Source: Planctomicrobium piriforme
Lineage (GTDB): Bacteria; Planctomycetota; Planctomycetia; Planctomycetales; Planctomycetaceae
Assembly: GCA_945860955.1 (NCBI GenBank)
Contig: CAMATH010000017.1
Span: 1 to 64,000, forward strand
Length of the DNA stretch: 64,000 nt
Reading direction: 5' to 3'
Shown: positions 1 through 64,000 of the stretch, in pieces
Layout: the number at the start of each line of letters is the position of its first letter
Numbering within the stretch: position 1 is the stretch's first letter
The notes under the pieces: generated by a model
The model's input: the letters and a program-made list of their open reading frames with translations, nothing else
The model's database searches: none
What the model was told of the DNA's origin: nothing
Made by a program: the position numbers and the translations under genes

Positions 1-1437
1 CTGGCCCCTCGGGGCAGTGATCAGAAAATCTCTCTGGTTCCCCCCTGGAGCGACGTGATTTACGATCGCGAAATCAACCGGGCGCTGATGCTCAATCTCG
101 AGGTTGGCCAGAACGCCGAGCGAAATGGCCCCGACTGGTCGCGTGTCGAAGCCGCAGTGATCGATCAATTCGCGTCGGCGGGCGTGGGCGGCGCGTTTCC
201 CGAAGTGCTTGCCGAATGGATGGCTCGCATCCGGGAACACGACGGAAACCGCTCCGAAATAGTCGAACGCTTGGCGCTCGCCTGTCGCAAACTGTTGGGG
301 CCGGGATTGGACCTGACCGAATTCGCGAACGGACGGGTGGTGGAATTTCTGGATTCGAATGAGTCCACCTGCAGGGAAAAGGTGAAAATGTTCATCGCGG
401 CGGCCGCCCCCTATTTTCCCACCAGTGAGCAATCGCAGGTGCAAATGGGAGATTTCAAACTGGTTTGCCGAAACATCCTCGGTCGGTCGAACGGGGATGC
501 CACCTCCTCCCAGGTGGCTTTGGGCCGGGTCGAAAAACTGATTCGCGGTGCCGCGATCGAAAAGTCCGTGGATCAACATCTCGACGAGATTCACGAGACG
601 GAGGATCTGGAGCCAACCAAAATCGCGCTGGTGCGGGAGTTGGCCGGCTTTCCGTTGAGTTTGTACAAGCGGCTCCCGGCCCTAGAGGCCGCGTACCTCG
701 ATCCGACGCTCGAACGGCAGCGGCAGACCTGTCATATCCGCTATCGGGAGACGTTCGAAGATCTGCCGGATATCGTCACCGTGGAGGAAGAGAAATATCG
801 CGCGATTCGCGAATTCTGCGACGACGTGCTGCGGGGAATTTTTCTGCGGTTCATTGACCGCACCTCGGACGACGACATGTACTATGTCTCGATCAGCCGC
901 TCGACCATGGGTTCGGAGACGTTCTCTTTGGGAATGCGTTTGAACCGCATTGTCAAACATTCGTGCGACAACGAGCGGATCCGCGAATACCTGCGCAGTC
1001 GATTCCAGCGCTGGAAATTGAATAAGCCCGGCCCGGTTCAGTTGGCGGTTCTGTACAACGCAATCCAGCAATCGCGGGACTACGTTCGGACACAGCAGCC
1101 GTTGATTCCGGGGGAAAAGAACCGCAAAGCCCTGCCGGTGCTGAATTGCCTCTGTCGCCTGCTAACCGAAGCGGAAAAGGATCTGCGTGGCGATCCCGAA
1201 GGGGAAAAGTGGTTTCAATTACTGCGCGACCATGACAATTTGACTGATGACGACGCGCACCGGGAAGCGTGGCAAATTCGATATCCCGAATTGTGTCGGC
1301 AAATCGCAGACCAATGCCTGACTCCCCCGAAGAATCTCCTGGTGCCCATCTTTCAGATCAATCTGAAAGCGGTGGAAGGCTTGAAGCTCCCGACAGACCT
1401 GGCGGAGACTGCCATTCGATCTCGAACTGGTCACTGA
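1..1437 (+). CDS. 3' part of a large unrecognised protein (possibly tubulin-like C-terminal half)
   Basis: The frame is open from the first base of the window to the TGA at 1435-1437. A GTG at 55 could start it, but the 18 codons before it are also open and no ribosome site is visible, so the gene probably begins upstream and this is a fragment of at least 478 residues. The visible part is soluble and mostly helical, with no signal peptide and no zinc motif. A segment near 610-780 has the pattern FPLSLYKRLPALEAAY followed by a His and then FEDLPDI; from memory this resembles the C-terminal part of large bacterial tubulin-like (Tubulin_2/FtsZ-like) proteins, but the GTP-binding half would lie outside the window. 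It is followed after 49 bp by the Hsp70-like gene on the same strand, so the two are probably co-transcribed. Existence of a gene is firm; the tubulin idea is weak. Confidence 0.7.
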   Translation: MAPRGSDQKISLVPPWSDVIYDREINRALMLNLEVGQNAERNGPDWSRVEAAVIDQFASAGVGGAFPEVLAEWMARIREHDGNRSEIVERLALACRKLLGPGLDLTEFANGRVVEFLDSNESTCREKVKMFIAAAAPYFPTSEQSQVQMGDFKLVCRNILGRSNGDATSSQVALGRVEKLIRGAAIEKSVDQHLDEIHETEDLEPTKIALVRELAGFPLSLYKRLPALEAAYLDPTLERQRQTCHIRYRETFEDLPDIVTVEEEKYRAIREFCDDVLRGIFLRFIDRTSDDDMYYVSISRSTMGSETFSLGMRLNRIVKHSCDNERIREYLRSRFQRWKLNKPGPVQLAVLYNAIQQSRDYVRTQQPLIPGEKNRKALPVLNCLCRLLTEAEKDLRGDPEGEKWFQLLRDHDNLTDDDAHREAWQIRYPELCRQIADQCLTPPKNLLVPIFQINLKAVEGLKLPTDLAETAIRSRTGH

Positions 1438-1486
1438 ACAGGCGCTTTTCGACCTCGCAACCTGCGGAACACGTTCAGCGAAATCC

Positions 1487-4400
1487 ATGACGGCGACCAT
1501 TACCTGCATCTGTGACCTGTTGTTCGCTGGGTCACAGCCGAGCCTCGCGATTGATGATTGGCACTGCCCCAGGTGCGGTGAGCCGGTCACAAAACTTTCG
1601 CCTCCCCTCGAGTTTCCGGGCCAGCTCAGTGACTCGGATGGCCTCAAAGAGTACTGGCTGTACCCACAGCGGGATACGGATTCGAGTTCGACCAATAAGA
1701 CATTTCTGTTCGAAGTGAACCTCGACCGACCGCGCGGGCACTTGCGGGAATCGGAGACCGTCGGCCCCACGGTGGAGTTGCACGAAATTCATGCGAATCT
1801 CGGTTGGTCGGCCAAGCCCGATTTCGCGAAGGGGAATCGCCTCACTCGGATTCAGATCGTGTCACCCGTGGCGGTGGCGATCCCGAATGACGGTACCGTT
1901 TTGACCCTGGTTCTCACGGGGAATTTCCCCCTGACCACGTTTCGGTTGCGGGTGTTCCCCACACCTGTTCTGACCTGGAGTGTGGTGAGCGCGACGGGGA
2001 TCGAGCGTTCGTCAAATCCCGAATCCGGCGCATGGCGTGTGTTGCGAAACGACTTTCGCCGGCTGACGATCGAACTGAAATCCAACGGCGTGTACCTACG
2101 GTTGGCTGAGCCACTGGATCCGGAAAGGATCGAATTCGCATTGGATCAAGCCGATTCGAGTCGCAATGCGACGGTTGGTTTTCGCCTGCTCGACCAGCCC
2201 AAGCCGGGAGATATTGTAACGGATTCGCAGGTGGCGAAGTGGGAATTTGACGTCCCGTTTGAGGATGCCAAATGCCGCACCGGCGACTTGATCGATCTGA
2301 CGTTTTGGCCACGATTCATCGCGCGCGCCAGTGATCTCGCGCGAATCCGGTTTGAGTACGAACCGGAGCCGGTTCAATTTTCTCCCCCCAATGGACTGAC
2401 CGTTGAACTCTTTTGGGGGGAGGCGTGTGACAATTGCGATCCGGGGGAATTTTCACAGCTCTTGTACAGTTCTCCGGTGGGACGACTGGTCCTGATGAAC
2501 TCGGGTGGCACCGTGGTCCACGTGCAACGCCCGGTCGTATCCGCCAACGACAATCCCGAAGTTCCCAATTGGCTGACGGTCGGATGGATGCCGGGACAGG
2601 TCGAGAATAATGGAATTGTCCAACTGAGCGAGAATCAGGAACTGGAAATCTGGGTGCGGCTGGACCTGACCCGGCCACCGAAGAGACTTCCCGAGTTTCT
2701 GTCGGCCGAAATCCGAATCTCCAACCAAACAAATCGAACCGACTGGACGACCCGGATCGAAGTGCGACCCGTACGACAACGGGTCGCGTGCCCCATGCCA
2801 TTGATTGTTGACTTTGGAAATACCGCGTCGTTTGCCGCCGTCGGAAACATTGGAATTGAAGCTCCCGGACTGGCGGACGTCGAGATCCTGCAGATCCATG
2901 GGGGTCGGCCGGAATTGCCAATCCCGACACGCCTGGCGGTGAACGAATTCAACGAAGCGGATCCCTTGCGTTCCGAATTCGTCATCGGCCATGACTGCGA
3001 AGGATTGCGAAAGAAGGGGAGTTTTCGCATTCAATCGGATTTGAAACGCTGGATTTCCATCCCCGGAGGAGATATCGCCCGTCCCGTCGCTGACGATTCC
3101 GGACGCCTGCTGCGGATCAAGCCATCCGTCCTGGTGAAGATGTTTCTGTTTGGCGTGATCCGTCGTGCGGAAGCAATGCTTCGCCGGTATTGGATGCAGC
3201 GAATCGTGGTGACATATCCCTCCAAGTTTCGCCCCGAAACCAGAGATTCGCTTCACAATCTGATTCGTGAATTGTGCGACGAAGTGAACAGAGACCCCAG
3301 GCGTGGATCGTGCCGATTGAAATTGGGGACTTTGGGGGAGGATCACGAGGGAGTTCCGGAGGGCTCCGCGGACTTCGCCGATTCCGTTCGATCCGAGAAA
3401 AAGACAACAACGGGTACGCCCGGAACGACATCTTCCCCGGGGGAACCGTATTCCATCGACGAGGCGAACGCGATTGTGACTGGGCATATGGTCGCGGTGT
3501 CGGAACCGAGTTCGAAAACCGTGGTTGCCTCGTTCGATTTGGGGGGAGGGTCGCTCGACACCGCTTTGGTCTGCTTTGATTGCGACAACCCCTCGGACTT
3601 CACGCCCGAATTTGTCTCGGACTACTGGGGGATTGGTGGTTTTTCGGATTTTGGCGGCGACAATGTGACTGTCGCGGTCATGGAACTCATCAAGTCCAGA
3701 CTGTTATCGCTCGCGCAGTCCGATGCCACCACGATCCGGCAATTGAAGGAAATCCCGGTCCCTTCGGATTACCACAAAGAGGCCGGGGCGCGTGTCGATG
3801 ATTATGAACTCCTGTGGCGGATGTCCGAAGACTATAAGTCATGGGTCTGTAAAGACGAGGATGCCCGATTGGCCGAGGTGTGGTTTGACAAGTGGCGGCA
3901 GTCCGCTCCCGCCGCCCCGCACTGGATTGACACTCTCAAGCGCTGTACCAATTGGCCGACTCTGGTGGACATTTACGACCATAAGATCGAACAAGATCAC
4001 ATGGGGACAAAACAACCCTATTCGGTCTGTGAAAAGATCACCAAGTCGATTGATGAGGTCATCGGATTTCTCAGTGCCCGCGAACGTGATGGAACTCCCG
4101 ACGGGGGGATTGACTACGTGGTGATTGGAGGTCGCGGGAGCCACCTGCCTCTGCTCCGCGAGCTGATCGAGACCAAACTTGTTGACGCGGGGAAGTTGCC
4201 CCGGAATGAACCGAAAGCCCCGCACAGTCGGATCCTGTTTGACCAGAACCGTCTGAAATGGATGGTGGCCGAAGGCTTGACCCGGGCCGTCCATTACTGC
4301 GACTCCGGCCTGACCGGATTGGCACGTTCGGGTCAGTTCACGTCGTCGGCGATTGGTTGCATGCGGACGATGCGCGGGAAAATCGAACCGTGCGTTTTGA

Positions 4401-4705
4401 TTCCTGTTTGCACGCGAATTGATCGAACAGTCAAAATGGATTTCGTTCGACACAAGGTGGATGGCGGACTGCAGCAATGTCACCCCTGGGACTTCGCGCT
4501 GCGCGGAGTTTTGACGCTGTACGGCGATGTGGACCGAAACGATCGCTGGATCATTGGCAGTTGCAGGCTCCCCGATGCCCCCAAGGGAACCCGGAGACCG
4601 AAATGCCAGTTGATTCTGGATGGGGCCGAGAACCGAATTCGGCTAATGATCCACAACGATCCGGATGACGACATTGTGTTGGATTTCACCCCCCTCAAGC
4701 TGTGA
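1487..4705 (+). CDS. Hsp70-family ATPase with N-terminal Zn-knuckle and beta-sandwich extension
   Basis: A 1072-residue protein. Residues 1-35 hold paired cysteines (C7, C9, C27, C30) that look like a zinc ribbon. Residues about 60-430 are beta-rich and resemble stacked Ig-like sandwiches. An actin/Hsp70-fold ATPase starts near 436: phosphate-1 loop IVDFGNTAS with its Asp (about 440), connector VVTYPSKFRP (about 570), phosphate-2 loop ASFDLGGGSLDTA (about 680), adenosine motif VIGGRGSHLPLL (about 878). The C-terminus (about 970-1070) matches an Hsp70 substrate-binding beta domain, with GSCRLPDAPKGTRRP aligning to the usual LG.F.L..IP.APRG region; there is no helical lid and no EEVD tail. All ATPase motifs look intact, so it is probably active. 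A large N-terminal addition is unusual for Hsp70 and may recruit a client or partner. The gene lies 49 bp after the upstream gene and is convergent with a second Hsp70-like gene. The family call is strong; its role is unknown. Confidence 0.88.
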   Translation: MTATITCICDLLFAGSQPSLAIDDWHCPRCGEPVTKLSPPLEFPGQLSDSDGLKEYWLYPQRDTDSSSTNKTFLFEVNLDRPRGHLRESETVGPTVELHEIHANLGWSAKPDFAKGNRLTRIQIVSPVAVAIPNDGTVLTLVLTGNFPLTTFRLRVFPTPVLTWSVVSATGIERSSNPESGAWRVLRNDFRRLTIELKSNGVYLRLAEPLDPERIEFALDQADSSRNATVGFRLLDQPKPGDIVTDSQVAKWEFDVPFEDAKCRTGDLIDLTFWPRFIARASDLARIRFEYEPEPVQFSPPNGLTVELFWGEACDNCDPGEFSQLLYSSPVGRLVLMNSGGTVVHVQRPVVSANDNPEVPNWLTVGWMPGQVENNGIVQLSENQELEIWVRLDLTRPPKRLPEFLSAEIRISNQTNRTDWTTRIEVRPVRQRVACPMPLIVDFGNTASFAAVGNIGIEAPGLADVEILQIHGGRPELPIPTRLAVNEFNEADPLRSEFVIGHDCEGLRKKGSFRIQSDLKRWISIPGGDIARPVADDSGRLLRIKPSVLVKMFLFGVIRRAEAMLRRYWMQRIVVTYPSKFRPETRDSLHNLIRELCDEVNRDPRRGSCRLKLGTLGEDHEGVPEGSADFADSVRSEKKTTTGTPGTTSSPGEPYSIDEANAIVTGHMVAVSEPSSKTVVASFDLGGGSLDTALVCFDCDNPSDFTPEFVSDYWGIGGFSDFGGDNVTVAVMELIKSRLLSLAQSDATTIRQLKEIPVPSDYHKEAGARVDDYELLWRMSEDYKSWVCKDEDARLAEVWFDKWRQSAPAAPHWIDTLKRCTNWPTLVDIYDHKIEQDHMGTKQPYSVCEKITKSIDEVIGFLSARERDGTPDGGIDYVVIGGRGSHLPLLRELIETKLVDAGKLPRNEPKAPHSRILFDQNRLKWMVAEGLTRAVHYCDSGLTGLARSGQFTSSAIGCMRTMRGKIEPCVLIPVCTRIDRTVKMDFVRHKVDGGLQQCHPWDFALRGVLTLYGDVDRNDRWIIGSCRLPDAPKGTRRPKCQLILDGAENRIRLMIHNDPDDDIVLDFTPLKL

Positions 4706-4779
4706 CCGGAACGGGTGGATGGGTGTGGTGCGGGAGGTGGCGCGACAACCTGTCTGGAGATCCACATCTGCTGCTCGAA

Positions 4780-5916
4780 TCAGGTCAATCGCGCGCCGAA
4801 TTCATCAAGGATTGGGGTGAAAGTCAACTCCCCCCTCGAATTCAGGGGCATCGGTCGCCTGGGAGCGTCATTCCACCAGATCATTTTGGGACGGTCGCGC
4901 TCGGTTTGACTCCAATGGATCCAATCATTCGACACGGTATCATCCAGGATCGCAGCGCAAACGATATCCAGTCCCGCCCCTTCAATTCCCTCCACCTGGA
5001 GTGTGACGGGGAGCCGAAGGTCTGTGTCCGTCGCCCCGCGATTCCAAAGTGAACGCCAGAAGAACTCCGCGTCATTCTCAGTGTCTTGGCAGAATATCCC
5101 CACCGTACGCGGAGCGATCCGCGAGAGTGCCACGCGCTGGTCACCGGTCCGGTCCGCAAGCAATCGAGCGCTTCCTTTGGCGGCGTGCTGTTCCCATTCC
5201 CGGATGACATCCACCTCCAGTGGGATCCCACTCAGAACGTTCCGCAATCGCGCCGCAATGGACTCAGACGTGACAACCCATCTGGTTGGGATGGAAACAA
5301 CGGTGGCACGGGCGGATTCGAACACGGCCCCCAGCGTCATTTCGTCCGCTTCACCGGTCCAGAGCATCCGCAACGCGCCATTGAACCCCAGGATGCTCAC
5401 TTCGACAGATTTTCGTAGTCCGGGCACAATCATTCCAACGGAAGCCCCTCGTCCAAATGGCTTCCCATCGAGTCCGGCCCATAATGCGAATGGTGATTCG
5501 ACGCAGGTGACCAGATTCTCAGCAGGCCGACCCTGACCTTGGTTCGAAAGGTGGATCCAACCCTTTTTGACCGCGTTATGCAGCGTATTGGAAAGCGCCG
5601 TAACGACGCATTCGCGGGCGATGGGACTGGTATGATACGGAACCACAATGGCCAGGCCGTCGATATCGCCCCCCGTATTGCGAAGCGGGTCTTCCAAACG
5701 ATTGGAGAACTCGGCGGCTGCAAATTTTTTTGTTAGGATGTTGCAATCCCCACGGAGCGTTTCGAGATTCGGGACTCGCACCTCCGACGAACAAAGCCGA
5801 CTCAGCGATTCGTCGCCGCAACGATAGACCACGCACTGAACTTGCTCCGGATCGGGTCCGAGCGACGCAAGCGCGCAACTCTCCCGGCCTAACGCCAAAC
5901 CCTGCCAAACGGACAT
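4780..5916 (-). CDS. Degenerate Hsp70-like protein (predicted pseudo-ATPase)
   Basis: I chose the ATG at 5916 (378 residues); an in-frame extension to 6096 is low-complexity and unconvincing. The N-terminus GLALGRESCALA lines up with the Hsp70 phosphate-1 loop GIDLGTTNS, but the nucleotide-coordinating Asp is Ala8. LAIVVPYHTSPIARE looks like the connector, VESPFALWAGLD like the conserved NEPTAAALAYGLD, and the phosphate-2 position reads GMIVPGLRKSVEVSILG without the DLGGGT core. Residues about 260-378 (RVALSRIAPRTVGI and following) resemble the start of an Hsp70 substrate-binding beta domain (DVTPLSLGI). The nucleotide-binding half is short, about 250 residues against 380. This reads as a catalytically dead Hsp70 paralogue, perhaps a partner of the intact Hsp70 encoded convergently 74 bp away. 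The motif pairing was made by eye; a structure prediction could overturn it. Confidence 0.6.
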   Translation of the reverse strand: MSVWQGLALGRESCALASLGPDPEQVQCVVYRCGDESLSRLCSSEVRVPNLETLRGDCNILTKKFAAAEFSNRLEDPLRNTGGDIDGLAIVVPYHTSPIARECVVTALSNTLHNAVKKGWIHLSNQGQGRPAENLVTCVESPFALWAGLDGKPFGRGASVGMIVPGLRKSVEVSILGFNGALRMLWTGEADEMTLGAVFESARATVVSIPTRWVVTSESIAARLRNVLSGIPLEVDVIREWEQHAAKGSARLLADRTGDQRVALSRIAPRTVGIFCQDTENDAEFFWRSLWNRGATDTDLRLPVTLQVEGIEGAGLDIVCAAILDDTVSNDWIHWSQTERDRPKMIWWNDAPRRPMPLNSRGELTFTPILDEFGARLT

Positions 5917-6347
5917 CGAGAGAACTCCGGAAGATACGGACGTTGTCTGGTTTGGAGGGAAGTCTAGCAGGCTGCGGGACTGGGGACAAATTGGGATGTG
6001 GTGCGATTTCCGCTTTGGAAAACGCAAGGTCGAGTACAAGGGGTGTCGCCACCATATCTGAACTGTTGCACCCACCACGCGACACAACGTGTTCATTTGG
6101 ATACAAATTGATTCCAGCAGACGTTGACCTGCCTGAAAACTGTCGGTGAGGGGTGACGAGAACTCGCGAAATGGGGGCGAATGACGTCAAAACGCGAGAT
6201 AAACGCCGTTTTCCACTTCACTCGATGAAATTCGGTTGATAAATTCGGCGGAGGAGTGTCTTTACCTATTGAGTAGGGCGAAATGGGAGCGTGGTTCCCG
6301 TTTCGCCGCGTCGCCGATCCGTTCAGTTTTCGAACAAGGGCGTGTTG
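5917..6347. promoter_or_regulatory. Divergent intergenic region between pseudo-Hsp70 and zinc-ribbon gene
   Basis: A 431-bp region separates two divergently transcribed genes and must carry both promoters. I see no coding frame that I trust. TTGATA at 6236-6241 could be a -35-like element for the rightward gene, but no good -10 is spaced from it. A strong inverted repeat at 6277-6307 is listed separately. An AAGGG just before 6348 serves as a plausible ribosome site for the rightward gene. Confidence 0.4.
6277..6307. promoter_or_regulatory. 12-bp inverted repeat / hairpin upstream of zinc-ribbon gene
   Basis: The arms GGCGAAATGGGA (6277-6288) and TCCCGTTTCGCC (6296-6307) pair over 12 bp with one G-T pair and a 7-nt loop. 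The hairpin ends 40 nt before the ATG at 6348. There is no T-tract after it, so a simple terminator is unlikely. It could be an operator for a dimeric regulator or a structured 5' leader. Confidence 0.55.
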
Positions 6348-7550
6348 ATGTCTCCGACCATTGCGGGGTCGCGTTTTCCCCCGTCCAAGAATTCCACCTC
6401 GCTCTGCGCGGCGATGGACTGGCTCGCGAAACACGTGTCCGTTGCGGGTCCGGGCGATCGCCAGACAGGCCCAGGCGGTTGGGAATCCGAGGAAATCCAT
6501 CCAATCGAGATTGTCGAAGCGGCGATTGAACGAATCCTGATGAGAAAGCTTGGCTCGAAGAAGTGTGACCTTTGGCGTTTTTTCGCCGAAATGCTGAATC
6601 CGGATGGATCGCGTCGATATTCTGATCGCGAGATCATGAACCACCTGTGGTACGACAACCCTCCTGTGGGGCGGCGAGACGCCAAGGTTGGTGCCATGCG
6701 GGTTGTTCCCCCGATGCTACAGATTTGGAGCCGGGTCTTGGCGAGCGCATTTTCGGGACCGGTTGGCACCTGCAAGTGCTACGAACGGTACGGCTCGGAC
6801 TTCGCGAAGAAAGTCGGTGAGAAATACGACCGTATGCGGGATGCGTGTCATCGAAACCACTCAGTTGAACGATTTTCCGAGTTTTTAGAACGTCGCCTGA
6901 AGAAATGGCCAGACGTTGACCCCGAGGATATTGCGAGAAGATTTCTGAAACGGGCCATCGACGGAAATTCGAATCTCAATTGGCGTGCCGAGGGAATGTT
7001 CCGGGCATTTGGCAATTCGATGTCGTGCGCGGTCATTAAAACGCCTGGAGACAGCGACCTGTACCTTGTGTGCAAACAAATACCCATCCTGGGAGTTGAC
7101 GGGGAAATCATCGACTACAAATGGGAAGAATGGCTGTCCGACAGCAGGGACATTGAAGTCGCACAGGAATCATTCGAGTTGCATTACGCGCCCAACAGCG
7201 ACATGCTCCGCCGGACAGGTGGCGATGTCTGCCACTGGGTGTGCGATCATTGTCGAACGGTGGCGGTCGGTTCACAGGAAAGCTGTCGCCGAACGCCCAG
7301 TTGTTGCTGGCGGATCGCCCAAGTCGTGGGGCCAGAAGGAGACAACCACTCACCCGAATTCCTTTCCTATTGTGCGCCGCATAAGGTGACGACTCCGGGA
7401 GGTCGAACCTACCACCGGGATCTTCCCCATCTTTGGCCTGACCGGAAAACAAAAAACTGCCCGGAATGCGGCCGTCCGCGGGCCGGCAGTCGTCATATCG
7501 CGGTCGCGGTCTGTGACCTCACGTACAATGAGATCGAGAATCAGATCTGA
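6348..7550 (+). CDS. Uncharacterised protein with C-terminal zinc-binding cysteine clusters
   Basis: I chose the ATG at 6348 (400 residues) because AAGGG stands a few bases upstream and the earlier in-frame residues form the hairpin region. I do not recognise the family. Residues about 50-130 are helical and include RRYSDREIMNHLWYDNPP, which has the feel of a helix-turn-helix, but this is not diagnostic. The last 120 residues carry cysteine clusters: CHWVCDHC, CCW, and CPECGRPRAG near the end, consistent with two zinc ribbons of the kind used in DNA, RNA or protein binding. No signal peptide or membrane segment is present, so it should act in the cytoplasm. It is the first gene of a plus-strand set of three (83 bp to the next), and a hairpin lies in its leader. 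It could be a regulator or adaptor; no function can be assigned. Confidence 0.75.
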   Translation: MSPTIAGSRFPPSKNSTSLCAAMDWLAKHVSVAGPGDRQTGPGGWESEEIHPIEIVEAAIERILMRKLGSKKCDLWRFFAEMLNPDGSRRYSDREIMNHLWYDNPPVGRRDAKVGAMRVVPPMLQIWSRVLASAFSGPVGTCKCYERYGSDFAKKVGEKYDRMRDACHRNHSVERFSEFLERRLKKWPDVDPEDIARRFLKRAIDGNSNLNWRAEGMFRAFGNSMSCAVIKTPGDSDLYLVCKQIPILGVDGEIIDYKWEEWLSDSRDIEVAQESFELHYAPNSDMLRRTGGDVCHWVCDHCRTVAVGSQESCRRTPSCCWRIAQVVGPEGDNHSPEFLSYCAPHKVTTPGGRTYHRDLPHLWPDRKTKNCPECGRPRAGSRHIAVAVCDLTYNEIENQI

Positions 7551-7633
7551 CAATCATCCATCCACAGCCGCGAGGGCGGCTCTCCACCAACATCATTCAG
7601 CACTCAAGAAGTTCAGTTCCACAGGGGGTTTCG

Positions 7634-8653
7634 ATGTCTCAGCCAATTCCGAGCGAGGCGTGTCAGTTTCAACAGATCGCGGATGCGATTTTCGAGAAGT
7701 ACGAGTTCTCGACGAATGTCACAACCCGTTTTCAAATGAAGGAGGCGTCGATTTGCGTGTTTTCCCGGCGTGCATCGAGTCCATTCGCCAGCGTGATCCT
7801 GAGTTTCGGGCTGGTTCCTCCCCGGGCGCTGCAAGGTGCCGCGTGGGCGATTGTCGCGTCGGGAGTTGATGGCCCGGATGCAATTCTGGAGGTGGGAATC
7901 ACCGATCGACTGGGACAGTTTCAGATCCAGTCCCAGGTGGACAAATTCCGGGTCCGATACCTGTTGGACCACTCGCCCGAGACGGAAATGGATCGACGGA
8001 TCATTGAGCGACTTACCCAAGAACGACTGTTGCCCAAGCCGGTCTCTCGGAAGAGATCGGCTCGGGTTGCCAAGGGACGTGTCGTGGATGCGTCCGCGCG
8101 AGAGCAACGGTCTGGTGAAGGGGACGTCCGGACAGAGCGGAATCACGCGAAGGCGGCTTCGGGTTGTCTGGCGGCGCAGTGGTATCGTACGCCCAAGCTC
8201 GCTGGCGCGAAGGCTGGCGAGCTTTCCCCGCTGGAGATGTACTCCAGTTTCGATGAAGACCATCGATCCTGGATCTTGTCTGTTCCCAAAATCGAGGCGT
8301 CGCAGCCAGGAATTGATCCGTTTCCTTTTCGCGCGGTACTGGTGAAGTTCCAGAACGCGGACACTTCCGAGTCGGTCTGTCGGCTCGTAGCGATATCGCT
8401 CAACGAGAAGTCGGGCTGCTTTGAGTCCGAATTTGCGCTTTCGGACGTCCTGACCGATCATTCGCTCGATTCGTCATTGAATGTCGAGTGGCGGTCGGTT
8501 CGGGATGACGATTCTGACGTTCTCGATCAGATTACACCCCCTGAACTGGCTCGATATTTGACTTCACCATTTGTCAAAACGGTCGACGAACTCAAGAGTA
8601 GAGCTTTGGAGCTTTGCTCAGTCTTGAAGTCGAGAGAGAGTGTTCAATTATGA
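7634..8653 (+). CDS. Uncharacterised protein with transthyretin/CarboxypepD_reg-like segment
   Basis: The start ATG at 7634 follows a purine-rich AGGGGG at a suitable distance; the protein has 339 residues. Residues about 60-110 read like a short beta-sandwich of the carboxypeptidase-regulatory/transthyretin type, with the typical pattern ITDRLGQFQIQ (D91, G94, F96) and then FRVRYLL. Residues about 130-165 form a basic, probably disordered linker; the remainder (about 180-339) is acidic and unrecognised. No signal peptide is seen although such sandwiches are often extracytoplasmic, so this copy is probably cytoplasmic. The stop overlaps the next start as ATGA, so the two proteins are made together and probably act together. 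The gene is secure; the domain call is tentative. Confidence 0.7.
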   Translation: MSQPIPSEACQFQQIADAIFEKYEFSTNVTTRFQMKEASICVFSRRASSPFASVILSFGLVPPRALQGAAWAIVASGVDGPDAILEVGITDRLGQFQIQSQVDKFRVRYLLDHSPETEMDRRIIERLTQERLLPKPVSRKRSARVAKGRVVDASAREQRSGEGDVRTERNHAKAASGCLAAQWYRTPKLAGAKAGELSPLEMYSSFDEDHRSWILSVPKIEASQPGIDPFPFRAVLVKFQNADTSESVCRLVAISLNEKSGCFESEFALSDVLTDHSLDSSLNVEWRSVRDDDSDVLDQITPPELARYLTSPFVKTVDELKSRALELCSVLKSRESVQL

Positions 8654-9918
8654 TCCGCGCGTTGCTAAGAGATCTCAACGCTCACCCGAATGAACATCGC
8701 TGGCTGGAGAATCTCTATGGAGACCATTCTCGACTGGCGCGGCTGTTGCAAGATGGGCCGCTGAAGAAAGATGCGGCGTGGGCGCCTGATGAGTACTCGG
8801 CGTGTTTTCGGGAGATCGCCGAACACAACCTGGAGCCATTGAGATTTCCGGACCCAGAGTCCCCCGACAAGTTGCGGATGCGACAGAGCTGGCTGGGTGC
8901 CATGGCGGATGTGGCCGATGTGACCTCTCTGTTGCAACTGGACGTGAATTCTGAGGAGGCGTACAGAAAATTGGATTCGGCCGCGGCCGCGCTGGAACAA
9001 GTGTTCGCGACCGATTCGTCGACCTGCGAGACATTGGTACCGCCGTCCGAGAGTTGCCCGCACCAACAGTTTTTCAGTCGGTTCGCTGAATCTATCCAGC
9101 GTGGACGCGGATTCCGCTTGGCACGGGACTTGGTTTTGGATTGGTCTCTGGCCGATCGTTCGGATTGGCACCGCGAGCGATTTACCACAATCCTCATGAA
9201 AGTTCACGGCACCGAGCGCCCCGCCCGTTGCCTGCTCACGGTTCAACTGGCGAAGTGCGAAACGGGTCGTTTTGATCCCGATTTGCGATTCCTGGGAATG
9301 GCCGGAATCCGCCACTCGGAATTTGAAGAGTGTTTCTTGAGGGCGATGGATGCGATGTGGCGGGTGTCTGGCCTGAGCCAGGGGTGGCGCGGACGCTGGA
9401 GACTGGAATCGCTGCCGGATCTGCGTGATAAAGTCAGGCATCCGCTGAACTATCTCGGGCGATCGGCGGAGGCCGCGACGTTGTGTCTGTTGCTGAACGC
9501 TGTCAACGATGCCGAATACTCCCGGTTCGTCCTCAACTCGAGGAAGTGCATCAGTGCGAAAGTTGATTACTCAAGAGTGGTTGCGGGTCAAGCCCCAAGG
9601 CAGCTCAAGTTGCTTCCCGCGAAGGGAGTCGTTGACAAGCTCGAAGCGGCGAGAGGCCGCCTCGACACCGTCCTGTTCGCGGACGGGGAAGATTTGAGTC
9701 GCTTGCATGTTCAGGCTCAGGCACCAGTGGGGCGCTTGCGATCGACTGAACAAAATCGGCAGCTTCCAACTCCGGTTTGCGTTCCAGATATCGCCACGGC
9801 GTTGGACGTTTTGACGTTGGACGGAATGCGGCATGCGGACTACCGCCGCTCGATCGCGGAATCCTGGAACGGGCGCTGGAGTGGGACATTTGACGCAACA
9901 ACCACATCGAGTCCCTAA
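8650..9918 (+). CDS. Lon (S16)-like protein lacking the catalytic lysine
   Basis: I chose the ATG at 8650, which overlaps the upstream stop as ATGA and gives 422 residues. Residues about 190-360 align well by eye with the Lon protease proteolytic domain. GRSAEAATLCLLL (Ser272) matches GPSAG with the nucleophile; VAGQAPRQLKLLPAKGVVDK (311-330) lines up residue for residue with MTGEITLRGQVLPIGGLKEK; LEAARGRLDTVLF follows as in LLAAHRGGIKTVL. The Lon catalytic Lys falls on Val328, although Lys325 and Lys330 lie close by. There is no AAA+ ATPase module; the N-terminal 190 residues are helical and unrecognised. It could be an inactive protease-fold adaptor, or an enzyme using a shifted Lys. Its coupling to the preceding gene suggests a complex. 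Confidence 0.68.
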   Translation: MIRALLRDLNAHPNEHRWLENLYGDHSRLARLLQDGPLKKDAAWAPDEYSACFREIAEHNLEPLRFPDPESPDKLRMRQSWLGAMADVADVTSLLQLDVNSEEAYRKLDSAAAALEQVFATDSSTCETLVPPSESCPHQQFFSRFAESIQRGRGFRLARDLVLDWSLADRSDWHRERFTTILMKVHGTERPARCLLTVQLAKCETGRFDPDLRFLGMAGIRHSEFEECFLRAMDAMWRVSGLSQGWRGRWRLESLPDLRDKVRHPLNYLGRSAEAATLCLLLNAVNDAEYSRFVLNSRKCISAKVDYSRVVAGQAPRQLKLLPAKGVVDKLEAARGRLDTVLFADGEDLSRLHVQAQAPVGRLRSTEQNRQLPTPVCVPDIATALDVLTLDGMRHADYRRSIAESWNGRWSGTFDATTTSSP

Positions 9919-9962
9919 CAAACCAAACGGTGACGGATTGAAACCGCCGACCCCCGCCCCGT

Positions 9963-9993
9963 AAGGTGATAGGGGGCAGACAGGTGTCACCTT
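9963..9993. terminator. Inverted repeat between convergent genes
   Basis: AAGGTGA (9963-9969) pairs with TCACCTT (9987-9993) across a 17-nt loop. It sits between the converging Lon-like and NACHT genes and overlaps the NACHT stop codon. The position suits a bidirectional terminator, but the stem is short and lacks a clear T-tract. Confidence 0.35.
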
Positions 9994-12536
9994 GAGGCAG
10001 TCGGAGCGGGCGACTGATCCGGGGAAATGTCTCGAGCGAGCCGCATGCCGGTCCGAAAGCCACCAGTGGAAGGCTCCTGGAGCAACCGGTGTCCCGAACG
10101 GCAGACGCGTTCGTTTTCCGCGTAATTCCCCCCCTTCAGAACCTGCTCGCCAACTCCACAGAACATTTGCAGTTGGCGTTCGTCAGGTGACGCGACCGGT
10201 ACGGCCCATTCTCCGACATTTCCCAACATATCGCAGAGCCCCAAAGGGTTTTCGTGTCCCGGGGCATTCGTTGGGCCCGTGACATCCGAGCTATTGCCTT
10301 TGAAATAGGTGTGCTGGTGAATTCCCGCGGCGTGATTTCCCCAAAAGAACGTCTCCGCCGGCGGCACACCGGCGGCATTGACCGTTTGCCCCCGGCAACC
10401 TTGCTCCCACTCGGTTTCTCGGGGCAGGCGGGCATGAAACCACGCGGCTGCGGACCAGGCTTCGAAATAGTCAATGTGAACCGCGGGGTGGTTGGGTTTG
10501 GGACTGTATTTCGCATAGGTGCCGTAAAGATGCAATGGATGGTGCGGCGCATACAGTGCGAACTGTTCGTTGGTGACGGGAGTGATCGCCAACTGGAACG
10601 GTGTGGTGTTTTCGACCAATTTTGCAGGACCGCATCCGTCCTTATTTGTGCCGATCCAGTGGTGTCCCGTACCTACATTCACAAACCCAGTGTGGAGTTC
10701 CGTGGCGATTTCCATTGGAGCTCGGTCACCGGAAAACTTCGACAATTGTTGATCTCGAGTCAATGGGACCATGCCGTGCAAGATGGCGGGAAACTGCCAG
10801 AAAAAGTGCCACAAACAGATTTCCGCCGCGGACTCGAAATCGTTCGGAAGCGGTTGTTTGGGATCAAAGTTGCAAGGGTTTTGAAACACCTCCTGCTGGA
10901 GTTGCCGGATGGCGGCATCGACATTTTCGAATGTCGGCTTTCTGACGTCCGCTGTCTCACCGACATTCAATCTGCCGGCGAATTGCAGCATACCGGGGAT
11001 CGATCGGTAGAGTAATTCCCCAAATCGACGACTCTTTCGAATTTCGTTGAGGGATGATCCCGACGCTGTCACGCGATACAATGGTGCCATCGCGCGAATC
11101 CACGCAAGTCGATCGACCCCGCGCATGGACCAGATCTCCGATAACAGAAGCCATGTCTCAGCCGACTCGCGAATCGATTGCGGAATCCCGTTTTCGGTTC
11201 TGACCGGAATCTCCACATGGAGCCAGTCCAAGTCGCGTCGCGTCGCGTAGCTGCCACCCAGCCAGCGTGCGGCAAGACAGGCCTGCAAAGTTCTCGAGCG
11301 GAATTTTAGCAGGGAAAATCGCTGCTCTCCTTCAAGTTCGGCGATCTGTAACAATCCCGGGTTCATGGCCACATTCAATTCCATGACATACTCAATGTCG
11401 GATTCGAATTGCTTATTGTCGCGCTGGGCCAAATCAAGTTTTCTTTTATGTCGTGACTTGAGACCATGCAGATATCCGCGGATCAATTCATTTCCGCGGA
11501 TTTCAACACCGAAATGCTGCTGTTGCAACATGTCAAAGGCCAAAAGCGAGAGCAGGTCGACAATCGCGGTATCGGGTCGCTTTTTCTTCCGACGCAAGCT
11601 GGCCTGTTCAATCGATTGATTCACGCATTCCTGGTACAATTGCATTCGAGTGTGCAGCTTCTCGAATCCCCTGTTGATGAATCGCAACGCGGTCTCAATG
11701 TCGCGGGGGACCGTAAAATACCGAACTCCCGAGGCCGATAGCGATTTATGGCACTCCTCACCTAAAATCGCTTTGATCTCCTCGACACGGAATTTTCCGA
11801 TCTGAGCGAAGATCCAGGAACTCCCGATCCCCTTGACAAATCCTGACAGTTGCCGAATCTGTCGCTGAATCGCCGAGGGACGACCGCTGATCACGCATTT
11901 GACGCGTGGGTATTTCCGTAAGAAACCCAACAGATATTTGAGTCGGAGACTCTCTCCCGTCTGCCGACGTTTTGATCCTCCGACCTGATCCAATGCGTCC
12001 ACCAACAGGGTCATGCGACCGTCCTCTGCGCATTTTTTCAACCATTGCTGGAGAGCGTCGTCACGACTTGGGTGTTCCTTCAGCCCTTTTTGATAAGCGG
12101 CGACTAAAATCGGAGGAGAGTCACCGTTTCCGCACGCATCCAGCAATCGGTGCATTGATGAACGGATTTCGTCAAATTCAATCAAAATAGCGACATGTTC
12201 CTGATCCCGCTCCATTCTGAGTTGCTGAATCTGCTGAATTGCAATTGACTTTCCATGCCCCGCGTCATCCACCAGACACAAGTAGCGAACCGAACTATCC
12301 GTGAAAAAATCCGCTCGACTCGGTACTTCAAGCCATCCCGTCTTGAAGTTCTTACCCCACCCCCCCGGAGCCCAATAGGGGACGGGATGCCTGCCGGTCG
12401 CCCGATCATAGTCAACGCGTCTTTGAAAAAACTCCAGCATCCAGGAATCAATCGGCGTATCTCCCGGTTCAAGTCGAAACACCTGTTGCGATGCGACGAA
12501 CAGGTGCCGGAGGTTGCTTGAATTGGGGTTGGGCAT
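9987..12536 (-). CDS. NACHT (STAND) NTPase fused to FGE-sulfatase (C-type-lectin fold) domain
   Basis: A GTG at 12593 would give 868 residues; I prefer the ATG at 12536 (849), though neither has a clear ribosome site. In 868-residue numbering, the NACHT module has a P-loop DDAGHGKS (about 113), a Walker B LLVDALDQ (about 195, the NACHT hhhhDALD form), and VISGRPSAIQ as the sensor-1 strand. A helical region follows. Residues about 655-860 are an FGE-sulfatase domain: PVTNEQFALY, RLPRETEWEQGCRG, GLCDMLGNVGEW, LKGGNYAENERVCRSGHR and GFRTGMRLARD. STAND ATPases act as ligand-gated switches that oligomerise on sensing; FGE/CLec domains often serve as binding surfaces and as targets of diversity-generating retroelements. 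There is no obvious N-terminal effector such as TIR, nuclease or protease. The gene is convergent with the Lon-like gene and closes the island. Confidence 0.88.
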   Translation of the reverse strand: MPNPNSSNLRHLFVASQQVFRLEPGDTPIDSWMLEFFQRRVDYDRATGRHPVPYWAPGGWGKNFKTGWLEVPSRADFFTDSSVRYLCLVDDAGHGKSIAIQQIQQLRMERDQEHVAILIEFDEIRSSMHRLLDACGNGDSPPILVAAYQKGLKEHPSRDDALQQWLKKCAEDGRMTLLVDALDQVGGSKRRQTGESLRLKYLLGFLRKYPRVKCVISGRPSAIQRQIRQLSGFVKGIGSSWIFAQIGKFRVEEIKAILGEECHKSLSASGVRYFTVPRDIETALRFINRGFEKLHTRMQLYQECVNQSIEQASLRRKKKRPDTAIVDLLSLLAFDMLQQQHFGVEIRGNELIRGYLHGLKSRHKRKLDLAQRDNKQFESDIEYVMELNVAMNPGLLQIAELEGEQRFSLLKFRSRTLQACLAARWLGGSYATRRDLDWLHVEIPVRTENGIPQSIRESAETWLLLSEIWSMRGVDRLAWIRAMAPLYRVTASGSSLNEIRKSRRFGELLYRSIPGMLQFAGRLNVGETADVRKPTFENVDAAIRQLQQEVFQNPCNFDPKQPLPNDFESAAEICLWHFFWQFPAILHGMVPLTRDQQLSKFSGDRAPMEIATELHTGFVNVGTGHHWIGTNKDGCGPAKLVENTTPFQLAITPVTNEQFALYAPHHPLHLYGTYAKYSPKPNHPAVHIDYFEAWSAAAWFHARLPRETEWEQGCRGQTVNAAGVPPAETFFWGNHAAGIHQHTYFKGNSSDVTGPTNAPGHENPLGLCDMLGNVGEWAVPVASPDERQLQMFCGVGEQVLKGGNYAENERVCRSGHRLLQEPSTGGFRTGMRLARDISPDQSPAPTASR

Positions 12537-12975
12537 AGCGGTTTGACACGGAAACTGAGGAACCCGAGCCGGTGTGCGACGGTTCAGCCGCACCGATGTT
12601 GCGACCCGAAAATAGTCGATTGTTCATCAATCCTCAACCATCCCACCAACCGGCTGGACCGCATGACCCGAATGGAATAGCGCTATCGACACTCAGCCGT
12701 CCATTCTGCTGCCGATCAACGCTCGCCTACCCCCCAAAATCCCCGCACCGGCATGGTTTTTGCCGACTTCTTTCCTGTTCTGTACTTCTGTCCCCACAAT
12801 CCCCGCTTTTTCGCGGGTTCGAGCTGTTCCCAATCGTGGGACGGGATAGGCGGAATGCCCTCGCTGTGCTATGACGCGCGATTGTGTTGCATCGCTGCTG
12901 AAGGAGGCCGCAGGTTGCTGCCTCGTTTGGCCGGCTGTTCGCCGCGTCTGACCTGGAAAATACGAATCTGAACCC
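12537..12975. other. Intergenic region between island and ATP-grasp cluster
   Basis: About 440 bp between divergent genes (380 if the NACHT gene starts at its GTG). Short frames cross it but none has a ribosome site or recognisable product. It presumably carries promoters for both neighbours; I see no clear boxes, attachment site or repeat. Confidence 0.4.
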
Positions 12976-14484
12976 ATGACTGACAACGCCTCCCCCGCCG
13001 ACCTTGCGGATACCAGATTCACCGACTACGCGACCGACGGCTTCTACGACGAAATGTTCTTCGCCGACGGCCAGCCCCGCCCTCGCGCTGAACTCCTCGC
13101 GTGGCGGCTCAAGACCCTCTCCCCAGGCGAACTCGCCAAGCGGCAGCGGGCCGCCGACCAGGCGCTTTTGAACATGGGGATCACGTTCAACGTCTATGGC
13201 CACGAAGCAGGCACCGAGAAAATCTGGCCGTTTGATCTTGTCCCCCGGATCCTCGAAAGCGACGAGTGGCAGCGGATCGAAGCCGGCTTGAGGCAGCGCA
13301 TCAAAGCGCTCAACCTCTTCATCGACGACATGTACCATGATCAGAAAATCATCCGCGACGGGGTCTTCCCCGAGTACATGGTCAAATCGAGCAAAAACTT
13401 CCTTAAACAGTGCGTGGGCCTCAACCCTCCCAAAGGGATCTGGTGCCATATCACCGGGACCGATCTCGTCCGAGACACCGACGGGACGGTCTACGTTCTC
13501 GAAGACAATCTGCGCTGCCCGTCGGGGGTGTCGTACGTACTGGAAAACCGCGAAGTCATGAAGCGGACGTTTCCGCAGGTCTTTGACGGCCTGTCGATCC
13601 TCCCGGTCGAGGACTATCCCGAGCAACTGCTTAAGATGTTGCAGTACATCGCGCCGCCGACCGAAGATGAGCCGACCGTTGTGGTGCTGACCCCTGGCAT
13701 TTTCAACTCGGCGTACTTCGAACATTGCTTCCTCGCCCAGCAGATGGGGGTCGAACTGGTTCAGGGAAGCGACCTCGTGGTGTCCAACGGGTTCGTCCAT
13801 ATGCGAACGACCCGTGGCCTGCAGCGGGTCGATGTCATCTACCGCCGTATCGACGACGAGTTCCTCGATCCGCTGACATTCCGTCCGGACTCGGCGTTGG
13901 GTGTCCCCGGTTTGATGGATGTGTACCGCGCCGGCCGCGTGGCGCTCGCCAACGCCCCCGGAACGGGAATCGCCGACGACAAAGCGGTCTACGCATACGT
14001 CCCCGCGATGATCAAGTATTACCTGGGCGAAGAGATCAGCCTGCCGAACGTTCCCACGTGGCTCTGCGCCGACGACGAGCAGCGGGAGTACGTTCTCAAG
14101 AACATTGAGAAGCTGGTTGTGAAGCCGGCGAACGAATCGGGTGGCTATGGAATCATGGTCGGTCCCCGTGCGACTCCCGAGCAGCATCAGCAGTACCGCG
14201 AGCTGATCGTTTCGAATCCGCGAAACTATGTCGCTCAGCCCACGCTGGCGCTGTCGCGCGTGCCGACCCTGGTCGGCGATCATCTGGAAGGCCGGCATGT
14301 CGACTTGCGTCCCTACATCCTGTATGGCGAAGACATCTACATTCTGCCGGGGGGACTCACGCGGGTCGCTCTGGTCAAGGGATCGCTGGTTGTGAATTCC
14401 TCGCAGGGAGGGGGGAGCAAAGACACCTGGGTTCTCAAGAACGGCACGCCGCGCATTTCCGACTTCCTCGCCAGTCAGGGATAG
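12976..14484 (+). CDS. Circularly permuted ATP-grasp protein (CP_ATPgrasp type 2)
   Basis: A 502-residue protein of the DUF404/DUF407 circularly permuted ATP-grasp family. Recognisable segments are [20 protein letters not shown] near 75-95, [11 protein letters not shown] near 115, [20 protein letters not shown] near 175 and [18 protein letters not shown] near 380, which carry the metal- and ATP-binding residues. ATP-grasp enzymes form acyl phosphates and join carboxyls to amines, so a peptide-like ligation is expected, but the substrate is unknown. It heads a five-gene plus-strand series with an alpha-E protein, transglutaminase-fold proteins and a fused ATP-grasp/alpha-E protein, a neighbourhood described by comparative genomics. 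Very long antisense open frames here are shadows of its GC-rich codons. Confidence 0.93.
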
Positions 14485-14579
14485 AATCACCCGTTCGGGA
14501 CGACGCCACCGCCGTCCCTCCGCCGCGGGGCGCTCCCGCCGCGATTTCACTACAACTCAATTTCCAGCCGTGTTGTTCC

Positions 14580-15608
14580 ATGCTCAGCCGAGTTGCAAGT
14601 TCCATTTACTGGATGAGCCGATACGTCGAACGGGCCGAAAACGTCGCCCGATTCATCGACGTCAACCTGACCATGTCGCTCGATCTGGGTCCGGAAATGG
14701 CCCGCCACTGGGCCCCGCTGATCTACACCACGGGTGATCAGGAGGCGTTCTACAAGAAGTTCCCGCTCGCCGACCAGGAGAGCGTGATCGAATTCCTGAC
14801 GTTCGACAAAGACAACGCGAATTCGATTCTGTCGTGTCTTGCCGCCGCCCGCGAAAACGCCCGCACAGTGCGAGACATGATCAGCTCACCCATGTGGGAG
14901 GAACTGAACAAGTTCTACCTCCTGGTGAAGTTGGCGACGCAGAGTCAGATCATCGATTCCCCGTTCGACTTCTTTACCCAGATCAAGCTCTCCGCCCATA
15001 CGCTGGCGGGGGTGACCGAGTCGTCGCTCTCGCACGGAGAGGCGTGGCACTTCCATCGCCTGGCGCAAATGCTGGAACGGGCCGACAAGACGTCGCGGAT
15101 TCTCGACGTCAAATACTATGTGCTGCTGCCTCAGGTGTCGGATGTGGGAACACAGCTCGACACGAATCAATGGGCGGCGCTGCTCAAGTCGGCGAGCGCC
15201 CTGGAGATGTACCGCAAGGCGTACGGCCGGATCACTCCGCAACAGGTCGCCGAGTTCCTGATTCTCGACCGCGAGTTCCCCCGGGCGATTCGTTTCTGCC
15301 TGACCAACGCCGAGGCGTCGCTGCTGGCGATCACGGGGGGCATGCACGGCATGTTCCAGAATCGGGCCGAACAGCAACTTGGCCGGCTCAAGAACGAATT
15401 CGACTACACCAATATGGACGAAATCATGCAGAGTGGACTGCATGAGTTCATCGATCGCTTCCAAAAACAGATCAATGGCATCGGCGAAGCCATCTTCGAA
15501 ACGTTTTTCGCGTTGCGACCGGTTCCCTCGGCGGGATCGTCGCGATCGACACAGTCTCAGTCACAGTCGCAGTCGACCACCTCCAGTTCCCCCTTTCGAA
15601 CTTCCTGA
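14580..15608 (+). CDS. Alpha-E domain protein (DUF403)
   Basis: A 342-residue all-helical protein. The opening MLSRVASSIYWMSRYVERAEN is the diagnostic start of the alpha-E family, and HFHRLAQMLERADKTSRILD (about 158-177) is its second conserved region. The C-terminal 25 residues are Ser/Gln-rich and probably disordered. The family always accompanies circularly permuted ATP-grasp proteins and is thought to assist or dock on them; no enzyme activity is established. It lies 95 bp after the ATP-grasp gene and 140 bp before the large transglutaminase gene. A second alpha-E domain is fused to an ATP-grasp downstream, so this cluster holds two complete ATP-grasp/alpha-E pairs. Confidence 0.93.
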   Translation: MLSRVASSIYWMSRYVERAENVARFIDVNLTMSLDLGPEMARHWAPLIYTTGDQEAFYKKFPLADQESVIEFLTFDKDNANSILSCLAAARENARTVRDMISSPMWEELNKFYLLVKLATQSQIIDSPFDFFTQIKLSAHTLAGVTESSLSHGEAWHFHRLAQMLERADKTSRILDVKYYVLLPQVSDVGTQLDTNQWAALLKSASALEMYRKAYGRITPQQVAEFLILDREFPRAIRFCLTNAEASLLAITGGMHGMFQNRAEQQLGRLKNEFDYTNMDEIMQSGLHEFIDRFQKQINGIGEAIFETFFALRPVPSAGSSRSTQSQSQSQSTTSSSPFRTS

Positions 15609-15748
15609 CAACCCCCGTGTTCCCGTACGATTTGCCAGCACTCGAAAATCTCCGTCTTTCCGCCTTCCACACAAGGATGATCTCGCGGTTACTTGCGGTT
15701 CAAGGATGATCCATTCGCCACCGCCGTCCGCTTTGAAAGTTGCGTTTC

Positions 15749-18700
15749 ATGTCGATTCACGTCGCGCTGCACCATCGCACGCATTACAAGTACGATCGGC
15801 TCGTGACCCTGGGACCGCAGGTCATTCGGCTCCGTCCCGCGCCGCATTGCCGAACACCGGTCCTGAGCTACTCGCTTCAGGTCCAGCCGTCGAATCAGTT
15901 CCTGAACTGGCAGCAGGATCCCTACGGCAACTTCCTCGCCCGGCTGGTATTTAACGAGCCGACGCGCGATCTGGTGGTCGACGTCGACCTGGTCGCCGAG
16001 ATGACGGTGATCAACCCGTTCGACTTCTTTCTCGAACCGAGTGTCGAAGAATTCCCGTTCGTGTATGAAGCGGGACTGCGGGATCAACTGGGGCCGTACC
16101 TGGCGAAAGTCCCTCTCTCGACAACGCTGACCGAGTGTCTGTTGCAGATCTCACGTGTCAAACGGCGGACGATCGACTTTCTGGTCGACGTCAATCAGTT
16201 TGTGTCGCAGCTCATCAAGTACGTCATCCGGTTGGAGCCGGGGGTTCAGACGTGCGACGAAACGCTCGAAAAGCGGACCGGTTCGTGTCGCGACTCGGCG
16301 TGGCTGCTGGTGCAATTGTTGCGTCATCAGGGATTGGCGGCCCGCTTTGTTTCGGGCTATCTGATCCAGTTGAAAGCAGACGTCGCGTCGCTCGACGGAC
16401 CGTCGGGAACGGCGGTCGACTTCACCGATTTGCACGCCTGGGCCGAGGTCTATCTGCCCGGAGCGGGGTGGGTGGGAATGGACCCGACGTCGGGATTGTT
16501 CGCAGGCGAAGGACATCTGCCGCTCGCCGCGACCCCCGACCCTTCGTCGGCCGCGCCGATCGCAGGTGGTGTCGACAAATGCGAAACGACATTCGAATTC
16601 GAAATGAAAGTGACGCGGATTCATGAGGATCCGCGGGTCACGCTCCCTTACTCCGAAGACCAGTGGAAGGCGATCGACGCGCTGGGGAACGAGGTCGACC
16701 GCGCGATCGCGGCGGGTCCTTCGACGCTCACCATGGGAGGCGAGCCGACGTTTGTGTCGATCGACAACCGCGATCTGCCCGAGTGGAATACCGGCGCGCT
16801 GGGAGATCACAAACGGAAACTGGCGGGGGATCTGTTCCGCCGGCTGGCGAAGCAGTTCGCCAAAGGGCCGCTGTTGCATTTCGGCCAGGGAAAATGGTAC
16901 CCGGGCGAGCAGTTGCCGCGCTGGGCGCTGTCGTGCTACTGGCGCAAGGATGGGACGTCGATCTGGAAGGATCCCAAGCTGATCGCGGCCGACTACCAGG
17001 ACTACGGTGCCACCGAGCAACACGCCGAAGAGTTTGTCGAACGGCTCTCCAATCGGTTGGGCGTGGGCCCGAAAAACCTACTGCCGGGATACGAAGATTC
17101 CTTCTACTACCTCTGGAAAGAACGCCGGCTGCCGGTCAACGTGGATCCCCTCGATTCGAATCTGCGAGATCCGATCGAACGCGCCCGGCTCGCGAAGGTG
17201 TTTGAACGCGGTCTCGATCGCGTCGTCGGTTACACGCTGCCTCTCCGACCTGGTGAGCAGAATGGCGACTGGGTGAGTGGACCGTGGTTTCTGCGCGGCG
17301 AGCGGATGTACTTGATTCCGGGCGATTCGCCGATGGGTTACCGTCTGCCGCTCGATTCGCTCCTGTGGTCACTCGATCGCGACGCCTCCAGTCTGTTTGA
17401 ACGCGATCCCCTTGCGCCCCGTCCCGATCTGTTGCCGCAATCGGACGACAGCCACGACTTTGGCACGTGGCAGGGGAGCCAGCTTCCCTTGGAGAATCGG
17501 CCGCTCGCTCATTCCGGACCGATAGCGACAAGCCCCGCAGCGACTACGATTCGTCAACAGTTCCCGGCGGCGCGGATGGGACGTGGTGACGGTCCTTCCT
17601 CAATGTACGGTTCGACCGTGCCGCGCTCGGGGGTGGGATTGCTCGAGCAAGAGACGTACACCGAGGAATCGGAATTCCCGGTCACCGCGACAACACCGCA
17701 AACGATGGTGCGGACGGCGCTTTGTGTCGAAGCCCGGCATGGTGTGCTGCATGTCTTCATGCCTCCCGTCTCACTGATCGAGCAGTACATCGATCTGGTC
17801 GAGAAGATCGAAGAGACCGCGCGGGAGTTGAATCTCCCGGTCCGCATCGAAGGGTACCCGCCGCCGTACGATTACCGTGTCGATCATTTCCGTGTCACCC
17901 CCGACCCCGGTGTGATTGAAGTCAATCTGCAGCCCGCGTCGAATTGGGGCGAGTTGCGTCGCCTGACCGAGACGCTGTACGAAGAGGCGCGGCTGTCGCG
18001 ACTTTGTACCGAGAAGTTCATGCTCGATGGACGACATACCGGGACCGTTGGCGGAAACCACATCGTTCTCGGCGGGCCGCGTCCGGTCGACAGTCCGTTC
18101 CTGCAACGTCCCGACCTGCTGCGCAGTCTCGTCGCGTACTGGAACAATCGCCCGTCGCTGTCGTACCTGTTCTCCGGGCTGTTTATCGGTCCGACCAGTC
18201 AGGCACCGCGCGTCGACGAAGCGCGGCATGAAAGCGTCTACGAACTGGAGACGGCGTTTTCCCAGATCCCCGTGGGTCAACCCGCCCCTCCCTGGCTGGT
18301 CGACCGGGTCTTCCGCCATCTGCTGGTCGATCTGACCGGAAACACGCATCGTTCGGAATTCTGCATCGACAAACTGTACTCGCCCGACAGCAGTACCGGC
18401 CGACTGGGGTTGGTGGAATTGCGGGCGTTCGAGATGCCGCCGCACGAACGGATGAGCTTGGTCCAGCAGCTTCTCGTGCGGTCGTTGGTCGCCCGGTTCT
18501 GGAAGCAGCCGTATCAACAGCCACTCGTCCGTTGGGGAACGACGCTGCACGACCGGTTCTTGTTGCCCCACTTCGTCGCGCAGGATCTGCGCGAAGTGGT
18601 CGAAGAATTGAACGACGCCGGCTTCGATTTCGAGTTTGACTGGTTCGCTCCGCACTTTGAGTTCCGTTTTCCGCTGATCGGTAACGTGACGCGGCGCGGT

Positions 18701-19231
18701 GTGACGATTGAGCTGCGGCAAGCGATTGAGCCGTGGCACGTTTTGGGTGAAGAGTCTGGTGCCGGCGGAACCGCGCGGTATGTCGATTCGTCGGTGGAAC
18801 GGATCCAGGTGAAAGTCACCGGCCTCACCGAATCACGTTACATGGTGGCGTGCAACGGACGGCGCACCCCGCTCACGCCGACCGGAACGCAGGGCGAGTT
18901 TGTCGCCGGCGTGCGATTCCGCGCGTGGCAGCCGCCATCGTGTCTGCATCCGACAATTGGCATCCATTCGCCCTTGGTCTTCGACCTGATCGATACCTGG
19001 AATGGCCGGTCGATTGGCGGCTGCACGTGGCACGTCGCCCATCCAGGGGGACTCAATTCCGAGTCGTTCCCTGTCAACGCGTTTGCCGCCGAGAGTCGAC
19101 GGGTGGCCCGTTTCCTGCCAATCGGTCATACTCCCGGACCGATTTCGATTCCCCCTGCAGAACAGAACCCCGCCTATCCGCACACTTTGGATATGCGCCG
19201 TCCCGTCGATCTGGCATTTCCCGGTCGATAA
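15749..19231 (+). CDS. Transglutaminase-like protein with DUF2126 C-terminal region
   Basis: I use the ATG at 15749 (1160 residues, MSIHVALHHRTHYKYDR); a TTG three codons earlier is less likely. Residues 1-90 are the bacterial transglutaminase N-terminal beta domain. The papain-like core follows: catalytic Cys in RTGSCRDSAWLLVQLLR (about 175), His in FTDLHAWAEVYLPG (about 228) and Asp in GMDPTSG (about 246). From about 290 to the end is the long DUF2126 module, beginning TLTMGGEPTFVSIDNRD, which is typical of the large proteins in these clusters. The triad is complete, so it may cleave or transfer an amide bond. No signal peptide is seen. The expected partners, ATP-grasp and alpha-E proteins, flank it on both sides. 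Confidence 0.93.
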   Translation: MSIHVALHHRTHYKYDRLVTLGPQVIRLRPAPHCRTPVLSYSLQVQPSNQFLNWQQDPYGNFLARLVFNEPTRDLVVDVDLVAEMTVINPFDFFLEPSVEEFPFVYEAGLRDQLGPYLAKVPLSTTLTECLLQISRVKRRTIDFLVDVNQFVSQLIKYVIRLEPGVQTCDETLEKRTGSCRDSAWLLVQLLRHQGLAARFVSGYLIQLKADVASLDGPSGTAVDFTDLHAWAEVYLPGAGWVGMDPTSGLFAGEGHLPLAATPDPSSAAPIAGGVDKCETTFEFEMKVTRIHEDPRVTLPYSEDQWKAIDALGNEVDRAIAAGPSTLTMGGEPTFVSIDNRDLPEWNTGALGDHKRKLAGDLFRRLAKQFAKGPLLHFGQGKWYPGEQLPRWALSCYWRKDGTSIWKDPKLIAADYQDYGATEQHAEEFVERLSNRLGVGPKNLLPGYEDSFYYLWKERRLPVNVDPLDSNLRDPIERARLAKVFERGLDRVVGYTLPLRPGEQNGDWVSGPWFLRGERMYLIPGDSPMGYRLPLDSLLWSLDRDASSLFERDPLAPRPDLLPQSDDSHDFGTWQGSQLPLENRPLAHSGPIATSPAATTIRQQFPAARMGRGDGPSSMYGSTVPRSGVGLLEQETYTEESEFPVTATTPQTMVRTALCVEARHGVLHVFMPPVSLIEQYIDLVEKIEETARELNLPVRIEGYPPPYDYRVDHFRVTPDPGVIEVNLQPASNWGELRRLTETLYEEARLSRLCTEKFMLDGRHTGTVGGNHIVLGGPRPVDSPFLQRPDLLRSLVAYWNNRPSLSYLFSGLFIGPTSQAPRVDEARHESVYELETAFSQIPVGQPAPPWLVDRVFRHLLVDLTGNTHRSEFCIDKLYSPDSSTGRLGLVELRAFEMPPHERMSLVQQLLVRSLVARFWKQPYQQPLVRWGTTLHDRFLLPHFVAQDLREVVEELNDAGFDFEFDWFAPHFEFRFPLIGNVTRRGVTIELRQAIEPWHVLGEESGAGGTARYVDSSVERIQVKVTGLTESRYMVACNGRRTPLTPTGTQGEFVAGVRFRAWQPPSCLHPTIGIHSPLVFDLIDTWNGRSIGGCTWHVAHPGGLNSESFPVNAFAAESRRVARFLPIGHTPGPISIPPAEQNPAYPHTLDMRRPVDLAFPGR

Positions 19232-19249
19232 TCACCCCTGGATCCCGAG

Positions 19250-21811
19250 ATGAAATTAATCCCCGGTGCGGAGAGCGCTCTTCCGCCCGGCGAATCTGCG
19301 CTGCACTATCGGCCTGCCGGACTGACCCACGATGAGATGCTCGATCCCGACCGCAATGTGCGGCCGGCTTGGTCGCGATTTGTCTCTGGACTGCGCGAAA
19401 TGGGACCGCAGGGGCTGACCCAGCGGACAGAGCAGGTTCGACACCTGCTGCGCGAAAACGGCGTGACGTACAACGTCTACGGGGCCGCGAAAGATCTCGA
19501 TCGTCCCTGGCTGCTCGACTTGCTCCCTCTGCTGATGCCAGAGGCCGAGATGAAGTCGCTCGCCGAGGCGCTGAAGCAGCGACTGAAGGTTCTCAATCGC
19601 CTGGCGCAAGACATCTACGGGCCACGGACGCTGTTGCAATCGGGGCTGATGCCGGCGGAATTCCTGTTCAAGCATCCGGGCTATCTGTTGCCGTGTTTCG
19701 GGATCACTCCTCCCGACGATGTGTTTCTAAATTGGTACGCCGCTCAACTGGCGCGCGACAAGTCGGGCCGGTGGGTCGTTTTGGGCGACCGAACGCAAGG
19801 CCCGTCTGGTGCCGGCTACGCCGTCGAAAACCGCGTGGTCGTATCTCGAACGTTGCCGCAGGACTTTCACAGCTTGAATGTCGTTCGGGTCGCGTCGTAC
19901 TTCGTGACACTGAAGAACTCGATGTTGCGTCTGGCGGCCCGATTGTCGGACAACCCGCGCGTGGTGTTGTTGTCTCCCGGCCCGCGCAGCTCCCGGTATT
20001 TCGAAGACGTCTATCTGTCGCGCTACCTGGGTTACACCTTGGTCGAAGGGGGCGATTTGACGGTGCGCGGCGACGGGGTCTTTCTGAAGACATTGGGTGG
20101 ATTGCTTCCGGTGCATGTGATCCTCCGGCGACTCGGCGACCTCGATTGCGATCCGCTCGACCTGCGTCCCGATTCGCACGTGGGTGTCCCCGCATTGGCC
20201 CAGGCGGCGCGCGCGGGGCGGGTCATTGTGGCGAACGCGCTGGGAAGCGGGTTTCTCGAAGCGCCGGTCGTGCAAGCGCTGTTGCCCGAATTCTGTCGGG
20301 AGTTTCTCGGGGAGGAACTGCAGCTACCGTCGATTCCCACCTGGTGGTGCGGTCGACCCGCTGACTTCGCGTATGTTGAGGCGAATCTCGAGGAGCTTGT
20401 CATTCGCCCGGCGTTTCTCAGTCGCGGCAAGTCGCTCCTTGGATGGAAGCTGTCGGCGCAGGAAAAGGCCGATCTGCTGGCCCGCATTCGCGCCAAGCCG
20501 GCGCGTTTCGTCGGGCAATCCCCCGTGGCCGGTTCGACTGCTCCGGTTTGGGTCGATGGCAAGCTCCAGCCCTGGAATCTCACGCTGCGTTCATTCGCCG
20601 TCTACGATGGCAAGGAATACCAGGTGATGCCCGGGGGGTTGTGTCGCGTCGCTCCCGATTCGGTGCTGCTCGCCGAATCGATGGCGGCCGGCCAGCGCAG
20701 CAAGGATCTTTGGGTACTGTCCGACGGTCCGGTCGATAGCGTGACGCTGCTCCGCGACTCGGTCCCCGCCCTCAGCCTGCGGCGAAGTACCAACGACCTG
20801 CCAAGTCGCGCCGCCGACCATTTGTACTGGCTCGGCCGTCTGGTCGAACGGGCCGAGGCGTTTGTTCGACAGATTCGCAGCATCGTCGCCCGCATGACGA
20901 CGGAGGTTCAGCCCCCCGGACTGGCGGCGATGCGATTGCTGGTGGAGTCGTTGTGTGACCCCGGGATGTCGCCGTTGTGTGTGAAGACAATAGGTGCGCC
21001 AGCCGACTGGTCACAGGTGCGGGCCGAAGTCTGGTCCTTTCTGCGCGATCGTACCCGACGCGGCAGTCTGGCGAAAACTTTGGAAGACGCCCGGGGGACA
21101 GCGTCGGTGGTACGGGACCGCATCGCGATCGACAGTTGGCGAATCCTCAACCAGATGGAACTCCTTCCCGCCAACTCCCCCGAGTCGACGGAACCGGGTC
21201 GGGTTTTGCTGGAACTCAATCAGATTCTCACCCTGCTGTCGGCGTTCAGCGGGCTGGGTGCCGAGAGCATGACCCGCGGCCCGGGCTGGCGGTTTCTCGA
21301 CATGGGGCGTCGGGTCGAGCGGGCGCAACAGACGTTGCGGGTGGTCCGGGGGCTCTTGGTCAACGCCCAGGTCGAACTGTTGCCGCGACTTGAGGCGATG
21401 CTGGAAATCGCCGACAGTTCGATGACCTATCGGTATCGCTACCTGACCACTTTGCAGCTCGCACCGGTGTTGGACCTGGTCCTCGGGGACGATACCAATC
21501 CGCGCGCTGTGATCTATCAGTTGGTGGCGCTGGTCGACCACGCCAATCAGATCGCCGCTCAGACTGGCGACACAAACGACGAGTCTCCGCAGTGCCGACT
21601 CGCCCGGGAACTCCACAGCGAAGTGCGACTGGCCGACATTGAAGCACTCTGTGAGGTGAATGGTCTCAATGACCGAGAGGCTCTGGCCACCCGACTCGAC
21701 AACTGGCTCGACGCGCTGCGGGGATTCTCAGACAGTGTCACCCACGCGTATCTGACGCACACTGTCGCACCGCGTCAACTGACCCAATTGCTGGTCGCGA
21801 CCACCAAGTGA
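19250..21811 (+). CDS. Fusion of circularly permuted ATP-grasp and alpha-E domains
   Basis: An 853-residue protein starting 18 bp after the transglutaminase gene. Residues about 30-490 repeat the ATP-grasp pattern of the upstream protein (NVYGAAKDLDRPWLLDLLP; VVLGDRTQGPSGAGYAVENR; LVIRPAFLSRGKSLLG). The nucleotide-binding strand here reads GDRTQGPSG where the first paralogue has EDNLRCPSG, so the two proteins may differ in substrate. Residues about 515-850 are an alpha-E domain, opening RAADHLYWLGRLVERAEAF. The fusion shows directly that the two domains work together. Its stop overlaps a possible GTG start of the next gene. Confidence 0.93.
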   Translation: MKLIPGAESALPPGESALHYRPAGLTHDEMLDPDRNVRPAWSRFVSGLREMGPQGLTQRTEQVRHLLRENGVTYNVYGAAKDLDRPWLLDLLPLLMPEAEMKSLAEALKQRLKVLNRLAQDIYGPRTLLQSGLMPAEFLFKHPGYLLPCFGITPPDDVFLNWYAAQLARDKSGRWVVLGDRTQGPSGAGYAVENRVVVSRTLPQDFHSLNVVRVASYFVTLKNSMLRLAARLSDNPRVVLLSPGPRSSRYFEDVYLSRYLGYTLVEGGDLTVRGDGVFLKTLGGLLPVHVILRRLGDLDCDPLDLRPDSHVGVPALAQAARAGRVIVANALGSGFLEAPVVQALLPEFCREFLGEELQLPSIPTWWCGRPADFAYVEANLEELVIRPAFLSRGKSLLGWKLSAQEKADLLARIRAKPARFVGQSPVAGSTAPVWVDGKLQPWNLTLRSFAVYDGKEYQVMPGGLCRVAPDSVLLAESMAAGQRSKDLWVLSDGPVDSVTLLRDSVPALSLRRSTNDLPSRAADHLYWLGRLVERAEAFVRQIRSIVARMTTEVQPPGLAAMRLLVESLCDPGMSPLCVKTIGAPADWSQVRAEVWSFLRDRTRRGSLAKTLEDARGTASVVRDRIAIDSWRILNQMELLPANSPESTEPGRVLLELNQILTLLSAFSGLGAESMTRGPGWRFLDMGRRVERAQQTLRVVRGLLVNAQVELLPRLEAMLEIADSSMTYRYRYLTTLQLAPVLDLVLGDDTNPRAVIYQLVALVDHANQIAAQTGDTNDESPQCRLARELHSEVRLADIEALCEVNGLNDREALATRLDNWLDALRGFSDSVTHAYLTHTVAPRQLTQLLVATTK

Positions 21812-21816
21812 CACCC

Positions 21817-22704
21817 ATGCGATACCGCGTCCGCCATACCACGACCTATGCCTATTCCGATCCGGTCGTGCTGTGTCAGAACCAGGCTCGACTGTCGCCG
21901 CAAACGATGCCCGGGCAAACTCGGCTGGAATTCTCGCTGGAGATCAACCCGGTCCCCGCGATCCGGCGACCGTGGACCGACGCGTTCGGTAATGAGGTCT
22001 GGTACTTTTCGGTCGAGTCGCCCCACCATCAGCTCGAAGTCACCGGCCGAAGCTTGGTCGACCGACACGTCCAGCCGCTTCCCAATCCGTCGGAGACCCC
22101 GCCGTGGGAGACTGTCCGCGGTGGGCTGGCATCGGGGCGAGAGCTCGCCGACCGGTTCGCTTCGCAGTTCCGGTTCGAGTCTCCTTTCATTGTGGAACTG
22201 CCCGAAGCGCGGCAATACGCGCTCGTGAGTTTCACGCCCAATCGACCGGTGGTCGAGGCGGCGATTGACCTCACGCGGCGGATTTTCGAGGAGTTTGACT
22301 ACTCCCCCGCGACCACTTCAGTCTCGACGCCGACGCGCGAGGTGTTTCAGACCCGGCGTGGCGTTTGCCAGGATTTCGCTCATCTGCAGATCACCTGTCT
22401 GCGGACGTTGGGGCTGGCGGCGCGGTACGTGAGCGGTTACCTCGTGACGGAACCTCCTCCCGGAAAGCCCAAGCTGATTGGTGCCGACGCGTCGCATGCC
22501 TGGCTGGCGGTCTACTGCCCGGGGTGGGGCTGGATCGACCTCGATCCGACCAACAACGTGATTCCACAGGAAAAGCACGTGACGGTCGGCTGGGGCCGGG
22601 ACTACGGTGACATCTGCCCCATTGCCGGCGTCTTCACCGGCGGCGGCCGCCAGGCGATGACCGTCGCCGTCGACGTCACACCGGTGGCGAGCGGGGCGGC
22701 GTAA
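21817..22704 (+). CDS. Transglutaminase family protein (small, with N-terminal beta domain)
   Basis: I use the ATG at 21817 (295 residues, MRYRVRHTTTYAYSD), the usual start in this family; a GTG at 21808 overlaps the upstream stop. Residues 1-85 form the bacterial transglutaminase N-terminal domain. The core has Cys in RRGVCQDFAHLQITCLR (about 179), His in DASHAWLAVYCPG (about 225) and Asp in WIDLDPTN (about 242), a full catalytic triad. Unlike the larger paralogue it has no DUF2126 region. There is no signal peptide or membrane helix. It ends the five-gene cluster, which therefore encodes two ligase-type and two thiol-hydrolase/transferase-type proteins. Confidence 0.93.
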   Translation: MRYRVRHTTTYAYSDPVVLCQNQARLSPQTMPGQTRLEFSLEINPVPAIRRPWTDAFGNEVWYFSVESPHHQLEVTGRSLVDRHVQPLPNPSETPPWETVRGGLASGRELADRFASQFRFESPFIVELPEARQYALVSFTPNRPVVEAAIDLTRRIFEEFDYSPATTSVSTPTREVFQTRRGVCQDFAHLQITCLRTLGLAARYVSGYLVTEPPPGKPKLIGADASHAWLAVYCPGWGWIDLDPTNNVIPQEKHVTVGWGRDYGDICPIAGVFTGGGRQAMTVAVDVTPVASGAA

Positions 22705-22792
22705 GCCCAATGCGTGCCGCGCGATTGATCGACACAGCGTCGCGCTTCACCCCGGTTCACATTCCCTGTTATCATCGGCTCCTCATTCGTTG

Positions 22793-25700
22793 ATGATTCG
22801 TTTCGGCCGTCGGCCGAGGGAGTGTTCGCTCGTGTCAGCTTTCCGCGTTCACACGCTGGTTTTGATTTCGCTGATCGCCGCCGGTGGTGTGCGGTCGACC
22901 GCTTGGTCTGATGACGCCCCTGCTGTTGGCGGCGCAAAGGTCAAGCCGGTCGATTATCTTCGCGACGTCCGGCCGATACTCTCCCGTGCGTGTTACAACT
23001 GCCATGGTCCCGACGAGGCCGAGCGCAAGGCCGGGCTTCGCTTGGACCGCCGCGATGCCACTCTGGCACCGCTGGAGAGCGGCAGTCGAGCGATTGTTCC
23101 CAATCATCCCGAAGAAAGTGAATTGTGGCTGCGGGTCACGTCGGAAGACCCGGTTGGCAAAATGCCGCCCGAAGGTTCGGGTGAACTGAAACCAGAGCAG
23201 CTCCAGATTCTGCGGACATGGATCGAACAGGGAGCGGCCTACGCGGAACATTGGGCATTCGTTCCGCCGAAACGGGTCGCCCCGCGGACAATCGCCGACT
23301 CCAACTGGGCGCGCAACGAGATCGATCACTACATCGCCTCGAAATTCCAGTCTGTGGGGCTTCAGGCGAATCCCGAAGCCGACCGCCACACCTTGATTCG
23401 CCGGCTGAGTTTCGACCTGCGGGGCCTGCCGCCTACTCCGGCCGAAGTGGCGGCGTTTGTGAATGATCCACGTCCCGAAGCGTATGAGGAACTGGTCGAC
23501 CGCCTGCTCGCCGACAGCGCGTACGGCGAACGCTGGGGACGGGTGTGGCTGGATCTGGCGCGTTACGCCGACTCAAAGGGCTTAGGCTCGGATCCGTTGC
23601 GAACCATTTGGCGGTATCGCGACTGGGTGATCGACGCGTTCAATCGCAATCTGCCGTTCGACCAATTCACGATCGATCAGATCGCCGGGGACATGCTGCC
23701 GAACGCCTCGCTGGAACAGAAGATCGCGACGGCGTTTCACCGTAACACAATGACCAACACCGAAGGGGGAACCGACGACGAGGAATACCGCGTCGCCGCA
23801 GTGAAAGACCGAGCCGACACAACGATGCAGGTCTGGATGGGACTGACGTTAGGCTGCGCGAAATGCCACAGCCATAAATTCGACCCGATCAGCCAGAACG
23901 AGTACTACCAGTTCTATGGAATCTTCAATCAGTCGGCAGATAGCGACAAGGGGGATGAATACCCGACGCTCGCCGCTCCAACGGCCGATTTGGAACGCCG
24001 CTTCCAGGAAATTGACGCCGAGATCGCCCGCGTGAAGCAGACGCTGGAACAGCCGACGGCCGAACTCGCCCGGGAGCAACAAGCGTGGGAAGCGACATTG
24101 GGAGCCTCCCCCACCTGGACCGTTTTCGGGGAGAAGGGGACACTCACTTCGACCAGCGGAGCGACATTCCAGTTTCAGAAGGACGGTTCGATTCTGGTCA
24201 GTGGACCGACTGCCCCGCAGGAATCGTATTCGATCACCGCGGAACTGCCGATTTCCGGAATCACGGGCCTGCGGCTGGAGGCGATTCCGGATGAGAGTTT
24301 GCCCTCCAAGGGTTCGGGCCGGGCCGCCGACGGGAATTTCGTGCTGTCGCGAATCACCGCAACGGTCGCCGACGCCAAGCAGGCCGACAATCTGGTGTCG
24401 GGCCGTTACGTGCGAATTGAACTCCCGGGAGTAGGTAAGATTCTGTCACTCGCCGAGGTTGAGATCTTCGCTGGAGGCGACAATCTCGCTAAGCAGGGAA
24501 AAGCGACTCAATCCAGCGTCGACTACAATGGCCCGCCGGAGTTGGCGATCGATGGCAATCCCGATGGTGATTTCGAGAAGCGTTCGGTCACACATACAAA
24601 GACCGAGACGAATCCATGGTGGGAGGTCGACCTGGGGGATATCCGGCGGTTTGACCGCATCGTGGTTTGGAACCGGACAGGAGGCGGCGTCGGTGGGCGA
24701 CTGGCCAATGCTCGGGTGATCGTACTCGACGCCGACAGGCAACCAGTGTGGCAGCAGACGCTCAAAGATGCTCCGGAGAAAAACGCGGAGCTGGCGGTCA
24801 GCGGTGCGCAGTCGCTGCCGCTGGTTCAAGCGTCGGCGGACCATTCACAGCCGTCGTTTCCTGTCGCCAATGCGATTTCGCAAAAGGATCTCGCCGCGAG
24901 CGGCTGGGCGGTGGGGCCGAAGATGCAAGAGCCGCACACGGCGGTGTTTGTCGCCTCAACCGCGATTGGGAAGTTTCCCGTCACCCGTTTGACGGTGACA
25001 CTCGACCATCGCTTTAAGGAAGCGGGCTATGCCCTGGGTCGATTCCGACTCTCGGCGACCAACAGCCAGGAGCTGATCCGCCGGGTCGGTGTACCGGCGG
25101 AGATTCTGCAAATCGTCGATCAGCCAGCGGCGGCGCGGAACGCCGAACAGCTACAAAAACTGGCGGCGTACTACCGCACGATCGCCCCCAGCCTGCAACC
25201 GTTGCGGGACCAGATCGCGCAACTCTCCAAGTCACGCCCCGAGATCCCCACGGTCCCCGTGATGGTGGAACTGCCTGCGGATCAGCGGCGCACGACCCGC
25301 TTGATGATCAAGGGGAACTTTCTCAATACGGGTGACGAATTGGTCGCCACCGTTCCCAAAGCGTTTCACCCGCTGGAAAAACAGGGACCAGTCACCCGGG
25401 TCGACTTGGCCAACTGGCTTGTTGACCGCAACAACCCTTTGACGGCCCGCGTGATGGCAAATCGCCTGTGGGGACAGATCTTCGGGATCGGACTGGTGGA
25501 AACCGAGGAAGACTTCGGATCTCAGGGCGATCTGCCGACGCATCCCGAATTGCTCGACTGGCTGGCAACGGAATTCCAAAGCGACTGGAACATCAAGCGA
25601 CTGCTAAAAACGATTGTTTGTTCCGCGACCTACCGACAGTCGTCGCAACTGACCGCCGACACAATTGAAAAGGATCCACGAAACCGCTATCTCGCTCGCG

Positions 25701-26332
25701 CTCCGCGCTTCCGTTTAGAAGCCGAGATGGTGCGGGATCAGGCTCTCGCATTGAGTGGCCTGCTGAGTCACAAATCGCACGGCCCGTCGGTGTTTCCGGT
25801 TCAGCCTCCGGGGCTTTGGCAGGCGGCCTTCAACGGCGAGCGAACCTGGACGACCAGTCCCGGTGAGGACAAGTACCGCCGGGGCTTGTACACGCTCTGG
25901 CGAAGAACGGTGCCGTACCCCTCGATGGCGGCGTTTGACGCCCCGAGCCGGGAAATCTGCACAATCCGCCGTGTTCGCACCAACACCCCACTGCAGGCGT
26001 TTGTCACCTTGAACGACCCGGTCTATGTGGAAACCTCACAGGCACTGGGACGGCGGCTGGTGCGGGAAGGGGGTTCCAGCCCCCTCGACCGCGTGCGGTA
26101 CGGACTGGAACTGACGCTCGCGCGGCCAGCGCAACCGGCCCAGATCGAAAAGCTGGTGGCGCTGTATGAGTCGGAACTGGCCCACTATCAGGCTCACGCC
26201 GCGGAAGCGCTCGACTTGGCAACCAACCCGCTGGGGCCTCTTCCCGAGGGGACGGCCGCCGGCGAGATGGCGGCGTGGACTGTGGTCGGAAACGTTCTAT
26301 TGAATCTCGACGGGGTCTTGACCAAGAATTAG
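22793..26332 (+). CDS. Planctomycete cytochrome c / DUF1549 / discoidin-like / DUF1553 protein
   Basis: A 1179-residue exported protein; the ATG at 22793 directly follows a TTG. A hydrophobic stretch ([10 protein letters not shown]) near residue 25 is the signal segment. The PSCyt1 cytochrome domain has a haem site CYNCHG (about 65). DUF1549 follows with [16 protein letters not shown] and a [12 protein letters not shown] motif near 355. Residues about 540-650 resemble an F5/8-type (discoidin) sugar-binding domain ([31 protein letters not shown]). DUF1553 forms the C-terminal third ([24 protein letters not shown]). Such proteins are abundant in planctomycetes and are thought to serve periplasmic redox-linked polysaccharide processing, but no reaction is proven. 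Confidence 0.93.
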
Positions 26333-26415
26333 GCGAAATTCCCGGGAGAACAGCGAATGTGAGCCTTGGTTACCCTCCTGCTTCCCGTTTTCGGTGTGAG
26401 TCCCGTCGATCGAAG

Positions 26416-27555
26416 TCACTCATCCAATCGAATTCTCGCCCACTGGACACCCATTTTTGCGGAAGTTCCCGCGTACCACGTCACCAGAACATGAGTTCGG
26501 TCGAGCTGGCGAATCGCCGGGTGGCCGAAGCTCCACTTGCGGATATTCTCCCAGATCTCCGCGACGGCGAGGTCCGTGCGGTCTTGTACGAGGGAGCCGC
26601 ATTCCTGCGAGTGAATGGTCATCTCGCATTTCCAGCGGATTCCCGCGTCGAGAGTTTGCCAGACAGTGATTGTTCCCGGATGATCACGACGGACGGCAAC
26701 CGCCAACCAGCGATTCGAATCGAGGCACAGTGGAGCGGAAATCTGCCCGGGAATTCCGGTGTCCAGAACCGGGCCGCACGTGATTCCTGAGGGTGAAACA
26801 CGGCCGAGTTGCAGATGTACGGACAGGTCACGTTGTCCCGGCTGGTCGTGTGTCCAATACATGGCCAACCATGTGCCAGGCTCGTTGCCTTGAGTCAATC
26901 GGGCATCCCAATACATCAGCCGATGCTCGGGATGCTGCGCGACGAGATGAGGGCCCTGAAACGACGTTCCGTCATCCGTCGAAATCAAGCACCAGGTGCC
27001 CTCGGCTGCTGTCGACGGTCCAAACGCGTCGAACGACTTGTGGCTCTCCACAATGACCATGATCGTTCCATCGTGGGATTTCAGGATCGGCCCGGACGTG
27101 TGGTAGCTCCAACCTTGCGTAAACAATGGGATCTCCTCCCACGGACTCCAGGTGAAACCGTGGTCACTCGAAAATGACTTGAGGATCCGCGTATGCAGGA
27201 TTCCTTCCGTAGCGGGGTCATAAAACGGACGCGTCGGCTCCTGGCGATTGATCCAGGTGGAGATCAGCATTAGCCGTCCGTCTCGAAGCTCAACCAGTTC
27301 TCCATTCGACAACGAGCCCGCTTCGCCCGCGAAAGTCGTGCGGAATCGCCCGGGGATGGCACGCCAGGTTTCTCCCCCGTCGCGCGAATGACACAGCCGC
27401 AGGTTCGATTGGGACGAATTCTTGATTTCGCCGATCTGAAATACGGAGAAGAGTTCTTCACGCCGACTCACAAACAGGCTGGCGAAACAGGCGACTTGCT
27501 CTTCGGTCGCAAGCTCTGTCGTCTCGTAAACATTCCCGCGTGCATCGGTTCGCAT
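26416..27555 (-). CDS. Sialidase-like (BNR/Asp-box) six-bladed beta-propeller protein
   Basis: A 379-residue protein with the Asp-box SRDGGETW near 60 and degenerate copies SSDHGFTWSPW (about 132) and STDDGTSFQGP, the pattern of the sialidase/neuraminidase superfamily. No signal peptide is visible, which is unusual for a secreted glycosidase; the ATG at 27555 lies only 3 bp after the upstream gene's stop, so translation is probably coupled. The upstream partner is also a beta-propeller and is exported. In planctomycetes many such proteins are annotated as exo-alpha-sialidases without biochemical proof; the substrate here is unknown. The convergent gene downstream is the DUF1549/DUF1553 protein. 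Confidence 0.85.
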   Translation of the reverse strand: MRTDARGNVYETTELATEEQVACFASLFVSRREELFSVFQIGEIKNSSQSNLRLCHSRDGGETWRAIPGRFRTTFAGEAGSLSNGELVELRDGRLMLISTWINRQEPTRPFYDPATEGILHTRILKSFSSDHGFTWSPWEEIPLFTQGWSYHTSGPILKSHDGTIMVIVESHKSFDAFGPSTAAEGTWCLISTDDGTSFQGPHLVAQHPEHRLMYWDARLTQGNEPGTWLAMYWTHDQPGQRDLSVHLQLGRVSPSGITCGPVLDTGIPGQISAPLCLDSNRWLAVAVRRDHPGTITVWQTLDAGIRWKCEMTIHSQECGSLVQDRTDLAVAEIWENIRKWSFGHPAIRQLDRTHVLVTWYAGTSAKMGVQWARIRLDE

Positions 27556-27558
27556 GAA

Positions 27559-29238
27559 TCACCGTTCTGGAGACGAGGGAGCGGAATCCGATGTGAACTG
27601 GAACGAGTACACATCTCCATCATTCACCACCATGCGGATCCGAACAGGCAGGTTGGCAAGTCGGCCCACATCCCCCGAGTCGTTCCAGGTGACCGACCGA
27701 TTCAGAGTATCACCGAACAATTCATCACAATCATCCAGTGCGAAGCCGCGAATGGGTGTCCCATTGGAGTCCTGCAATTCCACCAGGACCGAACCGACCG
27801 CTGATGTGGCGAAGTTGAGCGACAGACGATTTCCCTCGAAAATCAGCGGTTTCGAGACAATTTCGCCCGGCTTCGCCGATGAATGCAGCGAGACGAAACC
27901 ATCAACCCGTAATGTGAACCGCCGCAACCGCGGTTTTTTCCAATGATCTTCCCCCACGTAAAGCGACAATTCATTCGGTGCAGTCGGGTCGTCAGCCGGC
28001 GTTTCTATCAGCCCCAACCCCTGAAATCCATCGCCGTACAACCAATTGTCCTTACGTTCCGGACCGGGTCGCACAAACGCTTCATTCCACCGTCGAAAGG
28101 TGACCCCGTCGCGGCTGGCCATGAACAGTCCGTCTGTGATCGCCAGGCCGTAACGTGGTGACAACGACATGCGGTTTTCGCGGTGTTTCTGGTCGGGAAG
28201 TGTGCGCAGTGCGGACTCGGAAAAATTCCGTTCGATATACCGGCTGGGAAAGCCCAGGAACAAATGCGGAGCGCGTCCATACGGTCGAATCTGATTGGTG
28301 TAGAGTGGCTCGTCGGGGGAATCGACGAATTCGATTGGTTTCGGTTCACTCCAGGTACGGAAGTCCGGGGAGGTGGCGACGCGAATGTCGCGTATACCAG
28401 CGGCGGCTGTCGTCACACGATCGCCGGATTTCTGCGGCGAGTTCTCGCCTTCTCGCGACGTTCGCCTACGTTCGGTCACCGGCTGTTTACCGTGGTGGAA
28501 ATCACGAATGTAGCACCAGTAATGTCCCCGTCGCGGATCCCAGAAGGCGTTGTTCTGAGTATCAAACTTACCCTGTGTGATGATTGGCTTGTCCGAAAGA
28601 TACGACCAGTGAAGACCGTCCATCGACTTCAGGGCGAGTAACCCTCCGGGGCCGGCCGCCACAGCTTTGTACAGCTCCGTTGGTGGACAGGCGGGGTTGC
28701 TATCCTTAAACGGGGTGAAGTTGTCGAGATTCGGACCGGTCCAGACGATGTTGTTCTGTTTGGAGCCGTTGTATTCGATGAGTCCCAAAACAGGCCGCAC
28801 CCAGTGAATTCCATCGCGACTTTCGGCGTAGCAGGCGACGACCGGGCGGGGGACGATGTCTTTGGCGTCTTCGCTAATGACATTGACCGCCATGTAGTAC
28901 ATTCGGATCACGTCGCCATCACGAAACACGGTGGGGTAGCCACTGGTCGTGCCATCCCAGGGGGAATCGCGAGTGTAGTCGAGTACAATTTCCCGCGGCG
29001 TCGGAGAGTGCAACTTCAATTCCAAGCCGGAGTTCTTCTCGATCAGATAGTCGTCAACGAACAATTCGCGTCGACCACCAATCAAAATGGACGCAGTTTC
29101 AGTTTGCTCGGCCCGGGCGATCTCCCACCGGAAAACCACCAGCAAAGTCCCCAGAAGCAATTGCTGAAAGAAGAATCTCGAGGAGGGCGAAGACAGACTC
29201 GGAGGTACTTTGGAAGGACTGCCAATTGCGGGCCGCAT
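27559..29238 (-). CDS. Exported GH32/GH43-like five-bladed beta-propeller protein
   Basis: The ATG at 29238 is preceded by AGGAG 8 nt away on the coding strand and is clearly better than the upstream in-frame start at 29352; it gives 559 residues. The N-terminus has a signal sequence (FFFQQLLLGTLLVVF followed by an ARA-type cleavage region). The mature part opens GGRRELFVDDYLI and contains DGTTSGYPTVFRDGD, YMAVNV, AESRDGIHW and SMDGLHWS, the blade pattern of GH32/GH43/GH68-like furanosidase folds common in planctomycetes. A C-terminal beta-sandwich (about 430-540) resembles the GH32 C-terminal module. The protein likely acts on an extracellular carbohydrate, together with the sialidase-like protein encoded 3 bp downstream. 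Confidence 0.8.
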   Translation of the reverse strand: MRPAIGSPSKVPPSLSSPSSRFFFQQLLLGTLLVVFRWEIARAEQTETASILIGGRRELFVDDYLIEKNSGLELKLHSPTPREIVLDYTRDSPWDGTTSGYPTVFRDGDVIRMYYMAVNVISEDAKDIVPRPVVACYAESRDGIHWVRPVLGLIEYNGSKQNNIVWTGPNLDNFTPFKDSNPACPPTELYKAVAAGPGGLLALKSMDGLHWSYLSDKPIITQGKFDTQNNAFWDPRRGHYWCYIRDFHHGKQPVTERRRTSREGENSPQKSGDRVTTAAAGIRDIRVATSPDFRTWSEPKPIEFVDSPDEPLYTNQIRPYGRAPHLFLGFPSRYIERNFSESALRTLPDQKHRENRMSLSPRYGLAITDGLFMASRDGVTFRRWNEAFVRPGPERKDNWLYGDGFQGLGLIETPADDPTAPNELSLYVGEDHWKKPRLRRFTLRVDGFVSLHSSAKPGEIVSKPLIFEGNRLSLNFATSAVGSVLVELQDSNGTPIRGFALDDCDELFGDTLNRSVTWNDSGDVGRLANLPVRIRMVVNDGDVYSFQFTSDSAPSSPER

Positions 29239-29397
29239 GATCGGGACTCCTGCATTGTATGGGAAGAGAAGTGCCCGCGCTCGGATCGCACAGCAACACA
29301 CGACGCGCCATACTCGGGTCTCACCCGCACGATCGACCACAATCTGCCCCAAGGCGAGGGAGAAGAATCGGATTCAAGTCCGATTCAAAATAGCGAC

Positions 29398-30408
29398 TTA
29401 TGACTCCTTCAGGCAACGCGCGAGTTCTTCCATCTCAACCCGGCTGCCGACCGCCATCGGGGTGCGTTCGTGGATGCTGGTCGGCTCAATCTCCAAAATC
29501 CGTCGAAATCCATCGGTCGCGATGCCACCCGCTTGCTCAACCAGAAACGCGATCGGGGACGCTTCGTACAGCAGCCTCAGTTTTCCGCCGGGATTCTCCG
29601 CAGTCGGGGGGTACAGAAAGATTCCCCCCTTGAGAAGTGTCCGATGCACGTCGGCGACCATCGAGCCGATGTAGCGCGACGAATAGCGTTTGCCGTTCAG
29701 TCCATGCCGCAGATTGTCGAGAAATTTCTGATAGCCCGCGGAAAACGAATCGCGGTTCGCTTCGTTGACCGAATAGTACTTTCCCTGTTCGGGCATCCGC
29801 ATGTCTTCATGCGAGAGGACATACGCGCCGATCGCCGGATCGAGGGTGAAGCCGTGTACTCCCCGACCGACACTGTAGACCAGAATCGTCGACGAGCCAT
29901 AGACCACGTAGCCCGCGGCGACCTGCTTGGTGCCGGGCTGCATCAACCAACGGTCAACATCATGGTAGTCCGCGTTTTCCGGACGTTTCAGAATGGAAAA
30001 CGTGGTTCCCACACCGACTCCAACGTCAATGTTCGAACTTCCGTCCAGGGGATCAAAAATGACGGCATATTTCGCGTCGGGCGTGGCGTGCTTGATCGTG
30101 ATCGGCTTTTCATTCTCTTCCGACGCGAGAATGCCAATGCTCTCGCGAACGCTGAGATTGTGGTGCAGCACCTCGTTGGCATAAACGTCGAGCTTCTGCT
30201 GAATCTCCCCCTGCACATTGACGTTGCCAAACTCCCCCAGAATGTCAGAGAGGCCCGCCCGTTGCACTTTCGCCTGAATCATCTTCGTCGCGAGTGTCAC
30301 TCCCGAGAGCAGCCACGAAAACTCCCCCGAAGCCCCCGGGAACTTGCGCTGGTCCTGGAGGATGTGTTGTTGAACGGTGACGATCGGTTTGCGGTCGGAT
30401 GCGGTCAT
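29398..30408 (-). CDS. fbp: Fructose-1,6-bisphosphatase class 1
   Basis: I use the ATG at 30408 (336 residues, MTASDRKPIVTVQQHI), which matches the usual start; an extension to 30522 has no family similarity. The metal-binding signature FDPLDGSSNIDVGVGVG (about 105) is complete, as are GYVVYGSSTILVYSVG and GKLRLLYEASPIAFLVEQAGG near the C-terminus. The enzyme hydrolyses fructose-1,6-bisphosphate in gluconeogenesis in the cytoplasm. It is transcribed toward the beta-propeller pair, with about 160 bp between, and away from the GT2 gene 144 bp upstream. Confidence 0.97.
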   Translation of the reverse strand: MTASDRKPIVTVQQHILQDQRKFPGASGEFSWLLSGVTLATKMIQAKVQRAGLSDILGEFGNVNVQGEIQQKLDVYANEVLHHNLSVRESIGILASEENEKPITIKHATPDAKYAVIFDPLDGSSNIDVGVGVGTTFSILKRPENADYHDVDRWLMQPGTKQVAAGYVVYGSSTILVYSVGRGVHGFTLDPAIGAYVLSHEDMRMPEQGKYYSVNEANRDSFSAGYQKFLDNLRHGLNGKRYSSRYIGSMVADVHRTLLKGGIFLYPPTAENPGGKLRLLYEASPIAFLVEQAGGIATDGFRRILEIEPTSIHERTPMAVGSRVEMEELARCLKES

Positions 30409-30552
30409 GAACAAAAGTGAAGTTGGAGCGGAAGAACGAGCGACTTGGGGAGTGTAACGAGCTTTGACCGGTTCGCCACTTCGTGGGGAGGAATTACCGC
30501 TCCCGGGGATGGCGACTCCCACGAATTCCGGCTGAAGAGATTCGGCGATGGT

Positions 30553-31338
30553 TTACCCGCCGAACAGCCCCAAACGAAAAATGATCCACAACGCCAGCAG
30601 TCCCTCCCGGAGGCTGATTTTTGAAGATCCGTGTCGCCGCTCTTCATAAATGAACGGCGTCTCAGCAAGTCGCGCCCCAACATTTTTCAGACGGTAGAGC
30701 AGCTCTTCTTCCACCGCGTAGCCCCGCGACAAAAATCGGGAGAAATCGACCCGCTTCAAGACGGAGACCCGAAAGCAGCGAAATGCCCCACTGCAATCGC
30801 GAGTCGACAATCGCAGAAAGACCCGTGAATACAGATTGATCGCCTGGCTCATCAAATGCCGCTTCCACGGCCAGCCGACGATTCCTCCCCCCGCGACATA
30901 GCGGGATCCAATCGCCACGTCGCAGGCGGGGGCGAGTGCCAACAGATCGGGAATGTAACGGGGCGGGTGACTGAAGTCGGCGTCGAGATTCAAAACCCAG
31001 GAATAGTCGTGGTCGACCGCGTATTTCAACGCCGCCAGTGTCGCGGTCCCCAATCCCATTTTTCCCGGACGATGCAGCAAATGCACTCGCGAATCGCGCC
31101 CGCTCCATTCCCGGACAAAGTCGCTGGTTCCGTCGGGCGAATTGTCATCCACCACCAGGATGTCGGCCTGGGGAGCCCCCTTCCAGATCTCAGGCAGTAA
31201 AGCTGCGACGTTGTCACGCTCGTTGTAGGTACAAAGCGTGACGAGCAGGCGTTCCTGGGTCACACGGAACCCCGCTGTGTCGAGTTTGTTCGATGGTTGC
31301 GATTCTGGGAATAACCGGCGCGTCGGAACACACGACAT
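30553..31338 (-). CDS. Polyprenol-monophosphomannose synthase-like glycosyltransferase (GT2)
   Basis: A 261-residue GT-A-fold GT2 enzyme. Motifs are LVTLCTYNERDNVAALLPEI (about 31-50), VVDDNSPDGTSDFV with the nucleotide-binding Asp pair, and LNLDADFSHPP, the DxD-type metal site of dolichol/polyprenol-phosphate mannose synthases. GSRYVAGGGIVGWPWKRHLM is also typical. It has no C-terminal membrane helices, as in the soluble DPM1-type enzymes. The product would be a polyprenyl-phosphate sugar (most often mannose) used as donor for periplasmic glycosylation; the sugar is inferred. About 100 bp separate it from the upstream TPR gene on the same strand. Confidence 0.9.
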   Translation of the reverse strand: MSCVPTRRLFPESQPSNKLDTAGFRVTQERLLVTLCTYNERDNVAALLPEIWKGAPQADILVVDDNSPDGTSDFVREWSGRDSRVHLLHRPGKMGLGTATLAALKYAVDHDYSWVLNLDADFSHPPRYIPDLLALAPACDVAIGSRYVAGGGIVGWPWKRHLMSQAINLYSRVFLRLSTRDCSGAFRCFRVSVLKRVDFSRFLSRGYAVEEELLYRLKNVGARLAETPFIYEERRHGSSKISLREGLLALWIIFRLGLFGG

Positions 31339-31437
31339 TGAACCGGAGATATGACCGTTTGAAAGCGATCCTCTGTAACCGCCTCCTGACGGGCGCGGCT
31401 CGGCGAATTCTTCTCGTTATCGGCCGCGTGTTCAAAA

Positions 31438-32550
31438 TCAGTCGGGGGGCTGTGGAACCGGCGCGTCGTCCAACGGTTTTCGGCGAGCGGCGCGCGGCGG
31501 AGCAGGTGAAGGCGCAAGTTGTTCGATCGGTTCGGGCGGTGGTGAGATGCGCTCGCGCGCGGCGTTGGCGACTTGACGTGGTTCGAGAAACCGTCCGGCG
31601 GGAGATGTCCCCTCGGTGAGTTCCATTGCGGTCTCGAAAAACTTCCGCGCCGGTTCCATGTCTTCATTAAAGTAGAGCAATACCCCCAGCAGGAACAACC
31701 GATCGGGGTCACGAATGTCCTGCCGAACCCAGCCAGAGGCCCGCCCCAGCAACGTCACCCGGGCGATTTCGTTGTTGGGGCCGAACAGCTCCTCCAGTCC
31801 CGGTCCATGTTTTGGCCACTCGGGATCGAGCAGAAGCCCTCGCTTCAATTGCACCACGCCCTGCGACAATTCTCCCATCGCCGCCAGCGCGATCCCCATT
31901 CGCAATCGCGGTTCAGGTAGATCGGGCGCGGCCTGCGCCGCCTGGCGGTATTTGCCAACGGCCGCCAGATACTCCGCGCGACGCAGCAGGTCATCCCCCT
32001 GGGCTTGCAGCCGCAGACTCTTCCGGCGTTGTTCGACGTTTGACCGCTTCAGAAACAGTGGTGGATTGTCCTGATCGGGTTGCTCTTCCACCGGCACCGC
32101 GGCCTGTGCATTGCCATTCGCGCCAGGATTGTGATTGCCTTCCGGAGGGGACTTCCCGTCCGCTGGCTGCCGGGCGTTTCGTAGGCGATCGGCAAGGCGC
32201 ATTGGGGCCGGTCCGATCACCGCGGGAGGATTCGGACCAAATCCAAAATCTTCCGCCGGCAGGTAGACCGGGTACCCGGCGTTGAATCCATAGGCCCAAT
32301 TCGGCCCATACACGGCATAGGGAACGACTGGGCCGTGATACATCGTGAAGCTGCCCGAGGGTCCGCTCAACGAGAATCCGCCGTATTCGCGACCCAAAGA
32401 GTACCCAGACCCATGAGTCGAATACCCGTTGACCGAATAGCCAGGATGGCCATTGCCCGTCGCTCGGCCGTACCGCGAGATCGGATCGCCTGCGACCGCA
32501 GGAACGGACGCCGTCAGCGACAGCGCCAACCACACCACGTTTCGACGCAT
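31438..32550 (-). CDS. Exported TPR-repeat protein with Gly/Tyr-rich N-terminal region
   Basis: The ATG at 32550 is preceded by GGAGG at good spacing and opens a signal peptide (MRRNVVWLALSLTASVPAVA), giving 370 residues; the frame extends to 32652 without support. Residues 20-115 are Gly/Tyr/Pro-rich (GYSTHGSGYSLGREYGG) and likely disordered or surface-exposed. Residues about 175-330 contain tetratricopeptide units (LRRAEYLAAVGKYRQAAQAA; LGVLLYFNEDMEPARKFFET). A Pro/Arg-rich tail ends the protein. It is probably a periplasmic scaffold; no enzyme signature is present. Confidence 0.85.
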   Translation of the reverse strand: MRRNVVWLALSLTASVPAVAGDPISRYGRATGNGHPGYSVNGYSTHGSGYSLGREYGGFSLSGPSGSFTMYHGPVVPYAVYGPNWAYGFNAGYPVYLPAEDFGFGPNPPAVIGPAPMRLADRLRNARQPADGKSPPEGNHNPGANGNAQAAVPVEEQPDQDNPPLFLKRSNVEQRRKSLRLQAQGDDLLRRAEYLAAVGKYRQAAQAAPDLPEPRLRMGIALAAMGELSQGVVQLKRGLLLDPEWPKHGPGLEELFGPNNEIARVTLLGRASGWVRQDIRDPDRLFLLGVLLYFNEDMEPARKFFETAMELTEGTSPAGRFLEPRQVANAARERISPPPEPIEQLAPSPAPPRAARRKPLDDAPVPQPPD

Positions 32551-32611
32551 GGCAATCCTCCAGATCGGCTCCCCTAGCACTCTCCAGCGGGGCGACGGGG
32601 TCCCCCCCGCG

Positions 32612-33970
32612 TCACGCCAGTTCGGGGAGCGCCTTGTACTTATTCTGATCAATCAGAAACTGCGGACGCCCTTGCAGGTCGCGCAGCGTCAGGTGATCGA
32701 CATTGATCCCCAGGTTGCGATACAGCGTCGCAAACACCTCCTGAAAATGAACGGGCCGATCGCTGGCGAACTCACCCAGACGATTGGTGGCACCAATCAC
32801 CTGCCCCGCCTTGATTCCCCCTCCCGCGAGCAGAGCGGACGACACCTGTGGCCAGTGGTCGCGGCCGGCGTCCTTATTCACTTTGGGCGTCCGCCCGAAC
32901 TCACCCCAGCAGACGACGCTGATATCGTCGAGCATGCCGCGTTCTTCCAGATCCTGGACCAGGGCAACCAGTCCCTGATCGAGCAGTGGCATGTCTTCAC
33001 GCCCCTGCTTGAAGTTCGCGCCATGCCAATCCCAGCGACTGAACGCCAGTGTGACACACCGCGCGCCGGCCGAGATCAGCCGACGGGCGACCAGGAAGTT
33101 GTCGATCAGTCGGGGACCACCATCGTCCCGCAACTGATTCACACCGCGACCATACCGGTCACGCAGTTTTTGGTCTTCCAGATCAAGGTTCAGCGCCTCG
33201 GCGAGTTTGCTTGACGTGAGTACACCGAATGCCTGCTGGGTAAAGGCGTCCGTCCCCGCATACTGGCCCGAGGAATCGCATTCTTTGCGGAAACGATCGA
33301 GCGCCGACAACACCGTCCGGCGGTCCCCCAGGCGGTCGAGCGTGACACCGTTCAGAATGAGGTCGTCTTTTCCCTCGGCGTTGGGGGTGAATGGAGCATG
33401 CGCTACCCCCAGGAACCCGGGGACACCATTGTCGGCCCAGGGCATGTGTCCCATTCGAGGCGAGAGCCCGATAAACGGGGGCATGGCAGGTTCGACGGGA
33501 CCGTAGACCTTGGAGAGGACCGACCCCATTGAGGGGAAGCCACCACCTGGTTGCCGGTCGCGCTTGTTCCAGCCGGTCAAACACTGGTACGCGTAGTGAT
33601 CCCCCGACGCCCCGACCATCGAACGGATCGGGACGAATTTCTGCATATTCGCCGCGATCTGCGGGAACATCTCACTGATTTCGATTCCCGGAACACTGGT
33701 GGGAATCGCCGAGAATTCGCCCCGAATTTCGGATGGGGCATCCATTTTCACATCCCACATGTCCTGGTGGGGGGGGCCGCCAGGCAGGAAGATCATGATG
33801 ATCCCCTTGTGACCGCTTTTCTTCCCCGCCGCCTGCTCAGCCTTCAGCACCTCGGGGAGCGCGAGTCCCCCCATCGCCAAACCGCCGATCTTCATGAACG
33901 TGCGGCGGGAGACTCCGTCACAAAACCGTCCGGCGCGACCGGCGGGACGGGGACCGAGAATGGTAAGCAT
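32612..33970 (-). CDS. DUF1501 family exported protein
   Basis: A 452-residue DUF1501 protein. The ATG at 33970 has AAGGG 7 nt upstream. The N-terminus holds a twin-arginine-type signal ([19 protein letters not shown]), and the alkaline-phosphatase-like fold carries [45 protein letters not shown] and [22 protein letters not shown], the family's conserved blocks. The family is usually encoded beside DUF1549/DUF1553 proteins and is presumed to work with them on an exported substrate; here no such gene is adjacent. It is divergent from the ABC-2 permease. Confidence 0.95.
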
Positions 33971-34315
33971 CGTGCGACCCTTCCAAGGGATGGAAAGACA
34001 TGGACTCTTCTTGATCTATCGTATCGACCCAGAGTCCTATGTCAATATCCTCAGACCTGCTGTGCGCCCCCGCGAAGCGATGAGTCGACCGGTGGATGGT
34101 AGACACGGCAGCGGCCTGGCAGTTTTTCGTTGTCGCACCCGAAACCTAAAAATTCCGCACTGGACGCAGCCAATCCGGTCGAGGCAGGCGATTCACCTCA
34201 GGAAACCTCACGCAGTGCGGTTCCGCACGCTACGGATATCCTATCTGATCACGTGTCACAGTCACTGCGGTTCACCAGATTGACGGATCCCCATTCGGCG
34301 AGGGAAACTCTTCGC
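33971..34315. promoter_or_regulatory. Divergent intergenic region, DUF1501 / ABC permease
   Basis: About 345 bp with no trusted gene. A small palindrome GTGCGGTTCCGCAC lies near 34216-34229. An open frame runs back from the permease to a TTG at 34130 but lacks a ribosome site. Promoters for both neighbours are expected here; no boxes are clear. Confidence 0.4.
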
Positions 34316-35164
34316 ATGACTTCCTCAAAGACCAACGCCATTTCGAGGGTTCCCGCAGAGTCGACCGGTTCCACGCCAATCGCTCGGCGGTTCGAACTGA
34401 TCGCGCTCCTGGCCCGCAAAGAATGGAACATCCGCTACCGCAGCGCGAAACTCGGTTACGCGTGGGCCGTGGTGCAGCCGTTGATGTTGATGGCGGTGCT
34501 GCTTGCGGTCTTCGGCTACGTCGTCCCGCTGGATCGCGAGCGTTTTCCTGAGACATCTCCGTACCCGTTGTTCCTGCTCTCGGGCTTGTTTCCCTGGCAC
34601 TTCGCCTCAGTCGCGTTCAGCAGCGCGACCCCTTCGTTTCCGAATAGCCGCAAGCTGGTGTTGCTGGCCGGTTTTCCGCGTGAGGTGTTGCCCCTCGGGG
34701 TCGTCGCGGCTCACCTGGTCAACCTGATCTGTACCCTGCCTCTCCTGATACCGCTCTATGTGTATTACGAGGTGTGGCCGACTGGTTGGATTCTGCTGCT
34801 CCCGGTGGCGATCGCGCTGCAGACAGTAATTCTGGGGGCGATGGCGGTGATCGCCGCTTTGTCGTGTGTGCGGTTCACGGATACATTTTTTCTGGTTCAG
34901 GCGCTTCTACTTCCCTGGTTCTACGCGACACCGGTGTTCTATCCCCGGATCGCCGCCGGCAGGTTCGCCCCTTTGCTCTGGCTGAACCCGTTGACCGGGG
35001 TGTTTGAACTGTACCGCAAAGCGTTGATGCCCGACTGGCCCGGCTGGCTGGACGGGGGGGTTCTGGGCTGTGTCGTGGTTTCCTGCGGATGGGCGATTGT
35101 GCTGTCTTGGATCGCCACCCATATTCTCCGCAGAATGCAACGGACGATCGCCGACTGGATGTAG
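34316..35164 (+). CDS. ABC-2 type transporter permease (polysaccharide/O-antigen export type)
   Basis: The ATG at 34316 gives 282 residues. The cytoplasmic start LIALLARKEWNIRYRSAKLGYAW is the hallmark of the Wzm/KpsM/TagG permease family, followed by six hydrophobic segments (VVQPLMLMAVLLAVFGYVVP; LFLLSGLFPWHF; YATPVFYP; LWLNPLTGVFELYRKAL). These permeases pair with an ATPase (Wzt/TagH) to export glycans across the inner membrane. No ABC ATPase gene is present anywhere in the window, so the partner must be encoded elsewhere. The dolichol-phosphate-mannose-synthase-like gene and exported carbohydrate proteins lie nearby. Confidence 0.92.
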   Translation: MTSSKTNAISRVPAESTGSTPIARRFELIALLARKEWNIRYRSAKLGYAWAVVQPLMLMAVLLAVFGYVVPLDRERFPETSPYPLFLLSGLFPWHFASVAFSSATPSFPNSRKLVLLAGFPREVLPLGVVAAHLVNLICTLPLLIPLYVYYEVWPTGWILLLPVAIALQTVILGAMAVIAALSCVRFTDTFFLVQALLLPWFYATPVFYPRIAAGRFAPLLWLNPLTGVFELYRKALMPDWPGWLDGGVLGCVVVSCGWAIVLSWIATHILRRMQRTIADWM

Positions 35165-35258
35165 AGAGGCATCGCGTGTCGATTGAGTTGTAACTTAACT
35201 TCATTTACCATCTGTTTGCATCAACACTGTTCTTCGCGTTCGTCCTTCGGAACTTTCA

Positions 35259-36359
35259 ATGCCTGAGTTCGTAGTGGGTTTGCGGCTCTCCGCACTGAGT
35301 CTCGCAGTCGACGCAGACGCTGGCTCGGCTCAGATCTCGACCGTGTGGGTGCTGGTCGCGCAGTGTGTGTTGATCATGTGCTCCTCACTCGTGGGGGGCT
35401 ACATTCCCTCGTTGATGAAACTAACGCACCGGCGAATGCAGTTTCTGATCAGCCTGGTGGGTGGGTTGATGCTGGGTGTGGGTGTGCTGCATCAATTGCC
35501 GCACGGATACGGCATCGCCCGCGACGGTGGTCTGGGACTCGACTGGTGTACCCGCTGGCTGTTGGGAGGGATGGTTCTCACCTTCTTTCTAATGCGCTGG
35601 TTCCACTTTCACGCTCACGTTGGCAGCCCCAGCGAGTTTGACGAAACCGAGGGAGAGTCGAAGGGGCATGATCATGATCATAGCCATGATCACGACCATT
35701 CCCACGACCACGATTGCGCTCATTCCCACGCGCACGGCCACGATCACGCCCCGTTCCGCAGCGCGAGCTGGTTCGGAATTCTGATTGGCCTGTCGATTCA
35801 CACGTTGCTCGACGGAATCGCGCTGGCGGCCCATGTGGAAGCCGACGCGTCACACGATGGGATGCACTTCGACAAGACATTCCTGTTGGGAATTGGCACA
35901 TTTCTTGGCGTCGCCCTGCACAAGCCCCTTGACTCGCTTTCGATCACCACACTGATGGCCAGTCGCGGCTGGTCGCGGCGGGCACAGTTGATCGTCAACG
36001 CCGGCTACGCGCTGATGTGCCCGCTGGGGGTCGTCCTGTTCCATTACGGCGTCACCCGTTTCAGCGGTCATCACGCGGCGTTTGTTTCCGCCGCCATGTC
36101 GGCCGCCGCCGGCGTCTTTATCTGTATCGCCCTCAGCGATCTGCTCCCAGAAATCGAGATGCACTCGCACGATCGGCTGGGGCTGTCGGCGACCTTGGTC
36201 GCGGGCGTCATACTCGCCTGGGCGATTGGGTTCCTGGAGCCTGCCCACAGCCACGATCACGCCGACGGACCAAACATCGACATCGAAGCGATCGAGAAAG
36301 TCCGCCCGCGACACGACCATCCCCACCCCCGCGAAGCCCCGGCGACGCACAAGGAATAG
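35259..36359 (+). CDS. ZIP family divalent metal transporter
   Basis: A 366-residue membrane protein with about eight hydrophobic segments. The long cytoplasmic-type loop (about 135-166) is very rich in His and Asp (HDHDHSHDHD repeats), typical of ZIP zinc sensors. Transmembrane segment IV has SIHTLLDGIALAAH with the HxxxDG metal site and segment V has HKPLDSLSITTLM. A second His cluster (AHSHDHADG) lies near the C-terminus. The substrate is most likely zinc or another divalent cation moving into the cytoplasm. The gene follows the ABC permease after 94 bp but need not share its function. Confidence 0.93.
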   Translation: MPEFVVGLRLSALSLAVDADAGSAQISTVWVLVAQCVLIMCSSLVGGYIPSLMKLTHRRMQFLISLVGGLMLGVGVLHQLPHGYGIARDGGLGLDWCTRWLLGGMVLTFFLMRWFHFHAHVGSPSEFDETEGESKGHDHDHSHDHDHSHDHDCAHSHAHGHDHAPFRSASWFGILIGLSIHTLLDGIALAAHVEADASHDGMHFDKTFLLGIGTFLGVALHKPLDSLSITTLMASRGWSRRAQLIVNAGYALMCPLGVVLFHYGVTRFSGHHAAFVSAAMSAAAGVFICIALSDLLPEIEMHSHDRLGLSATLVAGVILAWAIGFLEPAHSHDHADGPNIDIEAIEKVRPRHDHPHPREAPATHKE

Positions 36360-36410
36360 TCGGCCACCGCTGCAATTCAGTGTCTCTCCCGCGGCGTTTG
36401 ATGATGCCAC

Positions 36411-36443
36411 GGACCACCCTACCCGTTGCCGAGCAGGGTGTCC
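36411..36443. terminator. Hairpin between convergent ZIP and SpoIID genes
   Basis: GGACCACCCT (36411-36420) pairs with AGGGTGTCC (36435-36443) over nine base pairs with a one-base bulge and a 14-nt loop. It lies between two converging stop codons, which suits a bidirectional terminator; no strong T-tract follows. Confidence 0.4.
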
Positions 36444-36451
36444 CGATACGC

Positions 36452-37747
36452 TCAACGATATCCCAGTTCCGTGATCGCGGCCCCTCGGTAATAGTGGGCG
36501 AAGATCTGGTCTGCGGTTCGCCCCTCTTGAGCCAGACCGCGGGCTCCCCATTGGCACAGGCCCACACCATGTCCATGCCCCCGGCCCGAAAACACCAGGT
36601 GCTGTCCCCGATCTTCCACCGTGAAAGTCGGGCTGTAAAGTCCCTGCGATCCGAGCGCCTGGCGAACCGCCGCTCCGGATAGTGAGAGCGATTGTTTGTC
36701 GTCTTTGACCTGATAAAACGCTCCGGCTCCCGTTTCCCCCTTTTTTGCCGCCGCGACCCCCTTCAACGTGCCGAGCTTCTTGCCATCTTTCGCCAGGGCC
36801 GACTGCAATGGCTTTTGCGCGTCGCGTTTCGAGATCTCGGCCTGCCAGCGATAGAGCCGGGCCTCTTTGCACCAGTCGCAGGCGACACTCTTCAGCGGCG
36901 GGGCAGCGTCGGAAAAAATCTGGGTTCCTTCCACCGTGCGTCCACCGCAAACGGCACAGTAGTAGGTACAAAACAACTCGCCGCGATGTGTTCCGACCAG
37001 TCCCCGTGTCGCCTTTGCGGTCGCGCGACTCGCTTCACTTTCGCCCGCCAGAAGTCGTCCCTGTCCATCGCGATACTGGAACCCGAGATACTTCTGACTG
37101 CGGGTGCTTGCGAACAGGTCGGTGACGGCGGCCCGGGGAGCCTGCTCCTTCTGGTAGAGCGCGTATGTGCGGGCGACAATCGCCTGCGCTCGCCTTGCCT
37201 CTTCCGGAAACGCCGCCGGCATCTCGCTGTCGATCACACTGGCGATGTACTGCTCCAATGGGAGTACATTCACGGGAAGGACTTTGGTTCCCTCCCGGCG
37301 GTAGAGGCGAATCGATCCGCGGTATTGGTGTCCATCCACCCAAACCGCTGGAGAACGCTCGGGAATGATTTCAACTGCCGGTGCCGAGAGCGTCTTGGCA
37401 CCGATCATCAATCCTGTTTTTGACGCGGTCACCTTCGTCGCGGCGAGTGACTTGCCCCGCTGCAAAACTCCCCCGCCATCGAGAGCCTGTATCCGATAAC
37501 CCCCCTGGATCTCCAGCGACAGTGTCGTGGCGGGTTGTTCCTTCAGGCCGACGCGAATCTGCGGTTCCTGCCGATATTTCGGCGACCGCATCCGCACCTC
37601 AACGCGCAACGGCAGTTCGGCCCGAAACGCGTCGACCTCGGCACGTTCGGAAACAACCGGAGGAGCCTGTGTGAACCGCCACGTTCCCCAAAGGAGCGCG
37701 GTACAACAGACCAGCGACAAGAACGGGATCGCAGCTCGACGCGTCAC
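36452..37747 (-). CDS. SpoIID/LytB domain protein
   Basis: A 431-residue protein with a GTG start at 37747 and an N-terminal hydrophobic anchor (IPFLSLVCCTALLWG). The SpoIID core includes LEQYIASVIDSEMPAAFPEE (about 165-185), AQAIVARTYALYQK, CGGRTVEG, and the C-terminal FSGRGHGHGVGLCQWGARGL and YYRGAAI. SpoIID in endospore formers is a lytic transglycosylase that cleaves stripped peptidoglycan; homologues in other phyla act on the cell wall. Its presence fits the view that planctomycetes keep a peptidoglycan wall. It is on the same strand as the TPR/alpha-CTD gene, whose stop is 47 bp upstream. Confidence 0.93.
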   Translation of the reverse strand: MTRRAAIPFLSLVCCTALLWGTWRFTQAPPVVSERAEVDAFRAELPLRVEVRMRSPKYRQEPQIRVGLKEQPATTLSLEIQGGYRIQALDGGGVLQRGKSLAATKVTASKTGLMIGAKTLSAPAVEIIPERSPAVWVDGHQYRGSIRLYRREGTKVLPVNVLPLEQYIASVIDSEMPAAFPEEARRAQAIVARTYALYQKEQAPRAAVTDLFASTRSQKYLGFQYRDGQGRLLAGESEASRATAKATRGLVGTHRGELFCTYYCAVCGGRTVEGTQIFSDAAPPLKSVACDWCKEARLYRWQAEISKRDAQKPLQSALAKDGKKLGTLKGVAAAKKGETGAGAFYQVKDDKQSLSLSGAAVRQALGSQGLYSPTFTVEDRGQHLVFSGRGHGHGVGLCQWGARGLAQEGRTADQIFAHYYRGAAITELGYR

Positions 37748-37794
37748 CTCGATTCGCTCCCGGAACAGCGCGTTTCGCCGCTTGGTTCAGCGAA

Positions 37795-39126
37795 TCAGTC
37801 GTTACGCAAACGCAGACCCAAATCGTTCAGCTTGCTGCGGACTTCGTTCAACGACGTCACGCCGAAGTTTTTGCTTTCGAGCAGTTCGTCGGGAGTCCGG
37901 GCGACCAGTTCTCCCAACGATGCGATCTGCAACCGCGTCATACACTTGCGGGCGCGAACCGAGAGATTGAGTTCCGCGACGGGTCGGTTGAGCAGGCTTT
38001 GCTGTTGCGGTGTGAGCGTTTCCTGAATGCCGAAATCGCGCGGCTTGTCTTTGCTGGCCAGCATCCCCAGCTTGAGTCCCTTCGACTCCAGCATTTCCTT
38101 GATTTCGCGCAACGACGTCTCGCCGAAGTTCTTGCCCGCGAGCAAGTCCTGTTCGTTGAGGCGAATCAGGTCTTCCAGCGTGCGAACCCCCATCTTTTGC
38201 AGACAGTTCCGGGCTCGCACCGACATTTCGAAATCGCTGACCGAAATCATCAGCGTTTGCTTTTGCCGCTGCTGCTGCCGGATCGAATCTTCATCGAATG
38301 GGAGGTTCGAAGTCGACTCAATATCCTTTAGATACAACCGAGCCCGGCTATGAGTCGGATCGACTTCCAAAGCCCGCCGGAAGCAGTAGGCTGCCGCCGA
38401 GTAGTTCTCAACATCTTCGTACAACAGCCCCAGATTCAGCAGAGCCGAGAGGTGCAATGGGGGCTTCGCCAACGCCCGTTCGTACATCCGGACCGCGTCG
38501 TCGTCGTTGCCGCGCTGGGCGTTCAGTTGCGCCAGCCAGAACAAAGCCCGCTGATGAGTCGGGTCCATATCGACGGCACGCGAGAAATACTCGACGGCAC
38601 CGTAGGTGTCTCCCTTGTCGGCCAGGACGCAGCCCATCTGGTAGCAGTATTCGGGGCGGGTCGAACCTCCCTGAGACGCGGCGGATTTCAGCAATTCTTC
38701 CGCTTTAGAAAGATCGCCACTGGCTCGAACGGCTCCCGCCTGCAACAGCAGGCAGTGGACTTTGTCGTACCCGTGCTTGCCGGCCTGCTCATAGGCTTCA
38801 GCAGCCTCTGTGTAACGGCCAATTCCCAACAGCGCCTGACCCCGGAAGAAGTCAGCGACACCGTCTCCCGCGACCTTTTCCAGCGCCTCGACCGCGACCC
38901 GCCCCTGTCCGAGCAGGTAGAATGCGATGCCCACACGCAGAATCTTCGTTTTGGATTTGTCCCCCTGCTCGACGTCGTTCGCGAGAGTGTAGGCCTCCTG
39001 ACGCAGTTCTGTCGCCTGACCGCCACTGACCGCTGCCTCCAGCGCGCGCACATCATCCGCCGTCAAGGCACCGCTCCCCTGCATCACTCCGCGGACGTCG
39101 ACTGGCTCTTTCAGCGTGGCAATCAC
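37795..39126 (-). CDS. TPR protein with two RNA polymerase alpha C-terminal domains
   Basis: I prefer the GTG at 39126 (443 residues), since GGGAGGAG ends 8 nt upstream on the coding strand; a TTG at 39150 is also open. Residues about 50-290 are TPR repeats (YEQAGKHGY; AVEYFSRAVDMDPTHQRALF). Two helix-hairpin-helix domains of the alpha-CTD type follow, at about 294-355 (MSVRARNCL; NFGETSLREIK) and 382-443 (LSVRARKCM; NFGVTSLNEVR). The Arg equivalent to E. coli alpha R265, which contacts UP-element DNA, is present in both, and N268 only in the first; K298 is replaced in both. The protein may bind AT-rich promoter DNA or RNA polymerase partners. An IS now separates it from the gene it diverges from. 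Confidence 0.9.
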   Translation of the reverse strand: MIATLKEPVDVRGVMQGSGALTADDVRALEAAVSGGQATELRQEAYTLANDVEQGDKSKTKILRVGIAFYLLGQGRVAVEALEKVAGDGVADFFRGQALLGIGRYTEAAEAYEQAGKHGYDKVHCLLLQAGAVRASGDLSKAEELLKSAASQGGSTRPEYCYQMGCVLADKGDTYGAVEYFSRAVDMDPTHQRALFWLAQLNAQRGNDDDAVRMYERALAKPPLHLSALLNLGLLYEDVENYSAAAYCFRRALEVDPTHSRARLYLKDIESTSNLPFDEDSIRQQQRQKQTLMISVSDFEMSVRARNCLQKMGVRTLEDLIRLNEQDLLAGKNFGETSLREIKEMLESKGLKLGMLASKDKPRDFGIQETLTPQQQSLLNRPVAELNLSVRARKCMTRLQIASLGELVARTPDELLESKNFGVTSLNEVRSKLNDLGLRLRND

Positions 39127-39295
39127 GGCAATCACTCCTCCCAAAGACAACGCCCCGTCTCAGCGGGGCGGAATCGAGGCCGATTCCCGCGCGAATCATT
39201 CCGGCGCGGTGAGACGGCGTCCCAGCGGAATCCCTCCCATGGAATTCCGAAGTGCGTAATCATACAGAACGGTACACGGGTTGCAAGCGACGGGT

Positions 39296-39304
39296 CAGAT
39301 TCGC
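39296..39304. repeat. Target site duplication, left copy
   Basis: CAGATTCGC immediately precedes the left terminal inverted repeat and is identical to the copy at 41233-41241. Confidence 0.93.
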
Positions 39305-39319
39305 GAGCCGATTGCGTTG
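39305..39319 (+). repeat. IS left terminal inverted repeat
   Basis: GAGCCGATTGCGTTG; 14 of 15 bases match the complement of the right end, and similarity continues weakly for a few more bases. Confidence 0.9.
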
Positions 39320-39517
39320 CACCGAAGGTGCGGCAGCACAGTGGGTTAAAGATGGGGCGAAAATGTTCTTCCCCCACAGAACTGGCGAAATCGCCTGTCT
39401 TTTCGTTGATTTTTACAAAATTTCACGATTTTTCGACCACCCCCGGACTGGTGCGGGTAATAGTTGCGATGTATAATCTTGAGCGTGGCTTTTGGCACTT
39501 TCTCAAGGAGGTTTTCA

Positions 39518-41026
39518 ATGCGGATTCACGTCACCAAGCCCCTCTTCCCGTGGGATTGTCTGGAAGACAGCCCCAGTCTCAAGACCCTTCGGGAGTTGTT
39601 GCGGGCGATCCCCGATGGCCGGCTGCTGGATGGCTTGCGGCAGTGGCGCGGCAAGGGGAGAACGGATTACTCGGTCAGTGCGTTGTGGGGCGTGGTGGTA
39701 CTCACCATCGCCCTGCGGCACACCTCGATCGCCAACTGTTTGGCGGAACTCGAGCGGAACGAAGGATTGCGACAGGTGATCGGCATCGAGAGTGAAGCCC
39801 AGGTTCCCAAAGCGTGGAACATGTCGCGGTTTCTGAAGGTGTTGGGGCAGGAACCACATCGCAGCGAGATGTTGCGAGCCTACAACGTGATGGCCCAGCG
39901 CCTGGGGTTGGCCATTGAGGATCTGGGGAAGAATCTCGCGGGTGATTCGACCACGTTAAACGCGCGACGTTCGGAAGCGGTCAAGGCGCAGGTCGAGGCA
40001 GCGAAGGCCGAAGCAGCGAAGACAGAGGCAGCAAAGGCGGAGGCAGCAAAGGCGGAGGCCCAGAAGAAAGAACAGGCGGTCGTCACTGCCGGTACTGAAC
40101 CGACGGAGGGGAAGGCCTCATCGAAGTCGCCCGAGAAGCCGGTCGTGATTCAGGAGGACGGGTTGCCGATCCCGATGGGGGGAAAGAAAGAGTACCGTGA
40201 CGATGCCGGCAAGGTCACCAAAGTGCTGGAGTGGCACGGATACAAGGCTCACCTGTTGGTGGATGTGAAACACGAAGTGGTCCTGGCGTATGAGGTCACC
40301 GCAGCAAATGTCTCGGATAACGAGATGATTGAGCCACTGGTGAAGCAGGCCAAAGCGAACCTTCCCAAGGATCGCATTAAGACGCTCGCGTACGACAAGG
40401 CGGCCGACGATTCGATGGTCCACGAACTGCTGAAGGACGAGGAGATCAAGCCAGTCATTCAGATCCGTTCGCTGTGGAGGAATCAGACGGAGCAGCTTGT
40501 CCCCGGCCAGGAACATCGCGGCAACATTGTGCATGATGAAGCGGGAACGGTGTACTGCGTGAATACCGTGAGTCAGCCGCCGATCAAGCACCAGATGTCG
40601 TACATTGGCAATGAACCGGATCGCGGCACAATCAAGTACCGCTGCCCGGCGATGCACGAGGGATGGACGTGCCCGATGTCCGCGACCTGCAACGCCGGCA
40701 AGTTGTACGGGCTGACGGTGCGAGTGAAACAGGAAACCGATCTGAGGCGATTCCCTCTCATTCCCCGCGCCACGAAAAAATTCGAGACGCTGTACAATGG
40801 GCGGACGGCGGTGGAACGGGTCAATGCTCGGTTGAAGATCTTCTGGGGAGCCGACGACGGCAACATCACTGGCGCGGGAAGGTTCCACGCCTACTTCTCG
40901 GCCGTGATGCTCGTCCATGGTGCCTTCGCCACGGTGCTGGCGAAGGCACCGCGGTTCGGTGGCGTCCTGGGTCAAACTCGAATCTCCACCGTGGCCAAAG
41001 CTCTGGAAGAACAAATCCAGACCTGA
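39518..41026 (+). CDS. IS4-family transposase
   Basis: The ATG at 39518 has AAGGAGG about 6 nt upstream, giving 502 residues. The DDE catalytic residues appear as GDSTTLNARR (first Asp, about 146), LAYDKAADDS (second Asp, about 291) and YNGRTAVERVNARLK (about 428), which fits the IS4 signature Y-x2-R-x3-E-x6-K exactly. Between the first and second Asp is a low-complexity Ala/Lys/Glu helix (AAKAEAAKTEAAKAEAAKAE) coded by a 15-bp tandem repeat, an unusual insertion. CPAMHEGWTCPMSATC (about 388-403) is a Cys-rich segment that may bind metal. The frame is intact and the element has clean ends, so it is probably functional. Confidence 0.95.
   Translation: MRIHVTKPLFPWDCLEDSPSLKTLRELLRAIPDGRLLDGLRQWRGKGRTDYSVSALWGVVVLTIALRHTSIANCLAELERNEGLRQVIGIESEAQVPKAWNMSRFLKVLGQEPHRSEMLRAYNVMAQRLGLAIEDLGKNLAGDSTTLNARRSEAVKAQVEAAKAEAAKTEAAKAEAAKAEAQKKEQAVVTAGTEPTEGKASSKSPEKPVVIQEDGLPIPMGGKKEYRDDAGKVTKVLEWHGYKAHLLVDVKHEVVLAYEVTAANVSDNEMIEPLVKQAKANLPKDRIKTLAYDKAADDSMVHELLKDEEIKPVIQIRSLWRNQTEQLVPGQEHRGNIVHDEAGTVYCVNTVSQPPIKHQMSYIGNEPDRGTIKYRCPAMHEGWTCPMSATCNAGKLYGLTVRVKQETDLRRFPLIPRATKKFETLYNGRTAVERVNARLKIFWGADDGNITGAGRFHAYFSAVMLVHGAFATVLAKAPRFGGVLGQTRISTVAKALEEQIQT
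39995..40069 (+). repeat. 15-bp tandem repeat inside the transposase gene
   Basis: About five copies of a GAGGCAGCAAAGGCG-type unit (two identical at 40025-40054) encode the repeating EAAKA helix. Copy number could vary between IS copies. Confidence 0.9.
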
Positions 41027-41217
41027 CGTCCACCGCGGAAAATTGAGGGGCAATCGGCGGGGCTTGCGCTGAGGGTGCGCGCCGGGCGAGCGCACCAAGG
41101 GGCGTGAAACACGGGCAAGTCACCCCAGCCTACCCAGCTTGCGCACTTGCCAAGCGTCTTGGCTGGAATGGCTCGCCAGTAGAACGCATTTTCACCGGCT
41201 TTGCCGGCTGAGGTTTA

Positions 41218-41232
41218 CAACGCAACCGGCTC
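41218..41232 (-). repeat. IS right terminal inverted repeat
   Basis: CAACGCAACCGGCTC, the complement of the left end with one mismatch; the target duplication follows immediately. Confidence 0.9.
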
Positions 41233-41241
41233 CAGATTCGC
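41233..41241. repeat. Target site duplication, right copy
   Basis: CAGATTCGC directly after the right terminal repeat, identical to 39296-39304. Confidence 0.93.
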
Positions 41242-41418
41242 GATGGAAGTGTAATAATGCTCACATTGCATCACGAATCGAAAACGGCCGTTGACAAGGG
41301 AATGGATGGAGGCTGGAATGATCCTCCCTATTCACCCGATGTCCGTTGGAAACAGTCACAGAATCCCTGCCGGATTGGCATCAGGATTGAAGACTCCAAT
41401 CTCTCAGGATCATTTCCG

Positions 41419-43338
41419 ATGACCAGTCCAGCCGATGTTGGCGATTCCGTTGGCGCCAAATCCCCATCGCAGTCCGCGTTGGCGGCGAGCCGTCCGTTTC
41501 GATTTTGGCCAATTCTCGTCCTTGCGGCGTTAATCTGGGTTTGCCGGCAGGTTCCCTCGATCTTCCCGGATTCGAACTTCGCCGGCTTCATGGTCATGGC
41601 AATCGGGCCATTTTTTTGCGGCTTGTTGATGATCGCATGGTGGCTGTTCTTCAGTCGCGAAACCGGCACCACAAAATGGCTGGGTGTGCTGGCAATCGTC
41701 GGGATCGGAGTCGCGTGCAATTTCCTGGCTGACGAGAGCATGCAGGGATTCGGTTTGTTCATGTTCACGTTTCCCTGGGCATTCACGGCGTTCGGTATGG
41801 CGATGACGTTTTTGTCGCGGGCGCAGCATAAGACCCGAGCCTGGGGCGCGGTACTGGCGACGTCGCTCCCGTTTCTCGCAATGCTCCCCCTGCGGACCGA
41901 TGGCGTTTGGGGGAACATGAAAGCCGACATCAGTTGGCGCTGGGCACCGACTCAATCTCAATGGATTGTCGAACGCTTGAAAAAACTCGGGCCGGCGGCG
42001 GCGACACAGGCTCCGCCGGAATGGAGCCCTGAAGGACCGGTTGTCTGGGGGGAATTCCGCGGGCCCCATCGGGACGGAAAGTCTGTGGGGGTCGCGCTCG
42101 ATCCCGACTGGGAGCGCCATCCGCCCAAGGAGTTATGGCGTCGCCCGATGGGTCCGGGTTGGGGATCGGTGATTGTCGTTGGCGACCGACTGTTCACCCA
42201 GGAACAGCGCGGCGAAGAGGAGATGGTGGTCGCCTACCAGGCCGACACCGGCTCACAAATCTGGGTCCATGCCGACAAGGTCCGCTTTCACGAGAAAATC
42301 AGCGGGTCAGGTCCGCGCGCGACTCCGACGTACCACGATGGAAAGCTCTACACCATGGGGGCGGCAGGGGCGGTCGACTGCCTGAACGCCGCGACGGGGG
42401 AATTGATCTGGACGCGCAATCTTCCGGAAGACTCGGGTGCAAAACCTCCGATGTGGGGCTTCTCCAGTTCTCCGCTCGTCGCGGGAGACGTGGTTTTGGT
42501 GCATGCGGGCGGGATGCAAGCCCCGGGTGTCGATTCCGCCACAAAACAGGCGAAAAAGGGATTGGTCGCGTACGACACAGCCACGGGAGCGGTAAATTGG
42601 ACCGCCCCTGCGGGAGACCATGGCTACAGTTCGCCGCAATTGGTGCCGCCGGAAGTCGACGGGGGCGAGCCGCGCGTTTTGCTGCTGTCGAATTCCGGAC
42701 TGTCGGCCCACGATTTGGTGACCGGAGCGATCCTTTGGTCGAATCCCTGGACGACCCAAATGTACCGCGTGATTCAGCCGGTTTCTTTGGGGGACGGGAG
42801 TTTTCTGATCGGAACGCCGATGGGGGGAGGCACCCGGCGAATTGAAGTGACGGCGGCCGACGGGGGTTACGCTGTCAAGGAACTCTGGACGACCAACGCG
42901 ATGAAGCCGTACTTCAACGACTACGTCGAACACAAAGGATTTCTGTATGGATTTGACGGCGATCTGTTCGCCTGCGTCGACCTCGCGAACGGCAAACGCA
43001 TGTGGAAGAAAGGGCGCTACGGCAATGGACAGGTTGTGCTACTACCCGATGGCGACCAGTTGATCGTTCAGGCGGAAGATGGCGAAGTCGTGCTGCTGGC
43101 GGCCGACCCGAAATCGCACCGCGAATTGGGAAAGCTCAGAGCGCTCGACAAGAAAACCTGGAACCATCCCGTGGTCGTCGGAGACCGGCTGTATGTTCGT
43201 AATGGGGACGAGGGAGCGTGTTACGAACTGGCGTTAGCCGGAGGCAAGCGGGTCACAGAGGCCGCAGTGAAGTCGGATGCCGGGGCGGCCACTAACGAAC
43301 GTAACGAAACTCAATCGTCCCCAACACCGACTGAATGA
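41419..43338 (+). CDS. Membrane-anchored PQQ-type beta-propeller protein
   Basis: I use the ATG at 41419 (639 residues), preceded by AGGAT 8 nt away. Four hydrophobic segments lie within residues 25-165 (FWPILVLAALIWVC; GFMVMAIGPFFCGLLMIAWW; WLGVLAIVGIGVACNF; MFTFPWAFTAFGMAMTF). The rest is an eight-bladed propeller of the PQQ/BamB kind, with repeats such as VAYQADTGSQIWVHADKV, DCLNAATGELIWTRNLP, VAYDTATGAVNWTAPAG and CVDLANGKRMWKKGRYG. Similar proteins in planctomycetes are annotated as PQQ-binding-like; a redox role is not shown and the fold often serves as scaffold. The promoter side was altered by the IS inserted 178 bp upstream. The last 47 bp overlap the end of the convergent gene. Confidence 0.9.
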   Translation: MTSPADVGDSVGAKSPSQSALAASRPFRFWPILVLAALIWVCRQVPSIFPDSNFAGFMVMAIGPFFCGLLMIAWWLFFSRETGTTKWLGVLAIVGIGVACNFLADESMQGFGLFMFTFPWAFTAFGMAMTFLSRAQHKTRAWGAVLATSLPFLAMLPLRTDGVWGNMKADISWRWAPTQSQWIVERLKKLGPAAATQAPPEWSPEGPVVWGEFRGPHRDGKSVGVALDPDWERHPPKELWRRPMGPGWGSVIVVGDRLFTQEQRGEEEMVVAYQADTGSQIWVHADKVRFHEKISGSGPRATPTYHDGKLYTMGAAGAVDCLNAATGELIWTRNLPEDSGAKPPMWGFSSSPLVAGDVVLVHAGGMQAPGVDSATKQAKKGLVAYDTATGAVNWTAPAGDHGYSSPQLVPPEVDGGEPRVLLLSNSGLSAHDLVTGAILWSNPWTTQMYRVIQPVSLGDGSFLIGTPMGGGTRRIEVTAADGGYAVKELWTTNAMKPYFNDYVEHKGFLYGFDGDLFACVDLANGKRMWKKGRYGNGQVVLLPDGDQLIVQAEDGEVVLLAADPKSHRELGKLRALDKKTWNHPVVVGDRLYVRNGDEGACYELALAGGKRVTEAAVKSDAGAATNERNETQSSPTPTE

Positions 43339-45826
43339 GTCGCCCCAGACGCTCGCTTTCTCCCTCATTCGCGGTTTCCTCGAGAAACGTGAGCGAGATT
43401 CGCAGTTCATGGTCCGAGGGATCGCGGGCGAGCAGTCTCTGAAAGAGCCATTCGATTCGTTGACGCGGATCGCCGCTCGCCTCGCGGAGCAACCGCCGGG
43501 CGATCGAAGCGGACTGTTCGACGACAAACGGGTGATTGAGCAGAGCCAGCGCCTGCGGCGCGACCGTGCTGGGAGTCCGCGCCCCGGTGACACTGCTGGG
43601 GTCGGCGAAGTCAAACGCTTCGAACAGGTCGGGAATGGCGTTGCGGAAAACCGGGAGATAAACACTGCGACGCGTGCTGGTCAAAACGAACCCGTAGTCG
43701 GCATTGAGTGAGCGCGGATAGGTCGGTCCCCCCGACTCGTGCGACAGCTCGCCACTGGCGAGCAACATCCCGTCGCGCAATTCCTCGGCGTCGAGTCGGC
43801 GGTGCGCGTGGTGCCACAACAGCCGGTTGTCTGGGTCGATCGCTGTCCCGGTTGGAGAGTCGGCATCAGACAGTTGGTAAACGCGAGACAAGACGATCTG
43901 TCGAACCAGGCGTTTCGTCGACCATCCGTCGTCGACAAACGTTCGCGCCAGATGATCAAGCAACTCGGGATGGGTGGGGAGATCGCCGGTGGTGCCGAAG
44001 TTGTCAGTCGAACGGACCAATCCGCGTCCCAATAGCCAGTGCCAGACGCGATTCACATAGACCCGCGCGACGAGAGGATTTTCGGGAGCAGCCAACCAGT
44101 CGGCGAGTTGCCGACGACCGCTTTCGCCAGGGGGAATGGATTGTGACGGAGTGTCATTGACTGAAGTCACGCGTGAGAATTTTGGAAACCCGCGTGGCGC
44201 GACGGGACCACGACTGTGGACACTGCCCCGCAAATGGATGAATAGATCTTGCGGATCGGATTGCTCAACGATCGACATTGCCTTGGGCCGAACGGGGGCG
44301 TTCGCCTGCAGTTTCTTGAATTCCACTTCGAGATCACTCACCGCGGATCGGAGTCGGGTCAATTCCCGCTCGGCTTCCGGCGACGTGGGTGGCACCTCCG
44401 CATTTGGTTTCGTTACAGCGGCGGGGGAGTCGGCCTCCGCCACGACCGGCAGGAACTGGACGGCGTCGGCGACCACGTGCCCCTTCGTTTCGGTGTTGCC
44501 GACGATCACATACCCTGCCCCGTTCGCCTCAAAGCGGAACTTGCCGAGAGAAATCCAGACGCGGTCAATGGGAGGTGCCTTTTGCTGATCGACAAAAACG
44601 GTCTGTTCTCCATCGGCGCTGAAGACGGTCACCGGCGCGCGCGGAGTGCGGTTACCCCCGGGCGTGTACGCGAAGCGGACTTCGTATTGCCCCGCATTTG
44701 GAATGTCGGGCTGAAACGTGAGACTCTTGTCCCCCTTGCCCGAATCCTGGTCATGCAGATAGCCGTCACCAACGTAGGGGGAGACGCTGGTGGATTGCGT
44801 CCATTCCCCGACTTTTCGGGCTTTCGAATCGTCAATCACGATTCCGGGCAGTTTGGAAACGGCGATCGACTTCACAGTCGCGGCATCGTTCGTCACTTTC
44901 GCGAGCGCATTCTTCGCCGCGTCGAGCCGGGCTTTCACCGCAGCAAGTTCCGCATCAAACTGAGCGAGTGGTGCCTCCTGTTCGGGTTCGAGGGGCAACG
45001 GAACTTCGAGCCATTTGGAAACGTTTTCATGCGCCAGCGCCTTCGCCCCTTTCAGGATGCCCGCCAATCCGTAGTACTCCGCAGTCGAAATCGGATCGAA
45101 CTTGTGATCGTGACAACGGGCGCACGCGAGTGTCTGTCCCAGGAACCCGCGACCGATGAGATCAAGCTGATCGTCGATCAGATCCATTTCGAGTTGCGGC
45201 TTGTCTTGTTCCTCGAGATTGGTGTTCCCGAGCATCAGGACCGTGGTGGCGACCAGACGTCGACGGCGATCTTCCAGCGTGTTCGACGGGAGCAGATCTC
45301 CCGCGATTTGTTCCCGCACGAATTGATCGTACGGCAGGTCGGCGTTGAACGCGTCAATGACATAGTCGCGATATCGCCACGCCTCGGGAAAAATGAAGCC
45401 ACGGAGCGTCAACGACTCGGCGAACCGGGCGACGTCGAGCCAATGACGCCCCCAGCGTTGACCAAACCGAGGATCGGCGAGCATGCGGTCGACGGTTCGC
45501 TCAAGCGCGTCGGGCCGATCATCGGCGAGAAACGTGGCGAGATCGGCCGGTTCAGGAGGCAATCCCCACAGGTCAAACGACAGTCGGCGATACAGCGTGC
45601 GATGGTCGGCTGCCGCGACCGGTTCGACTTCTTCCTCTTCCAGCCTGTTCAGCACGAATCGATCGATCGAACTGACTGGCCAATGGAGGTTGCGAACGTG
45701 CGGAGTCGCCGGGTGCCCCAACGGGACGTAGGCCCAATGCACATCCGGCTCAGCCGTTAGGCCGGTGGTGGCCAGCGCGATCCAGGAGTACAACACGCTG
45801 GCAGTACGAAGAATGCAGTTCGACAT
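43292..45826 (-). CDS. DUF1549/DUF1553 protein with golvesin-C-like domain
   Basis: An 844-residue exported protein with a signal-type N-terminus (VLYSWIALATTGLTA). DUF1549 spans about 50-260, with RLSFDLWGLPPEPADL, RWGRHWLDVARFAES and CARCHDHKFDPIS. It has no N-terminal PSCyt1 cytochrome domain, unlike the protein at 22793. Residues about 335-465 resemble a golvesin/xanthan-lyase-type beta-sandwich (AGQYEVRFAYTPGGNRTPRA; VVADAVQFLP). A coiled region links to DUF1553 (NPLVARVYVNRVWHWLLGRG; SRVYQLS). The gene ends inside the 3' end of the convergent PQQ-propeller gene. Confidence 0.93.
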   Translation of the reverse strand: MSNCILRTASVLYSWIALATTGLTAEPDVHWAYVPLGHPATPHVRNLHWPVSSIDRFVLNRLEEEEVEPVAAADHRTLYRRLSFDLWGLPPEPADLATFLADDRPDALERTVDRMLADPRFGQRWGRHWLDVARFAESLTLRGFIFPEAWRYRDYVIDAFNADLPYDQFVREQIAGDLLPSNTLEDRRRRLVATTVLMLGNTNLEEQDKPQLEMDLIDDQLDLIGRGFLGQTLACARCHDHKFDPISTAEYYGLAGILKGAKALAHENVSKWLEVPLPLEPEQEAPLAQFDAELAAVKARLDAAKNALAKVTNDAATVKSIAVSKLPGIVIDDSKARKVGEWTQSTSVSPYVGDGYLHDQDSGKGDKSLTFQPDIPNAGQYEVRFAYTPGGNRTPRAPVTVFSADGEQTVFVDQQKAPPIDRVWISLGKFRFEANGAGYVIVGNTETKGHVVADAVQFLPVVAEADSPAAVTKPNAEVPPTSPEAERELTRLRSAVSDLEVEFKKLQANAPVRPKAMSIVEQSDPQDLFIHLRGSVHSRGPVAPRGFPKFSRVTSVNDTPSQSIPPGESGRRQLADWLAAPENPLVARVYVNRVWHWLLGRGLVRSTDNFGTTGDLPTHPELLDHLARTFVDDGWSTKRLVRQIVLSRVYQLSDADSPTGTAIDPDNRLLWHHAHRRLDAEELRDGMLLASGELSHESGGPTYPRSLNADYGFVLTSTRRSVYLPVFRNAIPDLFEAFDFADPSSVTGARTPSTVAPQALALLNHPFVVEQSASIARRLLREASGDPRQRIEWLFQRLLARDPSDHELRISLTFLEETANEGESERLGRLIQSVLGTIEFRYVR

Positions 45827-45855
45827 GCTGGCGAGTCCAACGCATCAGGTGTGGC

Positions 45856-46710
45856 TCAGCGTTTTTCGCGCTGGAGAATGTACAATGACTGCTCCGAGTT
45901 TTCGTCTGCCGAGAAATCCACGGGACGAATCCCGTCAACTCCGAGGCAGATTTTCAAAGTGTCTCCATCTCGGCGGTAGATTCCCCGCTGAATCTCGTCC
46001 TTGTTGTCGCCATCGGCATGAATCATGTCAAATTGGGCGGGGTGCAATTTGGGATTGAGTTTGACGATGTAGTTCGTGAATCCGGGCTCACCGGGAACGA
46101 ATGCCAGTTTGTCGCCGACGAAAACCAGCTTGAGAACCATCAACTCCGCAGGTGCTGCCGTTCCATTCGAAACGAGCGACGTGAGCTTCCAAACTCCCTG
46201 AATCCCCGCTTTCTCTTTTCGAACCGGATCTCTGTCCGTCGGCGTTTCCACGGAAAACACAAACTGGGGATCACCAATCCGGACGACCGTGGGGGCAGTT
46301 TTGTAGATCGCGAACGTGACACTCTTCTTGTAGCGGACGGGCCCCACCGAGATCTGGGAAAGCACCACTTCGGAACCGTCCCGGTTCAACTTCCACTGAC
46401 CGCTGACCTCGTCGGCTTCGATCTTTTCCCCCACCAGTTGTTCCAGCAACGGAGCGGGAATTGGTCCCTTGCCACTGGCGATTACAAAATCCGTCTCGGT
46501 GAAAACCCACTGAAAGTCCGCAGTATGGGACTTCTTGTCGGGGGTGAAATAGTGATTGAAACTCAGATTCCGGACCGCTTTGGCGGTGACGGGGCCGTAA
46601 TCACCTTGAGCCCAAACCGAACCGGTGCCGACCGCGAACACGGCCAATGCCACGAACGCTAACAGTGCAAATCGCAAATAGCCGCAACCGTCCACCGATC
46701 TGGTCATCAT
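45856..46710 (-). CDS. TIGR03067 domain exported protein
   Basis: The ATG at 46710 (284 residues) has GGAG about 6 nt upstream. The N-terminus is a signal peptide (LLAFVALAVFAVGTGSVWAQ). The C-terminal half (about 175-284) shows the TIGR03067 pattern, GIQGVWKLTSLVSNGTAAP, LKLVFVGDKLAFV and GIYRRDGDTLKICLG, a lipocalin-like beta domain common in planctomycetes and verrucomicrobia; function unknown. The first half is beta-rich and unrecognised. It follows the DUF1549/DUF1553 gene by position on the same strand, with 29 bp between, so the two may be co-transcribed. Confidence 0.85.
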   Translation of the reverse strand: MMTRSVDGCGYLRFALLAFVALAVFAVGTGSVWAQGDYGPVTAKAVRNLSFNHYFTPDKKSHTADFQWVFTETDFVIASGKGPIPAPLLEQLVGEKIEADEVSGQWKLNRDGSEVVLSQISVGPVRYKKSVTFAIYKTAPTVVRIGDPQFVFSVETPTDRDPVRKEKAGIQGVWKLTSLVSNGTAAPAELMVLKLVFVGDKLAFVPGEPGFTNYIVKLNPKLHPAQFDMIHADGDNKDEIQRGIYRRDGDTLKICLGVDGIRPVDFSADENSEQSLYILQREKR

Positions 46711-46800
46711 TCCCAACTCCGCGAGAGAGTTTTCAAATCCGCGACACACCGGGCCGAGAGAGACCTCTGAGGGAACCTTCTCGCAACGGCACAGTCGACT

Positions 46801-49800
46801 TCACTCCATTCCGAGCCATTCCTGCAACGACCGCACATCCTGCACCGGGCTTTCCGCGAGCGCCTCGATCGCTTGAACGGCGGCGATGCATCCCGCCAGA
46901 GTCGTGACGCACGGGACACCATGTGCTACGGCCGAAGAGCGAATCTTTCCTTCGTCGGTTCGCGCCCCCTTGCCGCACGGGGTGTTGAAGATCACCTGGA
47001 TCTCGCCATTCGCGAGGAAATCGAGCAGATTGGGGCGACCTTCCTGCAACTTGCGAATCGATTCGATCGCGATCCCCGCATCACGCAAAATCCGGGCCGT
47101 TCCCGAGGTTCCCCGCAGCCGGAATCCCAATCGCTGCAACGTTTTGGCCGACTCGATGAACGCCCCCTTGTCGGTTTTGGCCAGACTGATGAACACGGTG
47201 CCTTTGGTCGGGAGGGCGTTGCCGGCGGCGACTTGGCTCTTGGCGAACGCGATTTCAAACCGCCGATCGATCCCCATCACCTCCCCGGTCGAACGCATTT
47301 CGGGGCCTAGAATGATGTCGACGCCGGCGAATTTGACGAACGGAAACACGCTTTCCTTCACCGACGTGTAAGCGGGCCAGGCTTCCTTTGTCACCCCCTG
47401 CTCCCGCAACGTGACCCCCGCCATGATCTTGGCCGCGATTTTGGGGAGCGGAACACCAGTTGCTTTCGCCACAAACGGACTGGTACGGCTCGCCCGGGGA
47501 TTCACTTCGAGAACATAGACCTGCTGCTGCCCGTCGACCTCCTTGACGGCGAACTGAATGTTCATCAGTCCGCGGACGTTGAGCGCCTTCGCCAGCGAGT
47601 AGGTCGCCTGACGAATTTCTGCGATCGTTGACTCGGGAAGTGAATAGGGGGGCAGCGCGCACGCCGAATCTCCCGAGTGGACCCCCGCCTGTTCGACGTG
47701 TTGCATTATGCCGCCGATGATGGTGAGTTCACCGTCGGCCATTGCATCGACGTCGACCTCGCTGGCATCCTCCAGGAATTTGTCGATCAGAACGGGATGG
47801 TCGGGAGAAGCTTCGACCGCCTTCGTCATGTAGTTGACGAGCGTCGCCTCGTCGTAACAGATCTCCATCGCCCGCCCACCGAGAACGTAGCTGGGACGAA
47901 CGAGAATCGGGTAGCCAATTTTTTGTGCCGCCAGACGGGCCGCTTCCACATTCGTGGCCGTGCCGTTCGGCGGCTGGCGCAGCCGGAGTTTCTCAATAAT
48001 CGCCTGGAATCGCTGCCGATCTTCGGCGGCATCTATCATATCGGGACTGGTCCCGACGATCTTGACACCAGCGGCCTCCAGCCCGCGTGCGAGGTTCAGG
48101 GGCGTCTGTCCGCCAAACTGCACGATGACGCCGTCGGGATTCAACCGGTCACAAATGTTGAGGACGTCTTCGGTGGTCAGCGGCTCAAAGAACAACAGGT
48201 CCGAAGTGTCATAGTCGGTCGACACCGTTTCGGGATTGGAATTGACCATGATGCTCTCCACGCCAAGTTCGCGCAGTGCGAACGACGCCTGACAACAACA
48301 GTAATCGAATTCAATCCCCTGGCCGATGCGATTGGGCCCCCCGCCAAGAATCATGATCCGCCGCTTGCCGGGTGGGGCCGGCGGGGGCGACTCGTCTTCC
48401 GACTCGTAGGTCGAATAGTAGTACGGGGTGAACGCCTCGAACTCGGCGGCGCAGGTGTCGACTTGCTTAAAGACCGCTTCGATTCCCCGCGATTTCCGGT
48501 ACTTGCGGACGCCCATTTCGTCCGAATCCCACCACCACGCGAGTTGCCGGTCGGAATATCCGGCCCGCTTCGCGCGGCGGAGCAGATCGTCACCAACAAG
48601 CTCCAGACGCTCGATTTGCGCAATCTCGGACTCGAACTGAACCAGTTCTTCAATGTGCTGCAGGAACCAGCGGTCGATGTTCGAAAGCTGGTACACCTGG
48701 TCGACGGTCATCCCCGCTTTGAATGCGTAGCGGATGTAGAAGATTCGTTCGGCGTTGGGAGTCGCCAATTTGTTTTCGATCTCATCGAAGGTGGGCTGTT
48801 GGTCGGTGCCCCACAGATCCTTCTTTCCCCCGCCGAGACCGAAATGACCGATTTCCAACCCGCGAATCGCCTTCTGCAACGACTCCTTAAACGTTCGCCC
48901 GATCGCCATCGTTTCGCCGACCGACTTCATCTGCACCGTGAGTACCGGGTCAGCTTCGGGGAATTTTTCGAAAGTCCAGCGTGGGAACTTCGTCACGACG
49001 TAGTCGATCGTCGGCTCGAAACAGGCGAGCGTCTCTCGGGTGATGTCGTTCGGGATCTCATCCAGTCGGTATCCCACCGCCAACTTCGCCGCGATTTTCG
49101 CGATGGGAAAACCGGTCGCTTTCGAGGCGAGAGCGCTCGAACGGCTGACGCGGGGATTCATTTCGATCACGACCATCCGTCCGGTCTGGGGATGAATCGC
49201 GAACTGCACATTGGAGCCGCCCGTTTCGACGCCGATCTCACGCATGACGTTGATCGTCGCGTCACGCATCAACTGGTATTCTTTGTCGGTAAGGGTTTGC
49301 GCCGGGGCGACAGTGATTGAATCCCCGGTATGCACCCCCATCGGGTCGAAATTCTCGATGGAACAGATGATGACGACGTTGTCGGCGACATCGCGCATCA
49401 CCTCCATCTCGTACTCTTTCCACCCGATCACCGATTCTTCCAGCAGCACCTCGCTGACAGGGGACATCGCCAGTCCGTGCGCGATCTTGCTTTCGAACTC
49501 GTCCCGGTTGTAAGCGATGCCCCCCCCTGCCCCGCCCAACGTGAAGCTCGCCCGGATGATGACTGGCAGCCCCAATTCCCTGAGCGCCGCTCGCCCCTCG
49601 TCCATTGTGCGCACCGTCACGCTGCGGGGGACGTCGAGACCGATTTTCACCATCGCCCGCTTAAACGAATCGCGCCCTTCCGCCTTTTCAATGACCTCCT
49701 GCTTGGCACCGATCAACTCGCAATTGTACTTCGCCAGAATCCCCCGTTTGGCCAATTCCATCGCCGTGTTGAGGCCGGTTTGCCCCCCCAACGTCGGCAA

Positions 49801-50058
49801 CAGCGCATCGGGGCGCTCGCGTTCAATGATCTTTTCGACGTATTGCCAGGTGATCGGCTCAATGTACGTCCGACGCGCCGTTTCCGGGTCGGTCATAATC
49901 GTCGCCGGATTTGAATTCACCAGAACGACGTCGTATCCCTCTTCACGCAGCGCCTTGCAGGCCTGCGTGCCCGAATAGTCGAACTCGCACGCCTGTCCGA
50001 TCACAATCGGGCCAGAGCCAATGATGAGGATCTTGTGAATATCAGTTCGGCGGGGCAC
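46801..50058 (-). CDS. carB: Carbamoyl-phosphate synthase large subunit
   Basis: A 1085-residue protein of the usual length, with a GTG start ([22 protein letters not shown]). Two homologous halves each carry a pre-ATP-grasp and an ATP-grasp domain (first: [16 protein letters not shown]; second: [16 protein letters not shown]), separated by the helical oligomerisation domain, and a C-terminal MGS-like allosteric domain ([20 protein letters not shown]). It makes carbamoyl phosphate from bicarbonate, ammonia and two ATP for pyrimidine and arginine synthesis. The small subunit carA is not in the window. Confidence 0.98.
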
Positions 50059-50471
50059 TTCGGAACTTCGTCGTTGGACAGCAAGGCAGGACCAGTGAGC
50101 CGACCGAGTGTCGTTAACGGAAGTTCAATCGACGGCGCAGACCCCGATCCCAAGACTGCCCGCACGCGGGAGGGGCGACTTCCGGTTCGGCGCGAAACGC
50201 GAACCAGAATCGTATCGGAAAGGTCTGGCGCGACGGTGTTTCCGGCGGACCGCCAGCGGCTCGAAACTGCCGAATGTTAGCAGTTTGTTAGGGATGCGGA
50301 AAGGCAGTCGCGCGGATGAGATTTTTCCCCGGCGTTGACGTATGGCATCACGGGGGTGTAGGTTGCGGAAGCTACGAACGCGATCTGGCTTGATTAAGCT
50401 GGCTGGCGGCTGACACCGCCCCGCTCGCCAGAGAATTCCTTTGTCACCCGGTTCAGGATTGTGGACGCCGA
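50059..50471. promoter_or_regulatory. Divergent intergenic region, carB / POT transporter
   Basis: A 413-bp region without a convincing gene. TTGACG at 50335-50340 followed about 18 bp later by TAGGTT could be a weak sigma-70 promoter for the transporter. No riboswitch or PyrR-type structure was recognised on the carB side. Confidence 0.35.
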
Positions 50472-51887
50472 ATGTCGAAGCCGAAATTTCTGACCGCCCC
50501 CGTCGCTTCCGAAAAGATGCCGGGTGGCATTCCGTTCATTATCGGCAACGAGACGGCCGAACGCTTCAGTTTCTATGGGATGAAGGCCATTCTGGTGGCG
50601 TTCATGACCAAATTTCTGGTCGACGCGGCGGGCAATCCCGCCCCCATGAGCGACGACAACGCCAAAGCCTACTACCACCAGTTCGTGGCGGCGGCGTACT
50701 TCTTCCCGTTGCTCGGCGGCCCGATCGCCGACATGTTTCTCGGCAAGTATCGCACCATCATCTGGCTGTCGATCGTGTACTGCCTGGGACATTTGGCGCT
50801 GGCACTTGACGACACCCGTCTCGGGTTGCTGGCTGGCCTGTCACTGATCGCTCTGGGAACCGGGGCGATCAAGCCCTGCGTCTCGGCGCACGTCGGGGAC
50901 CAGTTCGGCAAATCGAACGCCCACAAACTTGAGAAAGTATTCGGTTGGTTTTACGTGGCAATCAACGTCGGGGCGTTTGTTTCGTCGTTGTTGACTCCGT
51001 GGCTGCTCAAGGAATTCCCCACCTGGTTGAAGACGAATTATCCACAATTCGCGCCGACCGATCCTGCGGCCTTGAGTCGACTCGGGCCGCACGTCGCGTT
51101 TGGCGTTCCCGGCGTCTTGATGCTCCTGGCGACGCTGATTTTCTGGCTGGGTCGCAACCGTTATGTCCACGTCCCGCCGCGCGGTGTGCCGGCGGTGATG
51201 TCGTCGCTGAAGGGGGAAGGGGGAAAAGCCCTGTTGCGGCTCATCCCGTTGTATTGCTTCATCGCGGTCTTCTGGGCGCTGTACGACCAGACGGGCGCGG
51301 CGTGGGTATTGCAGGCCGAGAAAATGGATCGAAATTGGCTGGGGATCCTCTGGGATGAATCGCAGGTCCAGGCGATCAATCCCGCGTTGATCCTGGCCTA
51401 CGTCCCGTTGTTCAGTTTTGTGATTTTCCCGACGATCCAGAAGTTCGTGAACTTCAAATCGATGGCCCGCGTCGCCGTCGGCCTGTTTCTGATGGTCGCG
51501 GCGTTTGGCATCACCGCGATCGCGCAAGACAAGCTCGACGCGGCGCACACGGTCAGCATCGAATGGCAACTGGTCGCCTATCTCATCATTACCGCCGCCG
51601 AGGTTCTGGTGTCGGTCACGTGTCTGGAATTCTCGTACACCCAGGCACCGGTTGAGGTGAAGTCGTTCATCATGGCGATGTATCTGGCGTCGGTGGGGGT
51701 GGGGAACGAAATGACCGCGATCATCAACAAGTTCATTCAGAATGCCGACGGGACTTCGAAGTTGCCCGGAGCGTCGTATTTCTGGTTCTTCACCTGGTCG
51801 ATGCTGGTGACCGCGTTCCTGTTTCTGCCGATCGCGTATTTCTACCGTGAGAAGGCGTACATTCAGGAAGAACAGCCCAGCGCGTGA
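50472..51887 (+). CDS. POT/PTR family proton-coupled oligopeptide transporter
   Basis: A 471-residue membrane protein with about 12 hydrophobic segments. The first helix carries [16 protein letters not shown], the ExxERF(x)YG proton-coupling motif of the family, and [24 protein letters not shown] matches the second signature. It imports di- and tripeptides or related compounds with protons. Its stop TGA shares one base with the ATG of the CoA-transferase gene (TGATG), so the two are translationally coupled, although a functional tie is not obvious. Confidence 0.93.
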
Positions 51888-53434
51888 TGCAATCGCCCCG
51901 TGACGCCAAACTCTGCTCGGCCGATGAGGCTGTGGCACGGATTGCCGACGGTCGGACGGTCGCTTCCGGGGGATTCGTCGGTGCGGCACATCCCGAAGCG
52001 CTCACCGCCGCTCTGGAACGTCGATTCCTCGCGACCGGTTCCCCGCGCGGACTCTCCTTGATTTACGGCGCGGGGCAGGGAGATGGCAAATCACGCGGCA
52101 TGAACCACCTGGCGCACGAGAGATTGATCTCGCGCGCCATCGGCGGGCATTGGGGACTGGCTCCCGGTCTGGGCCGACTGGCGCTGGCCGGAAAAATCGC
52201 TGCCTACAATTTTCCGCAGGGGGTCATCTGCCAGCTCTTCCGCGATATCGCCGCCGGCCGGCCGGGGTGCATCACCCACGTCGGGCTGGGGACATTTATC
52301 GACCCCATCCACGGCGGAGGTCGGCTGAACGACCAGACGCCGGACGACCTGGTTGAAAGGGTGGAACTCGGCGGTCGCACCTGGCTCTGGTACAAGGCGT
52401 TGCCGATCCATGTCGGTCTGATTCGCGCGTCGGCGGCCGACCCGTGGGGCAACCTGTCGATGGAAGACGAAGCGATTGTTGGAGAGGTGCTGCCGATCGC
52501 GCAGGCGGCGCACAACTGCGGCGGCATCGTGCTCGCCCAGGTGAAACGACTGCTCGACGAGCCGTTGCCCCCTCAGCGGGTGCGCGTTCCGGGAATTCTC
52601 GTGGACCGGATCGTGGTGGCCGAACCGCACGAACAGGAACAGACGTTTGGTGAAGCGTTCAATCCGGAATACTGCTCTCCGGCCCCATGGTCCCCGATAG
52701 GACGGGACGGTGGAGGCGGGTCACCACGCGCTCCGATGCGGTTGGACGAGCGGCGGATCATCGCCGAGCGGGCGTGTGATGAACTGCGGGATGGCGCGAT
52801 TGTGAACCTGGGAATCGGGATGCCGGAGGGGATCGCGCGCGTGGCGGCCGAGCGGGGTCTGCTGGACCGGGTGACGCTGACGGTCGAAAGCGGTCCGATC
52901 GGGGGAATGCCGGCGGGGGGGCTGAGTTTTGGGGCCGCCCATTTTCCTCAGGCGATTGTCGATCAGCCGGCCCAGTTCGATTTCTACGACGGACGCGGAC
53001 TGGACTTCGCGGCGTTGGGGGCGGCGCAGGTCGACGCGTCGGGAAATGTGAACGTCGGCCGATTCGGAACGCGGTTCGCCGGCGTGGGGGGATTCGTGAA
53101 CATCACGCAGACCGCGAAACGGCTGGTGTTTTGTGGCACACTGACGGCGGGGGGCCTGGAGGTCCGCGTCGAGGATGGTCGGCTGGAAATCGTGCGGGAA
53201 GGCTCGGTCCGGAAGTTCGTTCCCAAAGTCGAATTGCTGACGTTCAGCGCCGAGCGCAGCCGCCAGATCGGCCAGGAGGTGTTGTACGTCACTGAGCGGG
53301 CGGTATTCCGCCTGGGAACCGACGGCTTGGAACTGATCGAAGTTGCCCCAGGAATTGATGTGGAATCCCAGATTATCAGGCAGATGGGATTCCGGCCGCG
53401 TGTTTCCGGTGTCAAACCGATGCGCGGATTTTAG
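51887..53434 (+). CDS. Fused-subunit CoA-transferase family I
   Basis: The ATG at 51887 overlaps the transporter stop by one base; the GTG one codon earlier is unlikely. The 515-residue protein joins the alpha- and beta-type halves: the alpha half has [16 protein letters not shown] and [25 protein letters not shown], with [11 protein letters not shown]; the beta half has [14 protein letters not shown] and [14 protein letters not shown], where Glu near 331 is the expected covalent catalytic residue. This resembles propionate/acetate CoA-transferases (YdiF/Pct type), which move CoA between short-chain acids. The exact substrate cannot be read from sequence. Confidence 0.92.
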
Positions 53435-53465
53435 AGTTCGTGCCAGACCTTGCGTCCTTCGGTCC

Positions 53466-53496
53466 TGACCGGTGGCCGACATCTGGAAACCGGTCA
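53466..53496. terminator. Inverted repeat between CoA-transferase and dxs
   Basis: TGACCGGT (53466-53473) and ACCGGTCA (53489-53496) form an 8-bp perfect stem with a 15-nt loop, between two converging genes. Position suggests a shared terminator; there is no clear T-tract. Confidence 0.4.
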
Positions 53497-53522
53497 AGTT
53501 TGCGCGACGAAAAAAGACCCTG

Positions 53523-55436
53523 CTAGCCGCGAGGCTCTTCGTTCGCGACCAGACTGCCGCGGTCGGCCGCTTCGAGAACCGTGCGAACGATTCCGTCGAC
53601 ATCCAGCCCCAGATCCCGCAACTGTTCCGAGCGTTCGGCATGCTCGATAAACCGATCCGGCAGACCCATCCGTCGGAGATGGTCGGTCCGCAGGCCGGCC
53701 GAGTTTGCCGCCTCCAGCACGGCCGACCCGAATCCCCCTTCCAATGTTCCTTCTTCGACCGTCACGACAAAGCCCGACTCCGAGATTGCGCGAAGCATCA
53801 CCTCGCGATCGATCGGCTTGCAGAACCGGGCGTTGATCACCCCGACCTCGAGTCCCTCCTCTTTCAACCGTTCGGCCGCTTTGACGCAGGCCGACAGCAG
53901 CGTGCCATAGGCGATCAGGACGCCATCGCGGCCCCAATCCAGCACCTCCGCGCGTCCCAGTTGAATCGGCTCGAATTCACGGGGAATCCGCTCGACATTC
54001 GCCTTGGGGTAACGGATCGAAACGGGACCATCGTGGCCGAGGGCGAAATTGAGCATCGGGGCGACATCGGCTTCGTCTCCCGGGGCGGCGACCACCATGT
54101 TGGGGAAGACCCGCATATAGGTGGTGTCGTAGGCTCCGTGATGAGTGGGACCGTCGGCCCCCACCACCCCCGCACGGTCGAGGCAGAACACCACTGGCAG
54201 ATTCTGGAGCGCGACTTCCTGGAAAATGTGATCGAAGCTCCGTTGCAGAAACGTGCTGTAAATATCGACGATCGGCCGGGCTCCCGCCTTCGCCATGCCG
54301 GCGGCGAACGCGACCGCATGCGCCTCGCAAATCCCCGTATCAAAAAATCGATCGGGAAAAACGTCGCGAATCTTCTGCAGTTTATTCCCTTCACACATCG
54401 CCGCCGTCATGACCGCGACTTTGGGGTTCAGTTCCATCGCGCGGTAAATCGCTTCGCTGATCACGTCGGTGTAGGCCGCCTTGCCCGCCCCCTTGCGGAC
54501 CGCGACTTCACCATTCTCACAGCGGTCAAATGGTGCCGGCGCGTGAAATGTGACCGGATCTTCTTCCGCAGGCTGGAATCCGTGCCCCTTTTCGGTGAAG
54601 ACGTGGAGCAGCACCGGTCCCTTCATGCTCTTCACGAGCTGCAGGTGTTCCCGCAGCGACGCCAAGTCGTGGCCGTCAATCGGACCGACATACCGGAAGC
54701 CCATTTCTTCAAACAGCATTCCGCCATGGAGCGTCGCTTTGACTCCCTCTTTGGCCTGCACCAAGGCCCGTTCGACGGCATCCCCCACCAGGGGCACGCG
54801 GTTGAGAACCCAGCTCACATCCCGCTTCAGTTCATCATAGAACGAAGTCGCCCGGACGCGGTCGAGGTAATGAGCCAATCCTCCCACGCGGGGACAGATC
54901 CCCATTTTGTTGTCGTTCAGGATCACCAACAGGTCTTTGGAGAGTCCAGCGGCGTTGTTGAATGCTTCGAAGACCACGCCCGAGGGGAGAGCGCCGTCAC
55001 CGATGACGGCGACACTATGCCGACGTTGGCCCAGGAGATCGTCCCCCGCCTTCAACCCCAGCGCCGTCGAAACACTCGCACCGGCGTGCCCGGTCATGAA
55101 CAGGTCGTAATCGCTTTCCGCCGGGTTGGGGTAGCCCATCAGCCCCCCCTTCGAACGGATCGAAATGAACTCATTGTACCGACCTGTCAGCAGTTTATGC
55201 GGGTAGATCTGATGCCCGGTGTCCCAGATCAGCCGATCGCGCGAGAAGTCGAACACCTGATGCAGCATGATCGCCAATTCGACCACCCCCAGGTTGCTGG
55301 CGAAATGTGCCGGCCGACGGGTGACGACTTCGCACAGCGCCTCTCGCAGTTCGCCCGCGAGCTGCGTTAACTGGGCGTCGCTCATTCCCCGCAGATCCTT
55401 CGGCGACTGCAAGCGGGACAGGAGTTCGATCTTCAT
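53523..55436 (-). CDS. dxs: 1-deoxy-D-xylulose-5-phosphate synthase
   Basis: A 637-residue thiamine-diphosphate enzyme of normal length. The N-terminal part has DTGHQIYPHKLLTGR and the cofactor motif GDGALPSGVVFEAFNNA ending with the Asn of NDNKMGI; the transketolase-like middle domain has YSTFLQRSFDHIFQEVALQN and DRAGVVGADGPTHHG. It condenses pyruvate and glyceraldehyde-3-phosphate to DXP, the entry to the MEP isoprenoid pathway and to thiamine and pyridoxal synthesis. It stands 27 bp after the polyprenyl synthase gene on the same strand, so the two are surely co-transcribed. Confidence 0.98.
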   Translation of the reverse strand: MKIELLSRLQSPKDLRGMSDAQLTQLAGELREALCEVVTRRPAHFASNLGVVELAIMLHQVFDFSRDRLIWDTGHQIYPHKLLTGRYNEFISIRSKGGLMGYPNPAESDYDLFMTGHAGASVSTALGLKAGDDLLGQRRHSVAVIGDGALPSGVVFEAFNNAAGLSKDLLVILNDNKMGICPRVGGLAHYLDRVRATSFYDELKRDVSWVLNRVPLVGDAVERALVQAKEGVKATLHGGMLFEEMGFRYVGPIDGHDLASLREHLQLVKSMKGPVLLHVFTEKGHGFQPAEEDPVTFHAPAPFDRCENGEVAVRKGAGKAAYTDVISEAIYRAMELNPKVAVMTAAMCEGNKLQKIRDVFPDRFFDTGICEAHAVAFAAGMAKAGARPIVDIYSTFLQRSFDHIFQEVALQNLPVVFCLDRAGVVGADGPTHHGAYDTTYMRVFPNMVVAAPGDEADVAPMLNFALGHDGPVSIRYPKANVERIPREFEPIQLGRAEVLDWGRDGVLIAYGTLLSACVKAAERLKEEGLEVGVINARFCKPIDREVMLRAISESGFVVTVEEGTLEGGFGSAVLEAANSAGLRTDHLRRMGLPDRFIEHAERSEQLRDLGLDVDGIVRTVLEAADRGSLVANEEPRG

Positions 55437-55463
55437 GACGTTTCCTTGTTCAGTAATCGCGGT

Positions 55464-56360
55464 TCAATGATCGCGATCCAACACGAATCGAGCCAGCGCT
55501 TCCAACGACTGACCTTTAGAGCCAAGCGGCCGCAGCGCTTCGATCGCCTGCGCCACCAACAGCTCGGCACGTACCACGCTCGCCTCCTCGCCCAACATGA
55601 CGGGGTAGGTCTGTTTTCCGCGGGCCGCGTCCTTTTTCACCGCCTTGCCAGTCGCCGCCTGAGTCCCGCGCACGTCCAGCAAGTCGTCGGTGATCTGAAA
55701 CGCCAGCCCCAGGCAACGCCCGTAGGTGGCGAGTCCCTCCAGAGTCGCCGAGTCGGCTTGTGCCACCCGGGCTCCCAATGTCAGGCTGCAAGTCAGTAAC
55801 GCACCGGTTTTTCGCCGGTGAATCGCTTCCAGCTCCTCAACCGACGACAGGGTCTTTCCCTCGGCTTCCAGGTCAGCGACCTGACCACCCACCATGCCGG
55901 CGTAACCGGCGGCACGCGCCAAGTCGGCGCAACAGGCGGCAGCCACTTCAGGCGGTTGCGTCTCCCGGGCGACCAGCTCGAAAGCCAGCGTCAACAATCC
56001 ATCACCCGCAAGAATTGCCAGCGCTTCACCGTAAACCACGTGGTTTGTCTTGCGACCCCGACGGTAATCGTCGTTATCCATCGCGGGCAGATCGTCGTGG
56101 ATCAGCGAGTAGGTGTGGATCATCTCCATCGCACACGCCGCCGGCAACGCCCGCTTCCAATCGCCACCACACGCTTCGCACGCCAGCAAAACCAGAATCG
56201 GCCGCAGCCGCTTCCCCCCCGCCAGCAGACTGTACGACATGCTCTCGAGCAACCGCGCGGGAACCCCGGGAGCTGCCTGCATGGAGCGGCTGAGCTCAGT
56301 GTTTACTTCATTCCGAAATCGCTGGAGCGATTCGTCGATGGTGGGGCTGGTGGTTGACAT
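55464..56360 (-). CDS. ispA: Polyprenyl diphosphate synthase (farnesyl/geranyl type)
   Basis: A 298-residue trans-prenyltransferase. The first Asp-rich motif is HDDLPAMDNDDYRRG (about 88), with DDLPAMD being the DDxxxxD spacing of type II bacterial farnesyl-diphosphate synthases; the second is FQITDDLLD (about 225). KRLRPILVLLACEA near 54 binds the pyrophosphate. It chains isopentenyl units onto dimethylallyl diphosphate; C15 is the likeliest product, but chain length is an inference. It precedes dxs in the minus-strand series. Confidence 0.94.
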   Translation of the reverse strand: MSTTSPTIDESLQRFRNEVNTELSRSMQAAPGVPARLLESMSYSLLAGGKRLRPILVLLACEACGGDWKRALPAACAMEMIHTYSLIHDDLPAMDNDDYRRGRKTNHVVYGEALAILAGDGLLTLAFELVARETQPPEVAAACCADLARAAGYAGMVGGQVADLEAEGKTLSSVEELEAIHRRKTGALLTCSLTLGARVAQADSATLEGLATYGRCLGLAFQITDDLLDVRGTQAATGKAVKKDAARGKQTYPVMLGEEASVVRAELLVAQAIEALRPLGSKGQSLEALARFVLDRDH

Positions 56361-56589
56361 GCGGTCCGTGGTGATGAAGTGTACGTTTCAGCATGTCTCC
56401 CAAATCTTTGAAGTGAAATTGGGTTCACACAATCCGCTGGCAACGGGCACTTCCACGGCATTCTAGCGTCGAGGTTGAGAGCGGAAAATGGTGCGCCCTC
56501 GGGATTTCCGCGCGGCGCGACCAAATCGGGCTGACGCCAGTTACATTCGGAACCGGCGTACGGATTCCTCAGTCCCCGTGATACGTTCG

Positions 56590-57795
56590 TCACGCCTCTC
56601 CGGTCGCCAGGAGAAGCCCAATCCCACATCCGTTCAGATAGTCATCCAACTGCAAGGTTTCGTTGACGGTGTGGACATCGTGTTGACCACTTCCCAGCGT
56701 CACCGTCGGCAATCCGCGAGCCGAGAGCCAGTTCGCGTCGAGTCCCCCGTTGCTGATGCGGGTTTCTCCCTTGAGACCCACCGCGGAAATCGCCGACAGG
56801 GCTGAACTGACGCACGCTTCCGTTTCTTTCAGTTGAAACGACTCGTACTTCAAATTCGCAGTGAACCTCACTTTTCCCGTATTGCCGCTCGAATTCTTGA
56901 CACCGGCCACCGCCCGTTCGAACGCCTCCTGAAATTCCTTAACTAGCCGTTTGCGGAATTTCGGGTCGTGGCTCCGCACCTCGCCCCGCAGCTTCACGCA
57001 GGCGGTCACAACATTCGTGGCGTCGCCTCCCTGAATGACCCCCAGGTTCGACGTCCCGGACTGAGTTCCCTTCCGGATCAGTCCGTGCCACCCATTTTGT
57101 TGCAGGTCGGCGATCGCCAGCGCCGCGATCGCGATCGCGCTGATCCCCGCCTCGGGATGAACGCCAGCGTGGCTGGCCAATCCCTCGACTTCAATCGCCA
57201 GGTCATACGCACCCGTCGCGCCGATGCACGCCGTTGCCGCCGATCCCCCATCCCAGTTAAAGCCCAACTTTGGACTTCCGAGCTTCTTCAAGTTGACGAA
57301 CCGCGCGCCGTACAGGCCAATCTCCTCTTGAACGGGCCAGAAGAACGTCAATGGGGGATGCGGGAGTTTCTGTCGGGCGATCTCCAGCGCCGCGGTCAAC
57401 AAGACCGCCGCCCCACTCCGGTCGTCGGCCCCGAGCGCGGTCTTTTTGTCCCGCGACCGCACGATGCCCCCCTTCAACGCGGGTTTCGACCCGACACACA
57501 AGGGGACGGTGTCGAGGTGCGCCATCAGCAGGCGGCGGGGGGCCTTCAAAGTTCCCGGCAATGTGAGAATCAGATTGCCAACTTCACCTCCCGCCGGGCT
57601 CTCCTTATGAACTTCGTCATTCGTGATCTGATCCGGCTGGTATCCCGCCGTCAACAACTCGCCGCGAATGAACTCGACCACGCGTCCTTCTTCGCAGCTC
57701 TTGCCCGGGATCTCCATCAACTTCAAAACACGATCCACCGCAGCTTTTCGATCGAAGGAATTCGAGGCAGACACGGACCGGGAGGTGGAGGCCAT
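56590..57795 (-). CDS. M20-family metallopeptidase (PepT-like)
   Basis: A 401-residue protein. LLMAHLDTVPL (about 90) provides the first metal His and the following Asp; KTALGADDRSGAAVLLTA (about 118) holds the bridging Asp; WPVQEEIGLYGAR (about 152) holds the catalytic Glu pair; NGGLDANWLSARGLPTVTLG and QHDVHTVNE the remaining ligands. Di-zinc M20 enzymes of this kind are tripeptidases or other aminopeptidases. There is no signal peptide, so it acts in the cytoplasm. About 230 bp separate it from the polyprenyl synthase; a possible dimerisation domain lies in the middle (AGVHPEAGISAIAIAALAIA). Confidence 0.9.
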   Translation of the reverse strand: MASTSRSVSASNSFDRKAAVDRVLKLMEIPGKSCEEGRVVEFIRGELLTAGYQPDQITNDEVHKESPAGGEVGNLILTLPGTLKAPRRLLMAHLDTVPLCVGSKPALKGGIVRSRDKKTALGADDRSGAAVLLTAALEIARQKLPHPPLTFFWPVQEEIGLYGARFVNLKKLGSPKLGFNWDGGSAATACIGATGAYDLAIEVEGLASHAGVHPEAGISAIAIAALAIADLQQNGWHGLIRKGTQSGTSNLGVIQGGDATNVVTACVKLRGEVRSHDPKFRKRLVKEFQEAFERAVAGVKNSSGNTGKVRFTANLKYESFQLKETEACVSSALSAISAVGLKGETRISNGGLDANWLSARGLPTVTLGSGQHDVHTVNETLQLDDYLNGCGIGLLLATGEA

Positions 57796-57870
57796 GGAGT
57801 GTACTTTCGATCGTCAAGGGGTGTGGACGCGTGGAGGACGCCGTTTTCGAATGGTAACGGTCCGGTTTCG

Positions 57871-58809
57871 TTACACCTGCAACTGCAGAACCTTCAATTC
57901 ACGGGGGAGATTGAAGTGAACGTCTTCCTCGCGGATCGTGATTTCCTCAACCTGAGCCTGATAGTTCGATTTCAGGAAATCGACACACTCCTGCACAACG
58001 ACCTCGGGAGCGCTGGCACCGGCGGTGATCAGAACGGTTTCCACCCCGTCGAGCCAACGCGAGTCGAGTTCCGCGACCGTGTCGATGAGGTAGGCGTTCT
58101 TTCCCAACTCCCGCGCGATTTCTTTCAACCGCTGGCTGTTGGAACTGTTCTGGCTCCCCAGCACAATGACCACATCCGCCTGCGGCGCGAGAACTCCGAC
58201 CGCCTCTTGTCGATTGGTCGTCGCGTAACAAATGTCCTCCCGCGGTGGCCCGACGATTTCCGGAAAGCGTTCTTTCAAACTGGCGATGACCCGATGCGCC
58301 TCAGACACACTGAGTGTGGTTTGTGTCAGGTACGCGAGTTTTGTCCCCGGGGGAATCTCCAGCCGTTCGACATCTTCGGGGGTTTCGACCAAAACGATCC
58401 GTTCGGGGGCCTCACCCATCGTGCCGATCACTTCGTCGTGCCCTTCATGGCCAATCAGGACAATCGTGTAGCCTTGGTTGGCAAAGCGAATCGCCTCAAG
58501 ATGCACTTTGGTCACCAGGGGACACGTGGCGTCGATTGTGCGCAGGCCCCGCTCCGCCGCCTCGGATCGCACCTGGGGCGACACGCCGTGCGCGCTATAG
58601 AGCAGGTACGCCCCGTTCGGCACTTCAGCGATCGAATCGACGAACTTCACCCCCTGACCGGAAAATCGTTCAACCACATAGCGGTTGTGAACGATTTCAT
58701 GGTAGACGTAGATTTCGTTGCCACAGATTTTGATCGCTTCATCCAGGCAGGAAATCGCCATGTTCACACCGGCGCAGAAGCCGCGCGGGTTCGCCAGCAA
58801 AACCTTCAT
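57871..58809 (-). CDS. ispH: 4-hydroxy-3-methylbut-2-enyl diphosphate reductase
   Basis: The ATG at 58809 gives 312 residues and the expected start MKVLLANPRGFCAGVNMAIS; the open frame runs on to a TTG overlapping the mtnA stop. The three Fe-S cysteines are in GFCAGV (Cys13), DATCPLVTKVH (about 96) and YATTNRQ/ICYATTNR (about 195). EIVHNRYVV and AHGVSP hold the substrate-binding His residues. The enzyme makes IPP and DMAPP in the last step of the MEP pathway. It lies directly downstream of mtnA in the same transcription direction. Confidence 0.97.
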   Translation of the reverse strand: MKVLLANPRGFCAGVNMAISCLDEAIKICGNEIYVYHEIVHNRYVVERFSGQGVKFVDSIAEVPNGAYLLYSAHGVSPQVRSEAAERGLRTIDATCPLVTKVHLEAIRFANQGYTIVLIGHEGHDEVIGTMGEAPERIVLVETPEDVERLEIPPGTKLAYLTQTTLSVSEAHRVIASLKERFPEIVGPPREDICYATTNRQEAVGVLAPQADVVIVLGSQNSSNSQRLKEIARELGKNAYLIDTVAELDSRWLDGVETVLITAGASAPEVVVQECVDFLKSNYQAQVEEITIREEDVHFNLPRELKVLQLQV

Positions 58810-58865
58810 GGAAGTCACATTCCTGTAGAGAGTGGGTTCGTCGTCGCTCGCTCGAATCGCAAGGG

Positions 58866-59942
58866 TCAATCGCGGAGACGGCGGAGATTTTCGACATAGG
58901 GTGGGGAGATCACTCCCCGTTCGGTGATGAACGCGGCGATGAGGTCGGCGGGAGTCACGTCGAACGCCGGATTGTAGACGGCGACCCCCGTCGGGGCGGT
59001 CTGCTTTCCCATGCCCCGCGTCACTTCCTCTGGGGCCCGATGTTCGATGGGGATTTCCCGCCCGCTTTCAATCCCGAAATCAAACGTACTCGACGGAGCC
59101 GCGACGTAAAACGGAATTCCGTGGTGTTTCGCCAGAATCGCGACGCTGTAGGTGCCGATTTTGTTCGCCGTATCGCCATTCCCCGCGATGCGGTCAGCCC
59201 CCACCACCACCGCCTGAATCCGCCCTTCGCGCATCACCTGCGCAGCCATCGAATCACAGATCAACGTCACATCCAGCCCGCGACGCATCAATTCCCAGGT
59301 TGTCAGCCGGGCTCCCTGCAATAGGGGTCGCGTTTCGTCGGCGAAGACCCGCAGGGTTTTCCCCTGCTCGTGTGCCGAGAAGAAGACGGCCAAGGCGGTC
59401 CCGTAGTCGGCGGTCGCCAACCCTCCCGCGTTGCAATGCGTGAGTACTCCGCAATCATTGGGCAACAGGGCGGCACCGGCAACACCAATCGCGCGACACA
59501 TCGCCCGGTCTTCCGCTTCGATCGCCCGCGCCTCAACCAGCAGCGCACTCGCGATCTGGCGTGGCGTGTCCCCCGCGACATCGCGGGCCTTGCGTCGCAT
59601 CCGATCAAGGGCCCAGAAAAGATTCACGGCGGTCGGCCGACTGGTCGCGAGATAGTCGGCGACCGAATGGAATTTTGCCAGAAGTTCTTTCGAGGTTCCC
59701 TGGAGGGCCTGCTGGATCCCAATCACCACTCCATAGGCCGCCGAAACCCCAATCGCCGGCGCTCCCCGCACCCGCAACGACTTGATCGCCTCCCAGACTG
59801 TCTCGACGTCGCGACACTCGATCTCCCGCAATTCGATCGGCAGCAGGGTCTGGTCGATGAGCGTCAGGGAGCCATCGACATCCCCTTCCCAGCGGAGTGT
59901 GAGAGGAACGAGTGGTTGTGGCAAAGGAGGACTGGCAGGCAT
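58866..59942 (-). CDS. mtnA: S-methyl-5-thioribose-1-phosphate isomerase
   Basis: I use the ATG at 59942 (358 residues); the upstream frame to 60200 reads over the intergenic region. Family motifs are LRVRGAPAIGVSAAYGV (about 52), LTHCNAGGLATADYGTAL (about 162, catalytic Cys), VVGADRIAGNGDTANKIGTY (about 240, catalytic Asp) and the eIF2B-like fold throughout. It converts methylthioribose-1-phosphate to methylthioribulose-1-phosphate in methionine salvage. A TATACT stands upstream near 59981-59986 on the coding strand and may be the -10 of its own promoter. Its nearest downstream neighbour is ispH. Confidence 0.97.
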   Translation of the reverse strand: MPASPPLPQPLVPLTLRWEGDVDGSLTLIDQTLLPIELREIECRDVETVWEAIKSLRVRGAPAIGVSAAYGVVIGIQQALQGTSKELLAKFHSVADYLATSRPTAVNLFWALDRMRRKARDVAGDTPRQIASALLVEARAIEAEDRAMCRAIGVAGAALLPNDCGVLTHCNAGGLATADYGTALAVFFSAHEQGKTLRVFADETRPLLQGARLTTWELMRRGLDVTLICDSMAAQVMREGRIQAVVVGADRIAGNGDTANKIGTYSVAILAKHHGIPFYVAAPSSTFDFGIESGREIPIEHRAPEEVTRGMGKQTAPTGVAVYNPAFDVTPADLIAAFITERGVISPPYVENLRRLRD

Positions 59943-60144
59943 GGTCGCGTCAAAAAAACGGCTGGAATGGAATCGCTGGAAGTATAGTGCGAAGGCACGC
60001 CGATTGACGAACCACCGAGGCAATTCTCCGAATTGCGGGATCTTCCGCGCCCCGAAGCCTGGAGCGATCCATCGGTGCGGTGGCCGATCCGGCGACGGGT
60101 GCGGCTTCAACACACGGTCACGCCAGAGACGCTGCGGACGCCCG

Positions 60145-60756
60145 CTATCGCCCCTTCCCCGGCTCCCACAGAACGTCCCCCGCCCCGTTGCCATTGGCAC
60201 AACGGGCCAGCACGAACAACAGATCCGACAGCCGGTTCAAATACCAGGTGACGCACTCGTTGATCTGTTCAAACTCGGCCAGTTGCAGCACGCCGATCTC
60301 GGTACGCCGACAAACCGTTCGCGCCAGGTGCAGCCTTGCCGCCTGAGGAGTCCCTCCCGGCAGAACGAAGCTGGTCAATGGCGAGAGGCGTTCGTTCGCG
60401 GTATCGATCCAACCCTCGAGCCGTTCCACTTGCGATTCGACGACACGGAGCGGTGGCCGCGTTGCTTCCACAACGGCCGTGTCCCCCTTGTCGTTTTCGT
60501 CAAGCGGCTCGGGTTCGGCTTCCGGAACGCACAAATCGGCTCCCAGGTCAAAGAGGTCGTTCTGGATCTGCAACAGCCACTCGGCATGTTCAAATTGCGG
60601 ACAGTCGGCCAGCAGCAACCCCAAGACCGAGTTGAGTTCATCCACCCCACCGTAGGCGGCGATGCGGGGGTGCGTTTTGGGAACGCGCGTGCCATTCCCC
60701 AACCCGGTCGTGCCATCGTCTCCGGTTTTGGTGTAGATTCGATTCAGATAGACCAT
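60145..60756 (-). CDS. Cob(I)alamin adenosyltransferase, PduO type
   Basis: A 203-residue helical protein. The N-terminus IYTKTGDDGTTGLGNGTRVP is the ATP-binding motif of PduO-type enzymes; GGVDELNSVLGLLLA follows, and FVLPGGTPQAARLHLARTVCRRTE and LNRLSDLLFVLAR give the C-terminal signature. It adenosylates cob(I)alamin to the coenzyme used by radical mutases and by some ribonucleotide reductases. It lies 68 bp after the HEAT/TPR gene and 202 bp before mtnA, in the same direction. Confidence 0.96.
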   Translation of the reverse strand: MVYLNRIYTKTGDDGTTGLGNGTRVPKTHPRIAAYGGVDELNSVLGLLLADCPQFEHAEWLLQIQNDLFDLGADLCVPEAEPEPLDENDKGDTAVVEATRPPLRVVESQVERLEGWIDTANERLSPLTSFVLPGGTPQAARLHLARTVCRRTEIGVLQLAEFEQINECVTWYLNRLSDLLFVLARCANGNGAGDVLWEPGKGR

Positions 60757-60823
60757 TCCGTGTCCAACTTTCTTCCGTGTGTGAGAGAACAGACGAGCGT
60801 CTTTTCGGCCGCGGTCACCGACA

Positions 60824-63751
60824 TCACTTGGCGACCTGCGGGGCCGCGAGCTGGACCCGTGCGCGGCGCATCATGGCGGCGGGACCGCCCGCGTTGGCCG
60901 GTTTCGTCGCGTCGGGTTTCGACTTCTGCAATTCTTCCCATTCCGGCATCTCCCGGAACGGAGCGAGATCGGGGTCTTTTTTCATCAATTCGACATCCTG
61001 GAAACCCATCTCCAATGATTTCTTCAAGTCGGCCAGTCCGGCGGTCTTGAATTCCTGCAATTTCTTGTCGCGTTCCGGGCTCGCCTCGTCCTTGGCCACA
61101 CGTTCGTACGCCCGCCCATAGACGCACGCCGCGTTGTATTGGAAGACTGGGTTTGACGGGAATTTCTCGCGGTTTTCTTCCAGTTTCTTCACCGCGTCTT
61201 CGACTTTCCCCCCCGAGAGAATTCCCACCAGGCATTGTCCCGTCAGCGCCAGGCTGTTGTACGGGTCGAGTTCCCATCCCTTGGCGAAGTCTTTTCCAGC
61301 ATCGTCCCACTTTTCCAGGTGCATCAGCGCGATGCCGCGTTCCGCGTAGGAGTCGGCGAATCCGGGATCCATCTGAATCGAGAGGGCGAACTGCTCCGCC
61401 GCCTCTTTGTACTTCTGTTCGCGCATCATCGCCTGCGCCTGGCTGTAGAACTGCCAACCCGGGGACCGGTACTTCATGTTTTGCAAAGCGCCGACCGCGA
61501 CATTCCTCTTATTGGCATCGCCCGAATCTCGCGCCTTGATCAGGGCGGCTCGCGCCTGGGGAGAACCCGTGTTCGCCAGCGAGTACATCAATTGGTTCCA
61601 AACGTTCGGCTGTTCCGCCTTTTCCAGCGCTTCAATCATCAGACGCACTGTCTCCGGACCGCCATCCTCCTGAAGTCCCTGCATCGCGTAGCTGAACAAT
61701 GAGCCGTCTTTGGCCAGCAGCGCCTCTCGCGCGAGTTCCCGAAAGCGCACCTTGTCCAACCGGGCCATCACCTGAATCACGGTCCCCTTTTCATGCGGTT
61801 GCAGTTTGGGGAATTTTTCCACGAGCACTTTTGCCGTCTCCTGATCCCCCATCAACGCGATCGTTTGAATCAGGCTCGTCTTGTTCTGGGACGCGTCAAA
61901 TTTCGCCAGTAGCAAGGGAAGCGTTCGGCGGTCCTTCACACGGTTCAGCAGGGTGTACATGCTGCCCATCGGTTCCTTGTCGGCGAGGTACGCCACAGTG
62001 AATTCCAGGGCGATTTCTTCGCTTTCGCGGTCGGACCGCGAAATCAGCACCGTCAGCGCCTGTTGACGCAGCGCGTCGTCCTCCCCCTTGATCGCCTTGG
62101 CCAGAACCTCAACCAATCGGGGATGTCCCACCTGCACCAACGCGTTGAGCGCCTCGACATTCAATCCCTGTCGGCCGTCCTGCACAAATTCATAAATCGC
62201 TTCCGACCAGAGCGGTTTCGGGAATTGCGCCAACGTGCGGACGATTGTCTTCTTCAGTTCCGGCGGTTCATCACGCAGCAACAGCAACAGCGCCTCGTGA
62301 GCCGCTGTGTAGCGCGAACCCGCGAGACTGGCGATCGCGGTGGACGAGACCGGTTCGGTGTTCCTGCGGGCGACCGAGACCAACCGCCCCACGGCTTCGG
62401 GGGTACCGAAATTCGAAAGGGCCGCCAGCGCCGTCTGCTGGATGATCACGTCGTCGTCCAAGACCGCATCCAGCACGAGCGGGAGCTTGTCGTCGGCCAA
62501 TCGGGCCGCGCCCCCGGCCAGAGCGGCTGCCCTTTCCAAACGGTTGGCGCTCCCAAGGGACCGAACCAATTCGGGTCGGGGAAGATTCTCAAAGGCGCTC
62601 CGCAGCGCCGAGATGACCGCGTCGACCTCGGTGGCGTGAAGCCGGGGTGCGGCGTTCGGACCGCCTCCTCCAAACAGGACCACATTCGCCACCACTGGCG
62701 GCGGGGGCTTCGGCTGATTTTCTTGTGGGGGGCCGGGCTGGCCCTGAGCGCCCGGGTTGGGCAGATTCACCAGGTGCAGTTCGCGCAGGGCCGCGGGGAG
62801 CGCTGGAAATTGGGTGTCCCCCATCTGCTGGCCCCGACCCACGATATTCGCCGCATTCTGAATCCAGTTGTGCAACTGATGGTCGGACAGTCGGGCACCA
62901 GGACGAAACGTCACCACCGCCCGCACGACCCGGTCCGCGACCAGTTTTTCCAGTTCATCCGCGAGAATCCCCGTGCTGATGTTGGTGAGTTCGCCAGCCA
63001 CCGAAATCAGTCCCAAGGACTTTCTGGGCCCAACCCGCTCGACCTCAATTCCCAACTGTTCCCGGGCGAGGCCGTTGATGTCGAACTCGACCGGGGTGCC
63101 GGGCGTCTTGATCTTCAACTGCATTGGGGGAATGTGGCTCCCCGAGGGAATCTCGGGGAACATCATCCAGGTGGTCGCCCCCTCACCCGGTCCCACTTCG
63201 ACTTTTTCGGGCATCTGGGCGTCTTTGACTTGAATTCCCTGTTGCCCGATCTGGAATGAGTGGAACTGAAATTGTTGCGGAGCCTCTTTCGTCGCCATTC
63301 CCATGCCGTCGACCACCAGTTCCACGGCGTCGCGCGTCAGGACGAACGGCTCGGCTGTGAGATTGACGAACACCACCTTGGCGGCGAAGAACCGCGGGTT
63401 CTGATTGTTGCCGTAGAAGACATTTCCCAGAAACATCGCGTCCACACCCGCGACGATCTTTCGCGAGGCCGCTTCGTCTGAGATCTTGCCCGAATCGATC
63501 CGATCCTGCACAAGTTTGCTGTCGGCCGCTCGCAATCTGGGGAGGGCCGTTTTCAAGTCGAATTTGGGAACGGCTGGCTGCGCGACCGGGGGATTGGCAG
63601 GCGGAGTTGGCGTCTCGGTCTTGGAGGAAGGTTTCGTCTCCTCCGCAAACGGGTCGTCATTCGCTTCCTGAGCCCAAACCGTGCCGGGCAACGCCAGCCC
63701 GATCCAAAGGACAGTGAATCCCCAGCGAAAAACTTGCAAAGTACGTACCAT
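60824..63751 (-). CDS. Exported HEAT-repeat and TPR protein
   Basis: A 975-residue protein with a signal peptide (FTVLWIGLALPGTVWAQ) and a Pro/Thr-rich linker to about 65. Residues about 100-280 are beta-rich and unrecognised. From about 370 to 760 it is HEAT/PBS-lyase-like helical repeats (AALSNFGTPEAVGRLVSVAR; LLLLRDEPPELKKTIVRTLA). Residues about 770-900 are TPRs (YKEAAEQFALSIQMDPGFAD; GWELDPYNSLALTG). It is probably a periplasmic scaffold for other proteins. It begins the long minus-strand series toward dxs; 249 bp lie between its start and the window end, where I see no gene. Confidence 0.88.
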   Translation of the reverse strand: MVRTLQVFRWGFTVLWIGLALPGTVWAQEANDDPFAEETKPSSKTETPTPPANPPVAQPAVPKFDLKTALPRLRAADSKLVQDRIDSGKISDEAASRKIVAGVDAMFLGNVFYGNNQNPRFFAAKVVFVNLTAEPFVLTRDAVELVVDGMGMATKEAPQQFQFHSFQIGQQGIQVKDAQMPEKVEVGPGEGATTWMMFPEIPSGSHIPPMQLKIKTPGTPVEFDINGLAREQLGIEVERVGPRKSLGLISVAGELTNISTGILADELEKLVADRVVRAVVTFRPGARLSDHQLHNWIQNAANIVGRGQQMGDTQFPALPAALRELHLVNLPNPGAQGQPGPPQENQPKPPPPVVANVVLFGGGGPNAAPRLHATEVDAVISALRSAFENLPRPELVRSLGSANRLERAAALAGGAARLADDKLPLVLDAVLDDDVIIQQTALAALSNFGTPEAVGRLVSVARRNTEPVSSTAIASLAGSRYTAAHEALLLLLRDEPPELKKTIVRTLAQFPKPLWSEAIYEFVQDGRQGLNVEALNALVQVGHPRLVEVLAKAIKGEDDALRQQALTVLISRSDRESEEIALEFTVAYLADKEPMGSMYTLLNRVKDRRTLPLLLAKFDASQNKTSLIQTIALMGDQETAKVLVEKFPKLQPHEKGTVIQVMARLDKVRFRELAREALLAKDGSLFSYAMQGLQEDGGPETVRLMIEALEKAEQPNVWNQLMYSLANTGSPQARAALIKARDSGDANKRNVAVGALQNMKYRSPGWQFYSQAQAMMREQKYKEAAEQFALSIQMDPGFADSYAERGIALMHLEKWDDAGKDFAKGWELDPYNSLALTGQCLVGILSGGKVEDAVKKLEENREKFPSNPVFQYNAACVYGRAYERVAKDEASPERDKKLQEFKTAGLADLKKSLEMGFQDVELMKKDPDLAPFREMPEWEELQKSKPDATKPANAGGPAAMMRRARVQLAAPQVAK

Positions 63752-64000
63752 CGAGGCACCAGTCGACGAGCCGGGGTTTCGCGAAGAAGGGAACAGACGA
63801 ACCGTGAGTGAAGTTTAACCTCTGTGGGTGCCCGGCGAAAGGTGGGGAGTTGGCGGTGTGACCCGAGGCCACAGTCCGAAGGAATTGAGGCGTGATCCAC
63901 AGTGTGGTGACGGAACGTAAGATCCTGGAATTGCGCGGGGGGCGGAACCCCGTCAACCCGGAGGTACCAGGAGCGTTTTTTGTGGAACCCGAGGCGACGG

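Follow-up and report, generated by a model that had tools for sequence, protein, structure and literature searches.

The question raised by this locus is what kind of mobile element occupies it, and to which family of insertion sequences (IS) that element belongs. The initial annotation of the window (the whole 64,000 nt stretch of DNA analysed) had described a complete IS4-family element, ending at 39305 and 41232 and flanked by a perfect 9 bp target duplication, with an uninterrupted transposase carrying a YREK motif. The anatomy was borne out; the family label was not. The parts of the element are:

39296–39304, no strand: left copy of the 9 bp target-site duplication CAGATTCGC (sequence; flank-swap control)
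39305–41232, + strand: insertion sequence, 1,928 bp (sequence; ends of relatives; flank-swap control)
39305–39319, + strand: left terminal inverted repeat GAGCCGATTGCGTTG (sequence; relatives with the same ends)
39505–39511, + strand: AAGGAGG, a putative ribosome-binding site by its likeness to one, 6 bases before the ATG (sequence)
39518–41026, + strand: DDE transposase, 502 aa, from the ATG at 39518 to the end of the stop codon; PF01609 and PF05598 (DUF772) (ORF, Pfam, alignment)
41218–41232, – strand: right terminal inverted repeat, reading GAGCCGGTTGCGTTG as the reverse complement (sequence; a remnant elsewhere stops at the same base)
41233–41241, no strand: right copy of the target-site duplication CAGATTCGC (sequence)

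Both ends can be read directly and fall exactly where first proposed. The terminal inverted repeats are 15 bp long and agree at 14 of 15 positions, and the 9 bp duplication is perfect on both flanks, so that the inverted repeats, the transposase gene, and the target duplication that define a bacterial DDE insertion sequence are all present at the locus. The reading frame is open throughout its 502 codons. By Pfam it contains DDE_Tnp_1 (57.6 bits, cut-off 23) and, just above threshold, DUF772 (23.9 bits, cut-off 23.1), and alignment identifies the catalytic residues as D143, D293, and E433. The YREK motif is present as Y426-R429-E433-K440, an exact Y(2)R(3)E(6)K. All six of these residues (D143, D293, E433, Y426, R429, and K440) are invariant in 17 of 17 aligned proteins, as are three cysteines (C376, C385, and C391); a zinc site formed by the latter is no more than conjecture.

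Judging from its enzyme family, the transposase would bind the 15 bp inverted ends and excise the element by DDE catalysis. Strand transfer into the target would then proceed through a 9-base staggered cut, with host repair filling the gaps to leave the flanking CAGATTCGC repeats. The mechanism is known here only through its anatomical traces: the ends, the open transposase, the DDE/YREK residues, and the 9 bp duplication.

The host genome is a draft of 8.4 Mb in 282 contigs. DNA and protein searches both recover a single full copy of the element from it, a number that may be an underestimate because repeats break contigs. The initial annotation had proposed a genome-wide search for the shared ends, and had staked its boundaries on other copies ending at the same positions. 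Searched across the 8.4 Mb with up to two mismatches, the end pattern GAGCCGRTTGCGTTG has 83 sites (44 forward, 39 reverse), compared with 47 (18 and 29) for a control pattern; only two of the 83 are exact, and these are the element's own two ends. The DNA search also finds a 66 bp fragment, 79% identical, at G000:C14:11503-11569. It matches query bases 1872–1937, the last of which is position 41232, so that this diverged remnant stops exactly at the right end of the element; with it, and with the relatives described below, the boundaries come through the proposed check. The surrounding stretch (L002 1501–1582; G000:C14, about 11503) begins with GAACCGGTTGCGTTG and may be an 82 bp remnant or miniature element, with one end like the right end of the IS and an inverted GTTGCGTT at the other; no direct repeat was seen around it by eye.

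Further evidence for the ends comes from relatives. Of the loci collected, 29 were selected and examined, and the ends could be settled for 10 distinct elements. L009, identical in ends and flanks to L090, was dropped, and L021 and L042 are the L005 element again; 18 other loci were without an accepted end pair, being truncated, degraded, near contig ends, or unclear in their inverted repeat. All 10 settled elements begin with GAG at the left end, and 9 of 10 have it at the right (L090 has CAG). Direct repeats vary more: four of the 10 (the window element, L006, L091, and L095) have a perfect 9 bp repeat, L098 matches at 8 of 9 positions, and L005 has a perfect 10 bp repeat, with the remaining four (L007, at 6 of 9, L090, L096, and L100) lacking one. 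When flanks were swapped among elements with end positions fixed, none of 90 pairs gave a repeat of t or t–1 matches for t = 7 to 12, a control that leaves uncorrected the partial choice of the L091, L095, and L098 ends by the presence of a repeat. The 10 bp repeat of L005 (element at 2790–4633) is GGCATTCGCG; ATTCGC is common to it and the window element's target. A search of one library of open-access papers found none giving these end sequences.

The transposase has relatives in 17 loci of a species collection (protein search), of which 16 are titled as planctomycete and one as Gemmatimonadetes; the 16 aligned relatives are 53–63% identical to it. Among near genomes, 13 of 149 have a match at E ≤ 0.001, while the three other genomes of the genus have none at this threshold. 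At E ≤ 1e-60 there are matches in 2 of 392 genomes of a phylum sample and 13 of 397 of a class sample; the host genome is counted in both of these and in the 13 of 149. The 12 matches on plasmids are all from Bacillota; one of them carries the label IS1182 family and none the label IS4. Viral contigs yielded one distant relative (30% identity) among 61 pattern matches. The group is mostly planctomycete and has no name. As judged from its sequence, the window element is very probably an ordinary, complete IS, likely autonomous, and a new member of this group in the IS1182/IS5 neighbourhood of DDE transposons.

The IS4 label does have some grounds. In the available part of PMC2266710, the hallmarks of IS4 are a YREK signature and the absence of a frameshift, with subgroup direct repeats of 7–13 bp (about 10 bp). 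The window element resembles IS4 in its signature, its single ORF, and a repeat length inside this range, and the NCBIfam IS4_1 model has a weak match in 4 of 17 aligned members of the group (best E 1.1e-4). The signature and the repeat length are both non-specific, however. Y(2)R(3)E(6)K is also found in the IS1182 reference protein (YKERSSVERVNAYLK), so YREK does not separate IS4 from IS1182, and 9 bp repeats are also given for the IS5/IS903 group (PMC3281130, in part). For the window transposase itself IS4_1 reaches 11.5 bits against a cut-off of 115; IS4 InsG scores –2.4 bits on an HMM built from the group, and its hhalign comparison with the group gives 1.0% over 18 columns, which is similarity at noise level. 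The ends of the element begin with GAG, whereas the subgroup ends tabulated in PMC2266710, so far as that text was accessible, begin with CA, CAT, CT, CW, –AATR, or YT. The IS4 family was ruled out on the profile scores, the end sequence, and hhalign to InsG, and the chance that this is nevertheless a true IS4-family element is very slight. A YREK motif together with a repeat of ~10 bp is insufficient for an IS4 call.

The same scores place the group near IS1182 and IS5, under the cut-offs of both. The best NCBIfam model for the window transposase is IS1182 (NF033551), at 115.9 bits with a cut-off of 270, followed by IS5_4 (60.6 bits) and IS5_2 (54.6 bits), with cut-offs of 140 each; IS1182 and three IS5 models each match 17 of 17 aligned members. 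By hhalign, the group aligns to a Bacillota IS1182 transposase at 98.5% over 363 columns and to IS5 InsH at 72.4% over 166, the similarity to InsH extending across the N-terminus and the first half of the DDE domain. On the group HMM, two Bacillota proteins, one annotated IS1182 and the other its unannotated close relative, score 75.0 and 75.6 bits and InsH 19.6, while L112 and L116, near-genome proteins lying above the IS1182 cut-off, reach no more than 15.1 and 10.3 bits. Bit scores on the IS1182 model have to be read with care: E. coli IS5 InsH itself scores 123.8, so 115.9 is no proof of membership, and L102, an annotated IS1182 protein, is likewise under the cut-off at 249.8. A tree built on three distant references, none of them taken from ISfinder, carries no weight for placement because the branches to the references are very long, at 8–10 changes per column; 12 of its 17 forks are open.

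Within this neighbourhood, IS1182 is the family most resembled. In its Bacillota branch, exemplified by the Sporosarcina psychrophila plasmid element L102, the DDE transposase is alignable over its full length and has Y(2)R(3)E(6)K alike. The ends differ, GAGCCGGTTGCGTTG in the window element and GAATCAATTTCATA in L102, as does the repeat, which in L102 is 4 bp at best. The target range of IS1182 in ISfinder is wide. The element could be a plain IS1182 member by the ISfinder definition, with a 9 bp repeat inside the family range, and this is a real possibility, if one somewhat short of an even chance: IS1182 is the best named model and matches all 17 members, the alignment is full-length, and the family has been called heterogeneous (PMC5678879, in the part available). 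The score under the cut-off speaks against it, as do the targets of printed IS1182 cases, which in the accessible portions of the sources have a 4 bp repeat (ISPse1, PMC3281130; an IS1182-type MITE, PMC11578231) or none, IS1272, placed under IS1182, instead replacing stem-loop (palindrome) targets (PMC5678879). The 9 bp (sometimes 10 bp) repeat seen here has neither of these forms. On the IS5 side, elements of the IS903 group also make 9 bp repeats, but are only about 1,050 bp long (PMC3281130, as partly available), against 1,928 bp and a longer protein for the window element.

A distinct, mostly planctomycete IS family, apart from both IS1182 and IS5 and characterized by GAGCCGGTTGCGTTG ends and a 9 bp (sometimes 10 bp) staggered cut, is tentatively suggested, with odds close to even. 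The gain is mainly one of bookkeeping: the family label is corrected, and a group of mostly planctomycete IS acquires well-defined ends and a known length of target. Should the group turn out to be distinct from IS1182, the limits of that family, the heterogeneity of which is remarked on in the accessible part of PMC5678879, would be easier to draw.

The element sits between two divergent genes, with no gene visibly broken:

37795–39150, – strand: gene for a protein that combines TPR repeats with two stretches of RNA polymerase alpha C-terminal domain (domain search)
from 41419 (probable start), + strand: PQQ beta-propeller gene, the right neighbour (domain search; G002 homology)

The start of the right gene is put at 41419 because homology to G002, a genome of the same genus, begins at 41361. 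The protein of the left gene has counterparts of about 80% identity in two same-genus genomes and of about 50% elsewhere in the family. In G001 and G003 the left gene alone is conserved (72–75% DNA identity), with homology ending short of the insertion. G002 retains the right gene alone (89%), starting at window position 41361, and has other genes upstream. No comparable empty site was found in the three other genomes of the genus. A search with the joined flanks found nothing across the junction, only a match to 26 bases of L051, where the left gene starts, and an insignificant 23-base stretch.

A recent, though undated, insertion is plausible, and the perfect repeat and open frame are compatible with it. 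The element might instead be a dead remnant that looks intact by chance; it is single-copy in its own genome, and no nearly identical copy was found in any other genome searched. This is improbable, however, for an element whose frame is open and whose catalytic residues, two ends, and perfect target repeat have all been preserved. A complete and probably autonomous element is the preferred reading. As to possible signals within it, a promoter scan found three candidates where 0.7 were expected, none at the transposase start. Rfam has no match in the window. As for hairpins at the ends, folding of the right 110 bases is on a par with that of shuffled sequences (z –0.45), and z is –1.83 for the left; no end hairpin is put forward.

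A structure model of the transposase is of medium quality (mean pLDDT 64.3, pTM 0.56). A PDB fold search with it returned no match at E ≤ 0.001. The top entries, at E 0.0085 and above, are retroviral integrase and transposase structures, which fit an RNase H-like core and are uninformative on IS family; a PDB sequence search gave nothing relevant. Following D143 is a run of EAAK-like repeats (window 39980–40075, residues about 155–186), found in none of the 16 aligned relatives and modelled as a single helix over residues 153–184. A similar Ala/Lys/Glu-rich run occupies this position in L013, whose truncation at the 5′ end kept it out of the 17-member alignment.
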